DNA of 64,000 nucleotides from Bacteroidales bacterium (GTDB taxonomy: Bacteria > Bacteroidota > Bacteroidia > Bacteroidales > VadinHA17). Positions 1-64,000 of this stretch are shown piece after piece; the stretch's first letter is position 1; every line of letters starts with the position of its first letter. The notes beneath the pieces are model-generated. The model searched no databases. It was not told the DNA's origin and saw only the letters and a program-made list of their open reading frames with translations. The translations under genes were made by a program, and so were the position numbers. The stretch lies in assembly GCA_003157015.1 (NCBI GenBank), contig PMIJ01000025.1, forward strand, positions 1-64,000, written 5' to 3'.

Positions 1-150
1 ATGCAGTTCTTGTTCATCAGGCCGAAAATTTGCCGCCGGCTTCCTTCAGATTCCTCCTCACGAAGGACACCCTTGCCTTTAGCTAACACTTCCTACTGCC
101 AAGTGTGTTCGGGTCTTGCACCCTATAGTCATCGCCCATGCCGGGCGCAC
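1..150 (-). mobile_element. Group II intron, 5' portion (cut by window edge)
   Basis: Read on the minus strand this starts at base 150 with GTGCGCCCGG, matching the GUGYG 5' end of group II introns. It continues with the typical domain I text (GGGTGCAAG, GGCAAGGGTGTCC, CTGAAGGAAGCCGGCGGCAA). The rest of the intron, including any reverse transcriptase/maturase ORF, would lie left of the window. The segment is more GC-rich than the transposon gene beside it. The class is inferred, not proven: insertion just after a terminator hairpin is the habit of class IIC introns. Confidence 0.75.
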
Positions 151-177
151 TAAAAGCCCCCTGCTTCAACAGGGGGC
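151..177 (-). terminator. Intrinsic terminator hairpin used as intron insertion site
   Basis: A perfect 8-bp stem (GCCCCCTG at 156-163 with CAGGGGGC at 170-177) and 6-base loop is followed on the minus strand by TTTTA. The group II intron begins on the next base. The U-tract is therefore interrupted by the intron. It lies at the upstream end of the IS1380-type gene and may belong to that insertion sequence. Confidence 0.7.
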
Positions 178-188
178 AAACCAAACAA

Positions 189-1454
189 ATGTTCAACTCG
201 CTAAAATCAAACAAAATGAATGGAATTACAAATTTACAAATTTCTGACCGAAAAATTAACCCGTATGGGGGAATAAATTTCATTATTTCGGCAATGAGAG
301 AAAAGAAAATCAATGAACTTATTGACAATCACCTCGGGAAAAGACCAAAACAAGCTCAGTATTCTTATTCTGACATCCTATTGGGATGGATATATTCTAA
401 CCTCTGTGGAGCGGAACGTATAGAAGATATCCATCAATGCAGAGATCTATTTAATATACCAGATCTCAAAATGCCCTCTTCTGACCGTGTCAGCCAGATT
501 TTCCGGGCATTGGCATCAGAAACTGAAATATTTAAATCTGTCGGAGGAACAAAACATAAATTTAATATTCATACTGGTCTGAATAATCTTATGCTGGATC
601 TGATTTTAAAACTTAATGTTATAAATAAAAATGCAACAAATACCATGGATTATGATAACACTGTTATAAATTGTGAAAAATATGACTCTGAGGTATCCTA
701 CCTTCAAACCAAAGGTTATCAACCAGGTGTCTGTTTTATAAATAAAATACCAGTGTACATCGAAAATAGAAATGGGAATAGTCCGGCTCAGTATAAAATA
801 AGAGATACGGTAGAAAGAGGATTGACTATGTTAAAAGACAAAGGAATTTCTGTTAGCAGATTCAGAAGTGATTCAGCTGCCTGCACAAAAGATATGTTTA
901 TGTACCTGGATATTAATCCAAACATTGAATACTTCATTAAATTTCATAAGCATAGAAATTCTTTTACAAAGGTGACCGTTATTTACGATTGGGAAGAATT
1001 ACCCAGATATGGGGTCAAAATTGCTTGTCTCAGATATACTTTATATGGGAAAAAGAGACGGTTTATATTAATAAGGAAAACTAATGATATAGACCCTAAT
1101 AATTATGCTGCAATCTTAACAAATAATGAGTCTTTATCAAATAAAGAAGTGTATTATTTTTACACAAAAAGAGGCGCAATGGAAAGAAACTTCGATGATT
1201 TGAAGAATAATTTTAATTGGAGCAGGCTCCCGTTCAGTTTTCTTAATGAAAATACTGTATTCCTAATCATAAGCGCTCTTGCATATATAATCTATCAGTA
1301 TGTTCTCAGAGTCTTTAGTAAAAAAGTAGATTTTGTCAAGAAGAATTTTTGGTTAAAAAATTTCATTTTCAATTTTATTACTATAGGTTCAGAATGGGAT
1401 GAAGGACAGACGTTGAGACTCTATACACAGAAGCCATATTACCTATTACTTTGA
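189..1454 (+). CDS. IS1380-family transposase
   Basis: DDE transposase of the IS1380 type (DDE_Tnp_1 group), about 420 residues, the normal family length. Catalytic residues are recognisable: the first Asp in MDYDNT, the second in FRSDSA, and the Glu in YTKRGAMERNFDDLK. ATG 189 was chosen because the open frame further upstream reads into the terminator hairpin and the intron end; ATG 216 is an equally good start. The gene appears intact. I could not define terminal inverted repeats with confidence, although the short GC hairpin at 156-177 and a weaker one near 1582-1601 lie about where the ends should be. It likely moves by cut-and-paste and is the left-most mobile piece next to the toxin-antitoxin genes. 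Confidence 0.85.
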   Translation: MFNSLKSNKMNGITNLQISDRKINPYGGINFIISAMREKKINELIDNHLGKRPKQAQYSYSDILLGWIYSNLCGAERIEDIHQCRDLFNIPDLKMPSSDRVSQIFRALASETEIFKSVGGTKHKFNIHTGLNNLMLDLILKLNVINKNATNTMDYDNTVINCEKYDSEVSYLQTKGYQPGVCFINKIPVYIENRNGNSPAQYKIRDTVERGLTMLKDKGISVSRFRSDSAACTKDMFMYLDINPNIEYFIKFHKHRNSFTKVTVIYDWEELPRYGVKIACLRYTLYGKKRRFILIRKTNDIDPNNYAAILTNNESLSNKEVYYFYTKRGAMERNFDDLKNNFNWSRLPFSFLNENTVFLIISALAYIIYQYVLRVFSKKVDFVKKNFWLKNFIFNFITIGSEWDEGQTLRLYTQKPYYLLL

Positions 1455-1905
1455 ATTTAAGAATGGATGATTGATTAATGATTTCGTGACTTTTATTTTA
1501 ATGAACCCATTGTAATATCACTGTGATGGAATAGTATCATTAATGTTTTGCGATTTTGCGGAAAAATATTTAAGTGACTAGAGCCCTAATTATAAGGGTT
1601 TAAAAATAACTTTACAGACTATGATGTTATAATCATCAAGATATGGAATCAAAAGTAATGGGGAAAAGAGTTATGCCATTTAAAAATGATGATTATTCCA
1701 ATAGTTTAAATAATAAAAATATTAACAAATAAATTACAAAAAAAAATAATTATATTTTCTTAAATAATTGAATATCTATTATTTAAGAAAAGTTTTCAAC
1801 AATTTAAAAATAAAAGAAAAATTATATTAATAAAAAATTATCTATTTTATTGGTATGCTATTTAAATGATTATTAGTATCTTTAATCAATGGTTAATAAT
1901 TTATT
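1455..1905. other. AT-rich intergenic spacer
   Basis: About 450 bases of very AT-rich sequence between the transposase and the next operon. Apart from a small hairpin around 1582-1601 that may mark the right side of the insertion sequence, I see no gene or structured element. Confidence 0.5.
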
Positions 1906-1937
1906 ATTGGAAATTAAATAAATTATAATTAACTTCG
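1906..1937 (+). promoter_or_regulatory. Bacteroidota-type promoter
   Basis: ATTG at 1906-1909, then exactly 20 bases, then TAACTTCG at 1930-1937, one mismatch from the TAnnTTTG -7 element. Transcription would start near 1944, only about 10 bases before the ATG at 1953, leaving a very short leader. Confidence 0.5.
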
Positions 1938-1952
1938 CACCCATTTAATTTT

Positions 1953-2171
1953 ATGAAAAATTTTATTGAATTAATCAAAGAAAGTCTCCAAATTAAATTA
2001 GGGATTAAAGATACAGATTCTTTAGAATATAAAGAATTACCTTATGGAGATAAATCTCGATTTAATCTAACTAAGATGATCGGTAATAAGAATCTTGTTG
2101 CCGGAAGATTTAAAACAGAACACGAAGTTGATGAATTGGTAGATGAATTTCTTAGTTTAGTGTTACCATAA
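1953..2171 (+). CDS. Hypothetical small protein (72 aa)
   Basis: Not recognised. It encodes a small, charged, mostly helical protein with no signal peptide, membrane segment or metal-binding cysteines. The ATG is about 10 bases downstream of the predicted transcription start. The next gene begins 6 bases after its stop, so the two are probably co-transcribed and could act together. The position between an insertion sequence and a toxin-antitoxin pair suggests an accessory gene. It could be a small partner of the membrane-anchored protein downstream; nothing in the sequence shows what it binds. Confidence 0.55.
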   Translation: MKNFIELIKESLQIKLGIKDTDSLEYKELPYGDKSRFNLTKMIGNKNLVAGRFKTEHEVDELVDEFLSLVLP

Positions 2172-2177
2172 AAGATA

Positions 2178-2885
2178 ATGAGTACTACGTCTGAAGATTA
2201 CTTGAAAAAAGTAACGGAATTGTTTTCTCTATATGAGAAAGTAAAACTATGTATTATTTATGCCGAAAATTTTGATCCTAAGGATGAATTATACGTAGCG
2301 CCAGTTAATCAACTTAGGAGTTCTCTTGATCATTTTTTAAAAGCAGCAGTTCACCCAGATGACATGACTTATGAACTAAATGAGGCAAGGGAACATATGG
2401 ATAGGGCTGGATATGATGCATTTGAAATATTAGCTTCAAATTTAGGGAAGACTATAATAGAGAAGCTAAATGTTTATCCTACAGACGTTATTACAACTAA
2501 TTTCCCCGATTACTATCAAGTTATAAAACCAAAGTTGATTGAAATAAGGGCTAACTTAGCTGATATAAGAAAGAGAAAGAAAAATAGCACAACCGGTAGT
2601 GATGAATCGTTTAGTTCTTATTTTGATCAGGTTTTGCTTTTACTGGAGTTTAATAAGAATGTTGATTTTAATATACCTTCTCTTGAGGAATATCATCAGA
2701 AAAAACTAAAAGAAGAAGCTATTAAAAAAGAAGAAGGAAGAAGAATTAGAAAAAAAGAACGAATATTCAATTTCTTTATTGTAGGTATAGCTTCTGCTGT
2801 AATTAGTGCTATCATAGTTTATTTTGCAACAACTTATTTTGCTGATAAAAAAGAACAAATTAAAACTGAAATTAAAGGTAAGTAA
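2178..2885 (+). CDS. Hypothetical tail-anchored membrane protein (235 aa)
   Basis: Not recognised. Residues 1 to about 170 form a soluble, mainly helical domain. Next comes a highly charged Lys/Glu/Arg stretch (about 175-198, likely coiled coil), then one hydrophobic segment (about 200-218, IFNFFIVGIASAVISAII), and a short basic tail. The soluble domain therefore faces the cytoplasm with a C-terminal anchor. It follows the 72-aa gene by 6 bases and precedes the Panacea antitoxin by about 75 bases. Membrane anchoring beside a toxin-antitoxin locus fits a defence accessory role, but that is inference from position only. Confidence 0.6.
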   Translation: MSTTSEDYLKKVTELFSLYEKVKLCIIYAENFDPKDELYVAPVNQLRSSLDHFLKAAVHPDDMTYELNEAREHMDRAGYDAFEILASNLGKTIIEKLNVYPTDVITTNFPDYYQVIKPKLIEIRANLADIRKRKKNSTTGSDESFSSYFDQVLLLLEFNKNVDFNIPSLEEYHQKKLKEEAIKKEEGRRIRKKERIFNFFIVGIASAVISAIIVYFATTYFADKKEQIKTEIKGK

Positions 2886-2960
2886 TAATCATTTGTTCTT
2901 CATATAGTATATTTTTCAATTTCCTATGATTCTTTATCTTTAAGGTGTGATTTAATATTG

Positions 2961-3632
2961 ATGGCATTTAATACATTAATATTTAACCTAATAGCAATGA
3001 AAATACCCTGGCATAGAATTAATAACATTGACCCAAGTATTAAAGATAAAGTTGGGAATATCCTCATATATTTATCAACAAGAATAACACCTCTATTTTT
3101 AACTAAAGCTTTAAAATTGCTTTATTTTATCGATGAAGAATCGGTTAAAGAATCTGGGGCTCCAATTACCGGGCTTAAACATGAAGCTTGGAGAAATGGT
3201 CCCGTATCGAGAGAAGTTTTTATAGAACTACACGAAATTGCTAATAATAATGGTGATTCGAAATCACTTAGTGATTGCGTTGAAGTAAGAACAGTAACAG
3301 ATGGACATGAAGATGCAAGTTCATTTAAGATTATTCCCAAAAAGGAATTTGATAATTCTGAATTTTCAAGATATGAACTTGAAATAATAGACAAGGTCAT
3401 TGAAATTTATGGCAATAAATCTGCATCTCGGCTTATTGATCTGGTGCATGAGGATGGGACTCCTTATAGTACTGTTGTCGAAAAGAATAACTTAAAAGAG
3501 CGTTTTAAAAATACCGCAGAGTCAGATTTTCCTGTTGATCTTTATCCTCTTGTGGCTAATGACGATTCCAAGAGAATTTTATATTTGTCTGCCCAGGAAT
3601 CATTTTGGTTCAATAAAATAGTCTGCAAATAA
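2961..3632 (+). CDS. Panacea-domain (DUF4065/SocA-like) antitoxin
   Basis: The middle carries the Panacea signature: LTKALKLLYFIDEE, then GLKHEAWRNGPVSREVF, as in DUF4065/SocA/GepA-type antitoxins of hyperpromiscuous PanAT systems. These proteins neutralise a toxin encoded beside them. The open frame begins with TTG at 2958; ATG 2961 is the simpler start and ATG 2997 is possible. The stop overlaps the next start by one base (TAATG), so translation is coupled and both proteins should be made in linked amounts. The N-terminal 40 residues and C-terminal 70 residues are less conserved and could carry toxin specificity. Confidence 0.75.
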   Translation: MAFNTLIFNLIAMKIPWHRINNIDPSIKDKVGNILIYLSTRITPLFLTKALKLLYFIDEESVKESGAPITGLKHEAWRNGPVSREVFIELHEIANNNGDSKSLSDCVEVRTVTDGHEDASSFKIIPKKEFDNSEFSRYELEIIDKVIEIYGNKSASRLIDLVHEDGTPYSTVVEKNNLKERFKNTAESDFPVDLYPLVANDDSKRILYLSAQESFWFNKIVCK

Positions 3633-4117
3633 TGGAAGTCCCCGCTAAGGCTTATTTCCAAGAAGGATGCCTTTACTATATAAATGATTTCGAATTTGAT
3701 AATGGAGGGGGAAAAGAAAAACGAAACAAATTTGTATTGGTGCTGGCAAAAGATGATAATATCGTCGTGTTTTGTTTGACAACTACAACTGATGTTAGTA
3801 GTCTTCCTGTCGAGTATAAACTACATGGGTGTAGATTTCATAAAGTTAACAAGCGTTTCCAATTCTATTATTTTCCTCCGACAATAGTGATAGGATCAGA
3901 AAAATTTAAATTTGATTCAGAGACGATAATCTCATTTCAAACTAATATTCGCAAGAAAGCTTTTAATGATTTAGATAGGTATGTTGGTAAAGATGGATGT
4001 AAATTTAAGACGAAATTGAGCAAAGATGAATTAAAGCCTATTTTGGGTTGTATTCTTTCAAGCTATCATTGTCCGATTGGTTGTGAAAGCTTGCTTAATC
4101 AGAGATTTATTAATTAA
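3632..4117 (+). CDS. Putative toxin partner of the Panacea antitoxin
   Basis: A 161-aa protein that starts one base before the antitoxin's stop ends. Its N-terminal half has a beta-rich pattern (FQEGCLYYI, KRNKFVLVLAKDDNIVVFCLTTT) that recalls MazF/PemK-like small barrels, where a loaded Lys/Arg-Asn-Lys start and a central LTT strand are common. The C-terminal half is helical and holds several cysteines (near CKFKTK, CILSSYHC, CPIGCES). Family membership is inferred from position and pattern; no catalytic residue is certain. It would be an RNA-targeting toxin if the PemK-like reading is right, otherwise an undescribed PanAT toxin. Confidence 0.55.
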   Translation: MEVPAKAYFQEGCLYYINDFEFDNGGGKEKRNKFVLVLAKDDNIVVFCLTTTTDVSSLPVEYKLHGCRFHKVNKRFQFYYFPPTIVIGSEKFKFDSETIISFQTNIRKKAFNDLDRYVGKDGCKFKTKLSKDELKPILGCILSSYHCPIGCESLLNQRFIN

Positions 4118-4241
4118 GGGAATTACATAGAATTAAGCGTCTATATTTTTTTATATGCCACAGATTAGATGTTAAATAATTGTTAAACTTTGAAATTAAT
4201 AGTAGACTTGCGGAATTTAGGTGATATCTTTGTTAAGGATT

Positions 4242-4256
4242 TGGCACGATATTTGT
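4242..4256 (+). promoter_or_regulatory. Sigma-54-like promoter
   Basis: TGGCAC at 4242-4247, 5 bases, then TTGT at 4253-4256, compared with the sigma-54 consensus TGGCAC-N5-TTGC. Only the last -12 base differs. Spacing is exact. It points toward a short non-coding stretch that ends in a strong terminator about 80 bases later. Confidence 0.45.
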
Positions 4257-4266
4257 TTTAAAAGAT

Positions 4267-4346
4267 ATAGAGGTTTTTTTCATAGGTTAGGTTAGTTTTA
4301 GGGTTATCAAAACTGTGGGTCGCTATCATGGCGGCCCACTTCTTTT
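4267..4346 (+). ncRNA. Candidate small RNA (about 80 nt)
   Basis: Between a sigma-54-like promoter and a strong intrinsic terminator, with no ORF inside. The predicted RNA would be about 80 nt: an AU/UA-rich single-stranded 5' half (including GGTTAGGTTAG) and the terminator hairpin as its 3' end. It could instead be just the tail of a toxin-antitoxin transcript. Prediction only. Confidence 0.3.
4315..4346. terminator. Bidirectional intrinsic terminator
   Basis: A 9-bp stem (GTGGGTCGC with GCGGCCCAC, one U-G pair), 7-base loop, then TTCTTTTTT on the plus strand. It lies between convergent genes: the toxin (plus) and the PH-like membrane protein (minus), whose stop is at 4347. Confidence 0.75.
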
Positions 4347-4847
4347 TTATACCTTCCCTGTAAGAGTAACAACTTTTATTACTTTGAGACCTTTTTCTTT
4401 TGCAGCATAGAATATTTGCTTTCTGATCAGGCTGGATTTTTTTCTCTGTACCCAGGTGAGATTTATGACAAAAGATGAACCATCAATAAAAACCAGTTTA
4501 ATTTTTTTCTGTTTACGCGGCATTATAAGCTCCTTTACATCAATCCAATTGAATGAATGTGTGGAAGGCCTTATAATTCCAAACTTATATTCTATCTTCT
4601 CATTATTAATCAAAAAGAACAGGTCAGTTCCCTTAAATGTAGCGAAGCTGGCTATTAATGAGACCACAAGGCTTATGCCCAATGGAGCCACTGATAGTAC
4701 CGGAGATATACTTTTATGTCCCAAAATAAGACTTACAAATAAAACATACATACCGGCAAGAAAAAATAATGAGGCAAAACCCCATAGAAGAATTTTTCTT
4801 CCTCCTGAAAATTCCTCTTCTGAAAGATTGTAATACATATTTTCCAT
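4347..4847 (-). CDS. PH-domain-like (bPH2) membrane protein
   Basis: A 166-aa protein with two transmembrane helices (residues about 20-42 and 50-70), then a beta-rich cytoplasmic part. The pattern (FFLINNEKIEYKFGII ... FNWIDVKELIM ... KLVFIDGSSFVINL) resembles bacterial PH-like membrane domains that often measure membrane or cofactor state. It starts 3 bases after the stop of the IPExxxVDY gene and so is probably the last gene of the acpP-fabF-rnc operon. No exact role is known; a housekeeping membrane role is inferred from the operon. Confidence 0.55.
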   Translation of the reverse strand: MENMYYNLSEEEFSGGRKILLWGFASLFFLAGMYVLFVSLILGHKSISPVLSVAPLGISLVVSLIASFATFKGTDLFFLINNEKIEYKFGIIRPSTHSFNWIDVKELIMPRKQKKIKLVFIDGSSFVINLTWVQRKKSSLIRKQIFYAAKEKGLKVIKVVTLTGKV

Positions 4848-4850
4848 AAT

Positions 4851-5291
4851 CTATTGATTTAGGTAATGTAAATTCTTCTCTTTTATTGTATTAAGATCGA
4901 TATTGAAAATTGCTGTGATGGTTTTGATTTCCCTTAGGCTTAAAGTCAGCTTGTTCAGGTCAGTGTTCCTTTCAGAATTCTGAATTAGTAGAAGGTAATC
5001 GACGTTCTTGAGCTTATTAAGAAGAAAATTTTTGCCGGTTCGGTTTGAAATAAGGGAAAACGTAAGATCTGATGGGGCAACACAATTTGAAAATCTGCTG
5101 AAAGTTTGTTCTGAGTTATTATCTCCGGGTAGCACCAGCGGAGCAATGTTCCTGAGAGAAATTCCGAATTTTTTATTTAGCGATAGTGAAAGTTTGTAAT
5201 CAGGTTCTGCCGAAACGAGTCCAAGCAGGAGATAGTCATTATCCTGTTCAGTATTGAGTTTTAGCTTCGTGACTTTTTGAGAACTCTTCAT
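4851..5291 (-). CDS. IPExxxVDY family protein
   Basis: A 146-aa small protein of the Bacteroidota-specific IPExxxVDY family. The family is recognised by the N-terminal start (KVTKLKLN), a DYLLLGLVS segment, the hydrophobic KNVDYLLLI strand and its usual place just downstream of rnc. It has no signal peptide and is predicted cytoplasmic. Function is unknown in the family. The variant motif here keeps VDY but not the classical IPE. The rnc gene ends about 50 bases upstream; pyruvate kinase, often the next gene in relatives, is absent and a PH-like protein takes its place. Confidence 0.7.
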   Translation of the reverse strand: MKSSQKVTKLKLNTEQDNDYLLLGLVSAEPDYKLSLSLNKKFGISLRNIAPLVLPGDNNSEQTFSRFSNCVAPSDLTFSLISNRTGKNFLLNKLKNVDYLLLIQNSERNTDLNKLTLSLREIKTITAIFNIDLNTIKEKNLHYLNQ

Positions 5292-5340
5292 TTCTTTTAA
5301 CTGGAAATGATAAAGTTAGAAAAAAGCGAGATACAATTCC

Positions 5341-6081
5341 TTAATTGCAGAAATTATCTTTTAGTTTCTTCCAGGCCTGACAGGCTGACTCCTGTTCTGC
5401 CTCTTTTTTTGACGAGCCATGACCCTCTCCGAATTCTTTCTTATCAATAAAAAGTACCGTTGAAAATACCGATTTTTTCAGATTAAAATCATATTCTTCA
5501 TTGTAAGTAAAAATCAGATTTGATTTATGTTTCTGTACCCATTCAAAAACCAGGCTCTTATAATCTGTATCTGTTTTAACAATAAGGTCCAGGTCGAGGT
5601 ATTTATTAAGTACATTTTTTATGAATACTTTTTTGGTCTTCTTAAAGCCTTTATCCAGAAAAACAGCTCCGATAAGCGCCTCGAAAGCATCACCATACAG
5701 GTTCTTTGTGAGATGGGATGAATTGATTTTGCTTATGAGAATTTTATTGATACCCATCGAAACAGATAGTTCATTAAGGACATCGCGGTTAACGATCCGG
5801 GAACGGATCTTGGTAAGGAAACCTTCATTGGCATCGGGGAATTTTTCGAACAGATAATCGGACAGGATTGCGTCAAGAACTGCATCTCCAAGATACTCAA
5901 GTCTTTCGTTGTTCACCTTTTTACCGCTGGGAAGAGTAAATGTTGCAGAACGGTGAATGAAGGCTATTTCATATAAATCAAGATTTCCCGGGCTGAATCC
6001 CAGCATCTTTTTTAAACGGGAATTAAATTCTCGTTTATCGAGTAAATGAGTACCGTTTATTCTCTTTCGGAACAGCGACAC
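5341..6081 (-). CDS. rnc: Ribonuclease III
   Basis: Cleaves double-stranded RNA and takes part in rRNA and sRNA processing. The RNase III signature is seen as NERLEYLGDAVLD, with the second acidic cluster in YGDAFEALIGAVFLD. A C-terminal double-stranded-RNA-binding domain follows (YKSLVFEWVQKH to SSKKEAEQESACQAW). At 246 aa it is normal length. The start is GTG: its G is the last base of the fabF stop codon (TAGTG), which implies translational coupling. An N-terminal basic extension of about 20 residues is common in Bacteroidota. Confidence 0.95.
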   Translation of the reverse strand: MSLFRKRINGTHLLDKREFNSRLKKMLGFSPGNLDLYEIAFIHRSATFTLPSGKKVNNERLEYLGDAVLDAILSDYLFEKFPDANEGFLTKIRSRIVNRDVLNELSVSMGINKILISKINSSHLTKNLYGDAFEALIGAVFLDKGFKKTKKVFIKNVLNKYLDLDLIVKTDTDYKSLVFEWVQKHKSNLIFTYNEEYDFNLKKSVFSTVLFIDKKEFGEGHGSSKKEAEQESACQAWKKLKDNFCN

Positions 6082-7328
6082 TAAACTTCAGCTTTTTTTA
6101 TAACAACGGAAGCATTATGACCACCAAAACCAAATGTATTACTGATGGCTATATTAACTTTCCTGTGTTGAGCTTTGTTAAGTGTTAAATTAAGATTCTG
6201 ATCAATATCAGGATCTGGAACCTTGTAATTTATTGTAGGGGGAATGATATCATGAACAACAGACATGATAGCTGCTATAGCTTCAATAGCTCCCGCGGCA
6301 CCGAGAAGGTGACCGGTCATGGATTTTGTTGAACTGATATTAAGTTTGTAGGCATGTTCTCCGAAAACACTTACAATAGCTTTTGTTTCTGAGACATCTC
6401 CGAGCGGAGTTGCGGTCCCGTGTACGTTAATGTAATCAACATTTTTAACCTTCAGGTTGGCATCAGCGACAGCAAGCTTCATTACATTACGGGCGCCAAG
6501 ACCCTCAGGATGGGGGGCAGTCATGTGATAAGCATCTGCCGTCAATCCGGTACCAACAAGTTCAGCATATATTTTTGCACCTCTCGCCTTAGCATGTTCA
6601 TATTCTTCAACAATTAATGCACCAGCCCCTTCTCCCAGGACAAATCCATCACGAGTCTTATCAAATGGTCGTGATGCAGTTTTGAATTCATCATTGTTTG
6701 TGGACAGAGCCTGGAGAGCATTAAAGCCTCCAATTCCAGGTTCATTGATGCTGGCTTCTGATCCACCTGTAACGAATACATCTGCTTTTCCCCATCGTAT
6801 GTAATTGATAGCATCAATTATCGAGTTGGTGGATGAGGCACAAGCTGAAACTGTTGCGAAGTTTGGCCCCATGAAACCGTATTTTATAGAGATTGCTCCT
6901 GCAGCAATATCACCAATCATCTTGGGGATAAAGAAAGGACTGAATCGAGGGGTCCCATCACCGAGGACATATTCTTTAATAGCCATGTAAAATGTTTCTA
7001 TTCCCCCGATCCCTGAAGCCCAAATGACACCAATCCTCTCCTTATTTTCCTTATCAAGATTTAAACCCGAATCGATTAATGCTTCATCGGTTGCAATAAG
7101 TGCATATTGAGAGTACAGATCAAGTTTGTTGGCTTCCTTCCTGTCAAAATACTTTTTAGAGTCGTAGTCTTTTAATTCACAGGCAAACTTTGTTTTGAAC
7201 TTTTCAGTATTAAAACGAGTAATCAATACAGATCCGCTGACACCGTTTTTTAATCCTTCCCAATATTCATGCAAATTATTACCTAAAGGAGTTAAGGCTC
7301 CTAGTCCTGTTACTACAACTCTTCTCAT
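6081..7328 (-). CDS. fabF: Beta-ketoacyl-ACP synthase II
   Basis: Condenses malonyl-ACP with growing acyl-ACP in fatty acid synthesis. The catalytic Cys lies in VSACASSTNS, and the two active-site histidines in VHGTATPLGD and SMTGHLLGAAGA. The N-terminal VVTGLGALTPLG and C-terminal NTFGFGGHNA motifs are intact. At 415 aa it has full family length. It lies 23 bases after acpP and overlaps rnc by one base, the standard Bacteroidota acpP-fabF-rnc order. Membrane lipid supply and RNA processing are therefore co-expressed. Confidence 0.97.
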   Translation of the reverse strand: MRRVVVTGLGALTPLGNNLHEYWEGLKNGVSGSVLITRFNTEKFKTKFACELKDYDSKKYFDRKEANKLDLYSQYALIATDEALIDSGLNLDKENKERIGVIWASGIGGIETFYMAIKEYVLGDGTPRFSPFFIPKMIGDIAAGAISIKYGFMGPNFATVSACASSTNSIIDAINYIRWGKADVFVTGGSEASINEPGIGGFNALQALSTNNDEFKTASRPFDKTRDGFVLGEGAGALIVEEYEHAKARGAKIYAELVGTGLTADAYHMTAPHPEGLGARNVMKLAVADANLKVKNVDYINVHGTATPLGDVSETKAIVSVFGEHAYKLNISSTKSMTGHLLGAAGAIEAIAAIMSVVHDIIPPTINYKVPDPDIDQNLNLTLNKAQHRKVNIAISNTFGFGGHNASVVIKKAEV

Positions 7329-7351
7329 AAATGGCTTTTTAAAGATGCAAA

Positions 7352-7588
7352 TTATTTTGCATTCTCCTCAATGTACTTGATCGCATCACCAACTGTGCCG
7401 ATGGTTTCTGCCTGATCGTCGGGAATTCCGATATTGAATTCTTTCTCGAACTCCATGATTAACTCAACTGTATCAAGAGAGTCCGCACCTAAATCATTGG
7501 TGAAACTGGCTTCCGGAGTTACTTCTGATTCGTCAACTCCAAGTTTATCTACTATAATTTCCTTTACTCTTGCGGCAATGTCCGACAT
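7352..7588 (-). CDS. acpP: Acyl carrier protein
   Basis: A 78-aa acidic helical protein that carries acyl chains on 4'-phosphopantetheine. The attachment Ser is in [15 protein letters not shown]. Length and acidic composition are typical. It is the first gene of the fabF-rnc operon, with a candidate promoter 40-70 bases upstream, and is divergent from purN. Confidence 0.97.
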
Positions 7589-7625
7589 AATAATAAATTT
7601 TAATTAATATTAATTTTTGAACATG

Positions 7626-7657
7626 CAAAGAAATATATTTGTACCATATTTTTCAAG
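7626..7657 (-). promoter_or_regulatory. Candidate acpP operon promoter
   Basis: Read on the minus strand: CTTG (7657-7654), 20 bases, then TTTCTTTG (7633-7626), one mismatch from TAnnTTTG. Spacing matches the Bacteroidota housekeeping promoter. Transcription would start near 7619, about 30 bases before the acpP start. Confidence 0.4.
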
Positions 7658-7769
7658 AGTTTTGATGTTTTTTTATTTATGCTACAGTTTAATGTGTTGA
7701 TAATTAGAAAAATAATCTTACTTTAAGGTATTATTTAAAAATGTTGACAATTATGCTAATTATCAAAAT

Positions 7770-8372
7770 ATGAGGAACATAGCAATTTTAGCCTCCGGTA
7801 CCGGAACCAATGCCGAAAACATAATTAAATACTTTTCGAACAAAAATACTGCGAAAGTAAGTCTGGTTTTATCCAATAAGCGTCAGGCTCAGGTTTTGAA
7901 AAGGGCTGAAGCAAATAATATCAGAACTGTTTTTTTCGAACATAAAGAATTTTATGTCACCGGGAAAGTAATCCGCTATCTGTTACTTTATAAAATAGAT
8001 TTTATTGTTCTGGCCGGTTTCTTATGGCTGGTGCCTGAAAATATTATTGAACAATATAATGGAAGGATAATAAATATTCACCCGGCATTGCTGCCTGCTT
8101 ACGGAGGTAAGGGGATGTACGGGGAAACAGTTCATAAAGCCGTTATTGCCAATCATGATAAAGAATCAGGAATCACAATTCATTACGTAAACAAGTTGTA
8201 CGATAAGGGAGATATTATTTTTCAGACCCGCTGCAAGGTTAATCCTTCCGACACTCCTGATTCACTCGCTGAAAGAGTTCATGCACTTGAATACCTGCAT
8301 TATCCAAAGGTTATAGAAGGGCTCGTTGAAAAGCTGCCTGATTTTTTAATTAAAAGTCCCGAGGAGACTTAG
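7770..8372 (+). CDS. purN: Phosphoribosylglycinamide formyltransferase
   Basis: Transfers a formyl group from 10-formyl-THF to GAR in purine synthesis. Family marks are the N-terminal ILASGTGTNAENI loop, and NIHPALLPAYGGKGMYG with the catalytic Asn-His pair; the later catalytic Asp is in YDKGDIIFQ. At 200 aa it has normal length. It is divergent from acpP. Its 3' end overlaps the convergent M23 peptidase gene by 27 bases. Confidence 0.95.
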   Translation: MRNIAILASGTGTNAENIIKYFSNKNTAKVSLVLSNKRQAQVLKRAEANNIRTVFFEHKEFYVTGKVIRYLLLYKIDFIVLAGFLWLVPENIIEQYNGRIINIHPALLPAYGGKGMYGETVHKAVIANHDKESGITIHYVNKLYDKGDIIFQTRCKVNPSDTPDSLAERVHALEYLHYPKVIEGLVEKLPDFLIKSPEET

Positions 8373-9593
8373 AACTACACTTTTGATCTTCTCAAATTTC
8401 CCTTTATTCTCTTCTGATATTGGTTCTACAGGCGGAGCATCTACTTTCAACGGATCAACCGGTGAGCCATTTTTATAAAACCTGAAATCGAGATGGGGTC
8501 CAGTGGAAAGACCGCTTGTTCCGACATAACCTATGATATCGCCCTGTTTAACTAGTTTACCCGGGGCAACCCCATCCCCAAACCGGCTCAAATGCAAATA
8601 ACCGGTGGCATATACGCTGTTATGCTGGATTCTGACCATTTTCCCGGCTCCACCTTCGTCACTGGCTGATGTAATCCTTCCATCACCAATTGCATGTACC
8701 GGAGTTCCGACAGGGGCTGCATAATCAACACCGTAATGAGGCCGTACGATTCTCAGGATAGGATGCATTCTTGCTGATGAAAAGTGTGAGCTGATTCGTG
8801 AAAACTGCAAAGGAGCTTTAAGAAAAGCTTTTCTGAGGCTGCTCCCCGAAACATCAAAAAATGACTCTTTCCCATCCTGAATGAATGGAATAGCCGTTAT
8901 TGAGGAGCCAGTCCTGTTAAACTGTGCTCCGTAAATCTTCCCGGTGCCATACGACTTGCCATCAATGAAAAACTCCTCATAAATGACTTTAAAATTATCT
9001 CCTTTCTGCAATCCGAAGAAATCCACGGTCCAGGCAAAGATTTCTGACAGCTCATTAGTTAAAGAAGAAGGAAATCCACCATTTTTCACTGCATACCACA
9101 GTGACGTTTCAATAGACCCGGAAGCATACTTAATTTCACTTTTAATTGCTTTTCTGAATGGGGTAATATTAAGTGAATCATTAAAGCTGAATACATAACA
9201 TGTTGAGGGATCATGTTCATAGACAAGGTAACGTGCTCTTGCACTGCTGTCTTTGTCGCAGAAAAGAATATAATTATTACCCGACCTGATTTTTCTTACG
9301 TCAAAAACAGATCTGGAGTTTTTTAATGCCTGATCAATCTCCTGCATGCTGACACCGTGTTTAAGCAGAATTTCAGAAAGGAAACCGTTTCGTTTTATAT
9401 TACCCGTAACCAGGTTAAATGAATCGGATTGAATCCCGTACATAAAAACCGGGCTGATGACTTGTTTGCTGGCAATTGTATCTGTCGGAACCGCATTAAA
9501 TTCAGATTTGGAATTCTTTGAATTGTTACAGGAAACGAAAAGGGAAACTAGAATAGCTGATAATATAATATAAAGTCTATTTAAACAGTTCAT
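8346..9593 (-). CDS. M23 (LytM-type) metallopeptidase lipoprotein
   Basis: Likely a peptidoglycan-remodelling endopeptidase. ATG 9593 is chosen because it gives an N-terminus with a lipoprotein signal (hydrophobic stretch then LFVSC-NN lipobox). The frame further upstream reads through an intergenic repeat. The middle resembles the OapA/LysM-like and DUF-type region of cell-wall M23 proteins. The C-terminal M23 domain has HxxxD (HYGVDYAAPVGTPV), a ..HNSVYATGYLHLS.. strand and the HLDFRFY motif, which matches the usual HxH with the first His present and Phe in place of the second position (H-L-D-F). The catalytic set should therefore be checked. It is anchored in the envelope, probably the periplasmic face of the outer membrane. 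Confidence 0.85.
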   Translation of the reverse strand: MNCLNRLYIILSAILVSLFVSCNNSKNSKSEFNAVPTDTIASKQVISPVFMYGIQSDSFNLVTGNIKRNGFLSEILLKHGVSMQEIDQALKNSRSVFDVRKIRSGNNYILFCDKDSSARARYLVYEHDPSTCYVFSFNDSLNITPFRKAIKSEIKYASGSIETSLWYAVKNGGFPSSLTNELSEIFAWTVDFFGLQKGDNFKVIYEEFFIDGKSYGTGKIYGAQFNRTGSSITAIPFIQDGKESFFDVSGSSLRKAFLKAPLQFSRISSHFSSARMHPILRIVRPHYGVDYAAPVGTPVHAIGDGRITSASDEGGAGKMVRIQHNSVYATGYLHLSRFGDGVAPGKLVKQGDIIGYVGTSGLSTGPHLDFRFYKNGSPVDPLKVDAPPVEPISEENKGKFEKIKSVVLSLLGTFN

Positions 9594-9607
9594 AAGCTTT
9601 TTTTGGT

Positions 9608-9690
9608 TATTACCCCCATCCCGACCTTCCCCCACGGGGGACGGAGACAAATTAAACCATCCCGCTTAGGCGGGACAGGAAAGGGGGTAA
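9608..9690. repeat. GC-rich intergenic palindromic repeat
   Basis: Between leuS and the M23 gene. It contains C/G-run palindromes (CCTTCCCCCACGGGGGACGG; CCCGCTTAGGCGGG) and near-complementary ends (TTACCCCC at the left, AAAGGGGGTAA at the right). The style matches the short interspersed repeats around 38.0-38.8 kb, 41.5 kb and 42.9 kb. It may fold as a hairpin and act as terminator for leuS. Confidence 0.6.
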
Positions 9691-9697
9691 AAATAAA

Positions 9698-12379
9698 TTA
9701 AAGAACTTGAATATCCTTATTTATTGTGTTTTTAATGACAATATTAACAATCCTGCAAGGAACAACAATTATATTAGATGGAATTGAATTTCCAATCCAC
9801 TTCTTTGCTCTTTCATCAGCCAGGACAATTTTAATAATTTCTTCTTTAGTTAGGTTTACAGGCAGAGTTATGTTAAATCTCATTTTGCCATTGAACGAGA
9901 CCGGATAATTAAAAGTGTCCTCTTTCAGATAATCCTCACTGAATAATGGCCAGGGTTCATATGCAAGAGAATTTTTATTTCCCATAAGTTGCCATAATTC
10001 TTCGGAAATGTGAGGTGCGAATGGAGAAAGAATCTTTATAAAAGTGCAGGCAGTATCTTTACTAATTTTACCTTTTTTTGTTGCAAGGTTAAGAAAGATC
10101 ATCATTGCTGAAATAGCGGTGTTGAAGTGTAGATTCTCAATATCCCATTCAACTTTTTTAATGGTTTGGTGTAGTCCTTTAAGAACCTCAGCATCTTCTT
10201 CTCCGGTAAAAATATTCTCAGTATTTGAGAGGAACCTGAAAGTTCTTCCCAGAAAACCGAAAACTCCCTTTACGCCTTTTTCATCCCATGGCTTCGTAAC
10301 ATCGAGGGGGCCCATAAACATCTCATAAAGTCTCAGGGAGTCAGCGCCGTATTTAGATGTGACATCATCAGGATTTACAACATTCTTAAGAGATTTTGAC
10401 ATCTTGGCAACGATCTGTTTCAATTCGGCACCCGTTTCTTTATGAAAATATTTACTTTCACGCTCTTCGACAAGGTCTCCTGGCACTTTAGATCCGGATT
10501 CTGTTTCATAGGCAAAAGCAAGTATCATACCCTGGTTGAATAATCTCTGATATGGCTCATCCGTTGATACAATCCCAAGATCAAATAGTACTTTATGCCA
10601 GAACCGGCTGTATAAAAGGTGAAGGACGGCATGTTCAGCGCCACCTATATAAAGGTCGACTGGCATCCAGTATTCTTCTTTTTCCCTGTCGAATATCAGC
10701 TCGTCATTTTTAGGATCAATAAATCGCAGATAATACCAGCACGACCCTGCCCACTGTGGCATTGTATTCGTTTCCCTTCTTCCTTTGCGGCCATTCTTAT
10801 CAGTTATATTCAACCACTCTTCAGAATTCGAAAGAGGCGATTCGCCCGACTCTCCCGGGAGGTAGTTTTCAAGATCAGGAAGTTCAAGGGGAAGCTCATC
10901 ATCATTCATTACGGTTACTTTACCATCTTCCCAGTGAATTACAGGAAATGGTTCGCCCCAGTATCTCTGTCTGCTGAATAGCCAGTCGCGGATTTTATAG
11001 TTTACTTTTGACACACCCAGTTTTTCAGATTCGAGCCACTTTGTTATCCGGGCAATACCGGCCTCTTTATTCAACCCGTTTATATTAATACCTGTAATCG
11101 AATCAGCTGAATTGATGTATTTTCCGTCTTCAGTCCAGCATTCAATGCCTCCAAGTATTCTTTTCTTCTGTTCGGGCCCGGCAACGTCCGGATCCTGTAT
11201 GCAGACTATAGGCAGGTTAAATTTCTGAGCAAATTCGAAGTCTCTTGTATCATGCGCAGGAACTGCCATGATAGCACCGGTCCCATAACCGGTCAGCACA
11301 TAATCGGCCACCCATATGGGTATCTGCTTTTTGTTTACGGGATTAATTGCATACCTGCCTGTAAACACTCCGGTTTTTTCTTTTGCCAGATCGGTTCTGT
11401 CGAGGTCCGATTTAAGAGCTGTGGCTTTAATATAACTGTTAACGGAGTTCTTATATTCGTTTGTTGTAATTAAATCAATGAGAGGATGTTCCGGGGCGAT
11501 TACCATATAAGTTGCACCAAACAGAGTGTCGGGTCGCGTAGTGAAAACTCTCAGGTTAATTTTTAGTCCCTCAATTTTAAAATCAACCTCAGCTCCGGTG
11601 GAACGACCTATCCAGTTGCGCTGCATATCTTTAATACCATCGGGCCAGTCGAGCTTTTCAATGCCTTCCAGGAGCCTTTCAGCATAGAGTGGAATCCTCA
11701 GCATCCATTGTTTTAAGTTTTTCTTTTCGACTTTGTTCCCGCATTTCTCATGAGATCCATCGTTCAGTACCTCCTCATTCGCACAAACAGTTTTACAGGT
11801 CGGGCACCACCAGACCTGTGCATTATCATAGTAAGCCAGTCTTTTAGAATTAATATATACTAATTTCTCCTTCTCATTTAAATCTGACGGAATTTCCAGT
11901 TCTGAAACAGGTCTGCCTTTCTGTAGTTTATCATCAAACCATGTGTTATACAGACGAATGAAAATCCACTGGGTCCATTTAAAGTACTTTGGATCAGTGG
12001 TATTTATCTCTTTGTCCCAATCATAACTCAGGCCGAGCTCTTTTATCTGTCTTCTGAAAGTATCGCAGTTATTCTTTGTAGTGATTGACGGATGAGTTCC
12101 GGTCTGAATGGCATACTGTTCCGCAGGGAGACCGAATGCATCCCATCCCATCGGGTGAAGAACATTGAAGCCTTTCATCCGTTTGTATCTACTGAAAATG
12201 TCAGTAGCTGTATATCCTTCAGGATGACCAACATGCAGGCCTGCGCCTGATGGATAGGGAAACATGTCGAGTATATAACACTTGCTGGGATTGGTTAAAT
12301 CTTCCGAAGTTTTAAATGTTTTATTGTCCTCCCAGAATTTTTGCCACTTTTTTTCGATCTCATGGAAATTATAGTCCAT
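9698..12379 (-). CDS. leuS: Leucyl-tRNA synthetase
   Basis: Class I synthetase that charges tRNA-Leu. It has the HIGH-type motif as [17 protein letters not shown], the CP1 editing domain (including [13 protein letters not shown]), a zinc-type Cys cluster (CPTC ... CANE) and KMSKS in [12 protein letters not shown], followed by the anticodon-binding domain. ATG 12379 gives the usual start ([16 protein letters not shown]); the frame upstream is non-conserved. The protein has 893 aa. It is transcribed away from the tRNA-Arg gene. Confidence 0.97.
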
Positions 12380-12504
12380 CTTGCTGTTAACTTGATTGTT
12401 TATAATATTGATTGTAAGTCGGCAAAAATAGAAAATCTTTGGCAATTATCATTGGAGAAGAAAGGTTTGCGGTTAATGGATTTCATTTTAATTCTAATCA
12501 ATAA

Positions 12505-12536
12505 GTTGTAAAACCGGGCTTTTGGTTATACTTTTG
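12505..12536 (+). promoter_or_regulatory. tRNA-Arg promoter
   Basis: GTTG (12505-12508), 20 bases, TACTTTTG (12529-12536), a full match to TAnnTTTG. Predicted start is near 12543, just 5' of the tRNA. Confidence 0.65.
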
Positions 12537-12548
12537 CGAAATAGTAAT

Positions 12549-12621
12549 GGTCCCGTAGTTCAATGGATAGAATGGCAGATTCCGGTTCTGTTGGTTGGGC
12601 GTTCGAGTCGCCCCGGGATCA
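12549..12621 (+). tRNA. tRNA-Arg (anticodon CCG)
   Basis: Full cloverleaf by hand. Acceptor GGTCCCG/CGGGATC with one G-U pair; D stem GTTC/GAAT; anticodon stem GCAGA/TCTGT with loop TTCCGGT, so the anticodon is CCG reading CGG; 5-base variable loop; T arm GGGCG-TTCGAGT-CGCCC; discriminator A. CCA is not encoded. The last 16 bases are part of the attachment site of the island that follows. The 3' half is therefore supplied by the island's own copy and the tRNA remains functional. Confidence 0.93.
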
Positions 12622-12622
12622 C
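12606..12622 (+). other. attL, island attachment site (tRNA 3' end)
   Basis: AGTCGCCCCGGGATCAC, 17 bases, identical to 33860-33876. It covers the 3' T-arm and acceptor of tRNA-Arg. Identity stops on both flanks (right flank AAGC here, TGAG at the other copy), as expected for crossover products. Confidence 0.9.
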
Positions 12623-12656
12623 AAGCAGAATTTCTGCAAAAATTACTAACAAGATG

Positions 12657-12691
12657 AAAAAGAGGAGATTATAGCGATCTCCTCTTTCTTT
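12657..12691 (+). terminator. Island-borne terminator after tRNA-Arg
   Basis: AGAGGAGAT (12661-12669) pairs with ATCTCCTCT (12677-12685), then TTCTTTTT. It lies inside the island, downstream of the tRNA, so it replaces the chromosomal terminator that was pushed to 33893-33921. Confidence 0.75.
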
Positions 12692-12733
12692 TTCCGGTTA
12701 ACAGAATCAAAAATAGGCGTCCGATATACCGTA

Positions 12734-12757
12734 TAACATCCAAAGTAACATCCAAAG
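12734..12757 (+). repeat. Arm-type tandem repeat, left end
   Basis: TAACATCCAAAG occurs twice head to tail (12734-12745 and 12746-12757). The same ACATCCAA core with the same 12-base period is found at 33794-33813 near attR. Likely binding boxes for the island integrase. Confidence 0.7.
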
Positions 12758-12810
12758 TTGTAGGAAATGATGTTCGAATTTTTTAAATTTGAAGAAACAA
12801 ATTAAATTTT

Positions 12811-14019
12811 ATGGCGCATTTCAACATTGATAAAAAAACCGGATACATTTACATTGTTCAATGGTTACCTCTTAATAAAAGGCTTCCAGTCAGCACCAGG
12901 GTAAAACTTAATGATCTTTCAGAGTGGGATGAAGAAAAAGAACAACCATTTGATTTAAATCAGAAAGATAAAAAGGGTGTAAAGATTGTTGATACCTTGG
13001 CTCGATACCGCAATGCAATGGCAGCAGCGGTAAAAGAATGTGAAGTTACAAGAGGTGACCTTAAGCAAACTTTTTTTACCAAACTGTCAGGCGTGGTCTT
13101 ACGAGGTGGCCCGATGGCGTTGAAGCAGATTAGCTTTTTGGAATATTTCAATAATAAGCTGACTGTCTTCAAAGAAGATAAAAAAAGTAATTTTCTAAGT
13201 TACCAGGGAACTTATAGAAGACTTATAAGATTCTTTGGGAAAGTACGTCCCCCTTTTGAACACTTGAATATGCAATTCTATATGGATTTTCAAAGGTTCA
13301 TGGAGAAGGAGAATTTGAGGCTGAATACCATTTCAAAACAGTGGGACAATGTAAAAGCCATTATTTCTGAAGCATATGTTTTAAAATTGCACCGGAATGA
13401 TGATTTTAAATATTTCAAGGCTAAACAGGAGAAGCCGGTGAACATTTTCCTGACACTGAAAGAATTGGATAAAATTCATGATCTTAATCTTAAGAATCAT
13501 CCGCGTCTGGAAAAAACTCGAGATAGTTTCATTGTAGCAGCCTCTCTGGGACTTCGTTTTGGCGATTGGGGAAGAGTAGCCTCAGATTTAATTAAGGACC
13601 GGAATCTTCGAATACAATCCCATAAAACAAATGAAGTAGCAATAATACCTTGCAATAAATACGTAATTGAAATTCTGGCGAAATACTGTGGGGTAATGCC
13701 TAAACAGTTAAGTAATCAAAAGACAAATGAAAATTTAAAACTTATTGGGAAAGCAGCTCGTCTCAATCAGGTATACGAGAAAATTTCAACAGTAGGGGGG
13801 AAGCGGAAACTGATACCGGACAAATTTAAGAAATATGAATTAATCACAACCCATACTGCAAGGCGCTCCTTGGCGACAAATGCAATAATTTCTGGCGCAA
13901 ATCCTTACGAGGTAATGAAAGTAACTGGACATGCCACTCTGGCAGATTTTGACAAGTATATAAAAATGAATGAGGTTTTGGCAGGAGAGGGGCTTAAGAA
14001 ATTTGCTATGTTTCAATAG
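12811..14019 (+). CDS. Tyrosine recombinase (island integrase)
   Basis: A 402-aa site-specific integrase of the Bacteroidota phage/ICE type. It has an N-terminal arm-binding region (to about 110), a SAM-like core-binding domain (about 115-215) and a C-terminal catalytic domain. Catalytic residues can be traced: Arg in SLGLRFGDWGRV, HxxR in THTARRSLATN, His in TGHATLADF and nucleophilic Tyr in FDKYIKM. It lies directly beside attL and reads into the island, and two tandem boxes sit just upstream. It is not an IntI-type integron integrase, lacking the extra helix region I would expect before the second box. It should excise and insert the whole island. Confidence 0.93.
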   Translation: MAHFNIDKKTGYIYIVQWLPLNKRLPVSTRVKLNDLSEWDEEKEQPFDLNQKDKKGVKIVDTLARYRNAMAAAVKECEVTRGDLKQTFFTKLSGVVLRGGPMALKQISFLEYFNNKLTVFKEDKKSNFLSYQGTYRRLIRFFGKVRPPFEHLNMQFYMDFQRFMEKENLRLNTISKQWDNVKAIISEAYVLKLHRNDDFKYFKAKQEKPVNIFLTLKELDKIHDLNLKNHPRLEKTRDSFIVAASLGLRFGDWGRVASDLIKDRNLRIQSHKTNEVAIIPCNKYVIEILAKYCGVMPKQLSNQKTNENLKLIGKAARLNQVYEKISTVGGKRKLIPDKFKKYELITTHTARRSLATNAIISGANPYEVMKVTGHATLADFDKYIKMNEVLAGEGLKKFAMFQ

Positions 14020-14039
14020 TTTCCGATTTACTTCTGACA

Positions 14040-14149
14040 TGCCTTTTGTTTTATCTATAAGTGAGTGAAACAGCAAATCCCGGATTTCTCCAGGACTTGT
14101 CTCGCTGTATGGTGGATGTGCTTTTCATAGCACCGACCGAGTTAGCTTT
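14040..14149 (-). repeat. attC-like site A (3' of TIR cassette)
   Basis: Minus strand: R'' = AAAGCTAAC (14149-14141), then TCGGTC and the small hairpin GTGCTATGAAAAGCAC shared in type with sites B and D. The AAAGCTAAC end is complementary to the first bases of the TIR cassette (GTTAGCTTT at 15354-15346), the rule for integron cassettes. The far R' half is degenerate, so this is the end of the array. Confidence 0.6.
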
Positions 14150-14156
14150 ATTTCTA

Positions 14157-15293
14157 TTAAATATTTTTTAATTTTCTTAAACTATCTATTTGAGTTTCTT
14201 CTTCATGTAGTCTCATTTCGAAATTTAAAGGCCAATCCCTTTTAGAACGCATCCTTATTTTTTGGAACTCTTGGTCTGTTAAATCTTTTGGTTTTCCCAT
14301 TTTCAACTTTTTTATAGCTGCACTTTGACTTTCAATATAATGTAATCTCATTTCATAATCATCAGGCCATTCTATTTCGCTTTGAATTTTAGTGATCTTT
14401 TCAGCATCCGCATATTCATCAGTATCATTTATAATTTCCACTTTAGGAATATTTTCAGTATAAGTTATTATTTTTTTAAGTTTTTCAATATCTGAGATAT
14501 AACCTGACGGATTTTCTGGTTCAAGACTCAATGTTTCTCCTAAATCGTGAAGAAATTGAAGCATGTCAGAAGAATCTACTGCAGATAATGCATTTATATT
14601 TTTAATTGGACCATTTAATAAAGCTGCTCCAGCTTTGTCGCAAATAAGCGGAATTAAAGGTAAATTAGCTCCCCATCTTGCACCTAATTCAAATAGAACA
14701 TAAGTTGAACTAAAACTTTCTCTTGTTAAAAGTCCAATGAATGCTTTTGAGGTAAAAATTTCTTTTTTGATTTCATCATCAGTGGTTGCCCCGGCTTTTA
14801 GTTTATATCCTGGAACACTGGTACATCGAATTCTTTCACTTGGAATATTGAAAGCTTTTCTTACTATTTCAATAAGAAGTCTAGCTATTTCTGCATCCGA
14901 GCTGCTATGACTAATAAATATATCTATGTCATTATTCATTGATGTATGTTTTAGAGGCTCAACTAAATAACCATAACCGCCTTTAATAAATTCCTTTGTA
15001 ACATCTTCACCTCCTTGCCTCAGTGCTTCAGGTGGAAGGAACTCAGTTCCAAAATAGGTTTTAAATAAACCGCTAGCTCTTGCGAGTCTAACGAATTCTT
15101 CAAATCTATCTGGATTTTGGAAGGTAAAAATCCTAATTTCAAACAATCGTGACATCCAATATTTTTTCCCTCCAATAAAAAAGTCTTCTTTCCCATAATT
15201 AAAAGCATCAATAACTATTTGTAAATCATCTTTTTCAATATTCAGGATATTGTAAATGTTTGAGCGTGCTTTGATAAATACATTGTAAGTCAT
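14157..15293 (-). CDS. TIR-domain protein with C-terminal WP-EMRL repeats
   Basis: A 378-aa protein. Residues about 1-120 have no recognised domain. Residues about 125-265 form a TIR domain: DIDIFISHSSSDAEIARLL, a central strand/loop, and FELGARWG with the Glu expected for NAD-cleaving TIRs. The tail carries two copies of a unit W-P-x(2)-[YF]-E-M-R-L-H-x(2)-E-x-Q, near 312-340 and 350-378. Bacterial TIR proteins usually consume NAD or make cyclic-ADP-ribose signals in phage defence. Here the gene is alone in its cassette, so it may be activated directly by its N-terminal domain. A self-contained abortive-infection effector is inferred. Confidence 0.8.
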   Translation of the reverse strand: MTYNVFIKARSNIYNILNIEKDDLQIVIDAFNYGKEDFFIGGKKYWMSRLFEIRIFTFQNPDRFEEFVRLARASGLFKTYFGTEFLPPEALRQGGEDVTKEFIKGGYGYLVEPLKHTSMNNDIDIFISHSSSDAEIARLLIEIVRKAFNIPSERIRCTSVPGYKLKAGATTDDEIKKEIFTSKAFIGLLTRESFSSTYVLFELGARWGANLPLIPLICDKAGAALLNGPIKNINALSAVDSSDMLQFLHDLGETLSLEPENPSGYISDIEKLKKIITYTENIPKVEIINDTDEYADAEKITKIQSEIEWPDDYEMRLHYIESQSAAIKKLKMGKPKDLTDQEFQKIRMRSKRDWPLNFEMRLHEEETQIDSLRKLKNI

Positions 15294-15347
15294 ATTAATG
15301 ATGAGTTAGTTATTTATCTAAAGTTTGATTTGTACGGGACGAATTAA

Positions 15348-15486
15348 AGCTAACGGGAGTCTGTCTAATAACATATATCGATTTTTCATATAAACCAAAT
15401 TTAACGATTTCTTTTTACTCCGACGGTTTGGTGAGTTAGTTTCCGTGTCAGGGCTATGCTTTTCATAGCATTGTCCGAGTTAGGCG
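15348..15486 (-). repeat. attC-like site B
   Basis: About 139 bp, imperfectly palindromic. Minus strand begins GCCTAACTCGG (R''), has GCTATGAAAAGCATAGC, and ends TTATTAGACAGACTCCCG-TTAGC (R'). R'' and R' match the integron boxes RYYYAAC and GTTRRRY (G-TTAGCT with one off-consensus base). It separates the 71-aa ORF from the TIR cassette. Confidence 0.7.
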
Positions 15487-15517
15487 TTCGTATTTTAGTC
15501 CGGATAGGAAACCAAAA

Positions 15518-15733
15518 CTATGGATGGTGAAGTATTGGGGTAGTTCTTGTTATAGTATGTCCACCAGCTGAAACATTTGAAGTTATTGTCCTGATTGCTG
15601 ATTGTCTAAATGTTATATCGATTGTATAACCTTTATCAGCATGGACATCACACAGATAACCTACTGTATTCGGAGCCCAAATAGCGCTTGTATTAGGACG
15701 CCTGCAACGAATACTAATATTATTATCTGGCAT
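15518..15733 (-). CDS. Possible small hypothetical protein (71 aa)
   Basis: Not recognised. It has a plausible ATG and a composition (CRRP, WAPNTVGYLCDVH, GYTIDITFR) like a folded beta-rich domain with two cysteines and a histidine that could hold a metal. No membrane segment. It lies just 5' of attC site B on the array strand, the place of a cassette gene or of the last gene of the restriction cassette. A chance ORF cannot be excluded. Confidence 0.35.
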   Translation of the reverse strand: MPDNNISIRCRRPNTSAIWAPNTVGYLCDVHADKGYTIDITFRQSAIRTITSNVSAGGHTITRTTPILHHP

Positions 15734-15786
15734 TATTGGTGCAATTAGGGATTAAACATTGTGGCATAGTATTTTAATTTAATTGG

Positions 15787-16524
15787 TCATGCTTTATTTT
15801 CGGAATTGAATCGTACCAACTTTGCCCAATCAATTTCCCCATTGTCTTTACAAAATTCATTGGAAAACTCTTTGGTAAACATATTTATCATTCTGGAGTA
15901 GGATTGGATAAACTCATCATTTCTTTCTTTAGCTTTGTGACCCAGAGGTTCAATTATTTTAATATATAATTCAGGATCACCGGAAATAAACTCCCAAAAC
16001 CTTTGCCCGCAATATTTAAAGTATTCTCCCTTGTCGGGGTTATTGTCTCTTCCATAGCAACAGCCATTTACAGCTACAACATTTAACTGTGAATTACTGG
16101 TCCTTAAAGTTTTCTTTGCTGTTCTAAAATCCGTAAGTAGTTTACCAATTTGACTACTATTGCCCCAATTTGGCCCAGATTTAATGGTTAAAATGTATCG
16201 TATATTTTCCTTATCAAATTCAAGATCAATCCCTGGAATTCCAGATTTACGACCATCATAGACTTTACTGTTTATAAAAATTGCTAAGCCTTCAAGCCAA
16301 TCGCCAAAAATCGTTTCTTCTTGAGATGAAATAAATGCATCTGTCAGGCTCTTAATAATCTCCTGTGCAGTAAGTACATATTTAGCTTTAAAGAGATAGG
16401 GATTTTTTTTACTTAGTACCCTTTTTAATTTTAGATCGTTTAATCCAGCAATTCGTTTTTGATGAAAAGTTCCAATGTTTTCTTCAACGTACAGAGACAC
16501 GTCTTTGAGGTTCAGTTTTTTCAT
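15787..16524 (-). CDS. Type II restriction endonuclease (PmeII-like)
   Basis: A 245-aa restriction enzyme partner of the upstream methylase. Blocks recall PmeII-family enzymes: KNPYLFKAK, TIFGDWLEGLAIFI, and the PD-(D/E)xK-like core GIDLEFDKENIRYILTIKSGPNWGNSSQ, where Asp in GIDLEF and Lys in TIKSG are the likely metal/catalytic residues. VVAVNGCCYG is another conserved strand. Its start lies 41 bases inside the methylase gene, in another frame, which may delay or couple restriction to methylation. The family name is from memory and the recognition site cannot be read from sequence. Confidence 0.75.
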   Translation of the reverse strand: MKKLNLKDVSLYVEENIGTFHQKRIAGLNDLKLKRVLSKKNPYLFKAKYVLTAQEIIKSLTDAFISSQEETIFGDWLEGLAIFINSKVYDGRKSGIPGIDLEFDKENIRYILTIKSGPNWGNSSQIGKLLTDFRTAKKTLRTSNSQLNVVAVNGCCYGRDNNPDKGEYFKYCGQRFWEFISGDPELYIKIIEPLGHKAKERNDEFIQSYSRMINMFTKEFSNEFCKDNGEIDWAKLVRFNSENKA

Positions 16525-17362
16525 ATTTTACTTTAGGTTCAATTAAATAGAGTTCAACCGGGTTAAGTTGATTTTTTACCATGTTAAAATATTCAGGGAG
16601 AATTTCAATACCGATTGAGTTTCTCTTCAAACGATTTGCAACGGTTAAGGTGGTTCCAGAACCCATAAATGGATCAAGCACACAATCATTCTCCTTTGTA
16701 AAAAGTTTTATGAACCATTCTGGTAATTCTTCTGGAAATGCAGCACTATGATTTTTATTATTGCACTCTGTTGCTAAATGTAAAACATTACTTGGATAAG
16801 CTTTGTCTCTGTCAATCCAGTTTGAAATATTTTTGCCAAAACCACTGCCAACTTTTGAATTATCACGAATCTTGTCAGTATCAGAAAGTTTCTTTAAACG
16901 AGTTTTTGCCCAATCCCCCATTGGTACCATAACTTCTTTTTGGTACATATTGAAGTGTTTATCCTTATTGAATTGCAAAAGTCTTTCCCATGAATCTCGA
17001 AACCGATTAGGCCATTTGCCTGGATAAGAGTTTTTCTTGTGCCATATAAACTCCTCTGTCCACAACCATCCTTGCTTCCTCATGGCAATTATAAGTTCCA
17101 TAACATATGTACTTCGTTCACCATCAACAACTTTTTCCTTAATATTTAGTATGAAGGTACCAGTTGGTTTTAACACTCTTAATATTTGTTCGGATATAGG
17201 AAGAAACCATTCAACATATTTATCATGGGTAATACCACCATAAGTACTTTTTCGCTGGTCTGCGTATGGAGGAGACGTTACAATTAGGTCAACAGTATTA
17301 TCCTTAATTTTCTTAAGTTCCTTTTTGCTGTCTCCTAAATATAAGTCAGTTGTAATTTTCAT
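16484..17362 (-). CDS. Type II DNA methyltransferase (beta class, N4-C/N6-A)
   Basis: A 292-aa SAM-dependent methylase protecting host sites from the adjacent endonuclease. Motif IV TSPPY (favours N4-cytosine, also seen in N6-adenine enzymes) lies near residue 30. Motif I DPFMGSGTT lies near residue 240, i.e. IV before I, the beta order. A variable target-recognition region lies between (about 95-215). The whole gene reads as one transcription unit with the endonuclease and follows attC-like site C, so the R-M system travels as a cassette. Confidence 0.88.
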   Translation of the reverse strand: MKITTDLYLGDSKKELKKIKDNTVDLIVTSPPYADQRKSTYGGITHDKYVEWFLPISEQILRVLKPTGTFILNIKEKVVDGERSTYVMELIIAMRKQGWLWTEEFIWHKKNSYPGKWPNRFRDSWERLLQFNKDKHFNMYQKEVMVPMGDWAKTRLKKLSDTDKIRDNSKVGSGFGKNISNWIDRDKAYPSNVLHLATECNNKNHSAAFPEELPEWFIKLFTKENDCVLDPFMGSGTTLTVANRLKRNSIGIEILPEYFNMVKNQLNPVELYLIEPKVKYEKTEPQRRVSVR

Positions 17363-17419
17363 TTTTTAATTGTCGTCTAGAGTACAAATTTAGCCTTTTT
17401 AGTGTGAAATTTTAATGAT

Positions 17420-17590
17420 GTTTATAACTAAAAAATCTCCTTGTCCAAGTTTAATATTTTGGCGTACTTCTAAGTATTGTTGCTGGTTTGGTTTTTGCAA
17501 AGTCCCGATAGGTGGACAAGCATATAGTGTCACGATGAAGTTGTCCAGGCTGATGAAGGCAATTAAGCAAAATATCCGTGTTATGGGTTG
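17420..17590 (-). repeat. attC-like site C (3' of glycosyltransferase cassette)
   Basis: Minus strand starts CAACAACCCATAAC (R''), ACGGATATTTTGC, then TTAATTGCC and TGCTTGTCC/GGACAAG-type arms, and ends GTTATAAAC (R'). Its R'' is complementary over 14 bases, with one mismatch, to the first bases of the glycosyltransferase cassette (18922 downward, GTTATGGGTTATTG). Confidence 0.65.
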
Positions 17591-17601
17591 TTGTTTTCTA
17601 T

Positions 17602-18879
17602 TTATTTATTATTCATATATTTATTAATGATATCAATTGCTTTGTCAATACCATTTTCTGTTCTCATTGATTGTCCCAACTGATTTGCAGCATTTACAAT
17701 TTTGGGTTGTAGTGCAAACATAATTGCTTTGCTTAAATTTTCAGCAGACAGACTCTTTTTTGATATGGGTTTTGATCCAACGCCCAGTTCATAAACTCTC
17801 AGTCCCCATCCAGGTTGGTCCGCAATATGAGGTATTATTATTGTTGGTTTACCGGCAATGAGTCCGGCAGCTGTTGTTCCTGCACCACCATGATGAACAA
17901 CCAGTTTCATTTGAGGAAATAACCAGGAGAATGGAATATTTTCTATTAAAAATATATTGTCAGGCATAGTTCCGCTAAAACTATTTTTTGTCCACCCCAA
18001 ACCTATCACAGCCCGTTGTTTTGCTTTAGTTACTGCTTTTGAAATTATTTCAAATGTTTTTGTGAATGAATTAATATCTTTCATACTTCCAAAACCAATA
18101 AAAATGGGAGGTTCACCATTTCTAATAAAATCTTCGAGTTCATTAGGTGGTATAAAATTAGATTCGTTTTCAATAATCAAACTGCCAACTGTTTGTATAT
18201 TATTAGCCCATTCCTGAGACGGTTGAAAGGTCAAAGGACTGTATGCGTTAATTACTGGTCCTCCGCTTTTAATCTGTTGTTGTATAGGAGATGTTTTGAA
18301 ATCGACTTTAGTTTGGACATTTTCTGTCCAGAATTCTACGATTGCTGACTTTGCCAGTGCCCAAAACACTTTATAGAATATGATATGAGTTAATGAATTA
18401 TAAGCTCTGCCCAATCTTGGTAAAGAATAAAAAAGTATGGATGGATAGTCTTTGGTAGCAACTACCGGAAACGGATTTAATAAAACACTTTTTTTATTGT
18501 TAACTTGTGCAATGAAATATCCGATTGGCATTCCCGGATGAAAAACAATAAGATCTGCATCCTGACAAGCATTCCATATTTCCCTCTGCGTCTTAATCAT
18601 AAGGGTTTTCAGATTCTTAGATCCTTTTAAATGGCTAATTATAAATTTAAATGGATTGCTGGCTTTTGCGAATTCCTGAACATCGTTGTTCCCTTCCATT
18701 AATTCTTGAATGTTTACATCGAGTGCGTAGAAATTTAGTCCATAACTTCTTACAAAGTCTTCTTCGTTTTTAGGTGAAATAATCAAAACTTCATATCCAG
18801 CTTTTTTCAGACCAAGTCCAAGTGATATAAAAGGCTGCAAATCACCTCTTGAACCAACTGTTGTAATTGCTATTTTCAT
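17602..18879 (-). CDS. UGT-type glycosyltransferase (GT1, sterol/macrolide type)
   Basis: A 425-aa nucleotide-sugar-dependent transferase of the GT1 fold. N-terminal acceptor half begins ITTVGSRGDLQPFISLGLGL. The C-terminal donor half has the GT1 signature in VHHGGAGTTAAGLIAGKPTIIIPHIADQPGWG with the catalytic-site region QPGWGLRVYE. It resembles glycosyltransferases that decorate lipids, sterols or antibiotics, so it could inactivate a toxic compound, or glycosylate a surface lipid. It is the only gene of its cassette, framed by site D upstream and site C downstream. Confidence 0.85.
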   Translation of the reverse strand: MKIAITTVGSRGDLQPFISLGLGLKKAGYEVLIISPKNEEDFVRSYGLNFYALDVNIQELMEGNNDVQEFAKASNPFKFIISHLKGSKNLKTLMIKTQREIWNACQDADLIVFHPGMPIGYFIAQVNNKKSVLLNPFPVVATKDYPSILFYSLPRLGRAYNSLTHIIFYKVFWALAKSAIVEFWTENVQTKVDFKTSPIQQQIKSGGPVINAYSPLTFQPSQEWANNIQTVGSLIIENESNFIPPNELEDFIRNGEPPIFIGFGSMKDINSFTKTFEIISKAVTKAKQRAVIGLGWTKNSFSGTMPDNIFLIENIPFSWLFPQMKLVVHHGGAGTTAAGLIAGKPTIIIPHIADQPGWGLRVYELGVGSKPISKKSLSAENLSKAIMFALQPKIVNAANQLGQSMRTENGIDKAIDIINKYMNNK

Positions 18880-18908
18880 ATTACTTGTTTTTTTCTTTTT
18901 CTTTTTTA

Positions 18909-19022
18909 CAATAACCCATAACTAAATAGGGTGTGATACACAGTCTTATAACTACTTGCCATTAAAGGTAGGTATAAAACAGGATTGATTATTCTGATTG
19001 TTGAAATATCCGGCTTTATTGA
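18909..19022 (-). repeat. attC-like site D, 3' (R') half
   Basis: Minus strand contains GTTATAAGACTGTGTATCACACC, TATTTAGTTATGGGTTATTG. GTTATGGGT is R' and starts the glycosyltransferase cassette. The same TTATAAGACTGTGTAT block is found at site G. The R'' half is separated from it by a methylase-type gene remnant. Confidence 0.5.
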
Positions 19023-19202
19023 ACAGCCTTATCCGGGTTAAAAATTTTCATTGGTGTTTATCAGCCGGCACAAAAATGGCTGAAAGACCGGAAAGGCAGC
19101 GTACTATCCTTCGAAGATATTCAGCATTACCAAAAGATCATTGTTGCGCTTACAGAGACTGACCGATTGATGAAAGAGATTGATAAGATTGAGATTGTAT
19201 AG
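19023..19202 (+). pseudogene. C-terminal remnant of a type ISP/adenine-methylase restriction enzyme
   Basis: A frame with no start reads QPAQKWLKDRKG, then LSFEDIQHYQKIIVALTETDRLM and stops at 19202. This is the usual C-terminal end of type ISP restriction-modification proteins. Only the last 50-60 codons remain, on the plus strand, opposite to the cassette genes. It is the scar of a lost large R-M gene, and probably lies inside what was one attC region. Confidence 0.65.
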
Positions 19203-19206
19203 TGAA

Positions 19207-19250
19207 CGATGGAAGGCAATGCTTTTCATAGCATTGTCCGTATTATGTTT
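19207..19250 (-). repeat. attC-like site D, 5' (R'') half
   Basis: Minus strand AACATAATACGGACAATGCTATGAAAAGCATTGCC. It matches site B past its R'' box (CGGACAATGCTATGAAAAGCATAGCC). R'' itself is weakly conserved. It lies about 160 bases after the DUF262 gene and belongs to that cassette. Confidence 0.5.
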
Positions 19251-19408
19251 AGTTCAATTTTAAAATAATCTTACTTTAACGAATTTGTCTTGTTTTGTGA
19301 AATTTTCAGTTCAAAATCCAGATAGAAAAGTTGAAGTAGTCAAGTCAAACTAAATTTAATAAGCAACCTGTCCAGATAAATGAAAGGAGCTTATCGAAGT
19401 TAGATTAA

Positions 19409-21325
19409 TCAAAAATCTTTGATATAAGGTCTTAATGCCTTTTCAAACCTAATTAACCGTTCAACTAGATCATCATGGATTATTGCCCAATTTTCCTCAT
19501 TATCGAATCCACCAAACGGGCAGAGAGATTTAATATAATGCTGTTTGCGAATTTCTTTGAAATCCCAAATTAATAAATCCCCAAAGGTTTCTTCGATTTC
19601 CTTCTTCTTGGAAACTAGATATTCAAATCTTTTTCTGTTGATTTCAGGAGAAAGGGTGCAAAAGATAAAATCTATACGTGATTCTTTCTTCATACTTACA
19701 ATTCCCCACAATATACCTGACTTGCCAGCTCCTGCATTAATCCAGTTTTGATATCCTACAGGTGATACACTTCTAAATAGGTTAGTCTTTTGATTACATA
19801 ATGAGAGGAACTGCTCAAAGAATTTATATCTATTTTGATCATTCTTAGTAAGCCCTGTCATTAACTTTGAGACCACTGGCTGGTTTTCTGTTTCATTCTC
19901 TTCTATACTGTCACCCTCTTTAAAAGAAATTCCGGTTTGTTTACCTTTTAAGTCTTGCTCATTTGCATTTATCTCAATTCTTGGTCTAGCATTGTTACAG
20001 AAACGATGTGCCAACCGTGCATTTTCTGGAATTGTTTTACCTCCGGTCCAATACTGTTTTATATGATCAACTGCAGCATCATCAATATTTAAGATTCTAT
20101 TTCCACATATTGCACAAGTGTTGTTAATCTCAAATAGCTCTTTCTTAAGTGCATATGTAAAACATCTTGGTTCTTTTATCCCAATGCCAAGAATTGCTTG
20201 TAATGCAAAACGCCATTTGTCAAATCGAATAGTTACTGCTTTTTTGCTACTTGTTGAAAGTTCTATCGAGTCTATGAATTCTTGATCAACGGTCATTAAA
20301 TCAATTAAAGCTTCTCGAATTCTATCGAGGTTTTGTAAAACGATACTCTTATCCTCCTTCGCAAATGAATACATTAAAATGTCATAAAGAGAAACATTAA
20401 ATTTTTGAGTTTCCCATTTACCAGCTAGATTTTTTTCATCACCTCGATAATATCTTTTGAAGGCTTTCCTATCCAATAATGACAGAATAATGTTCACAGT
20501 ATTTTTAAATGCAGTTCTCAGATTTGACTCATCACCATATGTGATGTTCTGATACTTTTCCATTGTATCATTCAAGAATTTTTTAATAGGTGCATTGTAA
20601 TTTAGATACGTGTTAAAATGAAATGCAGCAAAACGTAAAACAAGTTCTCTGTCCTTCATTCTTTTGTCGGGTCTTGCAATGCCTAACAAATATTTAAAAT
20701 CATTATCTTGGGATAATTCCTTTAAGATATCGTTAAACCTCCCTCTAAAAACGCAATTTCTTAATTCCTGATCATTTAGTGCAACGGATCCTGTATTTAG
20801 CCTTGTAAAAATTTCAAATTGTAAATCACCATCCGATTCTTTTTTGAATTTTATAACTCTGATTTTATACGTAATGATTTTATCCTGCAACTCTTCAGAA
20901 AGTTGATTAAACTTTATTCCATTGAGTTCAGTAAAAACATTTAAGCCAGATAATTTAAATTCTGAATGGTCGGGAAATCTGCCGTCAATGAAGGAAAAGA
21001 ATGCAGTCAATCTTTGTTGACCATCAATTACGTTTTCTTTACCGTCTTTGTCTTCTGATAAATACACTATTGGAATAGGAATGTCTAAAAGTGCTGATTC
21101 AATTAGGCGGCTACTTTTTACTTTATCCCAAACGAATTGTCTTTGGAAGTTCGGTTGAATATTTAGTCGACCTTTTAAGAAACGTTTGTACAATGATTCG
21201 ACCTCAGGGTCACCCTGTTCTGTATAAATTTTTCGTTCTCCGGATAAATCGTCTTGCTCCTCTTGATCTTTATCATTATCAAGTTTAATTTCTTCATCAA
21301 CAATGTCCTTCAGATTTTCTTGCAT
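19409..21325 (-). CDS. DUF262 (ParB-like nuclease) and HNH protein
   Basis: A 638-aa protein of the GmrSD-related group. N-terminal DUF262 domain has QRQFVWDKVKSSRLIESALL and IDGQQRLTAFFSF, the classic (I/V)DGQQR nucleotide/DNA-processing motif. The second part has a zinc-finger HNH nuclease: CAICGNRI, DHIKQYWTGG, LAHRFCNNARP. The C-terminal 150 residues (about 500-638) are not recognised. GmrSD-like proteins cleave modified phage DNA; this one may protect against phages with altered bases. It is alone in its cassette, with unusually long spacing on both sides. Confidence 0.82.
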   Translation of the reverse strand: MQENLKDIVDEEIKLDNDKDQEEQDDLSGERKIYTEQGDPEVESLYKRFLKGRLNIQPNFQRQFVWDKVKSSRLIESALLDIPIPIVYLSEDKDGKENVIDGQQRLTAFFSFIDGRFPDHSEFKLSGLNVFTELNGIKFNQLSEELQDKIITYKIRVIKFKKESDGDLQFEIFTRLNTGSVALNDQELRNCVFRGRFNDILKELSQDNDFKYLLGIARPDKRMKDRELVLRFAAFHFNTYLNYNAPIKKFLNDTMEKYQNITYGDESNLRTAFKNTVNIILSLLDRKAFKRYYRGDEKNLAGKWETQKFNVSLYDILMYSFAKEDKSIVLQNLDRIREALIDLMTVDQEFIDSIELSTSSKKAVTIRFDKWRFALQAILGIGIKEPRCFTYALKKELFEINNTCAICGNRILNIDDAAVDHIKQYWTGGKTIPENARLAHRFCNNARPRIEINANEQDLKGKQTGISFKEGDSIEENETENQPVVSKLMTGLTKNDQNRYKFFEQFLSLCNQKTNLFRSVSPVGYQNWINAGAGKSGILWGIVSMKKESRIDFIFCTLSPEINRKRFEYLVSKKKEIEETFGDLLIWDFKEIRKQHYIKSLCPFGGFDNEENWAIIHDDLVERLIRFEKALRPYIKDF

Positions 21326-21479
21326 AAATTATGTTTTATGGGTAATATTTGTAAAAATACAAATAATTGGATTTAAGTAAGATATAGATGTCTTTTGGTT
21401 TTAATAAATCCAGTAAAAGATTCTGGGATTGTCTCATCATACGAAAACTGTCAAGGTAAAAGACCTGATAAATCAGCAG

Positions 21480-21637
21480 TAGTTGTCTAGGCCAAATAAT
21501 TCTGTTTTATCGCGGCATTTAGTTTGTTGCGGTCCGTGTCAGGGTTGACATGCGTTTTTGCAAAGTTTTGATGGATAAGACACAAAAGCAAAAACCGTGA
21601 CAAGCAACTTACCTTTAGCATTGTCCGTGTTAGCTTT
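21480..21637 (-). repeat. attC-like site E (3' of hydrolase cassette)
   Basis: Minus strand: GCACTAAAGCTAACACGGACAATGC (R''), TTGCTTGTCACGG arm, then CCCTGACACGGACCGCAAC arm, which together form an imperfect hairpin. R'' is complementary over 14 bases, one mismatch, to the first bases of the 418-aa hydrolase cassette (22949 downward). The R' end is not clear. Confidence 0.6.
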
Positions 21638-21641
21638 AGTG

Positions 21642-22898
21642 CTATTCTATCCATCGATATGATTCACAGTTTCTTATAATATTTGCGAAAAGAATGTCTT
21701 GTTTCCCATATTTTAAGAATGCAATCAATAATTTATTATAAAATCCCCCGTTTTTAAGCGAGATGAATGTATGGTTATCATTGGCTATGAACAAATAATG
21801 GTTCCTGTAAATTGAGGCTAACGCTATCTGGGACCTATAGTCAGCAGTATGATCCCATCTGCCGCTTAGAATAAAAACATCGGTTTCTAGGAGATGTAAA
21901 TGATCAAGGTTAATCTGAATTGGCTTGATTTGATTTTTGTTAAAAACTTCTATCAATTGTAAAGAACTGAAATATAGGTTCTCAATATCAGGTCGTAATT
22001 TGTAAGTCTCAATCTTAAAGCTCTTTAATAAGGGGAGGAGAAACTCAAATAATCTGACTTTTATTGGGATTCCATCGGGAGAATCATAAAAGGAAAGGAT
22101 GTCTTTAATCTGGTATTTTGCTTTATAGTCATTTATTGAAGCAGTATCATTCATTAGTAGCAGGTTTAGCAGTTTGTTTCTTTCATAGACAAGACTGTCA
22201 GGCTTCACAAAGAAGTTTTGTCTCTGGAAAAGCATAGCTATCAAATCTCTGGAGAAGTAATTTTTATTGATGAGTTGAGAAAATCTGATTGAGAAAGTGG
22301 AATCCTGATCACAGGTCTCTTCCCAGAATTTGTCATGATTAATCCCCGATTCGCTATCAAGATAGTAATTAACAGCGGCACCAGTAAAAGCCTTGTCAAC
22401 AAATTTACCATAAACACTTAAATATTGATGTACAAGTAATCCGCCTCCGGATTGTCCATAAAGATTGATTCTTCCGTTCCTTCCTAAAAGTTTTTTTCTT
22501 ATAGCATCAATGTCATTTACATATTGTTGCCAGGTGAAAATATTATAAGCATTAGTCCAGTTTATATTTCCCTTGTCATCAATTACTGAATTTTTCAGGT
22601 CATCATTATTATTGCGTCCAATAATTCCGACGACATTGAAAGTGCTGTCAAAGAGTGAGTTCTGTAGTTGTTTTACAGAACCTTTTCTCACATAGAATTG
22701 TTGAGCATCAGCAATAATAAAAACTGTTGGCTTTTTTGCTGAAAAAATAGCTCCTAATTCATAATAGATTGTTGTGAGTCCCAATTTTGGATTTGAATAG
22801 TCAATTGGTACCTTCAGTACATAATCAAGTAATGAATCTGTTTGTCCAATAGTTGTTTGAGTAAGAATTAGCAAGCTTAGAAAAAGAAAATATCTCAT
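21642..22898 (-). CDS. Secreted alpha/beta hydrolase (S33 peptidase-like)
   Basis: A 418-aa exported protein. Signal peptide at residues 1-19 (FLFLSLLILTQTTIGQ). The fold is recognised by VPIDYSNP near the start, the nucleophile elbow NLYGQSGGGLLVHQYL, an Asp in SGRWDHTADYR and a His in NDNHTFI. The general form is that of tripeptidyl-aminopeptidase-like hydrolases. It is the single gene of its cassette (sites F and E). Substrate is unknown; a peptide or ester hydrolase acting in the periplasm is plausible. Confidence 0.7.
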   Translation of the reverse strand: MRYFLFLSLLILTQTTIGQTDSLLDYVLKVPIDYSNPKLGLTTIYYELGAIFSAKKPTVFIIADAQQFYVRKGSVKQLQNSLFDSTFNVVGIIGRNNNDDLKNSVIDDKGNINWTNAYNIFTWQQYVNDIDAIRKKLLGRNGRINLYGQSGGGLLVHQYLSVYGKFVDKAFTGAAVNYYLDSESGINHDKFWEETCDQDSTFSIRFSQLINKNYFSRDLIAMLFQRQNFFVKPDSLVYERNKLLNLLLMNDTASINDYKAKYQIKDILSFYDSPDGIPIKVRLFEFLLPLLKSFKIETYKLRPDIENLYFSSLQLIEVFNKNQIKPIQINLDHLHLLETDVFILSGRWDHTADYRSQIALASIYRNHYLFIANDNHTFISLKNGGFYNKLLIAFLKYGKQDILFANIIRNCESYRWIE

Positions 22899-22942
22899 AG
22901 TATATTATTTGGTTAAAGATAGAAAGTATTGCGATGCATTAA

Positions 22943-23188
22943 AGCTAACGGCAGTCTGTCTAATAACTAAGTTGAATGCTTCTTATCCTTGTGTACCTAT
23001 CCGAACAATTAATCAAATAATTGATTCTGGGAGACTTAATTTTAGTTATTAGACAGTCTGACGGCCCGGCGGTTTAATGAGTTGGCATGCGTTTTTTGCA
23101 AAGTCCCGGTAAGTGGATGAGCGTTTGGTGTCACGATGAAGTATCCAGGGCTGACAAAGGCAATTAATTAAACCATCAGAGTTAGGCT
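22943..23188 (-). repeat. attC-like site F (longest, 246 bp)
   Basis: Minus strand begins GCCTAACTCTGATGGTTTAAT (R'') and ends TTATTAGACAGACTGCCGTTAGC (R'), as in site B. Two nested inverted repeats lie inside: GGTTTAAT/ATTAAACC, and TTAGTTATTAGACAG against CTGTCTAATAACTAA. It also shares GCAAAGTCCCG-type arm text with sites C and E. Confidence 0.7.
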
Positions 23189-23203
23189 TAGTGTTTTTTT
23201 GGT

Positions 23204-24022
23204 TCATTCTGTGATTAAGTTAAAACTATCTTTTTTAAGACACATTTTATAAATCTTAGCTCCTGGTAATTGTTCTAGGCATATTGATCTTATTTTGCTT
23301 TCGTTTTTAGATTCAGTGCTGGAACCTACGTAAACGCTACTTATTGTCTCCTTCGTAATCGGGATATAAATTTGTTTTGTGGAATCTAGAGTTAAATTAG
23401 TTAGGACTATTCTAATTTCTTTTTCATAGCTCCAACAATCTGATTTAAATCTGTACCAATTACCTATGGCTTCTTTTGGATTTCTGAAATAATCTGTTCG
23501 TATGAATTTGTTGTTATATTTTACTTTTACTAAGGCTGGATAGTAGCTCTTAATGGCTAAATACAATTTTCTAAGATTGAATCCTATGCATACTCCTTTG
23601 TGAGAGCCTGAATAATGAGACCACATTAACATGTTGTCAAATTCTTCACTGAAACAAGAAATTGCAATTTTTGAAAGCTCATTTGAAAATCCTATGTCCC
23701 GAAAAGAACTTACAACTTCATTGTCAGATGAATTTTGTACACGTTTGATTATTTCAGGACTTAGAAAAGGACGATATTTTTCTATATAGTATTGACGAAA
23801 ATTGTCTGGAACAGATTCAAAGTTAATCAAGTTAGGGTAACAATCATATGGATCATTAAATAGTGAAGGATTTTTAAATGCTAAACTCGAATTTGAAACC
23901 ATAGATTCAAAACTCTCCACTCGAGTATATTTATATAATATTGGAACATTTTTATCTATATAATTCAGTTCCTCTCTTTTTTCATCATCGAACATAGCAA
24001 TATTTGATTTTGTGCAGGTCAT
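23204..24022 (-). CDS. DUF2971 protein
   Basis: A 272-aa cytoplasmic protein of the DUF2971 family, seen by LYKYTRVESFESMV, LAFKNPSLFNDPYDC, MLMWSHYSGSHKGVCIGFN and CWSYEKEIRIVL. Function is not known; family members often sit in defence-gene neighbourhoods and integron arrays. ATG 24022 is the first start, ATG 23998 an alternative. It is the single gene between sites F and G. Confidence 0.8.
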   Translation of the reverse strand: MTCTKSNIAMFDDEKREELNYIDKNVPILYKYTRVESFESMVSNSSLAFKNPSLFNDPYDCYPNLINFESVPDNFRQYYIEKYRPFLSPEIIKRVQNSSDNEVVSSFRDIGFSNELSKIAISCFSEEFDNMLMWSHYSGSHKGVCIGFNLRKLYLAIKSYYPALVKVKYNNKFIRTDYFRNPKEAIGNWYRFKSDCWSYEKEIRIVLTNLTLDSTKQIYIPITKETISSVYVGSSTESKNESKIRSICLEQLPGAKIYKMCLKKDSFNLITE

Positions 24023-24024
24023 TG

Positions 24025-24090
24025 GCTATAACTAAATAGCGTTTTATACACAGTCTTATAACAGCTTTCCCAATACTCCTTTTGTTCCTG
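24025..24090 (-). repeat. attC-like site G, R' part
   Basis: Minus strand GTTATAAGACTGTGTATAAAACGCTATTTAGTTATAGCCAATG. It shares TTATAAGACTGTGTAT and TATTTAGTTAT with site D. GTTATAGCC is the R' end and begins the DUF2971 cassette. No clear R'' half is seen upstream; the preceding gene (MG2/plug protein) may be outside the array. Confidence 0.5.
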
Positions 24091-24234
24091 TTTACATTCT
24101 CTTTCTTACAGCTCTACCCTGTCAGTCACAGAAGCATTTCATCCACAATCCGCTGCATCCTCAATGTTTAAAGGCTTATGACTAACTCTTCACAATCGAA
24201 ATTAAAGTTAATAAATCCTGATAATCGTTGTGAT

Positions 24235-26991
24235 TTATTTAGATCTTTCTTTAACATTATATACCAATTCCTGATATCCAATTTTGCCATCCTCAGAAAT
24301 AGCTTCCACTACCACCTCCATCTCACCAGTTATATCAGCATTATAAAAAGTCGCGGAAGCTTTGCCGAAGCTATCAACTGTTACTTTAGGTTCCCAATGA
24401 ATAAGTGCACGCATGTCTGGTTTATACCAATCACTGGCTGTAAGGTTCTCGTACTTTGGAGCATAAAATTCACGAGGTGCTGAAAATACCGGAACGGATG
24501 CCTGTGTTAAGCCTTTAGGTATAATAGCTCCGTATATTCCATTTCCACTATAGGTATATATAGCAATTACATCTCCATAATTACCACCATCTAAAGGACT
24601 GCCTATTGGCAAAAATTCCTTGTAAAGTTGATAGAAATTTTTTGCATTCTTAATAATTTCAAAACTACTTACTTCACTGGGAGGAATATAAGGAATGAAA
24701 TCGTAGTCTAAAAAGTTAACTGGAACACCATCAACTACTACCAAAGTCTCCACCCCTCTTCTTACTTGCGCAATGAGCCTACCGTTATTAAATCTATGAA
24801 TTGTAATCTCAGGGAATTTGGAATAAAGAACACTATACAATCCATAAGACCATTTTTCTTCTTTTTCTTGTATGGATTTACCGCTAATTACCAGATTTGG
24901 TTTGCCATACTCTTCCATTACTTTCTTCCTAATTGGAGTCATTCTATAAGCTTCTACAACTACTTCCCCCAGTTGAATATCCCCCGAAGACAATTTATAA
25001 GTGTCATCCAATTTTTTACGTTCAATGTCTTTTTCAATAAGTCTGTGCACAACACTATCGACCTTTCCTATTGAAAGTGTTTGATTAAAAGCAATGGCAG
25101 GAGATTCTTTTTTATCCAGTACAATGATGTAATTCTTATTTTTACCGATTTTATTAGCGCTTTGAATTAATATATTAAGATTTTGTCCATATTCATCATT
25201 TATATTGAAGTTAAATCTGCCTAAACTATCAGTTGATTGGGTTTGAACAGATTTGTAGTGACCAAATGTCATCAAAGTTAATTCTGCACTTTTCTCTTTC
25301 TGAAAAAATATTCCACCAACCGAACCTGATACAGTAAGTTTTGTCTCAGGATGAAAACGGATCTTATCTACAGGTTTTTTATAAAGGTACTTTCGCCAGC
25401 CTTGAGTTAGTAACAAGGCATCCAGATCGTTATAACTATTATTATCTTCATTAAAATAAAATCCGGGGTTTTCTATCTCGCCTTTTAAATCAGAACTTAA
25501 AAGAAAATATGATAATATATTCCCACGCATTCTCTGAATCTGCCCCATTTGTTCTTTGTTCAATACCAGTAATGATAAATTGGCGTTTACCGGTTGCCCA
25601 TCACTATTTGTAGCCTTAATATTAAGTCTTGTCAATTCTCGCTGAGCGTATATATCCTTTTCAGGAGAAATAGCAATATTTATTCTGCTTTCCGGTTTTT
25701 CATTAAAATACAGCCTTTCTGCTACAGGCTGCCTCAGATTATCCATCATCGTAAAAGCAATGATACCTTCAGGAAGGCTGTCAGCACATAAAGCAGATCT
25801 CAGAACGCCTTCCTGCAGTTTGCCTTTAATTTCGTAGTAAACAAGTCCCCGGCAGGATGTCCGGATATAAATACTATCATTTATTAAATAGTTTGAAGAA
25901 GCCGTAAAGAGTATTTCATTCCCTTTCTTAACAACCGACAATATATTTCCCCTGGAAGCAACCTCCGGCAGCGGATAAATATATGCTATCTTTTCATCTG
26001 ATTGTGAGTTTAATCTGGCACTATAAGTGGTATTTTTGTCCACATTGGTCAGGATAAAACTCCCCATGCCTGCCTGGTTGCTTTTAAACACCGCAACAAC
26101 TTCCTCGTTTCCGTTTATTATATCTCCTTCAATAATTTTGCCTTTACCATTATAGTCTACAGCTTTAAAGCCTACCTTTCCCGGTAATCCATTAACCAAT
26201 TCTCCGCTTTCAGGGAAAAATTGCAGATCAGGACGATCCTCATTCAATGCTATAGTTTTTGTATAGGTTAAAAGGTTTTTAGTCCGCATCTGCAATGTAA
26301 CAAACTGACTTTTATCCGGGATGGGATAATCGATCATGTATTTATTATCATCATTTTTTCTGACGGACAGGCTGTCTTTCATATCGTTAATCGTGATGAA
26401 AAGAGTAAGCTCTTTTTTGTGAAGGCTGTCTATTGCCAAAGGGTCAAAGTATGCAATAAGCTGTCGTCCATTATTCTGTTTTTCCACCAGTTTAATATTA
26501 TTTATAGGATCTGCTTTCACTTTTACAGAAGGAGCGAAAACCTGAATGTATTCTTTAAAAAAGAAATCTGTGCCGAAATTTTTATTCCATTCGGTATAAG
26601 CTCTGATCATATAGAGGCCCTCAGAATAACTTTGATTCAGATCAAAAAATCCCTCTCCGATACCATTCTCCAGTTTTATTAACTTCTTTTCAATCATATT
26701 CTCATCCGGACCTATCAACTCCACATACAATACTCCGCTTAATTTAGTGAGACTATGGTCGCTGGCGTTGGTAACAATTGATTTAAACCATATGGTCTTA
26801 TCTGTTGTATAAACCTTACCATCCAGTTGTAGGTAAATTTTTTCAGGTTCAGGGCCATAAGCATATATATGATTGTCTTGTGACCGAGTAGGTGAGTTCA
26901 AAATTAAACATAACGATATTGTGGAGATAGAAATTCTAATAAGTTGCTTAAAGAGAGCATAATCCTCGAAAGAATAATTAAAGTATCCCAT
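24235..26991 (-). CDS. Large secreted MG2/TonB-plug surface protein
   Basis: A 918-aa exported protein of a common Bacteroidota type. A hydrophobic signal-like segment lies at about 17-35, so the true start may be internal. Next is a macroglobulin MG2-like domain (EKIYLQLDGKVYTTDKTIWFKS), several beta-sandwich repeats, a carboxypeptidase-regulatory-like domain (about 535-640), a TonB-plug-like domain (about 690-800, ETLVVVDGVPVNF) and a final alpha-2-macroglobulin-like strand (WEPKVTVDSFGKASATFYNADITGEM). No TonB beta-barrel follows. It is thought to act at the cell surface, perhaps in protein binding; role unknown. It sits on the island between the array and the small mobile-element genes. 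Confidence 0.75.
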   Translation of the reverse strand: MGYFNYSFEDYALFKQLIRISISTISLCLILNSPTRSQDNHIYAYGPEPEKIYLQLDGKVYTTDKTIWFKSIVTNASDHSLTKLSGVLYVELIGPDENMIEKKLIKLENGIGEGFFDLNQSYSEGLYMIRAYTEWNKNFGTDFFFKEYIQVFAPSVKVKADPINNIKLVEKQNNGRQLIAYFDPLAIDSLHKKELTLFITINDMKDSLSVRKNDDNKYMIDYPIPDKSQFVTLQMRTKNLLTYTKTIALNEDRPDLQFFPESGELVNGLPGKVGFKAVDYNGKGKIIEGDIINGNEEVVAVFKSNQAGMGSFILTNVDKNTTYSARLNSQSDEKIAYIYPLPEVASRGNILSVVKKGNEILFTASSNYLINDSIYIRTSCRGLVYYEIKGKLQEGVLRSALCADSLPEGIIAFTMMDNLRQPVAERLYFNEKPESRINIAISPEKDIYAQRELTRLNIKATNSDGQPVNANLSLLVLNKEQMGQIQRMRGNILSYFLLSSDLKGEIENPGFYFNEDNNSYNDLDALLLTQGWRKYLYKKPVDKIRFHPETKLTVSGSVGGIFFQKEKSAELTLMTFGHYKSVQTQSTDSLGRFNFNINDEYGQNLNILIQSANKIGKNKNYIIVLDKKESPAIAFNQTLSIGKVDSVVHRLIEKDIERKKLDDTYKLSSGDIQLGEVVVEAYRMTPIRKKVMEEYGKPNLVISGKSIQEKEEKWSYGLYSVLYSKFPEITIHRFNNGRLIAQVRRGVETLVVVDGVPVNFLDYDFIPYIPPSEVSSFEIIKNAKNFYQLYKEFLPIGSPLDGGNYGDVIAIYTYSGNGIYGAIIPKGLTQASVPVFSAPREFYAPKYENLTASDWYKPDMRALIHWEPKVTVDSFGKASATFYNADITGEMEVVVEAISEDGKIGYQELVYNVKERSK

Positions 26992-27440
26992 ATAATATAA
27001 AATTAATCAGGTTTAACTTTAAAGCTTTGGAATTTGGTTAAGCTTTTGTTGATTTATGACCAACATCTTAATTCCGGCAAATTTTATGCCAATAAAATAT
27101 AATGAATTTCTAGAAAATTATCTCTGAAAACGGCCTTATTTCAATAATCATACCACTTATTTTTACTGTCTGAGAACTAATTGTTTAAGTGAATAAATCA
27201 AAATAATAGTATTAATATTTGTCTAATATCAGGACAGTAAATGTCCATAACTTAGGCATAATATGAAATTTAAGTACATAAAATGAATGACAGAACAGGT
27301 TGCAGATATTTGGTTATTTAGAGAGTAGTTTTATCGTTTGCTGTTAATCGGAATGTATGGGTAACTTTCATCTATTTTCATTTCCAATTCATATAAATTT
27401 AAACAAAAAATAGATTGCATATCCCGGATTGCACAAAATT
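26992..27440. other. Intergenic region upstream of the MG2/plug gene
   Basis: About 450 AT-rich bases. I see no gene and no clear repeat. Confidence 0.4.
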
Positions 27441-27444
27441 TAAT

Positions 27445-27480
27445 AAAAACCCCGGCGGATTATCTATATTCTACCGGGGA
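27445..27480 (-). terminator. Terminator after the 34-codon gene
   Basis: CCCCGG ... CCGGGG stem (27474-27479 with 27450-27455), followed on the minus strand by TTTTTATT. It ends the transcript of the small ORF at 27500-27604. Confidence 0.6.
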
Positions 27481-27499
27481 GAACCTTATAAGAGCATTA

Positions 27500-27604
27500 T
27501 CACAACATCTGATTAATATTGTCATCTTGATCGTTATCACCAAGGCTATCTAAGATGATCCAGGCAATAAGGATCAGAAAAAATATTATAAGTAAGGTTT
27601 TCAT
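27500..27604 (-). CDS. Small membrane protein (34 aa)
   Basis: A short frame from ATG 27604. It encodes a hydrophobic helix (residues about 4-19, LLIIFFLILIAWIILD) followed by an acidic tail (GDNDQDDN). The tail should face away from the membrane on one side. It is framed by two good intrinsic terminators, so it looks like an independent small gene rather than noise. Function unknown; similar single-helix, acidic-tail peptides include accessory membrane peptides and some toxins. Confidence 0.5.
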   Translation of the reverse strand: MKTLLIIFFLILIAWIILDSLGDNDQDDNINQML

Positions 27605-27643
27605 GTGACATTTTTTAAGAAGTGAAATAGAATTCAATGCATG

Positions 27644-27677
27644 TTAAAAAAATACTCCGGCAATCTACCGGAGTATT
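27644..27677 (-). terminator. Terminator after the zinc-ribbon gene
   Basis: Perfect 10-bp stem (AATACTCCGG/CCGGAGTATT, 7-base loop), then a run of seven T on the minus strand. It ends the transcript of the gene stopping at 27689. Confidence 0.85.
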
Positions 27678-27688
27678 ATAAAGTACAA

Positions 27689-27871
27689 TTACAAGCCTGG
27701 ATTAGCATCACTCAATGAATCTGAATCGTCAAATTCACAAAGCTGAATCAGACCCCAGCAGTCATCGCAAATGTTCACAGAGTTCGAATCGATGAATTCT
27801 CCACAGATCTGATCCATGGTTTCGTCATCCGGGACGAAGTCGTCGTTACAGATTCTACATTTTAGGTTCAT
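27689..27871 (-). CDS. Small acidic zinc-ribbon protein (60 aa)
   Basis: CRIC near the start and CDDC about 33 residues later give a four-cysteine zinc site. The rest is very acidic (DDETMD, EFDDSDSL). It overlaps the previous gene by 17 bases, so the three genes 28432-27689 form one operon. Role unknown; probably an accessory mobile-element protein. Confidence 0.65.
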   Translation of the reverse strand: MNLKCRICNDDFVPDDETMDQICGEFIDSNSVNICDDCWGLIQLCEFDDSDSLSDANPGL

Positions 27872-28118
27872 TAAGCTTGATTTTTAATTCACGATATTTC
27901 TCAAAATTTAGTTCAAGTTTGATGCAGCCGTCCAGCTTTGCCCGGTTCTTAGCATCTCTAATAGCAGCTCTGCGACTATTGTAATAAAAAGTCAAGAGCT
28001 CAGGATCAGCAAGTAGCTCACAGCTCAGATCATCCACAGATAAGCAGAGCTGAGCTATTCTCGTGTTACAGGAATAATTCCGGTACACGCCATACCAGTA
28101 TTTCACATTTCTTTTCAT
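27855..28118 (-). CDS. Hypothetical mobile-element protein (87 aa)
   Basis: ATG 28118 is preferred because it is 2 bases after the previous stop; the longer frame begins inside that gene. Basic, with YWYGVYRNYSCNTRIAQLCLS and SRRAAIRDAKNRAKLDG. No membrane segment or known motif. Probably co-translated with the DUF4120 gene and the zinc-ribbon gene. Function not known. Confidence 0.6.
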   Translation of the reverse strand: MKRNVKYWYGVYRNYSCNTRIAQLCLSVDDLSCELLADPELLTFYYNSRRAAIRDAKNRAKLDGCIKLELNFEKYRELKIKLNEPKM

Positions 28119-28120
28119 AA

Positions 28121-28432
28121 TCAGGAGTGTATTTCCCAACGTATTTCTTTACTGTCATCAATGGATACGGAAAATGATGGTGCAGAACCTGAACCATATC
28201 CATCATGCGGTCCATGAAATATGATACCACCATTTCCTAACTGTTTGTCGTATTTATCTATTCTTTGAAAATAGAATGAACGTGGTGCAAAATCATTACT
28301 AATTGACGATTCAGCATCAAAGTACCAGTCATTTTGTTTTATTCTATCAATACATTTTTGTAATGTATCATTACCAATCGACTTGGCATACTCAAGTTCT
28401 TTCTCAAGTATGCCGTCCGTTAAATCTTTCAT
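28121..28432 (-). CDS. DUF4120 family protein
   Basis: A 103-aa protein matching the DUF4120 pattern of Bacteroides mobile elements: YAKSIGNDTLQKCIDRI, DFAPRSFYFQR, GGIIFHGPHDGYGSG, PSFSVSID and final RWEIHS. It is first of a three-gene operon. The family has no described activity; it is usually carried by conjugative transposons and plasmids, supporting the mobile nature of this segment. Confidence 0.75.
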   Translation of the reverse strand: MKDLTDGILEKELEYAKSIGNDTLQKCIDRIKQNDWYFDAESSISNDFAPRSFYFQRIDKYDKQLGNGGIIFHGPHDGYGSGSAPSFSVSIDDSKEIRWEIHS

Positions 28433-28574
28433 CCGTTTAAATTTTAGATGTTGTTAATTATTTCATTAAAATCTTTCTGTACTTTTCAAGACTTTCATAA
28501 AATCCTGGATTAAACTTACCCTGACCAAGCTTATGAATTGATAATTAAAATCTTATGTTGAAATTATAATAATA

Positions 28575-28758
28575 GAGTGCGAACCGGTTTTGCGAATAGT
28601 TTCCGGAATTCCTCAAGTAAAAGCAGGCGGTATTTTGTGAATAAAGTCAAGGATAACTCTGTTACCGGAGGCACCGTCCTTTACTTTTTCACAAAATATT
28701 ATTTTATATAAAGCCTATGTTTGAGGATAATTCCGGAAACCGCAGGTTCGCAGTACTC
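28575..28758. repeat. Long imperfect inverted repeat 1
   Basis: GAGTGCGAACCGGTTTT and TTCCGGAATTCCTCAA (28575-28616) face TTGAGGATAATTCCGGAAA and GCAGGTTCGCAGTACTC (28721-28758). A second inner pair lies inside: TATTTTGTGAATAAAG-TCAAGGA with TCCTTTACTTTTTCACAAAATA. The whole can fold as one rod of about 180 bases. No ORF. It may be a structured RNA, a miniature element or a DNA-processing site. Confidence 0.65.
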
Positions 28759-28760
28759 AA

Positions 28761-28832
28761 GCGAGGTTGCGATTCAGTTGCATACCTTCGCTAGCAAATT
28801 CCGATATGCAGCTGAACGAGAGCAACCGAGCA
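28761..28832. repeat. Long imperfect inverted repeat 2
   Basis: GCGAGGTTGCGATTCAGTTGCATA (28761-28784) faces TATGCAGCTGAACGAGAGCAACCGAGC (28805-28831). It follows directly after inverted repeat 1 and is about 150 bases upstream of the iron-sulfur protein gene. After it comes a T-run (CCTTTTTACC), so on the plus strand it may act as a terminator. Confidence 0.6.
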
Positions 28833-28983
28833 CCTTTTTACCAAGAATAAAAATTAACGCTTTTTTAATTCTGATTTAATCCTTATTTAATAGTCATAGC
28901 TTAAAATTACTATAGGTTGTTTCAAGGGTAAGGGTCTCAGATTAATTTAAATTCTTTGAAGTATTTATCAAAAATTTTATGGA

Positions 28984-30093
28984 ATGAATGAAATGAAAGT
29001 TGGATGTCAATCAGATGTTTCTGAGGTACATGAAACAACCGCTGGTGAAACAGCAAATGGGGAACGTTTCTCGGGTAATCATATGTTCGTGATTTATCCA
29101 ATGTTAAAAGAACAGAAGGATGGAGCTGGTTCCATGATGGAAGAGGAAAATGATAAAAATACCCGTCTGGCTGAATGGATCCATAGGGCTAAACGTGGTT
29201 TCCGTCTCCACGAGCGCTCGCTTGCAGAGGGTGCTTGGACATTATTCAGGTTAACACAGCCAGGAGTTGGCGTAGGTTTGTTATCATGGACGCGCTTGAT
29301 TGTACGTACACCTGTTGAAATGGGAGTTGATCGTTACTCTGCTTCTTCCAAAGAGATGACAGACACGGTAAAGAATGCAGCAAGGCGCTACGGAGCAGGA
29401 GCCGTTGGAATTGCACCCATGAATCAAGCATATGTTAACTTGCAGGAAATGGGGAAACCAATATTTTTTGAAGATGTTGATGTACCTGAAGTCACAAATG
29501 AAAAATTCGTAATTCCCACCAAAATGAAATGGGTTGTGTCGATAGCAATACCGATGGACCTTGATTTATTGGAACAAGTTCCAAACGAGAATTCAGATGC
29601 TGCTGTGGCTCTTGGCTATATGAAAAGCGTGATAGTAGTATCTGCACTCGCTGAATTTATTCGCAGTCTTGGATATCAGGCAATCCCAAGTGTTAATGAT
29701 ACTGCCCAGAGTATTCCATTTGCACTTGATGCCGGCCTTGGTGAAATGGGTCGTACAAACAAGCTAATAACCCGTGATTATGGAGCCGGCGCTAGATTAT
29801 GCAAAGTTTTCACTGATATGCCTATGGAATATGATCAACCAATAAAGTTTGGTGTGACTGAACATTGCAAATCCTGCCATGCATGTGCGGATGCTTGCCC
29901 CACGCACGCTTTATCATTCGATGATGAACCCAGCTATAAAACCAAAGGTCCCTGGAGTAATCCAAACCATTTGGCTTGGTTTGAGGATTCTTTCAAATGT
30001 TTTCAGCAATGGCAGAAGGTTGGGAATGGTTGTGGAATCTGTTTGGCGGTATGTCCATACACAAAAACCCGCTGGCAAGGAATGCATTCATAA
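28984..30093 (+). CDS. Reductive-dehalogenase-like iron-sulfur protein
   Basis: A 369-aa protein. The C-terminus has two 4Fe-4S motifs: CKSCHACADACP, then FKCFQQW ... NGCGICLAVCPYTK, the spacing and wording of reductive dehalogenases and epoxyqueuosine-reductase relatives. Upstream, ARRYGAGAVGIAPMN and IPSVNDTAQSIPFALDAGLGEMGR fit the cobamide-binding nitroreductase-like core. Family members are 450-500 aa with Tat signals; this one is shorter and has no twin-Arg signal, so it is likely cytoplasmic. A respiratory RdhA or a maturation relative cannot be distinguished. It is alone on this strand, with no membrane anchor (RdhB) partner beside it. Confidence 0.72.
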   Translation: MNEMKVGCQSDVSEVHETTAGETANGERFSGNHMFVIYPMLKEQKDGAGSMMEEENDKNTRLAEWIHRAKRGFRLHERSLAEGAWTLFRLTQPGVGVGLLSWTRLIVRTPVEMGVDRYSASSKEMTDTVKNAARRYGAGAVGIAPMNQAYVNLQEMGKPIFFEDVDVPEVTNEKFVIPTKMKWVVSIAIPMDLDLLEQVPNENSDAAVALGYMKSVIVVSALAEFIRSLGYQAIPSVNDTAQSIPFALDAGLGEMGRTNKLITRDYGAGARLCKVFTDMPMEYDQPIKFGVTEHCKSCHACADACPTHALSFDDEPSYKTKGPWSNPNHLAWFEDSFKCFQQWQKVGNGCGICLAVCPYTKTRWQGMHS

Positions 30094-30154
30094 GTCAGTT
30101 TATTTTCTGTGTATTGAGATAGTAATTTCCAAATATAAGTTGACAATATAAAAT

Positions 30155-30183
30155 GCCACTCAACCAAAAATGAGTTGAGTGGC
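30155..30183 (+). terminator. Hairpin downstream of the iron-sulfur gene
   Basis: Perfect 10-bp stem GCCACTCAAC/GTTGAGTGGC with a 9-base loop. No T-run directly after it, but TTTTTTT occurs 15 bases later. Likely ends the 28984-30093 transcript. Confidence 0.5.
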
Positions 30184-30480
30184 GAATCCGGCGTTCGATT
30201 TTTTTGAATCTAATACCCAGAAATTAAGGATAAACTTGTCTGATTTTAATCCTGGGGATATCAATCAAATCCAAGATCGTTCTCAGCAATATCAGCGTTC
30301 AATCAGTGCCCTTCAAACCAACGACTGATAACTTGTATCCAGGCGATCTCAAACCGGCTCTGATGACTCGCTATAGGGCTTTAATCGTGCCCGGAATTTT
30401 GGCGATTTTGCAGCACATAAAACCCTTATAAACTTCTTCGCTTTTTCTTGGATTTTTTTTGTGCTTGGAAAGTACTTATC
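30184..30480. other. Intergenic spacer
   Basis: About 300 bases between the hairpin and the DUF6876 gene. I see no gene or repeat in it. Confidence 0.35.
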
Positions 30481-30852
30481 TCAGTACTCTGAAGGCAATA
30501 TTACTGTCCCATCTATTATCCAAATTTTAATAGAACTTAAGGCGAAATCTGAATATTTTATTGATTCAGAAATTAAAGGTTTCGTCCCGGTATCACTCCG
30601 GCATGAAAGGTTCCACGTCAGGTCCTTCTGGCTTTGATTTAACTCCCAGACTTGAAATTTTACGTCTCTGAGGGCTTTATGAGATTGATAAATTAATAAA
30701 CTGTCCAACAGCCAAAATGCGTTCAAGGAATCTCTGACATACTTTATTCCTTCACTCATAAGCAGAGGACTCTTCCCAGGGTATAAATGTTTATAAATCA
30801 TCGAAGACCCATGGAACTGTTTTAATTTTATTGTTATAGTTCTTACACTCAT
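30481..30852 (-). CDS. DUF6876 family protein
   Basis: A 123-aa protein. The pattern is that of DUF6876: HGSSMIYKHLYP, EGIKYVRDSLNAFWLLDSLLIYQ, FQVWEL, and the closing YSDFALSSIKIWIIDGTVILPSEY. The family is frequent on Bacteroidota plasmids and conjugative elements and has no known function. No membrane segment is convincing. It follows a 106-aa gene on the same strand but a terminator separates them. Confidence 0.75.
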   Translation of the reverse strand: MSVRTITIKLKQFHGSSMIYKHLYPGKSPLLMSEGIKYVRDSLNAFWLLDSLLIYQSHKALRDVKFQVWELNQSQKDLTWNLSCRSDTGTKPLISESIKYSDFALSSIKIWIIDGTVILPSEY

Positions 30853-30879
30853 TATTAAATAGGTTAATGATTAATAATA

Positions 30880-30910
30880 AAAAAGGGCTGGATCTTTCGA
30901 ACCAACCCTC
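30880..30910 (-). terminator. Terminator after the 106-aa gene
   Basis: Minus strand AGGGTTGG (30910-30903), loop, CCAGCCCT (30892-30885), then TTTTT. One U-G pair. It stops the transcript of the gene ending at 30931. Confidence 0.8.
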
Positions 30911-30930
30911 GTAAGTGTTGAAATAAAGAA

Positions 30931-31251
30931 TTAAACATTCGCTTTGTCACCGGCAGCATTTGAATATTCGTAAGTGTGCGTGATCTTCAATTTCCGGGTG
31001 CTATTAGGTACCGGGACGAGATATTCAGGACAATCTACCTTCACAATCTCTCCAGGAATGCTTGATCCAATTAATTTTTTGGCTTCATTCTGGTTAAGTG
31101 TTGTAGGAATTTCAATGGTCTTTGAACGAAGATAGAATTTGCCAGTTGCCTGCGACTTCTGAATTTCTACGTTCCCTTGAAGTACAACAATGTTGTATTC
31201 TTCTTTTGTCTTCGAGTTTACCCTCGTTTTTGCATCAATTACTTTAAGCAT
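30931..31251 (-). CDS. Hypothetical mobile-element protein (106 aa)
   Basis: Not recognised. The residue pattern (TKEEYNIVVLQGNVEIQKSQATGKFYLRSKTIEIPTT) suggests a small beta-barrel or OB-like protein; an ssDNA- or nucleic-acid-binding role is possible but unproven. No signal or membrane segment. It has its own terminator downstream. Similar small genes accompany DUF6876 on Bacteroidota elements. Confidence 0.6.
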   Translation of the reverse strand: MLKVIDAKTRVNSKTKEEYNIVVLQGNVEIQKSQATGKFYLRSKTIEIPTTLNQNEAKKLIGSSIPGEIVKVDCPEYLVPVPNSTRKLKITHTYEYSNAAGDKANV

Positions 31252-32023
31252 CTTTTTACTTTTTAAATGTTAATTTTTAAATAATTATGCATGCAGAATA
31301 TCCTGTAACGTTAATTGGTCAACAGAATCTCTGAATGCTATCCAAATTCTAAAGACTAGGACGATTTCGGTTTTGAAGAAAAGAGCTTCTTTCCAAAATA
31401 AAAAAAAGGTGCACACCCCCGTGCCGTCTTGATTTCCGCAAAAATGGTCTCCCTTTTAACATCTTGGCGGGAGGGTTTTTATATTGGGCAATGAGTCATG
31501 ACAGCACACCAAAAAATTTCAAAAAAAATTTTTTTCGAAATTTGTCATTTATTCGTTCTAGCTTTTCTTTAGTGTAAATGAGTAAATGAAGGATCGTCCA
31601 CAATAAAAATTAGAGAAGTCAAAAGGGGAAAATACGAGTGTGTACTTAGTATTAGCTGATTTATTAAATTTGAAAATACTCCTGAAAAAGGGGTCTTAAT
31701 TCTACATGCTTAGTTTTACTTATTCATAACAATCTTGAATTTATACTTGGATTAAGAGTAATTGATGTTTTCATTGAATCTTGTTATTCCCTGGTCATTA
31801 AAAAGGAAACCGCCAAAAGTGTTCCGGATTTTTAGTTAATAAGAGTATATTAACAGAAAATGAAATACAGATTTGGCGGCGTTTCATTTTAACTTACTGC
31901 AGCAATCGACTATTCAAATTTCAATTCTATCCCTTTGGATAGTTAAGGCTCGCAATCTGCATCCTTTTTTCCTTTATATAAATTCTTATATATACTAAAA
32001 ACATGTACGGAAAGCGAGCTTTT
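31252..32023. other. Long spacer inside the island (about 770 bp)
   Basis: No gene seen. It has a GC-richer piece at 31410-31500 (GGTGCACACCCCCGTGCCG, then CTCCC...GGGAG and a T-run) and a far-spaced inverted pair, CCGCCAAA (31810-31817) and TTTGGCGG (31873-31880). It could hold an origin or transfer site, but I see no relaxase beside it. Confidence 0.4.
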
Positions 32024-33103
32024 TTATGATTGCCAGTATTTTTGTACAATGGTCCTGCCGAAACCCGTTTGTGCAATTACTTCTTTTTGCTTCAGAGGAT
32101 ATGATTTACCTGCCTGGACAAGAAATCTTTTTTCTTCAGCGCTATACTCCTTTATGGAACGTTTCATATTATTCATTATTTTCTGTGCATTATCAATTTC
32201 AGTCTTATATGTTTGATTATGAATATTGCAGAATAACTGCAGAAGTATTAGTAGATTGGATTTTCGAAGCTTTGAAATTCTATACCTGAACGCTTCGTCT
32301 TTGGTTCTACAATCTTTGATAGGCATAGGATCATACAGGAGAAAATAACATAGATTCATTGGTATGGACTTTTCAGCACTGGTTTTATAAATCTCAGCAC
32401 GGTATTGATTCCGAAGCTCCCGAATCTTATCGATGCAATCATAAAGCGTTAATGTTTCATCCGATAAATTTATGTTTCCGGATTTCATCGCTTTTAATCT
32501 TTTTTCTTCCGGTGATTCCTCTAAACCATATTCTATAACTTCTCCGGCCATGTTATACATTTCTCGTGGTGCATTCTTTTTTAATTTTGGAACTGAGAGT
32601 TCCTTTTCTTTTCTGTAATAGTATTCCAGGTCATCAGATATACGATTCAGTATTGAATAGTTAACCAGGTGACCGCCTTTTGCTGTCCATACGCATCCTA
32701 TCTTAAATACTCTGTTCTCGTTAAGTTGAGAGATCAGATAATTGACCAATTCATCCAAAAATGCCTGTTCAAACAATAAATCAGTCTCGGAAATATCTAA
32801 AGCCCTTATCTGGTTTTCGTTTGCAGAATGATGTTTTAGTATGTAAGAAATTGCATCAGCACGATTATTATTAATGATCTTAGATACATTTCTTTGCTTA
32901 TCCGGTTCCTGGTTAAAATTCCATTCGGTAAGGCGGTTCTGATCAAGAATCAATTGTCCGATATAATCATCTTTCTCTTCTGAAAAGAGAAACTTTTCAT
33001 TTTTGATCTTTAACATTGCATTATCTTCCAATTCAGTCTTTATGCCTTTTGGACCAGAAAAGAAAATATGTTTATGCTGCTGGTTTTGAAATGTTGCTTG
33101 CAT
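32024..33103 (-). CDS. Hypothetical island protein with C-terminal HTH-like end (359 aa)
   Basis: Not recognised. It is a large, mostly helical, soluble protein. Residues about 1-100 and 110-300 look like two helical regions. The last 25 residues (SYPLKQKEVIAQTGFGRTIVQKYW) resemble a helix-turn-helix, so DNA binding is possible. The first start overlaps the 77-aa gene by 32 bases; internal ATG 33016 is an alternative. Its place near attR and size fit an island maintenance or replication protein, but no catalytic motif is seen. Confidence 0.6.
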   Translation of the reverse strand: MQATFQNQQHKHIFFSGPKGIKTELEDNAMLKIKNEKFLFSEEKDDYIGQLILDQNRLTEWNFNQEPDKQRNVSKIINNNRADAISYILKHHSANENQIRALDISETDLLFEQAFLDELVNYLISQLNENRVFKIGCVWTAKGGHLVNYSILNRISDDLEYYYRKEKELSVPKLKKNAPREMYNMAGEVIEYGLEESPEEKRLKAMKSGNINLSDETLTLYDCIDKIRELRNQYRAEIYKTSAEKSIPMNLCYFLLYDPMPIKDCRTKDEAFRYRISKLRKSNLLILLQLFCNIHNQTYKTEIDNAQKIMNNMKRSIKEYSAEEKRFLVQAGKSYPLKQKEVIAQTGFGRTIVQKYWQS

Positions 33104-33305
33104 CGCTCCGGGGTGTTATGCTGTCATTAAATCTGTTTATCTTTTTAATTACACCCTTTTTGACTAAACTCCTGAATGATTCAGAGCTAAAGCTATGTCC
33201 TGATTGCTCGCTTAGGATCATGCGCCCGACTTTCATGTTTTCTGCTGCCTCGCCTCCGGGTAAAAGATAAATCCAGTCTCTTTGTGTTGGTTCCTGTTTT
33301 TCCAT
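33072..33305 (-). CDS. Hypothetical small protein (77 aa)
   Basis: Starts MEKQEPTQRDWIYLLPGGEAA and carries a basic stretch FRSLVKKGVIKKINRF. The frame overlaps the 5' end of the 359-aa gene by 32 bases, so it is probably translated first in one operon. It is typical of short regulators near Bacteroidota replication or mobilisation genes. Function not known. Confidence 0.5.
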   Translation of the reverse strand: MEKQEPTQRDWIYLLPGGEAAENMKVGRMILSEQSGHSFSSESFRSLVKKGVIKKINRFNDSITPRSDASNISKPAA

Positions 33306-33792
33306 GGTTATATGGTATAAATTTTATAGTAAATAGTTAATATTTCAATTATCGATTGAGGGGGGAAAAATAGAACTCTGCCTCATAATCATTGTAGTTG
33401 AAATTCAGGGATATACAAAACTTTATTTGAATGTTTGACTACTTATTTTGATGACTCTATGTGGTATATCAAGGGCCAAATGAAAGTTGCATATCAGAAG
33501 CCACTTTCAACTGATATTATTATAGTAAAAATAGGAGTCTGGAACAACATTTTTATCTTATGAAATGGCACAAAAAGTATACCCTAAACTACATCATAGT
33601 TGATTAAATTGGAATCTTGAAATACGCTCATTGATATTCTTAAACTCATCAAGATCTGAAATCGACATGGACGACGTCCTATGGTTTGATTATGGTTTAT
33701 TTTGCTGTAAATCTATACATGTGATTGGGTATATTTGACCATCAATGTAAGTAAATCTTTTTTATTCTCTAGTATATGGGATAATCATTTTC
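33306..33792. other. AT-rich spacer before attR
   Basis: About 490 bases without a gene. It ends in the arm-type repeats and the attachment site. Confidence 0.4.
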
Positions 33793-33813
33793 AACATCCA
33801 ATGTTACATCCAA
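33793..33813 (+). repeat. Arm-type tandem repeat, right end
   Basis: ACATCCAA at 33794-33801 and again at 33806-33813, period 12, the same as the left-end pair (12734-12757). About 50 bases from attR. Confidence 0.65.
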
Positions 33814-33859
33814 TATGTCAATAATGCCTTGTAATGTATTGTAAATCAAATAGAGAATT

Positions 33860-33876
33860 AGTCGCCCCGGGATCAC
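33860..33876 (+). other. attR, island attachment site
   Basis: Identical 17 bases to the tRNA-Arg 3' end at 12606-12622. The chromosomal terminator follows 16 bases later, as it would beside an intact tRNA gene. Confidence 0.9.
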
Positions 33877-33892
33877 TGAGATTGTAAATGAT

Positions 33893-33921
33893 AAAAGTGT
33901 CAGCCGCGAGCTGACACTTTT
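33893..33921. terminator. Ancestral tRNA-Arg terminator
   Basis: Perfect 12-bp stem AAAAGTGTCAGC/GCTGACACTTTT, 5-base loop. Before insertion it stood just after the tRNA. Today it ends the convergent hybrid-sensor gene on the minus strand. Confidence 0.85.
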
Positions 33922-33934
33922 ATTTGTTACTCTG

Positions 33935-36900
33935 TTATAAATATTTACTTATAAGATTTAGCAATAGTTTCCTGTCTGTTGGCTTGGAGATGTACTCATT
34001 GCACCCTGCTTCTATTGATTTCTGGCGATCTCCCTCCATAGCATATGCCGTATTGGCAATTATAGGTATCTTCCTGTTTATCTTCCTTATTCGCCTCGTT
34101 GTTTCATATCCATCCATCCCGGGTAATTTGATATCCATTATTATCAGATCAGGCTGTTGATCTTCAGATAAGATTTTGAGCGCTTCACTACCATTCCCTG
34201 CTCTCAAAATAATAACCTCTGTCGATTTAAGAATTTCGTAAAGAAGCATGAAATTTGAAGTGTCATCCTCCACCAGCAGTATTCTCTTATCAATCCATTT
34301 TGGTATCATATCATCACGATCAATTTCTATAGAATTCGGGGTATGAGCAGATGAACTTTTTTTAATAGGAAGTGTGAAATAAAATCTTGATCCCTTGTTT
34401 ATTTCCGATTCAACTTTTATCTCTCCTCCTAACATTTTTATAAGATTCTGAGAAAGAGATAGTCCTAATCCTGTTCCCCTGTAGAGTCGCAATTTATTTT
34501 CTTCAACTTTCCTGAATAATTCGAATATAATTTCCTTTCGGTCTTCAGATAAACCTATGCCGGTATCCTCAACAAAAAACAGTAATTTGTGCTTTTCAAG
34601 ATTGCATCCCAGCGTTATATGCCCCGAATCGGTAAATTTAATCGCATTATCCAGAAGTTTGCTTAAAGCCTGTTTAAGACGCAATACATCAGTTTCAAAA
34701 GTCAGATCTTTAACTTTATCGTCCACCGAGAGACGAAAATCGATATGAGGTTTATTCCTTGACTTTATTTCCTCGGAAAATCTTTGAAACAAATCATTTA
34801 ATTCCGGATAGAGATGACAATTTTTTATATTGATATTCAATTGGTTGGATTCAATTTTTGAAATATCGAGGATATCATCAATAAGTCCGAGAAGGCTGTT
34901 TGAGTTTGAAACTATCAGGTTTAAAAAATCAGTTTTTTCTTGCTGGGAATATCCTTTCTCTTTAAGCAGCTCGGATAATCCAACAATCGCATTCATCGGA
35001 GTCCTGATTTCATGCGATATATTTGTAAGAAATGAACTTTTAAGTTTATCAGATAACTCTGCCTTGTTTTTTGCTGCAATCAGTTCCTTTTCAATTTTTT
35101 TTCGCTCCTTAATGATTTCCTCTTTGACAATGATTTCCTTAGTTTTATCATCAAGCTTTTTTAACAACCTTTCCTGTAATGTCTTCATGTTTTTCTCTCT
35201 TATTCTGATATAATTATAAAGAGTGAACCCTATTAAGATGAAAACACCCAAATAAAACCAGCCTGACAGATAAACAGGTTTCTTAATCCTTATTTTAAAA
35301 GTTATCGGTTCATTTGTTGAGATCTCATCTTCATTGAAAGCTCTGAGCTTAAAAACATATTGGCCATAGCCTACTTTTTCATAGGTAACAGTTCTGCGAG
35401 TTGTCAGATCTGCCCAGTTCGGGCTATATCCTTCAAGGATTGTTTGATAATTAACAATTTCCGGATTGCTTAGATTAATACCAGTATATTCCACCTTTAT
35501 TTCATAATTCCCCGGTTTAAGTGTGATAATATCAGCATATTTAATTTTAATTTTATTAATATAAACTGCTTCTATGTTGAGTATTGGGGGAATCCCCTTA
35601 TTTGAATAAACCTGCGATAATAATTTTACAAGTCCTTCGGAAGTACCAAACCAAATATTATTCTGATTGTCGGCTAAGACTGCATTGGAATAAAAATCAG
35701 ATGTACTTTTAATGCCTTCATTATAAATGTAATTTCTGATCTTGCCTGTTTCAGTATCAATTTGAGAAAAGCCACCCCTTACGCCGACTAGAATTTTATG
35801 ACTTTTATCAAATATAAGGCTATAACAATAATTTGAGACTAATCCGGAGGCATAGGTATACTTCTGGTTTCCGTCAGTTTTGAACCTGTACACTCCGTTA
35901 CCATAAGTTGCCACCCACAAAGATCCTGAATGGTCCTCTCCAAAGGAGATTACCCTATTGAGCCCAAAAGAGCCGGGTAAGTTAAGAGTGTTTACATTAT
36001 CGTCGGGGCCGATATATACTATAGAGCTGCACGTGGTCCCGACTAATACCCTGCCACTTGAATCTATAAAAAGTTGGTGTATATCATTATTTGGCAGGCC
36101 ATTATCTTTAGTGAACCATTTCCTTATACCTGTTCGTGCATTTAGCTTACATGCTCCTTTCTTTGTGCTGATCCATAAAGTATTCCCTTTGCCTGTTATA
36201 TGATTTATTGAATTTTCAAGTGCATCCTTCGACAAATATACCTTTGCGAAATTTTCGTTGGCAGGATTGAACGCAAAAATTCCCTCTTTTTCGAAACCAA
36301 GATATATTAATCCTTCCTGTGAACAGTAAATAGAATTAACACGAGCGCCACCTAAAGCTGCAGGCAAAGAATAAGATCTTAATATTTGTCCACGCTCAGG
36401 TGAAACCTTTGCGATGAGACTATCGCTTGCAATCCATATATAACTGCTGTCTTTTGATAAAGCATAAATATGATTTGATCCTATTCTGGCAGAATATGAG
36501 AGAAATCTTATATTATCGTCAACCAGTCTCTGGAGTCCACCTCCATACAAACCAAGCCAGATATTGTCTTCAGAGTCTTCAAAAATACATTTAACCTCGT
36601 TTGATTTCAACCCCGTCTCAGTATTGATGTATCCCAAGAATATTGGTTTTCCGGATTCCTTATCAATTTGGTATTTAATGATTCCTTTCCCCATTGTATT
36701 TATCCAAAGCTCATTTCTCCTTACAATGAGACCGCCCTGAATGTTGTCGAGATCGCCATTCTGGTTATTATTGCTTTCAACAAGATTGCAGGAAAGATTT
36801 GCAAGGTCAATTGAAAGCTTATAAATGCCTTTGTTACTGGATAAAACAAAGTATTCTTCCTCCTTAAATTTTATAAGATCAACAACTTTTGATAAAGGAT

Positions 36901-37504
36901 AGTTTTTGATTTTTATCCTCTCTCTCATTAAGCTGGAATCTTTTTGATATTCCATTATGTAGAGATTTTCCTGGGTTCCGACAAGGAAATAATTAGCGGA
37001 AATATGTTTGATATTGAAAATAAGTTCGTTACTCAGCGAAGTTGGGATCCGGACTAATTTTTTAGTATTATTATAAACCATCAGGCCTCCGTTTTGTGTC
37101 GAAAACCAGATTGTTCCTATATCAGCTTCTGTAATTGATGTAATAGGCGAGTTATCTGCAGGAGTACCTGCCACTTTATTAAACCGACTATCCTTTATAT
37201 GAGTTATTCCCCCGTTCAAATGGCCCAGCCATAATCCTCCTGAATAGTCTTTATAGATAGTGGTAATAAAATTTTCTGACAGACTGCTGCTGTCAGTGAA
37301 GTGAATAAATTCAAATCCATTAAACCTGTACAAACCTTCAGCTGTTCCAATCCATAAATAACCATCGTTGCCCTGATTCAGGGAATAAATGAATGAATTT
37401 CCCAGTCCATTGGTCGGACCATACTGCCTGAAGAAAAAATCTTGTCCGGTAAGTTGTATACAAGCATTAGTGAGTAAGAATATAATACAGAGCTTAATTC
37501 TCAT
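33935..37504 (-). CDS. Hybrid two-component sensor (propeller-Y_Y_Y-HK-REC)
   Basis: A 1189-aa one-protein signalling system. Signal peptide at 1-20. A periplasmic two-bladed beta-propeller sensor with Reg_prop repeats (SxGxLWIGTxxGLYR-like, about 25-690), Y_Y_Y domain (about 695-760), one TM helix (about 775-795). Then a histidine kinase with H-box FLTNISHEIRTPMNAI, N-box LLDNAIKF, G-boxes DTGIGLS and GTGLGLSLSQ, and a receiver domain at the end (LLVEDD, phosphorylatable Asp in LIIMDIKLPG, Lys in ISKPTD). Unlike typical Bacteroidota HTCS regulators no AraC output domain follows; a separate partner must carry the output. Not adjacent to any SusC/D genes. Confidence 0.9.
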   Translation of the reverse strand: MRIKLCIIFLLTNACIQLTGQDFFFRQYGPTNGLGNSFIYSLNQGNDGYLWIGTAEGLYRFNGFEFIHFTDSSSLSENFITTIYKDYSGGLWLGHLNGGITHIKDSRFNKVAGTPADNSPITSITEADIGTIWFSTQNGGLMVYNNTKKLVRIPTSLSNELIFNIKHISANYFLVGTQENLYIMEYQKDSSLMRERIKIKNYPLSKVVDLIKFKEEEYFVLSSNKGIYKLSIDLANLSCNLVESNNNQNGDLDNIQGGLIVRRNELWINTMGKGIIKYQIDKESGKPIFLGYINTETGLKSNEVKCIFEDSEDNIWLGLYGGGLQRLVDDNIRFLSYSARIGSNHIYALSKDSSYIWIASDSLIAKVSPERGQILRSYSLPAALGGARVNSIYCSQEGLIYLGFEKEGIFAFNPANENFAKVYLSKDALENSINHITGKGNTLWISTKKGACKLNARTGIRKWFTKDNGLPNNDIHQLFIDSSGRVLVGTTCSSIVYIGPDDNVNTLNLPGSFGLNRVISFGEDHSGSLWVATYGNGVYRFKTDGNQKYTYASGLVSNYCYSLIFDKSHKILVGVRGGFSQIDTETGKIRNYIYNEGIKSTSDFYSNAVLADNQNNIWFGTSEGLVKLLSQVYSNKGIPPILNIEAVYINKIKIKYADIITLKPGNYEIKVEYTGINLSNPEIVNYQTILEGYSPNWADLTTRRTVTYEKVGYGQYVFKLRAFNEDEISTNEPITFKIRIKKPVYLSGWFYLGVFILIGFTLYNYIRIREKNMKTLQERLLKKLDDKTKEIIVKEEIIKERKKIEKELIAAKNKAELSDKLKSSFLTNISHEIRTPMNAIVGLSELLKEKGYSQQEKTDFLNLIVSNSNSLLGLIDDILDISKIESNQLNINIKNCHLYPELNDLFQRFSEEIKSRNKPHIDFRLSVDDKVKDLTFETDVLRLKQALSKLLDNAIKFTDSGHITLGCNLEKHKLLFFVEDTGIGLSEDRKEIIFELFRKVEENKLRLYRGTGLGLSLSQNLIKMLGGEIKVESEINKGSRFYFTLPIKKSSSAHTPNSIEIDRDDMIPKWIDKRILLVEDDTSNFMLLYEILKSTEVIILRAGNGSEALKILSEDQQPDLIIMDIKLPGMDGYETTRRIRKINRKIPIIANTAYAMEGDRQKSIEAGCNEYISKPTDRKLLLNLISKYL

Positions 37505-37898
37505 ACCGCCTGATTTACTTTTTTATTTCTACCTGATCAAGAATCCTATATAAGCTCTTTGATGCTTCAGCCAGATTGAACCCTAAATTTGCATTTCCCA
37601 TCTTAGAAAAATTACTATTAATAAATTCAATAGTTTCGACCAGCAATTTAGTCAGAATATAGGACATAAATTTACTGAACTGAATCCTTTTTCAATAACG
37701 TGATTATAGATAGGATATTAGTTAATCAGAGATATTTTGGTTTCGACTGCCTGGTTGAATTAGCCAAACGGTCCATTCGTTTAACTGACCCTGATTCTGA
37801 TTCTGATCACCGTCCTGAACAAACTTCGCATTTATATGTTTGACAGAATTGAAACCGGTTATGGAAAAATAACCAGCCGATTTGTAAAAAGTTAAAAG
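37505..37898. other. Intergenic region upstream of the hybrid sensor gene
   Basis: A 60-codon minus-strand frame exists at 37722-37904 but is low-complexity and unsupported. I see no other gene. Confidence 0.4.
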
Positions 37899-37927
37899 AA
37901 GCAACCTATCTTCAGGTTGCTTTTTAA
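37899..37927 (+). terminator. Intrinsic terminator
   Basis: AGCAACCT/AGGTTGCT stem (37900-37907 with 37914-37921), loop ATCTTC, then TTTTTAAT. There is no recognised gene upstream on the plus strand, so the transcript it ends is unknown. Confidence 0.75.
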
Positions 37928-38137
37928 TAAAATAATTTTTGACTATCAGTAATAAGATGTTAAAAACAAAATAATATTGATTTTATAATATTAATTTCCA
38001 GGTACTTCCATTTTATTTCATTAAACCCCCTTTCCCGTTTCCCCAAAAGGGAAAATGCTTTACATGGTGCTCCTTCCCCCGGGAGGGAAGGCCGTCAACT
38101 TAAGGTTTGGGGATGAATGAGATACTGCATAAAAAAG

Positions 38138-38223
38138 TTTCCCCTCCTTTTGAAGGAGGGGTGGTCGGGACGATTTATTATCTTATATATACAGTATTTA
38201 TTTCCCGACCGGGGTGGTTGATT
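38138..38223 (+). repeat. Inner inverted repeat, left arm
   Basis: Contains the perfect hairpin CCCCTCCTTTTGAAGGAGGGG, then GTGGTCGGGA ... CCCGACCGGGGTGGTTG. It is the inverted counterpart of 38568-38649. Confidence 0.75.
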
Positions 38224-38250
38224 CATTGAATTCTTCTTACCTTTATTGGT

Positions 38251-38565
38251 ATGAAAAACCAAAACCTCTTTAACAGGAAAAGCCTTAAATTCTTCAGATC
38301 ATCACTTAGGAACAAGTCCACTTCTGCTGAGGCTGTGTTATGGAACATTTTGAAATCAAAAAAACTTAATGCAAGAAAATTCAGAAGACAACACAGTATA
38401 GGTAACTACATAGCTGACTTTTTTTGTGTTTCAGAAAAACTTGTAATTGAGCTTGATGGAAATCCGCATGGTGAATATCATAAAATAGAAAAAGATAAAA
38501 AAAGAGATCAATATCTTGAAGACCCAGGATTCTCAATCAAAAGAAAAGATCTGGAATATGAATAA
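38251..38565 (+). CDS. DUF559 (Vsr-fold) nuclease, C-terminally shortened
   Basis: A 104-aa protein of the DUF559 family of PD-(D/E)xK-fold nucleases. NKSTSAEAVLWNILKSKKL, FRRQHSIGNYIADFFCVSEKLVIELDGNPH and KRDQYLE match. The family ends with a further stretch of about 20-25 residues (normally LRFxNxEV...); here the frame runs into KRKDLEYE and stops, so a frameshift or deletion shortened it. It lies inside the inverted-repeat element and no other gene is nearby. It may process the flanking palindromes, but activity is doubtful in this copy. Confidence 0.75.
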   Translation: MKNQNLFNRKSLKFFRSSLRNKSTSAEAVLWNILKSKKLNARKFRRQHSIGNYIADFFCVSEKLVIELDGNPHGEYHKIEKDKKRDQYLEDPGFSIKRKDLEYE

Positions 38566-38567
38566 AC

Positions 38568-38649
38568 AATCAACCACCCCGGCCGGTATGAGCATTTGTA
38601 TCATAATTATAAAGTGGTCCGGCCACCCCTCCTTCAAAAGGAGGGGAAA
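38568..38649 (-). repeat. Inner inverted repeat, right arm
   Basis: Begins AATCAACCACCCCGGCCGG and ends CCACCCCTCCTTCAAAAGGAGGGGAAA. Reverse complement of the left arm with internal divergence. Confidence 0.75.
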
Positions 38650-38859
38650 TGTATCAGGCTTAATTTTAATATTTTACATTCTGTTTTGTACTAAACTCTC
38701 TCCATATTTTACTATATTCAACTCCTTAGGTTGACGGCTATGCCCCGTGGAGGAAGTCCCGATAGCTATCGGGAGGGAAGGGGGTCATAAATAATTAAGC
38801 ATTTATTGTTTTATTCATGATTGCCGATACTTATATAATAATTTAATTAAATCATATGT

Positions 38860-39867
38860 ATGAAAAAGATTATCCCCTTCATTCTCGGCTCCATTGTATT
38901 GCTAATTACTGGCTGTGTACAAAATTCTGAAAAGAAAGGTACTTCAGAAAATTCTTCCCATAACTTATATGTTACCGAACAAGGTTTTGTTGATGCAAAT
39001 GGAGTTTTGATTTATTATGAAGCATTTGGCAAAGGAGAACCATTAGTGATACTGCACGGAGGACCGGGTGCCTCACATGACTATTTTTTGCCGTACCTCC
39101 TTCCGTTAGCACGAACTAACCGGCTTATATTCATTGATGAACGCGGATCGGGTCGTTCCCAAAAAGCTGAGAAACTATCTGATTATACTGTTGAGAACAT
39201 GGTGGAGGATGTGGAAACAATAAGGAAGGAATTAAAGCTTGGCAAAATCAGCCTTCTTGGCCACTCCTGCGGAGGTGTTCTTGCTGAGGCATATGCATTG
39301 AAGTACCAGGAAAACCTAACTCATCTGATTTTATGCAGCACTTTTCACAGCACAAAGAAAATGAACGAGGTTCTCAGAAACATAAAGGCTAAAATGGCTC
39401 CGGAACTTCGGATACGGATTGAGAAGATGGAAAAGGAAGGATTGTATGGTCATGGAAAGGACTATGAAAAAAACCGTTATACATCAGAATACATGATTGC
39501 TGCATGGGGCGAAGGCTATTTCCCATACCTATATCAGAATCATCCTGATCCCAACTATGACCCGGTTGCTAATGGTATTATGGCGTGGGATGTGTACAGG
39601 GAGATGTGGGGATCTAATGGCGAGTATGTGATAGATGGTAATCTCACATCAGTTGAGTATGGTGACCGGCTCCCGACGGTTAAGGTACCTACTTTAATAA
39701 CTGCCGGCGATAATGATGAGTGTGATCCTTCACTTTCACGTGAGATGAATGAGAAGATTGCTGGATCAAAGCTTGTCATCCTTCCAAAAAGCGGACATAT
39801 GACTTTCGTGGATCAGCCTGCACTTTTTATTTCTGCTGTTGATGAATTTTTACATCCCGGGAAATAG
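38860..39867 (+). CDS. Proline iminopeptidase-like alpha/beta hydrolase lipoprotein
   Basis: A 335-aa S33-type hydrolase. Residues 1-19 are a lipoprotein signal (LLITGC lipobox). HGGPGASHDY forms the oxyanion loop, GHSCGGVLAEAYA the nucleophile elbow with Ser, DNDECDPS the Asp, SGHMTFVDQP the His. It therefore has a complete triad and likely removes N-terminal residues such as proline from peptides in the periplasm or cell surface. It is monocistronic or pairs with the serine hydrolase 75 bases downstream. Confidence 0.88.
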   Translation: MKKIIPFILGSIVLLITGCVQNSEKKGTSENSSHNLYVTEQGFVDANGVLIYYEAFGKGEPLVILHGGPGASHDYFLPYLLPLARTNRLIFIDERGSGRSQKAEKLSDYTVENMVEDVETIRKELKLGKISLLGHSCGGVLAEAYALKYQENLTHLILCSTFHSTKKMNEVLRNIKAKMAPELRIRIEKMEKEGLYGHGKDYEKNRYTSEYMIAAWGEGYFPYLYQNHPDPNYDPVANGIMAWDVYREMWGSNGEYVIDGNLTSVEYGDRLPTVKVPTLITAGDNDECDPSLSREMNEKIAGSKLVILPKSGHMTFVDQPALFISAVDEFLHPGK

Positions 39868-39942
39868 AGCTTTACTATAATATTTTTGTACATTTATTGG
39901 TTTATATTTCTATTAAGATAAAACCACTAAATCCAGATTACA

Positions 39943-41499
39943 ATGAAAATGACCGGAAGAAGGTTCAGCTACTCACTTTTTCTGTTTATCTTTTTACTCA
40001 GCGGATGTAAAAAAGAACAGGTAATTACTTCCCTTCCGCGCAGTATTCCGGAGGCAGAAGGAGTATCTTCACAGGGAATTATTGATTTCCTGGATGCAGC
40101 CGCTAAAAGCAGCCATGAGTTCCATAGTATGATGTTCCTGCGCCATGGGAAAGTTATTGCTGAAGGATGGTGGAATCCTTATAAACCTGAGCTCAGACAT
40201 ACATTGTATTCAACAAGTAAAAGCTTTACCGCAACAGCTGTAGGTTTTGCCGTCAGTGAAAAACGATTGTCTGTCAATGATAAAGTCATTTCATTTTTTC
40301 CTGATGCTTTACCTGATACGGTGAGCCCGTTCTTATCAGAGATGAAGGTCAGGGATTTACTGAGCATGTCGGCAGGACTTGATCCTGATCCGACATTCAC
40401 AACAGTGGTAAATGACACCAACTGGGTTAAAGCATTCCTCAAAAAACATGTGGTGCATGAACCTGGTACAAAATTTTTATATAATACACTGGCAACATAT
40501 ATGTTATCGGCTATTGTACAGAAAGTTACTGGTGAGAAAGTTATTGATTTCCTTAAACCCCGGCTGTTTGAACCTCTGGCAATTGAGGGAATGGATTGGG
40601 AAGTTGATCCACGCGGTATTAATACAGGAGGCTGGGGCCTCAGACTGAAAACTGAAGACATGGCCAAATTCGGGCAACTTTTTTTGCAGAAAGGAAAGTG
40701 GAACGGTAACCAGGTGCTGCCGGCCGCATGGATTGATGAAGCCACTTCACTTAAAATTTACCAGGCGCCAGATGCTCCTCAGTCAAAGAAGGATTCCAGC
40801 GACTGGATGCAGGGATATTGTTACCAGATGTGGCGCTGCAGGCATAATTGTTTCAGAGCTGATGGCGCATACGGTCAATATATTATTGTAATGCCCGATC
40901 AGGATGCCGTAATAGCCATTACAGCCGAAACTGGTGATATGCAGGACGAATTAAATCTGATCTGGGAATATCTTCTGCCATCAATAAAAACTGGTACATT
41001 GCCTGAAAACAAGGCTCTTGCTGCAAGCCTTAAGCAAAAACTATCTTCGCTGGCGCTGCCATTGCCGGCTGCAAAGAGTAATTCGTCCCTGGCTGCCGGT
41101 ATTTCCGGTAAGACATACGCCTTCGGGACAAATGGAAAGCACACAATAACTTTCCAGTTCCCTGATAATTCCTGCAAAGTTTCGATGATGATTGATACTG
41201 CCCGATATAACTTTTCTTTTGGATCGGGACAATGGATAACCGGAGAAACAACTCTTCACGGACCCAATCTATTATTGCAGGCGAAAGCCCATTTTAAAGG
41301 GCTTCCTCCTTCAAAGGTAGCCGGGAGCTATACGTGGAAAGATGAAAATACCCTGGAACTGGTTCTTCGCTTTATCGAAAGTCCGCATACTGAAACAATT
41401 AACTGTGTCTTTGAAAAAAACACGGTATCGGTTGCAATTCATTACAGCAATGAGCCGGGAAATGTTCAGCACGAGTTTAAAGGCATTCTAAAAGAGTAG
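39943..41499 (+). CDS. Serine beta-lactamase-like hydrolase lipoprotein
   Basis: A 518-aa class C beta-lactamase/penicillin-binding-fold protein. Signal at 1-22 with LLSGC lipobox. The active Ser-x-x-Lys is in LYSTSKSFTATAV; YNTLATYML gives the Tyr of the YxN-like motif. A C-terminal beta domain (about 390-518) follows. The family contains esterases, peptidases and beta-lactamase-like enzymes; substrate unknown. It follows the iminopeptidase-like gene on the same strand, which suggests joint peptide or ester breakdown. Confidence 0.82.
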   Translation: MKMTGRRFSYSLFLFIFLLSGCKKEQVITSLPRSIPEAEGVSSQGIIDFLDAAAKSSHEFHSMMFLRHGKVIAEGWWNPYKPELRHTLYSTSKSFTATAVGFAVSEKRLSVNDKVISFFPDALPDTVSPFLSEMKVRDLLSMSAGLDPDPTFTTVVNDTNWVKAFLKKHVVHEPGTKFLYNTLATYMLSAIVQKVTGEKVIDFLKPRLFEPLAIEGMDWEVDPRGINTGGWGLRLKTEDMAKFGQLFLQKGKWNGNQVLPAAWIDEATSLKIYQAPDAPQSKKDSSDWMQGYCYQMWRCRHNCFRADGAYGQYIIVMPDQDAVIAITAETGDMQDELNLIWEYLLPSIKTGTLPENKALAASLKQKLSSLALPLPAAKSNSSLAAGISGKTYAFGTNGKHTITFQFPDNSCKVSMMIDTARYNFSFGSGQWITGETTLHGPNLLLQAKAHFKGLPPSKVAGSYTWKDENTLELVLRFIESPHTETINCVFEKNTVSVAIHYSNEPGNVQHEFKGILKE

Positions 41500-41545
41500 A
41501 AGAACTCAACACAATTATATATTTGGATGCGAAAATAGCCTTTTT

Positions 41546-41618
41546 AACCACAAAGCACTCTATCTCACAGTGCTCAAAGTTGTGATATTATAAAAGGCTC
41601 TTTGTGATCTTTGTGGTT
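41546..41618. repeat. Intergenic inverted repeat (AACCACAAAG)
   Basis: AACCACAAAG (41546-41555) faces CTTTGTGGTT (41609-41618), with CACTC/CAGTGC text between. A widespread kind of short interspersed repeat in this genome; it may also end both convergent transcripts. Confidence 0.55.
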
Positions 41619-41629
41619 TTTGGATCTTT

Positions 41630-42721
41630 TTATGCCTGTGATTCAACGTATCTTCTTGCCATTTCGGAACACTTTACCCATTCGAAGCCCGAACCGAATA
41701 CTTTTTGTATCCTGTCAGCTAAGGAAGTGAGCCCCTCCAGTCCCAGTTGCGTGCCCTGGGTATAGAGTGACTGCCAATGGGTTACAATTACCACCGGGAA
41801 GCCCGTATCAATCAACTGGCGGATCCTGCCTGTTTTCCCGTCGGGTGACAATAGCCGGTCTATACCATCCCTGATAAATTTCGGCCGGTCCTTTTTGTGA
41901 GGAAGATCCATCGACCAGAAAATATCTCCTGCATTTGCAGGCACGCTTACCACTACCTGACCACGCTCCTGGTTCTTATACTTCACATTGCACTGATATG
42001 GTTTCTCCTTATCAGATGCGGCATACAGGAAATACCAGGTAAGTTTACGCTTATAAATGTTCCATTGAGCATCGGCAAGTGACTGGGCATATTTATCTTC
42101 CACATCTATTCCTGAAACCCATGGTGAGGTAATACCTGTGGACTCTATTCCCACATTTTTCAGTATCTGGAACGCGAGGGTAAAATAATCAACAATCTCC
42201 TCCTTCGGTGCCTGTGTTATCCAAGTATCCTCATACAGATGACGCTTATAATTGCCGGTCTTCAGATCGTAAGAACTCAAATGGGTAAGAAATTCTGGAG
42301 TTATATCAAATCGTGGGGCAACACGTTCACGCATCAGTTTCAGAAACTCTGACAGGTGATCCTGCGGTACCCTTTTGAGCGACTGGTCAATACGTCCCAG
42401 ACAACTCGGCATAGGTATGATTGTGAACTTACCGTGAAGGTCAAAACGATCGAAAGTATCTGCAACCCGTTTAGTGAATTTTGCAGGAACCAGGAACGGA
42501 GTTTCATAACCCGGAAGTTCATAAAATAACGGGTCGACAGGTGACCCGTCATCAACAATCAGCGAAAAAGGTATTTTCCCGGTGAAACCCGGAGCCCCGG
42601 ATGATTTTACTTTATCAGATGGCGATGAAGCCATAACCTTACCAATGGAGTCTGATAAAACTCCTGCTGCCAGCCCGGCGCCGGCATATTTCAAAAGAGT
42701 TCTGCGGTTCATTTTATTCAT
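41630..42721 (-). CDS. Tat-exported polysaccharide-deacetylase-like protein
   Basis: A 363-aa exported protein. Twin-arginine signal MNRRTLLKYAGAGLAAG. The body has the NodB-like start IPFSLIVDDGSPVDP with the Asp-Asp pair, and more TIM-barrel-like strands (FTIIPMPSC, ITSPWVSGIDVEDKY, PVVIVTHWQSLYTQG with His). Predicted carbohydrate deacetylase-like hydrolase. The metal-binding HxxxH motif is not clear, so it may act on another substrate. It is convergent with the serine hydrolase gene, with an intergenic repeat between them. Confidence 0.65.
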   Translation of the reverse strand: MNKMNRRTLLKYAGAGLAAGVLSDSIGKVMASSPSDKVKSSGAPGFTGKIPFSLIVDDGSPVDPLFYELPGYETPFLVPAKFTKRVADTFDRFDLHGKFTIIPMPSCLGRIDQSLKRVPQDHLSEFLKLMRERVAPRFDITPEFLTHLSSYDLKTGNYKRHLYEDTWITQAPKEEIVDYFTLAFQILKNVGIESTGITSPWVSGIDVEDKYAQSLADAQWNIYKRKLTWYFLYAASDKEKPYQCNVKYKNQERGQVVVSVPANAGDIFWSMDLPHKKDRPKFIRDGIDRLLSPDGKTGRIRQLIDTGFPVVIVTHWQSLYTQGTQLGLEGLTSLADRIQKVFGSGFEWVKCSEMARRYVESQA

Positions 42722-42800
42722 AGCTGCTTTCTTTACAAGTTAACATTCGTAAAATTAACTATAATATTAAATTCTTTATTCAATATGAATAATGGTTTCT

Positions 42801-42897
42801 CTCTGTGTTCCTCAGTGAACCCCTCTGTGGCCCTCTGTGTAACTAAAAACCAAGAACTTACACAGAGTAACACTGAGAATCACGGAGTTACACAGAG
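42801..42897. repeat. Intergenic palindromic repeat
   Basis: CTCTGTGT-TCCTCAGTG... (42801-42842) faces ...CACTGAG-ATCACGGAGTTACACAGAG (42858-42897). It is an imperfect inverted repeat of about 40 bases per arm in the same interspersed style as 41546-41618 and 49700-49790. Confidence 0.6.
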
Positions 42898-42966
42898 ATG
42901 AATATGTGTATTTTCCCTCCCTGGGAAGGGGGGAGGTACGAACTTAACAGTCACTGGGTTTTGTTT

Positions 42967-43542
42967 TCAATCCCTTAATATTTCAATCATCTCGAGAATG
43001 GCTTCTGTATCTGAGGCATTCTTTACAGGCGACAACCCCATAATAGACCTTACATTATTAAGATCCTCACCGGTAACTAAATCTTTTCCTATTATTATAA
43101 GATATATCAGGGCTGATTTAAGTGTATTGGATTTTGCCCTGAAACTATGCTGACTGCTGCGAGCAGGAAAAACATGAACGAATCTTTCAGGATTATCATG
43201 AACCTTAAGTGTCCATTCTGACCCCTCCGATAATTTTATCAGCCTGTACTCATCTCTATCTGCCCCAACCCAGACTTCATATGCCTTTAAATTTAATAAG
43301 CCTTTACCTCGAAGAAATTCCTCTGTCTCACAGCAAATATTCCTGATTGACAATGAACCTGTATAGATGTCCATTACTGATGTACCAAGATGCTTAAGAT
43401 CTTTGATGACTGCTTTAAGATCTGCTCCGGTTTTATCAATATTAAAATTGATAAATTCTTTGATAAATCCTATATGGTGTTTCAATGGATTAAACAAGAA
43501 TGGTTCAGGTATTTGATATTCAATATTCATGACATTAATCAC
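42967..43542 (-). CDS. Hypothetical protein (191 aa)
   Basis: Not recognised. Cytoplasmic, mixed helix and strand, no membrane segment. Begins MINVMNIEYQIPEPFLFNPLKHH; ATG of the fifth codon (43530) is an alternative start. Motifs such as VFPARSSQHSFRAKSNTLKSALIYLI may bind a nucleotide or phosphate, but this is a guess. It stands alone between repeats and the sugar cluster, with the opposite direction. Confidence 0.5.
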   Translation of the reverse strand: MINVMNIEYQIPEPFLFNPLKHHIGFIKEFINFNIDKTGADLKAVIKDLKHLGTSVMDIYTGSLSIRNICCETEEFLRGKGLLNLKAYEVWVGADRDEYRLIKLSEGSEWTLKVHDNPERFVHVFPARSSQHSFRAKSNTLKSALIYLIIIGKDLVTGEDLNNVRSIMGLSPVKNASDTEAILEMIEILRD

Positions 43543-43762
43543 AAAGATAAATCAAACATTAGAAAAAAAGGAAGAATGATTTATTATGGATATCTGGATA
43601 TTCATAATTGATTATCTTTAAATCAAAATAATTCGTTTTTTAACTCTGAATCCCGAGGAAGCCAAAATATCTTTTTTATGAAGTTGAATGGGGAAATTTC
43701 ATAAAATAATAATTAAGTGCCAGGATCATAAATATTTTCATAAAACCAAAAAAAATACAAAA

Positions 43763-44530
43763 ATGAAAACAATTTCACTTAAAATTTTTCTGGGAATAAT
43801 GGCTCTTGTCATTATTTGCAGTGCAAAATCAAGCAAAAGAGATCCATTGGCATTATATGCTGAACTGGATAAGAATGCACCTGTCAACACTTTGACTGCC
43901 AAGGAAAAAGCTAATGGCTGGCAATTGCTATTCGATGGTAAAAAAACTGACGGATGGCATGGATACAATATGAAAGTATTCCCTGATGATTGCTGGGAAA
44001 TCGACAACGGAACTTTTACGACAACCAATTCAGGAAGTAAGGAAGGCCTCGACATAGTCACGGATAAAGTGTACCGCAGTTTCGCATTCAGCGTTGACTA
44101 TAAAATGGACACAGCAACTAACAGCGGAGTCATATTCCAGATCAGGGAAGACCCCAAATACAAATTCCCATATGAAACAGGTCCTGAATTTCAGATTATT
44201 GATCATGAAAACTGGAAAAAAGATAAACTTGAAGACTGGCAGATCAATGGTGCAAATTATGCAATGTATCCTCCAATGGCAAAACCTTATAAGGCACTCC
44301 ATGAATGGAATCATTTGTTTCTGGTCGTTGACGGGAACTTTGTCACTCAGATGCTGAATGATGTAGTAGTTGTGAAATATGAAAAAAACTCTGATGACTG
44401 GAAAAAACGCCGGGATAGCGGTAAATGGACAGGTTTCCCGGACTGGGGAAAATTCGATGAGGGACATATATCACTGCAGAACCATGGTACAAAAGTGTGG
44501 TTCAGAAATATTAAACTGAAACAGCTTTAA
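43763..44530 (+). CDS. DUF1080 (3-keto-glycoside hydrolase/lyase-like) protein
   Basis: A 255-aa exported beta-jelly-roll protein. ATG 43763 gives an N-terminal signal (hydrophobic helix, no lipobox Cys but CSA); the frame upstream is non-conserved. DUF1080 marks: WQLLFDGKKTDGWHGY, GPEFQIID, NHGTKVWFRNIKLK. Characterised DUF1080 proteins cleave 3-keto-disaccharides or 3-keto-glycosides. It is the first gene of a co-directional cluster with a Gfo/Idh/MocA oxidoreductase 23 bases downstream, which would make the 3-keto substrate. Confidence 0.85.
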   Translation: MKTISLKIFLGIMALVIICSAKSSKRDPLALYAELDKNAPVNTLTAKEKANGWQLLFDGKKTDGWHGYNMKVFPDDCWEIDNGTFTTTNSGSKEGLDIVTDKVYRSFAFSVDYKMDTATNSGVIFQIREDPKYKFPYETGPEFQIIDHENWKKDKLEDWQINGANYAMYPPMAKPYKALHEWNHLFLVVDGNFVTQMLNDVVVVKYEKNSDDWKKRRDSGKWTGFPDWGKFDEGHISLQNHGTKVWFRNIKLKQL

Positions 44531-44553
44531 CCACAATTGAAACATTTAAAGAC

Positions 44554-46050
44554 ATGTCAAATTCAGATAAGACCAGGCGAGGCTTTTTAAAAAAAGCCGG
44601 ACTCGTAACTGCCGGTATGACGATTATCCCCGGCAAGGTCATGAGCGGTTTCGGACACAAAGCACCCAGTGATAAGCTTAGTATTGCAGGTGTAGGGATT
44701 GGCGGGAAAGGGCATACCAACCTTCACGGGATGGCAACAGAGAACATAGTTGCCTTGTGCGACGTAGATTGGAAGTATTCTGAGGCCTGTTTTAAGGAAT
44801 TTCCGACAGCTAAAAAATATTGGGACTGGCGTAAAATGTTCGATGAGATGTCGGGTTCAATAGATGCCGTAATGGTTGCAACTGCCGATCACAGCCATGC
44901 TCTGATTGCTGCCCATGCTTTAACCCTTGGGAAACATGTGTATTGCCAGAAACCACTTACTCACTCGGTATATGAATCGCGGTTACTTACTAAACTGGCT
45001 GCAAAATATAAGGTTGCCACACAGATGGGCAACCAGGGTAATTCAGGTGACGGAGTGCGTCAGATTTGTGAATGGATATGGAACAATGAAATAGGTGAAG
45101 TAAGGGAGGTACATGCCTGGACCGACAGACCTATCTGGCCACAGGGTATACCGCGGCCTGCAACGGTAATGCCGGTACCCAAAACTCTTAACTGGGATCT
45201 TTTCATCGGGTCAGCTCCTATGCGCCCTTATAATGAAATATATACTCCATGGAACTGGAGAGGATGGTGGGATTTTGGCACAGGTGCTTTTGGCGATATG
45301 GCTTGTCATGTTATGGATCCGATTTACCGTTCGCTGAAGCTTGGCTATCCTGATAAAGTACGGGGAAGTTCAACCAGCATTAATACCGATTCAGCTCCTC
45401 AGGCAGAAACTGTTGAGTTTTCATTTCCTGCAAGAGAAAATATGCCAAAGCTTGCATTACCACCTGTAAAAGTACACTGGTACGATGGGGGACTGCTTCC
45501 AAACCTTTCTGACGTCCTTCCGGAAGGTGAAAATTTAATGGCCGATGGATTAGGAGGCTGCCTGTTTATAGGTTCCAAAGATTCCCTCATGTGCGGTTCA
45601 GGAGGTTACAATGCCCGCCTGATGTCAGGCAGGGTTCCAAATGTAAAGCCATACTTGAGAAGGATTCCCGGCGGTTCTGTTTTTTATCCCGACGGTCCTC
45701 ATGAACAGGATTGGATACGGGCATGCAAGGAATCTCCTGAAAGCAGGGTCCAGGGCACTTCAAATTTTGCCTATTCCGGGCCTTTTAATGAAATGGTTCT
45801 GCTGGGTGTTCTGGCTATCCGGCTGCAGGGACTAAACAAGGCCCTGGCATGGGATGGGGAAAATATGCGATTTACCAATATTTCTCCTAAAGAGGAGCTG
45901 AAAATTGTGAAAAGCGATGATTTTAAAGTAGTTAACGGACATCCGACTTTTGACAAGAAGTATAATACTTTCAACGCCCTGGAAAGTTCAAATTCATATA
46001 TTAAGCATAATTACCGCGAGGGATGGAAGTTACCAGATATGCCTGTATAA
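44554..46050 (+). CDS. Gfo/Idh/MocA oxidoreductase, Tat-exported
   Basis: A 498-aa NAD(P)-dependent sugar dehydrogenase. Twin-Arg signal KTRRGFLKKAGLVTAG. Rossmann dinucleotide motif near VGIGGKGHTNLHGM, then VALCDVDWKYS. The conserved EKP-type region is CQKPLTHSVYE, with Lys in the QKP motif. C-terminal domain with DMACHVMDPIYR holds the catalytic His. Probably oxidises the C3 hydroxyl of glycosides. It follows DUF1080 and precedes a TIM-barrel isomerase; the three are typical of the 3-keto-glycoside pathway known from Bacteroides. Confidence 0.88.
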   Translation: MSNSDKTRRGFLKKAGLVTAGMTIIPGKVMSGFGHKAPSDKLSIAGVGIGGKGHTNLHGMATENIVALCDVDWKYSEACFKEFPTAKKYWDWRKMFDEMSGSIDAVMVATADHSHALIAAHALTLGKHVYCQKPLTHSVYESRLLTKLAAKYKVATQMGNQGNSGDGVRQICEWIWNNEIGEVREVHAWTDRPIWPQGIPRPATVMPVPKTLNWDLFIGSAPMRPYNEIYTPWNWRGWWDFGTGAFGDMACHVMDPIYRSLKLGYPDKVRGSSTSINTDSAPQAETVEFSFPARENMPKLALPPVKVHWYDGGLLPNLSDVLPEGENLMADGLGGCLFIGSKDSLMCGSGGYNARLMSGRVPNVKPYLRRIPGGSVFYPDGPHEQDWIRACKESPESRVQGTSNFAYSGPFNEMVLLGVLAIRLQGLNKALAWDGENMRFTNISPKEELKIVKSDDFKVVNGHPTFDKKYNTFNALESSNSYIKHNYREGWKLPDMPV

Positions 46051-46068
46051 AAATTAAACTAATCTATT

Positions 46069-46980
46069 ATGGATCGCAGAAAATTTTTACGTAACACATC
46101 ACTTTCGGTGCTGGCTTTGTCATTGTCACGGCCAGGAAAGTCAGTATCTTTTATTAAGGATGCAGGCAAAAAAAAGATAATGGTCGGCGCTCATGTATGG
46201 GTTTATGCCAGTACTATGCCCGGATATGATGTTTCACCAATTCTAGGCCAGATTTTTTCCGATGTAGCCTATGCCGGATTTGATGGTGTGGAAACAATGG
46301 AACATCCTTTAAGGAGTGCAGTATATACAAAACAGATCAAAGAACTGATTGATCAGTACAAAATAAAACTGATAGGAAGTTCATACGGAGCTGATATGTG
46401 GAATAAAGACAAGAAGAACCAGATATATGAAGATGTTGATCTTATATTTACAAACATGGCTTCTGTAGGTGCAAGAACATTCGGCATATCCGTAGGTGAG
46501 CCTGCTGGCAGAAAAAAGACTGAGGATGAGTTTGATAATCAGGCAGAACTGCTTAAGAAGATTGTTGCACTTGGAGAGAAAAAAGGCATCGTGCCTAACC
46601 TGCATAACCATACTACTGAAGTTGAAAATAATATGTACGATCTCAGGGGTACACTGAAAAGAATTCCCGATATGAAACTTGGTCCTGATCTGAACTGGCT
46701 CCTCAGGGCGGGCATTAACCCTGTGGATTTTCTGAGGGAATTCAGGAAACAGATTGTATATATGCATTTGCGCGATCAGCTATCCAATGGTAAATGGCCC
46801 GAATCGATGGGAGAAGGAAATGTCAACTTTAAAGAAATCGGAGATGTCTTAAGAGAGATACATTTTGAAGGAGATGCTACTATCGAATTGGCTCATGAAA
46901 ACGGTTTTGTTCGGACCAGGCCTCTTAAAGAAAGTCTTAAAATGAGCAGGGACTTTATGAGGAAAACTATGGGAATTTAG
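46069..46980 (+). CDS. Sugar phosphate isomerase/epimerase-like protein (TIM barrel)
   Basis: A 303-aa AP-endonuclease-2-fold enzyme, Tat-exported (MDRRKFLRNTSLSVL). Metal-binding residues can be traced: Glu in FDGVETMEHP, His in NLHNHTTE, Asp in GPDLNW, His in YMHLRDQ, Glu in ATIELAHEN. The fold fits keto-sugar lyases, epimerases or hydratases. In the same operon as the oxidoreductase (18 bases) and a sugar porter (25 bases), so it likely acts on the 3-keto product in the periplasm. Confidence 0.82.
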   Translation: MDRRKFLRNTSLSVLALSLSRPGKSVSFIKDAGKKKIMVGAHVWVYASTMPGYDVSPILGQIFSDVAYAGFDGVETMEHPLRSAVYTKQIKELIDQYKIKLIGSSYGADMWNKDKKNQIYEDVDLIFTNMASVGARTFGISVGEPAGRKKTEDEFDNQAELLKKIVALGEKKGIVPNLHNHTTEVENNMYDLRGTLKRIPDMKLGPDLNWLLRAGINPVDFLREFRKQIVYMHLRDQLSNGKWPESMGEGNVNFKEIGDVLREIHFEGDATIELAHENGFVRTRPLKESLKMSRDFMRKTMGI

Positions 46981-47005
46981 TTGACCTGATTTATATTTTT
47001 GTCTG

Positions 47006-48334
47006 ATGAAGAAGAACTTGCTTTATTTATATTTCATTTGCCTGATTGCAACAATGGGCGGGCTTATGTTCGGATTTGACGTTGCGATAATTTCAGGCGC
47101 AGTACCATTTATACAGCCCTATTTCGGATGGAACGAGCTTCAATTGGGTTGGGGAGTAAGTTCACTTCTGTTAGGCGCTATTATTGGTGCCTTTGGTTCA
47201 GGTGTGCTTTCTGATATATATGGCCGTAAAAAGGTTCTTATAGTGGTAGCTTTGTTCTTTGCTATTTCCTGTACATTCACAGCTCTTGCAACATCTTCAA
47301 TTGTTTTTATATCAGCACGGGTTTTTGGAGGACTGGCAGTCGGTGCTGCTTCAGTTCTCTCTCCGATGTATGTCGCTGAAGTTGCTCCTCCCAAAAACCG
47401 CGGAATGCTTGTGTCAGTTTACCAGCTTGCAATTGTACTGGGAATATTATGTTCATACACTATAAACTACGGCTTGCATAATATAGACAATAACTGGAGA
47501 TGGATGTTTGCGACCGGTATAATTCCCTCAGTGCTGTTTTTCGCGGGATTATTTTTTATTCCTGAAAGCCCCCGCTGGTTGTATAAAGCAGGTAAAAAGG
47601 ATGAATCTCTTAAAGTTCTTACCGGAATTGGTGGCGAGTCGCTTGCAAAAGTGGAGATTCTTGAGATTGCAGAATCTCTGAAAGGGAATTCATCATCTGT
47701 ATCAGTGGGAGAGTTGTTCAAACCCTCTGTGCGTAAAGTTATGCTTGTTGGTTTCCTTTTGGCTATATTTGTTCAGATCAGCGGTATTAATACCATAGTT
47801 GATTATGCGCCAAAAATACTGCTTGCTGCAGGAGTGGAAATCAATAATGCACTCCTTCAGACTTCAATGGTAGGTTTGATTAACTTTATTTTCACTTTTG
47901 TTGCTATATTTTTTATCGACAGGATAGGCAGAAGATCCCTTTATCTGATTGGCTCGATGGGAATGGTCATTACTCTAATAATGTTAGCAATATCATTTTA
48001 TTTAAAAATGGAAGGTGTCTTTACATTAATCTGCATTCTGTTGTTCATAGCATTCTTTGCTTCCTGTATTGGCCCGGTATTCTGGACATTGGTCTCGGAA
48101 ATATTTCCAAACAGAATTCGCGGAAAAGCAGTCGCTTTTGCCTCTTTCACGCAATGGATTTTCAATTTTCTTGTTGTTTTGCTTTTTCCACACTTTCTGG
48201 CATCCCTCGGTGGTGCAAAAACGTTCCTGTTCCTGGCATTAATGTCGTTCCTGCAATTGTTGTTCACTTATTTGTATGTTCCTGAAACCAAAGGAAAATC
48301 GCTGGAAGAAATAGAACAATTCTGGAGCAGGTAA
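47006..48334 (+). CDS. Sugar porter (MFS)
   Basis: A 442-aa inner-membrane sugar/H+ symporter with 12 TM helices. Family marks: GGLMFGFDVAIISGA (helix 1), SDIYGRKKVL, AEVAPPKNRG, PESPRWLY, FVQISGINTIVDYAP, and PETKGKSLEEIE at the end. Takes up free sugars released outside the inner membrane, consistent with the operon. A second porter follows at 49805. Confidence 0.93.
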   Translation: MKKNLLYLYFICLIATMGGLMFGFDVAIISGAVPFIQPYFGWNELQLGWGVSSLLLGAIIGAFGSGVLSDIYGRKKVLIVVALFFAISCTFTALATSSIVFISARVFGGLAVGAASVLSPMYVAEVAPPKNRGMLVSVYQLAIVLGILCSYTINYGLHNIDNNWRWMFATGIIPSVLFFAGLFFIPESPRWLYKAGKKDESLKVLTGIGGESLAKVEILEIAESLKGNSSSVSVGELFKPSVRKVMLVGFLLAIFVQISGINTIVDYAPKILLAAGVEINNALLQTSMVGLINFIFTFVAIFFIDRIGRRSLYLIGSMGMVITLIMLAISFYLKMEGVFTLICILLFIAFFASCIGPVFWTLVSEIFPNRIRGKAVAFASFTQWIFNFLVVLLFPHFLASLGGAKTFLFLALMSFLQLLFTYLYVPETKGKSLEEIEQFWSR

Positions 48335-48397
48335 CCCTGACGTTTAAAAGCTCAGTCTTTACTTTTACAAAGTTAATTGCTATAAAAAATTGTAATT

Positions 48398-49651
48398 ATG
48401 AATTCAGATTCCCGGCAGAATTTTCTTAAGACAATTAATCATAAACAGCCCGATAAGGTTGTAGTGGATTTTGGTTCTACAGGCGTGACAGGCATTCATG
48501 TGCTTATTGTTGAAAAACTTCGTGATTATTATGGACTGGAGAAAAAGCCGGTCAGGGTAGTTGAACCTTACCAGATGCTTGGAGAGATAGATTCTGAATT
48601 GATTAAGGCGATGGATATTGATGTTATAGGATTGTTTTCTGCAAAGAATATGTTCGGTGTCCCCAATGAGAACTGGAAAGTCCATAAAACGCTATGGGGT
48701 CAGGAGGTTCTTTTTCCCGGAAGCTTCAATTATACGTATAACAGTAACGGAGATATTCTTATGTATCCTGAAGGAGATACGTCAGTACCTCCGAGTGGCA
48801 TGATGCCAAAGACGGGTTTCTTTTTTGATGCCCTCGACAGGCAAAAGCCAATTGATGACTCAACACTTAAGGTGGAAGATAATCTTGAGGAATTTAGTCA
48901 TATCACTGAACCTGAACTAGCATACTGGAAAGATAAAGTTAATGGACTAAAAGATAATTCCAAAGCGGTAGTTGCATCACTTGGCGGCACTGCTCTTGGG
49001 GATATTGCCCTCGTTCCGGCAATTAATTTGAAAGATCCAAAAGGCATCCGCGGTGTTGAGGAATGGTATATTTCAACTCTCATCAGAGAAGATTTCATAA
49101 AAGAAATTTATGACCGGCAAACAGATATAGCAATACAAAATCTCAGTTTATTGTCTGAAGTCATAGGCAATAAAATAGATGTGGTTTTCACCTGCGGAAC
49201 AGATTTTGGCACACAGAATTCAACATTCTGTTCAACTGAGACCTACGACAGGGTTTGGCTTCCATATTATAAAAAGGTAAACGACTGGATTCATCAGAAT
49301 ACAACCTGGAAAACATTCAAGCATTCATGCGGAGCGGTCGAACTCCTTATGAGTCATTTCATTGAATCAGGTTTTGATATTATTAACCCTGTTCAGATCA
49401 ATGCATCGGGTATGGATCCCCGGAAGCTGAAGGAAAAATATGGCGACAAACTCGTTTTCTGGGGAGGCGGTGTTGATACCCAGGGCGCATTTGCCTTTGG
49501 AACACCTGCTCAGGTCAGGGAACAGGTTAAATCACAGTGCGATATATTTAATAACAATGGTGGTTTTGTATTTAATACAGTTCATAATATCCAGGCCAAT
49601 GTTCCATTTGAGAATGTGGTAGCAATGCTGGAGGCATTAAAAAACGTCTGA
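48398..49651 (+). CDS. UroD-like (uroporphyrinogen decarboxylase family) protein
   Basis: A 417-aa cytoplasmic TIM-barrel protein of the UroD/MtaA superfamily, which includes haem synthesis decarboxylases and cobamide-dependent methyltransferases. N-terminal RQNFLKTINHKQPDKVVVDF and the block WKTFKHSCGAVELLMSHFIE with His-x-Cys-Gly fit the methyltransferase-type zinc site. C-terminal VFWGGGVDTQGAF. It lacks the residues I would expect for genuine haem UroD. In a sugar operon it could demethylate a methylated sugar or glycoside, but this is inference. No corrinoid protein is seen in the window. Confidence 0.75.
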   Translation: MNSDSRQNFLKTINHKQPDKVVVDFGSTGVTGIHVLIVEKLRDYYGLEKKPVRVVEPYQMLGEIDSELIKAMDIDVIGLFSAKNMFGVPNENWKVHKTLWGQEVLFPGSFNYTYNSNGDILMYPEGDTSVPPSGMMPKTGFFFDALDRQKPIDDSTLKVEDNLEEFSHITEPELAYWKDKVNGLKDNSKAVVASLGGTALGDIALVPAINLKDPKGIRGVEEWYISTLIREDFIKEIYDRQTDIAIQNLSLLSEVIGNKIDVVFTCGTDFGTQNSTFCSTETYDRVWLPYYKKVNDWIHQNTTWKTFKHSCGAVELLMSHFIESGFDIINPVQINASGMDPRKLKEKYGDKLVFWGGGVDTQGAFAFGTPAQVREQVKSQCDIFNNNGGFVFNTVHNIQANVPFENVVAMLEALKNV

Positions 49652-49689
49652 AATGTATTATGTATTATAGGTGACAGACTATTTAGTAA

Positions 49690-49790
49690 AGATTGGGAGA
49701 AGAGGAGAGTGGGAGAAGGGGAGAATTAAGCAGTGTAACTCTGCGAATAACTCAGTGTATAACTCCGTGGTTAAGAATGGGTAACAAAAA
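49690..49790 (+). repeat. Intergenic repeat between UroD-like and second porter
   Basis: GGGAGAAGAGGAGAGTGGGAGAAGGGGAGA is a purine-rich block, followed by CAGTGTAACTCTGCG...CAGTGTATAACTCCGTGG. It resembles the 42.8-kb repeat. It breaks an otherwise tightly packed gene row and may be a recent insertion. Confidence 0.45.
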
Positions 49791-49804
49791 AAATCAGGAT
49801 TTTT

Positions 49805-51202
49805 ATGAGTGATACGAAATATAACTGGACATACCTCATTAGCATTTCCCTCATATCAGCAATGGGAGGACTTTTATTCGGGTATGATTATGTTGTAATC
49901 GGAGGCGCCAAACCTTTTTATGAGCCTTATTTTGGGATTACCGGTCATGCTTTTTTACAGGGGTGGGCGATGAGTTGTGCTCTTATGGGATGCCTCGGCG
50001 GAGCGGTAATCTCCGGTTGGCTCAGCGACAGGCTTGGACGTAAAAAGTTATTGATCCTGGCAGCAGGTTTATTTGTAGCAGCATCGATCGGAACTGGAAG
50101 CGCAGGATCATTCGGGTTATTTGTCACTTTCAGAATATTAGGGGGTATTGGAATTGGTCTTGCCTCCAATCTTTCACCAATGTACATAGCGGAGATTACT
50201 CCGGGAAATGTAAGGGGGCGTTTTGTCTCTATTAATCAGCTTACAATAGTTATAGGAATTCTTGCGGCCCAACTTATCAACTGGAGGATTGCAAAACCGG
50301 TGCAGGCAGGCGCAACAACTGCTGATATACTTGCATCGTGGAACGGACAAACAGGTTGGAGATGGATGTTTTATGCATGCTCTGTTCCATCTGTTTTATT
50401 TTTTATTCTTATGTGGTTTGTTCCGGAAAGCCCAAGATGGCTGGCTAAGAATTTGTTATATCGCCCGAAAGCTCACAAAATACTTGCCAGGATCGGAGGG
50501 AATGATTATGCATTTGCAGAATTGGCTTCCATTGAACAGACTCTCAGTGAGTCAGGCGAAAAAGCAAATCTCAGGTTACTGAAACAACCGGGCATCTCAA
50601 AACTGCTTTTGCTTGGAATAGTACTGGCAATCTTCCAGCAGTGGTGCGGAATAAATGTAATCTTTAATTATGCCCAGGAGATTTTTTCAAATGCAGGTTA
50701 CAGCGTTTCAGATATCCTCTTCAATATAGTAATAACAGGATGTGTAAACCTGGCATTTACCTTTATCGGAATGTTCACTGTGGATAAACTGGGGCGAAAA
50801 GCCCTGATGCTCCTGGGTGCAGGCGGTCTGGCAGGTATCTATGCTGTCGTCGGAACATTGTATTTTCTTCATATACAAGGACTTCCTTTACTGATTATGG
50901 TTGTAACTGCTATTGCATGTTATGCAATGTCTCTTGCCCCTGTAACGTGGGTTGTACTTTCCGAGATTTTTCCGAACAGGATGCGGGGAACCCTTATGTC
51001 GGTTGCGACATTTTCCTTATGGGCCGCATGTTTCATCCTGACCTATACGTTTCCGCTTTTAAACCAGTTGCTTAAAGCATCAGGTACTTTCTGGCTTTAT
51101 GGCTGTATTTGTATTCTAGGGTTTATATTTATACTCAGAAGATTACCTGAAACTAAAGGAAAGTCACTGGAGGAAATTGAACGTGAATTTACCAATCACT
51201 AA
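49805..51202 (+). CDS. Second sugar porter (MFS)
   Basis: A 465-aa MFS symporter with family marks GGLLFGYDYVVIGGA, SDRLGRKKLL, AEITPGNVRG, PESPRWLAK, FQQWCGINVIFNYAQ, PETKGKSLEEIE. It is clearly related to the first porter but has a longer central part. It precedes the GH35 gene by 14 bases, suggesting uptake of the galactose or other sugar that it releases. Confidence 0.93.
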   Translation: MSDTKYNWTYLISISLISAMGGLLFGYDYVVIGGAKPFYEPYFGITGHAFLQGWAMSCALMGCLGGAVISGWLSDRLGRKKLLILAAGLFVAASIGTGSAGSFGLFVTFRILGGIGIGLASNLSPMYIAEITPGNVRGRFVSINQLTIVIGILAAQLINWRIAKPVQAGATTADILASWNGQTGWRWMFYACSVPSVLFFILMWFVPESPRWLAKNLLYRPKAHKILARIGGNDYAFAELASIEQTLSESGEKANLRLLKQPGISKLLLLGIVLAIFQQWCGINVIFNYAQEIFSNAGYSVSDILFNIVITGCVNLAFTFIGMFTVDKLGRKALMLLGAGGLAGIYAVVGTLYFLHIQGLPLLIMVVTAIACYAMSLAPVTWVVLSEIFPNRMRGTLMSVATFSLWAACFILTYTFPLLNQLLKASGTFWLYGCICILGFIFILRRLPETKGKSLEEIEREFTNH

Positions 51203-51216
51203 ATAATAGCTGCAAG

Positions 51217-53985
51217 ATGATACAGTTAAAAAGTACTGCAAGGTACCTTCTCCTCATTACTTTAATTTTGTTTTCTTTCTTTAATGCAAACGCACAAAAT
51301 GTATTAAGTATTGATGCTTCAAATGTTGCAAAGGAAATCAAACCGGGCAATTATAAAATGGGTAATCCCGGTCAGCCTGGCCGTGAAATCCTAATTAATA
51401 ACCAGTTCATGACAATCGGAGGGAAGCCGGTTATTCCTGTAATGGGTGAAATGCACTTTTCAAGGGTCCCTAAGGAACAATGGGAAGATGTAATTTTAAA
51501 AATGAAAGCCAGCGGGATCAATATTATCGCGTTTTATGTGATCTGGATTCACCACGAGGAAATTGAAGGACAATTCGACTGGTCAGGAAATAAGGATATC
51601 CGGAGTTTCATCAAGTTATGCCAGGATCATGGAATGCTTGTATATCCCAGGATAGGCCCATGGGCTCATGGAGAAGTCAGAAACGGTGGCACTCCCGACT
51701 GGATCCTCAAGAAAGAATTTCTTATTGACAGATCTAATGATCCTGTATATCAGTCATATGTAGAGGAGTACATTAAACAACTTGCAGGACAGATGCATGG
51801 TCTGATGTATAAAGATGGTGGCCCCGTTATAGGTATACAGCTTGAAAATGAGTACAGCAGGGGTAAGGAACATATTCTGTGGTTAAAGAATACTGCCAGG
51901 AAATATGGAATTGATGTGCCTCTTTATACAGTAACAGGATGGGATAACGCATCAGTTCCTGAAAATGAAGTAATCCCGCTCTGGGGAGCATATCCCGGGG
52001 CTCCATGGAACTCAGATATTGAAAAAATAACACAGAACCCATCATTTGAATTTGATACGGACCGGAAATATGGAGATATGTATCCTTTTTTTACATGCGA
52101 GCTGGGTGTCGGAAACCAGATCACTCAACACCGGCGACCGGTTTTCAGCAGATTTGACGGAGCAACTATTGCCACCGCAAAAATTGGTTCGGGCAGCAAT
52201 CTTACAGGTTATTATGTTTTTGCAGGAGGCTCGAATCCGGTTGGAATACTTACAAGCATGGAGGAAAACCGTGAAGAAACAGGATACTGGAATACTTATC
52301 CAAAAATATCCTACGACTTTCAGGCTGCTATCAAAGAAACAGGAGAACTGGCACCTTCATATTACCAGGTTAAAAAACTGCATTATTTTCTGAACGAATT
52401 TGGTGATCTGCTTGCCCCTATGGTTCCTGTTGTGGCTAAAGTAAAAGATCCGGCAAATGACTTGCAATTTTCCGTAAGAGTAAAAGATAATTCAGGTTTC
52501 CTTTTTGGAATCAATTATTACCGCGGAACAAGAAAGCCGGTACAGAAAAACATTCAGTTTAAAATTAAACTTAAGAGCGAAACTATACAGTTCCCTTCCA
52601 GCCCGGTTGATATTCCGGACAGCACTACTTTTATATGGCCGTTTAATTTCAGGATGAACAATGTTATTTTAAAATATGCCACGGCTCAGCCCTTATGCTA
52701 TATTGAACAGAAAGATCGTACAGACTGGTTTTTTATCCAGAACTTTGGTATACAGCCTGAATTCTGCTTCGAAGCCGGTTCAATCAGGTCAATTGAATCA
52801 ACTAGTGGGAAAATAATTAAAACCAATAACCAGTATACTATTACTGGTTTTATTCCCGGAATAAAAAGCTATGTTAAAATTATAAATTTTGACGGCAAGG
52901 AGCAGCGAATCGTCGTTCTTTCATTCGAAGAATCGGACAAAGTCTGGCTTCTTAATTCAAATGGCAGACAGCAATTGTTTATCAGTAATGCCAATATTTA
53001 TCAGAATCAAAATCAGTTGCATCTGTATGGCCCTGAAAATGTTATGAATGTAATTGTATTGAGCGATAATTGCCAGCTAAAGATGTCTGAGCCTGCTCCT
53101 AAGGGTATTGGTGATTACAGGCAGTATGAATATACCGTAACTTCAAAAAGCTTCATCCCTGAAATTACTCCGCTGAATTTTCTTTCTGGTTCTGAAAGAC
53201 TCAGTGCCTCGGTAAAGAGTGTAGATGTTTCTAATCAACTGTTTAACAAAATATTCATTAAAGAATTTAATCTGGAAAATCCTTCTGCAATAAGATCAGC
53301 AAAATTAATTATAGATCCTGATATTTCATGTAAGGTTGAAATAAATAAACTATGGCTGAATCAGGATATCATACCCGGAGAATTGAATCAACTTGATATT
53401 ACGGGCTACCTGCAAAAGGGCAATAACCAGATTATGATTGATTTTCCATTCACCGGAGGTGAAAAATCTTTTGCAGCAAAAATAAAGGTGGAATATATGA
53501 ATTCGGATGAAGTGACTATAGTCAGCGATCAGTCGTGGCTGACGATAGAGCAATATATAATTCCTTCTTATCTGACAGAGTTAAAGGGTCTGGTAAAGCC
53601 TGAAATAGTGACGGATAAAACCCGAAATGATAAAGATATAAGCCAGCAGCCTACCGAATATTTGCTTAAAATTCCGGATGGTTATCTGAAAGGTCTTAAT
53701 CAACTTTATTTACACGTAAATTACAATGGAGATAAAGGTGAATTAAGATTCGGACATAAACTTATATCTGATAATTTTAATAATTTTACTCCCTGGCAGA
53801 TAGCTCTCAAACAGTTCGGGAACCAGATTGAAGGACAGCAATTGAAATTTAAGCTCTTTCCCTTCAAACCGGATTTCAAAATTTACTTTGACAGGCAATT
53901 GAGTAAGGATGAGAAAGAAAAAACATATATCAGAAATATAGAGTTTGTTCCTGAATACAGGTTAGATCTGTTGCTGGGTAATTAA
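51217..53985 (+). CDS. GH35 beta-galactosidase-like glycosidase
   Basis: A 922-aa exported family 35 glycosidase. Signal peptide at 1-25 (SFFNANAQ). The TIM barrel has VIPVMGEMHFSRVPKEQWEDV, GQFDWSGNKDI and the acid/base Glu in GIQLENEYSRG; the nucleophile is likely Glu in FFTCELGVG. C-terminal beta-sandwich and jelly-roll domains (about 390-922) are longer than in minimal GH35. Likely removes beta-galactosyl or related residues from a plant-derived glycoside. Next to the GH2-type gene. Confidence 0.9.
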   Translation: MIQLKSTARYLLLITLILFSFFNANAQNVLSIDASNVAKEIKPGNYKMGNPGQPGREILINNQFMTIGGKPVIPVMGEMHFSRVPKEQWEDVILKMKASGINIIAFYVIWIHHEEIEGQFDWSGNKDIRSFIKLCQDHGMLVYPRIGPWAHGEVRNGGTPDWILKKEFLIDRSNDPVYQSYVEEYIKQLAGQMHGLMYKDGGPVIGIQLENEYSRGKEHILWLKNTARKYGIDVPLYTVTGWDNASVPENEVIPLWGAYPGAPWNSDIEKITQNPSFEFDTDRKYGDMYPFFTCELGVGNQITQHRRPVFSRFDGATIATAKIGSGSNLTGYYVFAGGSNPVGILTSMEENREETGYWNTYPKISYDFQAAIKETGELAPSYYQVKKLHYFLNEFGDLLAPMVPVVAKVKDPANDLQFSVRVKDNSGFLFGINYYRGTRKPVQKNIQFKIKLKSETIQFPSSPVDIPDSTTFIWPFNFRMNNVILKYATAQPLCYIEQKDRTDWFFIQNFGIQPEFCFEAGSIRSIESTSGKIIKTNNQYTITGFIPGIKSYVKIINFDGKEQRIVVLSFEESDKVWLLNSNGRQQLFISNANIYQNQNQLHLYGPENVMNVIVLSDNCQLKMSEPAPKGIGDYRQYEYTVTSKSFIPEITPLNFLSGSERLSASVKSVDVSNQLFNKIFIKEFNLENPSAIRSAKLIIDPDISCKVEINKLWLNQDIIPGELNQLDITGYLQKGNNQIMIDFPFTGGEKSFAAKIKVEYMNSDEVTIVSDQSWLTIEQYIIPSYLTELKGLVKPEIVTDKTRNDKDISQQPTEYLLKIPDGYLKGLNQLYLHVNYNGDKGELRFGHKLISDNFNNFTPWQIALKQFGNQIEGQQLKFKLFPFKPDFKIYFDRQLSKDEKEKTYIRNIEFVPEYRLDLLLGN

Positions 53986-54001
53986 TATAACGAACATTTA
54001 A

Positions 54002-56860
54002 ATGATCCGGGTTTTTAAATTTAGCTGGCTGATAATTTTACTAGCAGGCTGCAGGGTAAGTCCGAATGAAATCAGGGAAAAGCTTTCACTCGCAGGTGAA
54101 TGGAGATTCAAAATCGATTCTCTTGATAAAGGAATTGAAAACAAGTGGTATAACGATCTGGCGATTGAAACAGTGAGACTTCCAGGATCGATGGCGGAGA
54201 ACGGTAAAGGCGATGAGGTTACCATTAAAACGGACTGGACCGGCGAAATAGTCGATAAGTCTTATTTTACCGATAAAAAATATGAAAAGTATCGCCAGCC
54301 CGGGAATATTAAAATCCCATTCTGGCTGAAACCAGTTAAATATTATAAAGGAGTTGCCTGGTATCAGAAAGAAGTGGAAATCCCTTCAGGCTGGAATAAG
54401 AAAGATGTTATTTTATTTCTTGAAAGACCTCATTGGGAGTCAACAGTATATGTCAACGGGAAAAAAGCAGGCATTGAGAACAGCCTTGCTGTTGCCCATC
54501 AGTTCGATATAACCGATCTTCTTATCCCGGGCAAAAACCTGATCAGTATAAGGATTGATAACAGGGTAGTAATACCTGTTGGTATAAATTCTCATAGTAT
54601 AACGGATCACACGCAGACTAACTGGAATGGCATAATCGGCGATATCAGTCTGATTGCAACATCAAAAGTGTTGATAAGGAATGTGAGGGTTTATCCCGAT
54701 CTTAAAGGAGGAAAGGCAAAGATTATTGTTGCATTAAGCAACAAATCAGGAACTTCCTTCAATGGTGAAATTGATCTGCAGGCCAGCAGCATTAATTCCG
54801 GTGTTTCTCAGAAACTGGGAAAATCAACTCTCGTTACCAAGACTGATTCAAATGACATTCAGCTTATTATAGACTTTCCCATGGGAAAAGAAGTTCAGGA
54901 GTGGAGTGAGTTCAGACCTGTATTATATAAACTTTCTGTTAAACTGAGGGGCGCTAAAGGGGAGACCCTTGATACTCAGACGGTGGACTTTGGAATGCGT
55001 AACATTAAAGCAAATGGAACACGTTTTGAGATGAATGACCGGCAAATCTTCTTAAGAGGAACTCTTGAGTGCTGTATTTTCCCTCTTACAGGTTATCCCC
55101 CCACCGATGTCAAATCGTGGTTAAAAGTGCTGCAGACCTTTAAAGATTATGGATTGAACACTGTAAGGTTTCATTCATGGTGTCCTCCGGAAGCTGCATT
55201 TATCGCAGGTGACCAGCTTGGTATGTATTTTCAGATCGAATGTTCCTCCTGGGCTAATTCCGGGACGACAATAGGCGATGGTAGAGCGGTCGATAAATTT
55301 ATTTATGAGGAGGGCGACAAGATCATCAGTGCATATGGAAACCACCCTTCATTTTGTATGCTGACATATGGGAATGAACCTGCCGGTGCAAATCAGAATG
55401 CATACCTGGGGAAGCTTCTGACCTACTGGAAATCTGAAGATAACAGAAGGGTTTACACTTCAGGATCCGGCTGGCCGGCAATTCCTGAAAACGATTACAA
55501 CCTTACTGCTGAACCACGCATACAACGTTGGGGTGAAGGATTGAAAAGTTTAATAAACAGTGAAGCGCCACAAACAATGTTCAACTATCACGATATTATT
55601 TCAAAATATACCATACCTACGGTAAGTCACGAGATAGGACAATGGTGTGCTTACCCTGATTTTAAGGAAATAGAAAAGTATACCGGTGTACTGAAACCAA
55701 CAAATTTTGAAATATTCAGGGAATCACTTACTGAAAATAATATGGGAGATCAGGCGGAGGACTTTCTTATGTCATCAGGAAAGCTCCAGGCATTATGTTA
55801 TAAGGCTGATATTGAGGCTGCTCTTCGCACACCAGGATTCGCCGGTTTTCATTTGCTTCAGTTGCATGATTTTCCCGGACAGGGGACAGCTCTGGTAGGC
55901 GTGCTTAATTCATTTTTTGAATCAAAGGGTTATATCTCGCCCGAAGAATTCAGGATGTTCTGCAATCAGACAGTTCCTCTGGCAAAAATGCCAAAAATGG
56001 TTTATACCAATAATGAGTCTTTTAAAGCCGATATTGAGATAGCCCATTTTGGCGAAAAACCAATCGAAAAAGCTGAGATTATTTGCCAGGTAACTGATGA
56101 GGATGGGAATATAATCCGCAAAGAGATCTTTACCAAAGACAGAATAGAAGTGGGCAATTGTTTTGAAATCGGGGTATTCCAGATGGATCTTATGGATCTG
56201 ATCAAAGCACAGAAGCTTACTTTGGAAGTGCTTCTGTCAGGCACTCCATACAGGAACAAATGGGATTTCTGGGTTTACCCTGATAAACAGGAGATAAATA
56301 GTAAAAATGTTTTAGTTACAGATAAACTTGATAAAAATGCTGAAGCAGCTCTTAAAAACGGAGGCTCAGTATTATTGCTGAACTATGGCAAAATCGGGAA
56401 AGACAAAGGAGCGAAGGTTGCAATCGGATTTTCAACTGTTTTCTGGAATACAGCCTGGACAAATAATCAACCTCCACATACTCTTGGAATTCTTTGTGAT
56501 CCAAAGCATCCTCTTTTCAGAGATTTTCCGACAGAGTATCACAGCAACTGGCAATGGTGGGATCCGGTTTCTCATTCGCAGGCGATGATAATCGATAATT
56601 TTCCTCCCAAATTTAAACCATTAATTCAACCAATTGATACATGGTTTGAAAACCGACGGCTAGCCCTTGCTTTCGAAGCTGAGGTAAACGGGGGCAAATT
56701 AATGGTCTGCAGCATAGATCTGAAAAATATTTCAGAAGACAGACTTGCATCAAAACAGCTGTACATTTCAATTTTAAATTACATGAACAGTGTTGAATTC
56801 AACCCTCAGACAGAGGTTGATATACGTAAAGTGAAGGAGTTGATGATTGGTAAAGAGTGA
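54002..56860 (+). CDS. GH2-type glycoside hydrolase lipoprotein
   Basis: A 952-aa exported enzyme. Signal with lipobox at LLAGC. Sugar-binding GH2_N domain (SLAGEWRFKI, YYKGVAWYQKEVEIP, RPHWESTVYVNGKKAG), then immunoglobulin-like and TIM-barrel domains. Acid/base Glu in LTYGNEPAGANQ and nucleophile Glu in TVSHEIGQWCAY are visible. C-terminal 250 residues are an extra domain. It may act with GH35 to strip a heteroglycoside on the cell surface. The gene follows GH35 by 16 bases, so the two are co-transcribed and end the cluster. Confidence 0.88.
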   Translation: MIRVFKFSWLIILLAGCRVSPNEIREKLSLAGEWRFKIDSLDKGIENKWYNDLAIETVRLPGSMAENGKGDEVTIKTDWTGEIVDKSYFTDKKYEKYRQPGNIKIPFWLKPVKYYKGVAWYQKEVEIPSGWNKKDVILFLERPHWESTVYVNGKKAGIENSLAVAHQFDITDLLIPGKNLISIRIDNRVVIPVGINSHSITDHTQTNWNGIIGDISLIATSKVLIRNVRVYPDLKGGKAKIIVALSNKSGTSFNGEIDLQASSINSGVSQKLGKSTLVTKTDSNDIQLIIDFPMGKEVQEWSEFRPVLYKLSVKLRGAKGETLDTQTVDFGMRNIKANGTRFEMNDRQIFLRGTLECCIFPLTGYPPTDVKSWLKVLQTFKDYGLNTVRFHSWCPPEAAFIAGDQLGMYFQIECSSWANSGTTIGDGRAVDKFIYEEGDKIISAYGNHPSFCMLTYGNEPAGANQNAYLGKLLTYWKSEDNRRVYTSGSGWPAIPENDYNLTAEPRIQRWGEGLKSLINSEAPQTMFNYHDIISKYTIPTVSHEIGQWCAYPDFKEIEKYTGVLKPTNFEIFRESLTENNMGDQAEDFLMSSGKLQALCYKADIEAALRTPGFAGFHLLQLHDFPGQGTALVGVLNSFFESKGYISPEEFRMFCNQTVPLAKMPKMVYTNNESFKADIEIAHFGEKPIEKAEIICQVTDEDGNIIRKEIFTKDRIEVGNCFEIGVFQMDLMDLIKAQKLTLEVLLSGTPYRNKWDFWVYPDKQEINSKNVLVTDKLDKNAEAALKNGGSVLLLNYGKIGKDKGAKVAIGFSTVFWNTAWTNNQPPHTLGILCDPKHPLFRDFPTEYHSNWQWWDPVSHSQAMIIDNFPPKFKPLIQPIDTWFENRRLALAFEAEVNGGKLMVCSIDLKNISEDRLASKQLYISILNYMNSVEFNPQTEVDIRKVKELMIGKE

Positions 56861-56919
56861 AATCAAACGGATTGAGTCATTTGATCCTGATTATAATAGA
56901 TAGCTTTGTTACTAGATAG

Positions 56920-58539
56920 TTAACCCTTAGTTAGCGGGATCGAAAATCTGAATTCACTTCCTTTTGTCTCGATGCATTCAACCCAGATCCTGCCCCCGAG
57001 TTTCTCTACAAATTCTTTGCTGAGCTTAAGTCCGAGACCTGTTCCCTGTTCATTTTCAGTTCCGGGATTTGAATTTCTGGCGTCGATTTTGAATAACTGT
57101 TCAATCTTTTCCATTGGGATTCCTATCCCTGAATCTTTTACGGAAACTATTACTTCATCATTAGCCGTAGTTGTGCTAATCGCCACTTTACCAGATTTGT
57201 AAGTAAATTTCACTGCATTGCTGAGGAGATTTCTCAGAATTGTATTGATCATGTTTTTATCCGAATATACAAAAACATCTTCTTCTGATTTATAATACAT
57301 TTTTATCTCTTTATTTGCAGCTGCTAACTGCTGAGCAGAGATATTTTCATTTATCAGATCTCTGAGGTTAACACTCTCGGGATTTATTTTCAACAACCCT
57401 GTCTGTGATCTTGACCAGTCAAGTAAATTTTGAAGTATTGCGTACCCTGATTTTGCGGAATCATTCAAAATAAGTGCAAGCTCTCTTATGTTTTCAGTTC
57501 CCAGGTTATCAATATTTTCATATAATAATTCAGAAGATCCCAGCAGGCTGGTAAATGGATTTTTCAGATCATGCGCAACGATATTGAAGAACTTATCTTT
57601 TGTGGCATTAAGGTCCGTTAACTGGCTCTCTCTTTCTTGCAAGGCTTCTTCAGATGCTTGTCGCTGGATGTCTATTTTATTGACCGACCGGGCCGTCATC
57701 CATACAAGCACAAGGAAGCAGACAGTGTATACGATTGCCAGCAGAATGACATCTTCTTCAGATTTAAATAAACTGGCCTTATCACCTTCTTTATGCAGCC
57801 ATCCAATAACAAGGGGCAAAATAATAAGAGCAGGAATAAGTTTCCGTGCAAAAATTCCACCTGTCTTTTGGGAGGTAAAGGTCTCTAAAAGCCATGTCTG
57901 AGGCCTCATAAGCAAAACAGCAGCACAGACTGAACAAAAGGCAATGTCGGTATTAAGGGGGATCGAAATATTACTCAATCCGACAACTGAATTGACATCA
58001 AGAATATATTTTACGATAGTATAGTAACTTATAAAAAATATAGGAATAATTAAGAAATGTGCAATTTCGGAAGCATTTTCTTTCTTTGTCACTAAGAGTA
58101 AAATAATGATGCCGATAAGCAAAAAATCGCATGACGTAAGAAGAGTCACTCTTTTTTCAGGAGATAGGAAAAAGCTAAAACCAGATAACGAGGTTAAGGA
58201 TGATTCACGACCTGTTTCAATATAATATGTACATGCGTAAACAGAGACCAGGCTTATAAAACAGATGACAACTGCAAGAAATACTGACAAAGATTTTATC
58301 CTGGTTGAAGGAAAGTCAAGCAGAATTATCAAAAGTGCTGAAGATGTAAGAATAAAACAAATTGCAGTAATCAGATTCATGGTTCCCAGCTGAGGCGTCA
58401 GGCTTCTTAAGACGGCAATATTGAATATCCATCCGGCAAGATCGAGTAAGCTTAAGAGAAGCGCCAAACAAACTGAGACCCATATAAAAAACTGCCTCGC
58501 ACCTGAATTATCCGATGAAAACAATGTTGTTTTTGGCAT
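56920..58539 (-). CDS. Membrane sensor histidine kinase
   Basis: A 539-aa kinase. The N-terminal half (about 15-285) has eight or so TM helices forming a membrane sensor of the MASE type; a coiled-coil follows (about 290-315). H-box FFNIVAHDLKNPFTSLLGSS, N-box ILRNLLSNAVKFTY, D-box VKDSGIGIPMEKI, G-box GTGLGLKLSKEFV. Without a periplasmic domain it probably senses a membrane-linked or dissolved cue such as redox or membrane stress. Divergent from the response regulator at 58648, with which it should form a pair. Confidence 0.88.
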   Translation of the reverse strand: MPKTTLFSSDNSGARQFFIWVSVCLALLLSLLDLAGWIFNIAVLRSLTPQLGTMNLITAICFILTSSALLIILLDFPSTRIKSLSVFLAVVICFISLVSVYACTYYIETGRESSLTSLSGFSFFLSPEKRVTLLTSCDFLLIGIIILLLVTKKENASEIAHFLIIPIFFISYYTIVKYILDVNSVVGLSNISIPLNTDIAFCSVCAAVLLMRPQTWLLETFTSQKTGGIFARKLIPALIILPLVIGWLHKEGDKASLFKSEEDVILLAIVYTVCFLVLVWMTARSVNKIDIQRQASEEALQERESQLTDLNATKDKFFNIVAHDLKNPFTSLLGSSELLYENIDNLGTENIRELALILNDSAKSGYAILQNLLDWSRSQTGLLKINPESVNLRDLINENISAQQLAAANKEIKMYYKSEEDVFVYSDKNMINTILRNLLSNAVKFTYKSGKVAISTTTANDEVIVSVKDSGIGIPMEKIEQLFKIDARNSNPGTENEQGTGLGLKLSKEFVEKLGGRIWVECIETKGSEFRFSIPLTKG

Positions 58540-58647
58540 GCCAGAAAGATTAACTTACGCAGGATATTGTGAATACCTCAAAAATAGCAATAATTTCAAA
58601 AATTAAAACAGATTTTGTTTACCTTGCAATATTATAACTGAAAGAAA

Positions 58648-59331
58648 ATGAAAATATTGTTGGTCGAAGATGATCCCAAAATATCATCATTTGTTAAAAT
58701 AGGTCTGGAGAGCAATGATTGTATTGTAGATATTGCATATGACAGTACAATAGGCGAAAAGCTGGCATTCTCAAGGAAGTATGATGCCATTATACTCGAT
58801 GTAGTGATTCCAGGCATTTCAGGATTTGATTTATGCAAAAAGATCAGAAACAACAATAATCTTACTCCGGTAATAATGCTGACATCCCTTGATTCCATTG
58901 ATGATAAGCTTACAGGTTTTGATTGCGGAGCCGATGATTACCTGGTAAAGCCATTCAGCTTCCAGGAGCTTTTTGCCCGGATCAAAGCGCTCGTTCGCAG
59001 AAACAGGGAGGTCATGGTGAATCCTGTTTTAAAAGTACTTGATCTTGAAGTGGATTCAATTTCAAAAAAGGTCAGCCGCAACGCGAAAGAGATTAGCCTT
59101 ACACCTACCGAATTTAAAATATTGGAATTGTTACTGAGCAATAAGGGAAAAGTATTTGACCGAATGTATATTGCAGAGAAAATCTGGGGTTTCTCATTTA
59201 ATTCAGGAACAAATGTAATCGATGTTCATATTAATTCGCTGAGGAATAAAATCGATAAAGGATTTACCAAAAAACTGATCCATACAAAAAAAGGGTTTGG
59301 ATATGTTCTGAGCGAGGAACCTCAGATATAA
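58648..59331 (+). CDS. OmpR/PhoB-family response regulator
   Basis: A 227-aa regulator. Receiver domain (1-120): KILLVEDDPK, phosphorylation Asp in YDAIILDVVIPGISG, Lys in DYLVKPFSF. Winged-helix domain (about 130-225): EISLTPTEFKILELLL, GKVFDRMYIAEKIWG, VIDVHINSLRNKID, KKLIHTKKGFGYVL. Cognate kinase is divergent at 56920. The 11-bp direct repeats at 59391-59434 just downstream fit the DNA pattern bound by this class and are a likely target. Confidence 0.93.
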   Translation: MKILLVEDDPKISSFVKIGLESNDCIVDIAYDSTIGEKLAFSRKYDAIILDVVIPGISGFDLCKKIRNNNNLTPVIMLTSLDSIDDKLTGFDCGADDYLVKPFSFQELFARIKALVRRNREVMVNPVLKVLDLEVDSISKKVSRNAKEISLTPTEFKILELLLSNKGKVFDRMYIAEKIWGFSFNSGTNVIDVHINSLRNKIDKGFTKKLIHTKKGFGYVLSEEPQI

Positions 59332-59390
59332 TAATCAGGAAGGAAGAGATTAAGGATCTTTCATGCTTCCCTGGCTTCAATTTTTTTCAA

Positions 59391-59434
59391 TCTTAATGAA
59401 TTCTTAATCTAATATTAATGCGGGCTTAATTATT
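59391..59434 (+). promoter_or_regulatory. Four 11-bp direct repeats (response-regulator operator)
   Basis: TCTTAATGAAT, TCTTAATCTAA, TATTAATGCGG, GCTTAATTATT in tandem, core TTAAT every 11 bases. This is the spacing at which OmpR/PhoB-type regulators bind head to tail on one DNA face. It stands about 90 bases before the superoxide dismutase start. Confidence 0.65.
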
Positions 59435-59526
59435 CCCATTTCTCGTGAATGTAGCTTTGAGTATTAGTGGTTTATAAATTAACCGGCAATCAATTGGTTG
59501 TATTACAGATCCTAAAGCTATTCAAA

Positions 59527-60141
59527 ATGAAATACGAGTTATATGAGTTACCTTATGAATTAAATGCACTTGAACCGTATATTTCTGAAAGGACACTCAA
59601 ACTTCATCATAACAAACATAATAAGGCTTATATAACTAGTCTTAACGCTGAAATTGGAGACACAAAATATAAAAACCTGGATCTCGATACGATTGTAAAG
59701 GTAGCTGATGGTCCGGTTTTTAATTATGCTGCCCAGGTATGGAATCATAAATTTTATTTTGAAGGCCTGAAACCAGAGACCCATAATGCTCTCAAAGGGC
59801 CCCTGGCAGATTTGATAAAGAGAAATTTTGGCTCTGTCACATTCTTTAAAAATTCCTTTATAAAGGCTTCCCTGTCATTATTCGGAGCTGGTTGGGCATG
59901 GCTTGTTCTGAATCCTGAGGGAACAATGGAAATAATCCTTAAGAGCAATGCGGGAAACCCATTACGCATCGGATTATTTCCATTAATGAACTGCGATTTG
60001 TGGGAACATGCATATTACCTCGATTATCAAAACAGGAAGAAGGATTATTTAGAGGCATTCTGGAAACTGATTAATTGGGAAATAATTGAGAAACGTTATA
60101 ATGAATTCTCTAAAACCGAAGCTTCGGTTCTTAATAGTTAA
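59527..60141 (+). CDS. sodB: Superoxide dismutase (Fe/Mn)
   Basis: A 204-aa enzyme that turns superoxide into peroxide and oxygen. ATG 59527 gives the standard start (MKYELYELPYELNALEPYIS). Metal ligands: His in LKLHHNKHNKAY, His in AAQVWNHKFYFE, Asp and His in NCDLWEHAYYLDY. GAGWAWLVLN is the family block. Gln in the AAQVWNH segment resembles Fe-type. It is preceded by the 11-bp repeats and begins a stress gene group. Confidence 0.92.
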   Translation: MKYELYELPYELNALEPYISERTLKLHHNKHNKAYITSLNAEIGDTKYKNLDLDTIVKVADGPVFNYAAQVWNHKFYFEGLKPETHNALKGPLADLIKRNFGSVTFFKNSFIKASLSLFGAGWAWLVLNPEGTMEIILKSNAGNPLRIGLFPLMNCDLWEHAYYLDYQNRKKDYLEAFWKLINWEIIEKRYNEFSKTEASVLNS

Positions 60142-60282
60142 ATCTATGTTAAAGTGTTGCTCTGACAGAATGGTTTGAGACATTCATCTGTCAAATATGA
60201 AACACGAAGCTATGAATCCCGGGTAACCGGATGGAATAAGTTTGGTAAAGGATAGATTAACTCACTTTAAAACTAATCAATC

Positions 60283-60522
60283 ATGAAAATTTTTATTAAA
60301 AATATGGTGTGTAACGGAACCAGGTCTTTTGTAATAAAAGAATTGGAAGGGCTAGGTATTACATATAATACATTTAAATCAGGGGTGATCGACCTTGTAG
60401 AAGATTTATCAAGGGCTGACAGAAAAAAATTGGACCTGTCAATGAAACAGTATGGACTCGAATTGAAGTTCAGCGAAAGTGACGTACTATCCAGAATCAG
60501 GCGTGCATTCCTGAACAGGTAA
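60283..60522 (+). CDS. Small HMA-like domain protein (79 aa)
   Basis: Ferredoxin-like HMA-type domain as seen at the N-terminus of Bacteroidota AraC regulators (MKIFIKNMVCNG..., GVIDLVEDLSRADRKKLD). In relatives the loop reads MVCxRC with two cysteines; here the second is lost (MVCNGT), so copper-type binding is doubtful. No DNA-binding domain follows. Between sodB and the stress protein gene, so it may be part of the same regulon. Function is unknown. Confidence 0.65.
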   Translation: MKIFIKNMVCNGTRSFVIKELEGLGITYNTFKSGVIDLVEDLSRADRKKLDLSMKQYGLELKFSESDVLSRIRRAFLNR

Positions 60523-60602
60523 AAATATTTGGTTCACGGAACATACATTTCAATACATCGGGAAGCTAAACGGTGTTATTTCCAACCATTTAAATCAGAA
60601 TT

Positions 60603-61445
60603 ATGAAAACTATAATAGTTCCTATCGATTTTTCTGATGAGTCACTCGATGGCTTGAATATGGCAATGATGCTGGCTAAAAAAACCGGGGCAAATATTCA
60701 GATGGCTCACGTTATCGGAAAGAATATATATAATAATGAGCTTCCTGAAAAGGATAATCAGGTCGCAAAAAGGAAATTTGAAGATATCCTGCAAAAATGC
60801 AAATCTGGAGGAAATATTAATTGCGCATTGAATTATATAATTAAGGAAGGTAAAATATTCAGTGAAGTAACAGCCCTGGCAGATAAGTTCGAAGATTCTA
60901 TAATCGTACTTTCAACTCATGGAGAATCAGGCTTTGAAGAATTGTTCATTGGAGGCAATGCCTACAAAATTGCATCGCACTCAAAGAACCCTGTGATCAC
61001 TGTCAGAAAATGCAAAATACCGCCAAATATAGGTAAGATAGTCCTGCCTCTTGATATTACCCTGCAGACACGCGAAAAAGTTCCTTATACAGTAAAGCTT
61101 GCAAAGCTGTTTGGTTCAGAAATTCACCTGATCACAGTAAGAGGTTCACATTTAAAAAGTATTGAAAAGAAACTATATAAATATACTGAACAGGTGTGCT
61201 CTTATTTTTGGGATCACGACATCCCGTATAAAGTTGAGCATCTAAAGGGTGGAAATCTGACCGATTTAATCCTCAATTATTCAGCATCGGTAGATGCAGA
61301 CCTTATTTCAATAATGACCGAACAGGAGAGGAGCGTTTCCAATTTACTTTTGGGCACTTATGCCCATCAGATGATAAACAAAGCCAGTGTCCCAGTTTTA
61401 TCCTTTCCAACATATCATCTGGGAAACTACGCAGAGGATCTTTAA
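60603..61445 (+). CDS. Tandem universal stress protein (UspA-like)
   Basis: A 280-aa protein with two Usp domains (about 1-140 and 145-280). The first domain starts TIIVPIDFSDESLDGLNMAMML and has an IVLSTHGESGFEELFIGGNAYKIASHSKNPVITV end; the glycine-rich ATP-type motif is G-x2-G-like here (GESGFEELFIGG). Second domain starts IVLPLDIT. Cytoplasmic stress-response protein, likely part of the regulon with sodB. It is followed after 31 bases by a membrane protein gene. Confidence 0.85.
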   Translation: MKTIIVPIDFSDESLDGLNMAMMLAKKTGANIQMAHVIGKNIYNNELPEKDNQVAKRKFEDILQKCKSGGNINCALNYIIKEGKIFSEVTALADKFEDSIIVLSTHGESGFEELFIGGNAYKIASHSKNPVITVRKCKIPPNIGKIVLPLDITLQTREKVPYTVKLAKLFGSEIHLITVRGSHLKSIEKKLYKYTEQVCSYFWDHDIPYKVEHLKGGNLTDLILNYSASVDADLISIMTEQERSVSNLLLGTYAHQMINKASVPVLSFPTYHLGNYAEDL

Positions 61446-61476
61446 TCTTAAAAACTATTTAACAGATAATAAGGTG

Positions 61477-62250
61477 ATGAAAAAACTAAACTTCCGGCCC
61501 TCTTTTCTGCAGATCTTATATCTTATAATCTTTATCATCCTGTTTGCTTTTATAATTTATACTCCGACTTTAATCAAGGGTCCGGTAAGCCTGACCCCGA
61601 AATTTATACTCGAAGAGGAAACTTTTGAAGGATCCCTGATTTGTATTTTATTTATAATAAGTATTTTAATACTCAATTTATACAAGCGTGAAGTTAACAG
61701 GCATAAAGAACTGATCACAAAGATTAACGGTGAGAAGAAAAAAGTTGAGGAGAGACTTACTGATTCAGAACAGTATATTGCTGTTCTGAATGTACAGATA
61801 CAGGAGATTAAATCAATTTTTAACACTATTGATAAATATCCTGAAACAAAAGACGGTTTAAAAAAAGCTTTTAATTTTTTTGGAGACCGTGTAATTGGAA
61901 TAGTAAATTCAGAATGGGTATTATTCAGAATAATTGACAGCAAAAATCAGAGAACTGTTTGTGAACATTTTGGATCCAGGAAAGGATTAAAACACAGTTA
62001 TCCTCATGTGAGCAATAAAATGATTATTGAAAAAGAAACTGTTTTACCCTATAGCTACATAATTTCCAATCCCAAAAATTTAAATATCCTGGTAGCATGC
62101 ATAATGCCAGTTGATAAAATCACGAATGATCAGCATGTGTTTATTCAGGCAATAATCAATGAAGTCACCAAGCTTTTTGTTATATTAAATTCATTGTATT
62201 ATAAAAAAGAAAGTAACCTCGTTTTTGAAGATTATGCTGTCCGAAAATAG
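61477..62250 (+). CDS. Hypothetical membrane protein with cytoplasmic GAF-like domain (257 aa)
   Basis: ATG 61477 is preferred, with AAGGTG shortly upstream and 31 bases after the stress gene stop. Two TM helices (about 10-32 and 48-66), a coiled-coil (about 70-105) and a soluble C-terminal domain (about 115-245) that resembles GAF-type sensory domains. No catalytic output. It could be a regulatory partner for the sensor kinase at 56920 or a simple sensor; function unknown. Confidence 0.6.
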   Translation: MKKLNFRPSFLQILYLIIFIILFAFIIYTPTLIKGPVSLTPKFILEEETFEGSLICILFIISILILNLYKREVNRHKELITKINGEKKKVEERLTDSEQYIAVLNVQIQEIKSIFNTIDKYPETKDGLKKAFNFFGDRVIGIVNSEWVLFRIIDSKNQRTVCEHFGSRKGLKHSYPHVSNKMIIEKETVLPYSYIISNPKNLNILVACIMPVDKITNDQHVFIQAIINEVTKLFVILNSLYYKKESNLVFEDYAVRK

Positions 62251-62305
62251 GAACAATTAAACTTCTTTAGCCTGCTGCAGAGTCCACAAAGATTAGGTGG
62301 CTTTC

Positions 62306-64000
62306 TTAATTTTTATCTTTGTTATGAGTTATTTCATACTCTAATTCCGGATCAATATTTTGCTGTTCTACTTTCCGAGCTTTCTCTATCAATTCTTCAT
62401 GATGCTCCAGAAGATAGGCGAGTTTCCTTTTTCCGTACGAGAAACGGGTAATAATTACAAATAGCACCGGAACAATTAAGATGGCAAGTGTGGAGGCTGC
62501 AATCATACCTCCAAGAACAGTAAAACCTATTGTATTCCGTGCTACGGCACCAGCCCCTGTAGCAAAAGCAAGAGGCAGGACACCCAGGATAAATGCCATT
62601 GAAGTCATAAGGATGGGGCGAAATCGCAGTCTGACAGCTTCCAGTGTGGATTTGATGAGTTCTTCTCCGTTGTCAACACGCACTTTAGCAAATTCCACGA
62701 TAAGAATTGCATTCTTTGCTGATAGCCCAATCAAAGTTATAAGGCCTATCTGTGCATATACATTATTGGTCAGGCGAGGTATAAACATTAGCATCAGAAT
62801 TGCTCCAAAGGCGCTTATCGGCACAGCAAGCATTACTGAAAAAGGTACTGACCAGCTTTCATAGAGAGCCGCCAGGAACAGAAATACGAATAAGATAGAA
62901 AAAATAAATATATAAATAGTGGTCGATCCGGATCTTATTTCTTCCAGGCTCAGTCCTGAAAACTCATATATATAACCCTGTGGCAAAACCTTTTCGGCAG
63001 TTGCTTTCAATGCTTCGATTCCCTGACCAGTACTGAAACCCAGAGGAGTTGAACCATCTATTTCAGCAGAGCGGAAAATATTGTAATGTTTAATTAAAGG
63101 AGGAGCTACCGTTGCCTTATAACTTATAATAGTACTGAGAGGCAGCATTTGCCCAGCCTGATTGCGTACATAGTATTTATTCATATCTGATATCAGCGCA
63201 CGGAATGTTGTATCTGCCTGAACAGCCACATGGAAAGTTCGATTATAAAGTGTCAGGTTATTAACGAACAAACTTCCCATATATGCCTGCATTGTTGTAA
63301 AAACATCTGAGATATTTACTCCCATCTTTTCACATTTTTCCCGATCAAGAGTAAGATCATAGCTTGGAGTATGAGCACCGTAGTAACTGAATGCAGTGGC
63401 AATTGCAGGATTTTTATGAGCTTCGGCTACAAACTTCTTTACAACATTTTCGAATGCATACACATCATCATTTGTATTGCCCTGTTCTATTTGCATACTG
63501 AATCCTGCAGCCTGTCCTATACCACGAATAGGAGGAGGAGGAATTACAACAATACTTGCATTCTTTATACCGGCTGCTGCAATACGTTTTTTTATCACAT
63601 CCATGATGCCGGGTACCTGCTCTTCCGGTTTAGTGCGCTTTTCCCAAGGTGCAAGCATGCAAAAAATAGTACCGCAGTTGGATGTGGCACCCGAGTTAAC
63701 AATGTTCAGCCCCGATATGGCAGAATAGTGATCAACACCTGGAGTGGCACCAATTACATTCATAAGTTTGGTGATGACTTCAACAGATTGTGTTGTGGAG
63801 GATGCCTCAGGCAACTGATAGGTAAGAAACAGACGGCCGCCATCTTCTGACGGAATGAAACCGGAAGGTTTTTTCTTGAATAAAATGACAGCGGTACCGC
63901 ATATAATCACAAGTAAAATTACAATATATCTTGAAGCTGTTATCCCGCGTTTTACTGCGCTGGTGTATTTATCAGTCATCTTTTCAAACCAGTTATTAAA
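62306..64000 (-). CDS. RND efflux permease (HAE1/AcrB type), C-terminal part, cut by window
   Basis: The window holds the C-terminal half: it is open to the right edge (F-N-N-W-F-E-K-M at the boundary, the usual central sequence). Periplasmic pore domain, then TM helices 8-12 with AKNAILIVEFAKVRVDNG (helix 10) and RFRPILMTSMAFILGVLPLAFATGAGA (the TM11 region). C-terminal 50 residues are cytoplasmic and acidic/basic. Pumps drugs or bile-like compounds by proton exchange. Partner genes (MFP, OMF) would lie outside the window. Confidence 0.93.
   Translation of the reverse strand, partial: FNNWFEKMTDKYTSAVKRGITASRYIVILLVIICGTAVILFKKKPSGFIPSEDGGRLFLTYQLPEASSTTQSVEVITKLMNVIGATPGVDHYSAISGLNIVNSGATSNCGTIFCMLAPWEKRTKPEEQVPGIMDVIKKRIAAAGIKNASIVVIPPPPIRGIGQAAGFSMQIEQGNTNDDVYAFENVVKKFVAEAHKNPAIATAFSYYGAHTPSYDLTLDREKCEKMGVNISDVFTTMQAYMGSLFVNNLTLYNRTFHVAVQADTTFRALISDMNKYYVRNQAGQMLPLSTIISYKATVAPPLIKHYNIFRSAEIDGSTPLGFSTGQGIEALKATAEKVLPQGYIYEFSGLSLEEIRSGSTTIYIFIFSILFVFLFLAALYESWSVPFSVMLAVPISAFGAILMLMFIPRLTNNVYAQIGLITLIGLSAKNAILIVEFAKVRVDNGEELIKSTLEAVRLRFRPILMTSMAFILGVLPLAFATGAGAVARNTIGFTVLGGMIAASTLAILIVPVLFVIITRFSYGKRKLAYLLEHHEELIEKARKVEQQNIDPELEYEITHNKDKN

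Follow-up and report, generated by a model that had tools for sequence, protein, structure and literature searches.

A decayed DUF559 nuclease gene between inverted hairpin arms, carried in an IS231-type cassette of a Bacteroidales genome

We describe two layers of different origin at positions 38087-38742 of a 64,000-nucleotide stretch of a Bacteroidales genome (the whole stretch is called the window below): an outer layer of IS231-type ends, and an inner layer made up of a DUF559 nuclease gene and the hairpin arms that flank it. Our preferred reading, to which we give a probability of about 0.62, is that DUF559 genes and their own C-rich hairpin arms together form a unit that behaves like a REP/RAYT system or like a free-standing homing gene, and that an IS231-type cassette surrounds the copy in the window. 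A sequence-only reading of this DNA had proposed a small mobile unit in which a DUF559 nuclease mobilizes palindromic repeats. The unit itself is real and far wider than the window, since DUF559 genes are associated with such arms far beyond control levels and the two empty sites that could be read are free of arms; the outer repeats are a separate, IS231-type layer. A broader proposal goes further, namely that DUF559 genes with cognate C-rich arms are ancient, cross-phylum selfish elements whose nuclease spreads its own gene and gene-free doublets in Bacteroidota, Cyanobacteria, Proteobacteria and Deinococcota, including in frame in essential genes. This we hold tentatively, at slightly worse than even odds.

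Results

The unit in the window

The left inner arm (38138-38223, plus strand) contains a hairpin with a 9-bp stem and a TTG loop (38141-38161) and a second stem, formed by 38163-38170 with 38203-38210, and then runs into GGGGTGGTTGATT. The right inner arm (38568-38649, minus strand) is an inverted copy of the left one, with its hairpin at 38626-38646, and both arms carry the GGGGTGGTTGATT edge. At 86 and 82 nt the arms are close to the 85 bp first estimated for them, and their local inverted-repeat score is 35; at comparable loci, a score of at least 14 is reached by one of 247 control ORFs and three of 444 random positions. Both arms also fold better than all 200 of their shuffles (z -4.0 and -4.4). 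The element CCCCTCCTTTTGAAGGAGGGG, originally described as a perfect 21-base palindrome, is really a perfect 9-bp stem with a 3-nt loop, and is 86% identical to its own reverse complement. Neither GTAG nor CTAC occurs in either arm.

The DUF559 nuclease gene (38251-38565, plus strand, 104 aa) lies between these arms and is the sole domain-bearing gene between the outer ends (PF04480, E 1.3e-25), in agreement with the earlier description; its Vsr/EDxHD fold is assigned through a model of its relative L064. The gene is decayed at its C terminus. Compared by eye with L064, the closest relative aligned, it is short of about 23 residues towards the C terminus, and an R-F pair conserved almost without exception in an alignment of 41 sequences (A3) is among those lost; 'truncated' was therefore the correct word for it. 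A PADLOC search gave weak partial matches only.

The left outer end, GAAGGCCGTCAACTTAAG (38087-38104, plus strand), has three mismatches to the consensus CATAGCCGTCAACTTAAG, its first bases, within CAT(A), being degenerate, and the right outer end, CTTAGGTTGACGGCTATG (38725-38742, minus strand), has one. The cores of the two, GCCGTCAACTTAAG (38091-38104) and CTTAGGTTGACGGC (38725-38738), are the outer inverted pair already noticed in the sequence-only reading. The segment 38087-38742 is a dead, non-autonomous mobile insertion cassette of the IS231 type (IS4 family), about 656 bp long, with DUF559 and its hairpin arms as cargo.

The outer layer

The outer GCCGTCAAC ends are those of IS231-type (IS4-family) insertion sequences. 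The consensus end CATAGCCGTCAACTTAAG fits the published IS231 pattern CAT-------AA--TAA exactly; for this subgroup, the available part of PMC2266710 gives the end pattern CAT-------AA--TAA--- and target duplications of 10-12 bp. Ends with at most one mismatch to CATAGCCGTCAACTTAAG were found in 15 of 60 genomes, all of one genus and including the window's own, with 14 in the own genome and up to 54 in one other (G012), against one match in total for the reversed-pattern control over the 60 genomes. The own genome also holds 12 exact CGTCAACTTAAG sites, several of which end at contig borders, as repeats do. When 33 distinct units of 100-1012 bp were examined for target duplications, the flanking 10-mers matched at no fewer than eight of ten positions in 21 of them, against 4% of random pairings. 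The window copy is counted among the 21 but passes (8/10) through shifted C/G-rich 10-mers, and a clean duplication is absent from it; L008 has a perfect 10-bp duplication. A direct empty site for the window copy was sought via the downstream hydrolase in 36 genomes, and none was found (own genome aside, there was one distant match). At locus L285 of the sister genome G020, 70 bp separate a matching end from an IS4-family transposase gene (NF033592 at 163 bits, above the cut-off of 115); a second outer end was not found in the locus. Taken together, the defined ends, the duplications of about 10 bp, the several size classes and the IS4-family transposase in a sister genome show, at the level of sequence, that the outer layer has moved, and IS231-type ends can move a cassette through a DDE transposase. 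Also at L285, an ORF beside the IS4-type transposase resembles a tyrosine recombinase by eye and may have interrupted the element.

Smaller units bear on what the outer layer needs. Some units of G012, about 318 bp long, retain the two ends and the two arms with a spacer of just 43-45 bp. In all 12 of these units the best alignment of the spacer falls in one and the same part of the DUF559 gene; it beats all 200 shuffles in eight, and in the other four it is not significant alone. These alignments show that the short units are internal-deletion derivatives of a nuclease-bearing copy, and the 12 are probably one amplified event. They moved in trans, which is the classical MITE situation, and DUF559 was not needed in cis; since they were amplified without the nuclease, DUF559 is a passenger as far as the outer layer is concerned. 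Four units of 134-136 bp, each from G012, may represent either deletion products or empty sites for the inner unit. Furthermore, L232, L239, L245, L249 and L250 have outer ends and no arms, and L248 has another hairpin, showing that outer ends also move in the absence of the inner unit. The unit L231:1501-2512 shares these IS231-type ends, is flanked by a perfect duplication of 10 bp, and contains an IS200-type Y1 transposase between palindromes and no DUF559.

Could DUF559 be a mere passenger altogether, in an ordinary IS231-type cassette whose C-rich hairpins are cargo-bound terminators or insulators? The outer ends, target duplications and IS4 transposase do account for the movement of the window's family, the amplified derivatives lack the nuclease, and in L231 a cassette of the same kind bears an IS200-type transposase in place of DUF559. 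However, among the 76 DUF559 domains of the own and related genomes, outer ends lie within 500 bp of seven (on both sides in five) and of none of the other 69. The arms are therefore independent of the outer layer, and the outer repeats had to be dropped from the nuclease unit of which they were first thought to be part. The arms also track the nuclease clade, and in LeuRS and Deinococcus they came in together with the gene, as described below. We consider the passenger explanation quite unlikely.

DUF559 genes between hairpin arms

The own genome (G000; 5.2 Mb in 238 contigs) contains eight DUF559 genes. All eight stand between C-rich hairpin arms by eye and five score at least 14; at the remaining three the arms are diverged or overlap a gene. 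One element is present twice, as the window copy (L007) and as L008; a second element, with other arms and a DUF559 of another clade between the same outer ends, is likewise found in two copies, L003 and L004.

We then have a wider sample of 213 non-identical domains, in which identical DUF559 cores were counted once and hits of less than 30 bits or with less than 150 bp of flank were dropped. C/G-rich hairpins are present on both sides of 119 of these domains, against 29 of 994 control ORFs (Fisher p 3e-76). By source, the figures are 59 of 76 for the own genome and its relatives, 26 of 65 for genome contigs, 6 of 16 for named genomes, 9 of 12 for plasmids and 19 of 44 for viral contigs. The other 94 domains have no detectable hairpin on one or both sides, and hairpins are missing on both sides of 24 of the 44 viral-contig and 11 of the 65 genome-contig domains; these are genuine misses. 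By eye, other arm types have C/G tracts beside a hairpin.

Inverted-repeat scores of at least 14 were found at 45 of 80 DUF559 domain hits in the own and related genomes, to be compared with the one of 247 ORFs and three of 444 random positions given above; a few loci enter these 80 twice (L009/L068, L026/L053) or as two fragments (L057, L073). The same score was reached at 44 of 78 DUF559 loci in a scan of named genomes (5 of 337 controls) and at 17 of 49 viral-contig loci. On plasmids, sampled as 12 of 43 matching records with two E. coli records added later, nine of 12 loci reached it with plausible arms: Novosphingobium, Sphingobium, Sinorhizobium, Sphingomonas, Pseudanabaena, Picosynechococcus, two from Deinococcus, and Neisseria gonorrhoeae, the last being weak (16.0, one of its copies lying in direct order). 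The plasmids of Synechocystis (12.5) and Photobacterium (8.0) fell below the threshold, and an Azospirillum plasmid at 14.0 was rejected as a chance match in coding DNA. Examples of DUF559 between arms come from Bacteroidota, Cyanobacteria, Alphaproteobacteria and Deinococcota, in samples that were all chosen by the presence of DUF559. One Sphingomonas plasmid has its DUF559 unit between sufB and sufC (L407:1471-1881).

It could be argued that DUF559 is a VSP-type mismatch-repair gene and that C-rich intergenic repeats are its neighbours by chance. The Vsr fold would fit, as would the genetics of Caulobacter VsrA, a DUF559-domain protein interpreted from them as a mismatch-repair enzyme (PMC12907096, text available in part). 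The enrichment of flanking hairpins at the p-value given above, the co-variation of arms with nuclease clade and the many copies per genome (eight in the own genome) make this explanation very improbable.

Arms follow the nuclease

Over 69 units, arm similarity tracks protein identity, and none of 500 permutations reached the observed correlation. The correlation persists in comparisons across units, between one unit's upstream arm and the reverse-complemented downstream arm of a second unit, and the frequency of such cross-arm matches falls from 63% among pairs with 60-80% protein identity to 3.7% at 30-40%. From these comparisons, the arm sequence is seen to follow the nuclease clade, arms and nuclease being matched. 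The dN/dS ratios of DUF559 (median 0.14, maximum 0.28, 55 pairs) show purifying selection on the nuclease.

Gene-free arms also occur. At 9611-9689 of the window, two C-rich hairpin arms form an inverted pair (ACCCCC...GGGGGTA) with no gene between them. By eye this pair is of the type that flanks L001, another DUF559 gene of the same genome; it folds moderately better than its shuffles (z -1.9, with 8 of 200 shuffles as good). It was one of four further repeat sites listed in the sequence-only reading, and the only one to stand in full: 42.9 kb has a weak imperfect palindrome by eye, and by eye no palindromic repeat was seen at 41.5 or 49.7 kb. A count of tagged-hairpin pairs at short range over 596 kb, made up of the window plus 40 stretches that surround DUF559 loci, gave nine inward (L-R), two L-L, three R-R and no R-L pairs. 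A 407-kb portion of the own genome yielded 17 tagged hairpins (three shuffled versions gave 3, 0 and 0) and three short-range L-R doublets, of which the 9.6-kb pair is one; the definition of a tagged hairpin overlooks type II arms, such as those of the window unit itself. The type I 16-mer was found in 18 of 38 DUF559-positive and 2 of 22 DUF559-negative genomes, a comparison confounded by relatedness, and these counts are suggestive of a tie between arms and the presence of DUF559. One of the two negative genomes with the 16-mer, G006, has 12 type I arms and DUF559 was undetected in it, perhaps through incompleteness (81%) or gene loss. Given these two genomes, arms can outlive the gene or do without it.

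Other repeats and a transposase fragment are present in the window. One 10-kb stretch (14119-24070) contains diverged direct repeats, among them a 40-nt TGCTTTTCATAGCA family in four copies and other repeats of 43-106 nt in pairs, and a partial DDE_Tnp_1 match lies at 1008-1289 within a 441-aa frame.

Insertion sites and their uninserted counterparts

Some DUF559 units lie in frame within protein genes (L012, L027, L345, L359, L349, L338 and L364): three in LeuRS, and others in MetH, HsdR and MmeI/Eco57I-like enzymes. Their arms encode peptides such as SPSPTGRGARGEG. A conserved LeuRS loop has 16-18 residues in 14 of 15 uninserted genomes, all of other families, and 34 in one; in G054 and G037 it has 153 and 175 residues, being made of arms and DUF559 in frame. 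The uninserted loops are without arms at the DNA level in 10 of the 15 genomes; in the other five, where the motif missed the second anchor, the loop was taken by eye from the protein. A solved LeuRS has five residues where the query has 142. A third such LeuRS, from Pedobacter fastidiosus, brings the total to three insertions at one loop in three genomes. Their DUF559 domains are 48-55% identical to one another, an identity compatible with either common descent or independent entry, and the insertion took the place of the host loop without a clean duplication. Similarly, a stretch of 10 residues in uninserted MetH is 158 residues long in Pedobacter chinensis, and one of 30 residues in HsdR is 234 long in Phormidium. 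The comparison with uninserted homologues covered LeuRS, MetH and HsdR; the two cases in MmeI/Eco57I-like enzymes are L338 and L364.

In Deinococcus NW-56, a 511-bp stretch with arms separates hpaE from the next gene, whereas in D. proteolyticus the same hpa gene pair overlaps by four bases and the unit is found at another operon junction. In these two readable cases, LeuRS and the Deinococcus hpa operon, the arms were not there beforehand. Both show that the inner unit entered naive sites as arms and gene together.

The nuclease fold

The AlphaFold2 model of L064 (pLDDT 90.8, pTM 0.83) matched NGO0050 with Z 16.1, the homing endonuclease I-Bth0305I with Z 11.7 (rmsd 2.5 over 93 residues) and Vsr with Z 10.3; the match to TnsA was weak (Z 7.0). 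The predicted DUF559 fold is thus like those of I-Bth0305I and Vsr. Four residues (E22, D51, D64, H68) do not vary across alignment A3, and two more (E62, D77) hardly do; we take the letters of the EDxHD motif to stand for some of these residues. The DUF559 family has itself been assigned to the EDxHD homing family (PMC9403480, in the text available).

This assignment, the fold shared with I-Bth0305I and the insertions into proteins (three at one LeuRS loop, with others in MetH, HsdR and MmeI/Eco57I-like enzymes) are what a free-standing homing gene would lead one to expect. On that account DUF559 would cut arm-less alleles and be copied in by homologous repair, and its arms would be flanks harmless to the host, which preserve open reading frames or terminate transcription. 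Allelic homing leaves the many unrelated intergenic sites and the gene-free doublets elsewhere unexplained, and we judge this account rather unlikely.

Comparison with Y1 transposases

Y1 transposases are known movers of REPs, and those of the IS200/RAYT type served as a positive control. In seven genomes of the genus (L414-L434), 14 of 18 such genes had inverted flanks scoring at least 14, with flanks of 300 bp instead of 220 bp and with 3 of 21 loci dropped for short flanks. C/G-rich hairpins stand on both sides of one of the 18 Y1 genes, against 59 of the 76 DUF559 domains; three Y1 genes (L427-L429) have C-rich hairpins, of their own kind, on one side or both. Going by these flanks, Y1 and DUF559 genes share an architecture and have mostly different arms. 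Y1 genes are present in five of the seven genomes; G020 and G035 gave no Y1 match, though they have 10 and 8 DUF559 matches, and G035 has seven type I arms.

These results bear on the idea that an HUH (Y1) transposase moves the arms in trans and DUF559 is irrelevant. In its favour are the sister cassette L231 with its Y1 transposase, the occurrence of Y1 in five of the seven genomes and the three of 18 Y1 genes beside C-rich hairpins of their own kind; because the samples were chosen by DUF559, how often Y1 genes stand between such arms is not derivable from them. The rarity of both-side C/G-rich hairpins at Y1 genes, the two genomes with DUF559 and no Y1 match, one of them with type I arms, and the absence of GTAG from the window arms leave this idea with hardly any credibility. 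By these tests the inner class is not a REP/RAYT system: it has no HUH enzyme (L231 excepted) and no GTAG.

Discussion

In the mechanism that we favour, the DUF559 nuclease would recognize its own arms, probably folded into hairpins or as a pair of half-sites in double-stranded DNA, and would nick or cut beside them, after which repair or replication would copy the unit, or a bare doublet, to new sites. DUF559 would then be to C-rich doublets what RAYT is to REPs, or what a homing endonuclease is to its own gene, and IS231 ends would give some DUF559 units a second, borrowed means of movement. On this view the nuclease would drive the movement of gene-bearing and gene-free doublets alike, and the DUF559 family is a good candidate for the spreader of common, unexplained hairpin repeats.

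Mobile insertion cassettes (MICs) carry passenger genes, and the outer layer is of this known kind, an IS231-type cassette. It shares the CAT-------AA--TAA ends and the duplications of about 10 bp with the IS231 subgroup and its MITEs and MIC231 (PMC2266710, available in part), and with MIC231-type cassettes it shares a passenger gene and an absent transposase that is presumably supplied in trans. It differs from IS231 and MIC231 in its Bacteroidota host, in having DUF559 as the passenger and in the inner hairpin arms that belong to this passenger.

The inner layer has several relatives in design. Like REP/REPIN systems with their RAYT (the REPtron), it consists of a small gene between inverted palindromic repeats, with gene-free short inverted doublets elsewhere (features of REPs taken from the accessible part of PMC3733652), but the enzyme is a Vsr-fold nuclease rather than an HUH tyrosine transposase, and the tag is a C-tract rather than GTAG. 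With EDxHD homing endonucleases such as I-Bth0305I it has in common the fold and the entry into conserved genes; unlike them, DUF559 occurs at many non-allelic sites and with cognate inverted arms. The Vsr (VSP repair) endonuclease is also similar in fold (Z 10.3), and to our knowledge Rickettsia palindromic elements (RPEs) carry no nuclease gene. As inserts, RPEs are palindromic and are tolerated in frame in protein genes (PMC3733652, same partial text), and Caulobacter VsrA has been reported with a DUF559 domain (PMC12907096, as far as its text was available). In contrast to Vsr and VsrA, the DUF559 genes described here are multi-copy, flanked by arms and located inside mobile units.

In the literature searched, made up mostly of journal articles free of subscription, no report was found of an association between DUF559 and hairpin arms, and no paper that has DUF559 together with 'inverted repeat'. 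The words nuclease and RAYT are absent from the portion of PMC12306157 examined. The lack of a dedicated transposase is stated for one large class, at least, of palindromic repeats in bacteria (PMC3733652, again in part).

If the broader proposal is true, it would add a second REP-like system, built on unrelated chemistry. Our preferred reading would supply a testable candidate mover for palindromic repeats, bearing in mind that the transposase-less class in the consulted part of PMC3733652 may differ from the C-rich arms. The LeuRS and MetH cases show how such genes tolerate an in-frame nuclease cassette. Finally, the reading would offer a candidate function for DUF559, a family of uncertain role that includes ycjD of E. 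coli. This gene, annotated as a DUF559 member, gives a further view of presence and absence: 3359 of 5426 E. coli genomes carry at least 80% of the query locus. Three strains without ycjD have other genes (annotated as efflux) after sapF, in the sapF-fabI loci L408-L413, so that these alleles are not clean empty sites; ycjD is polymorphic in E. coli.
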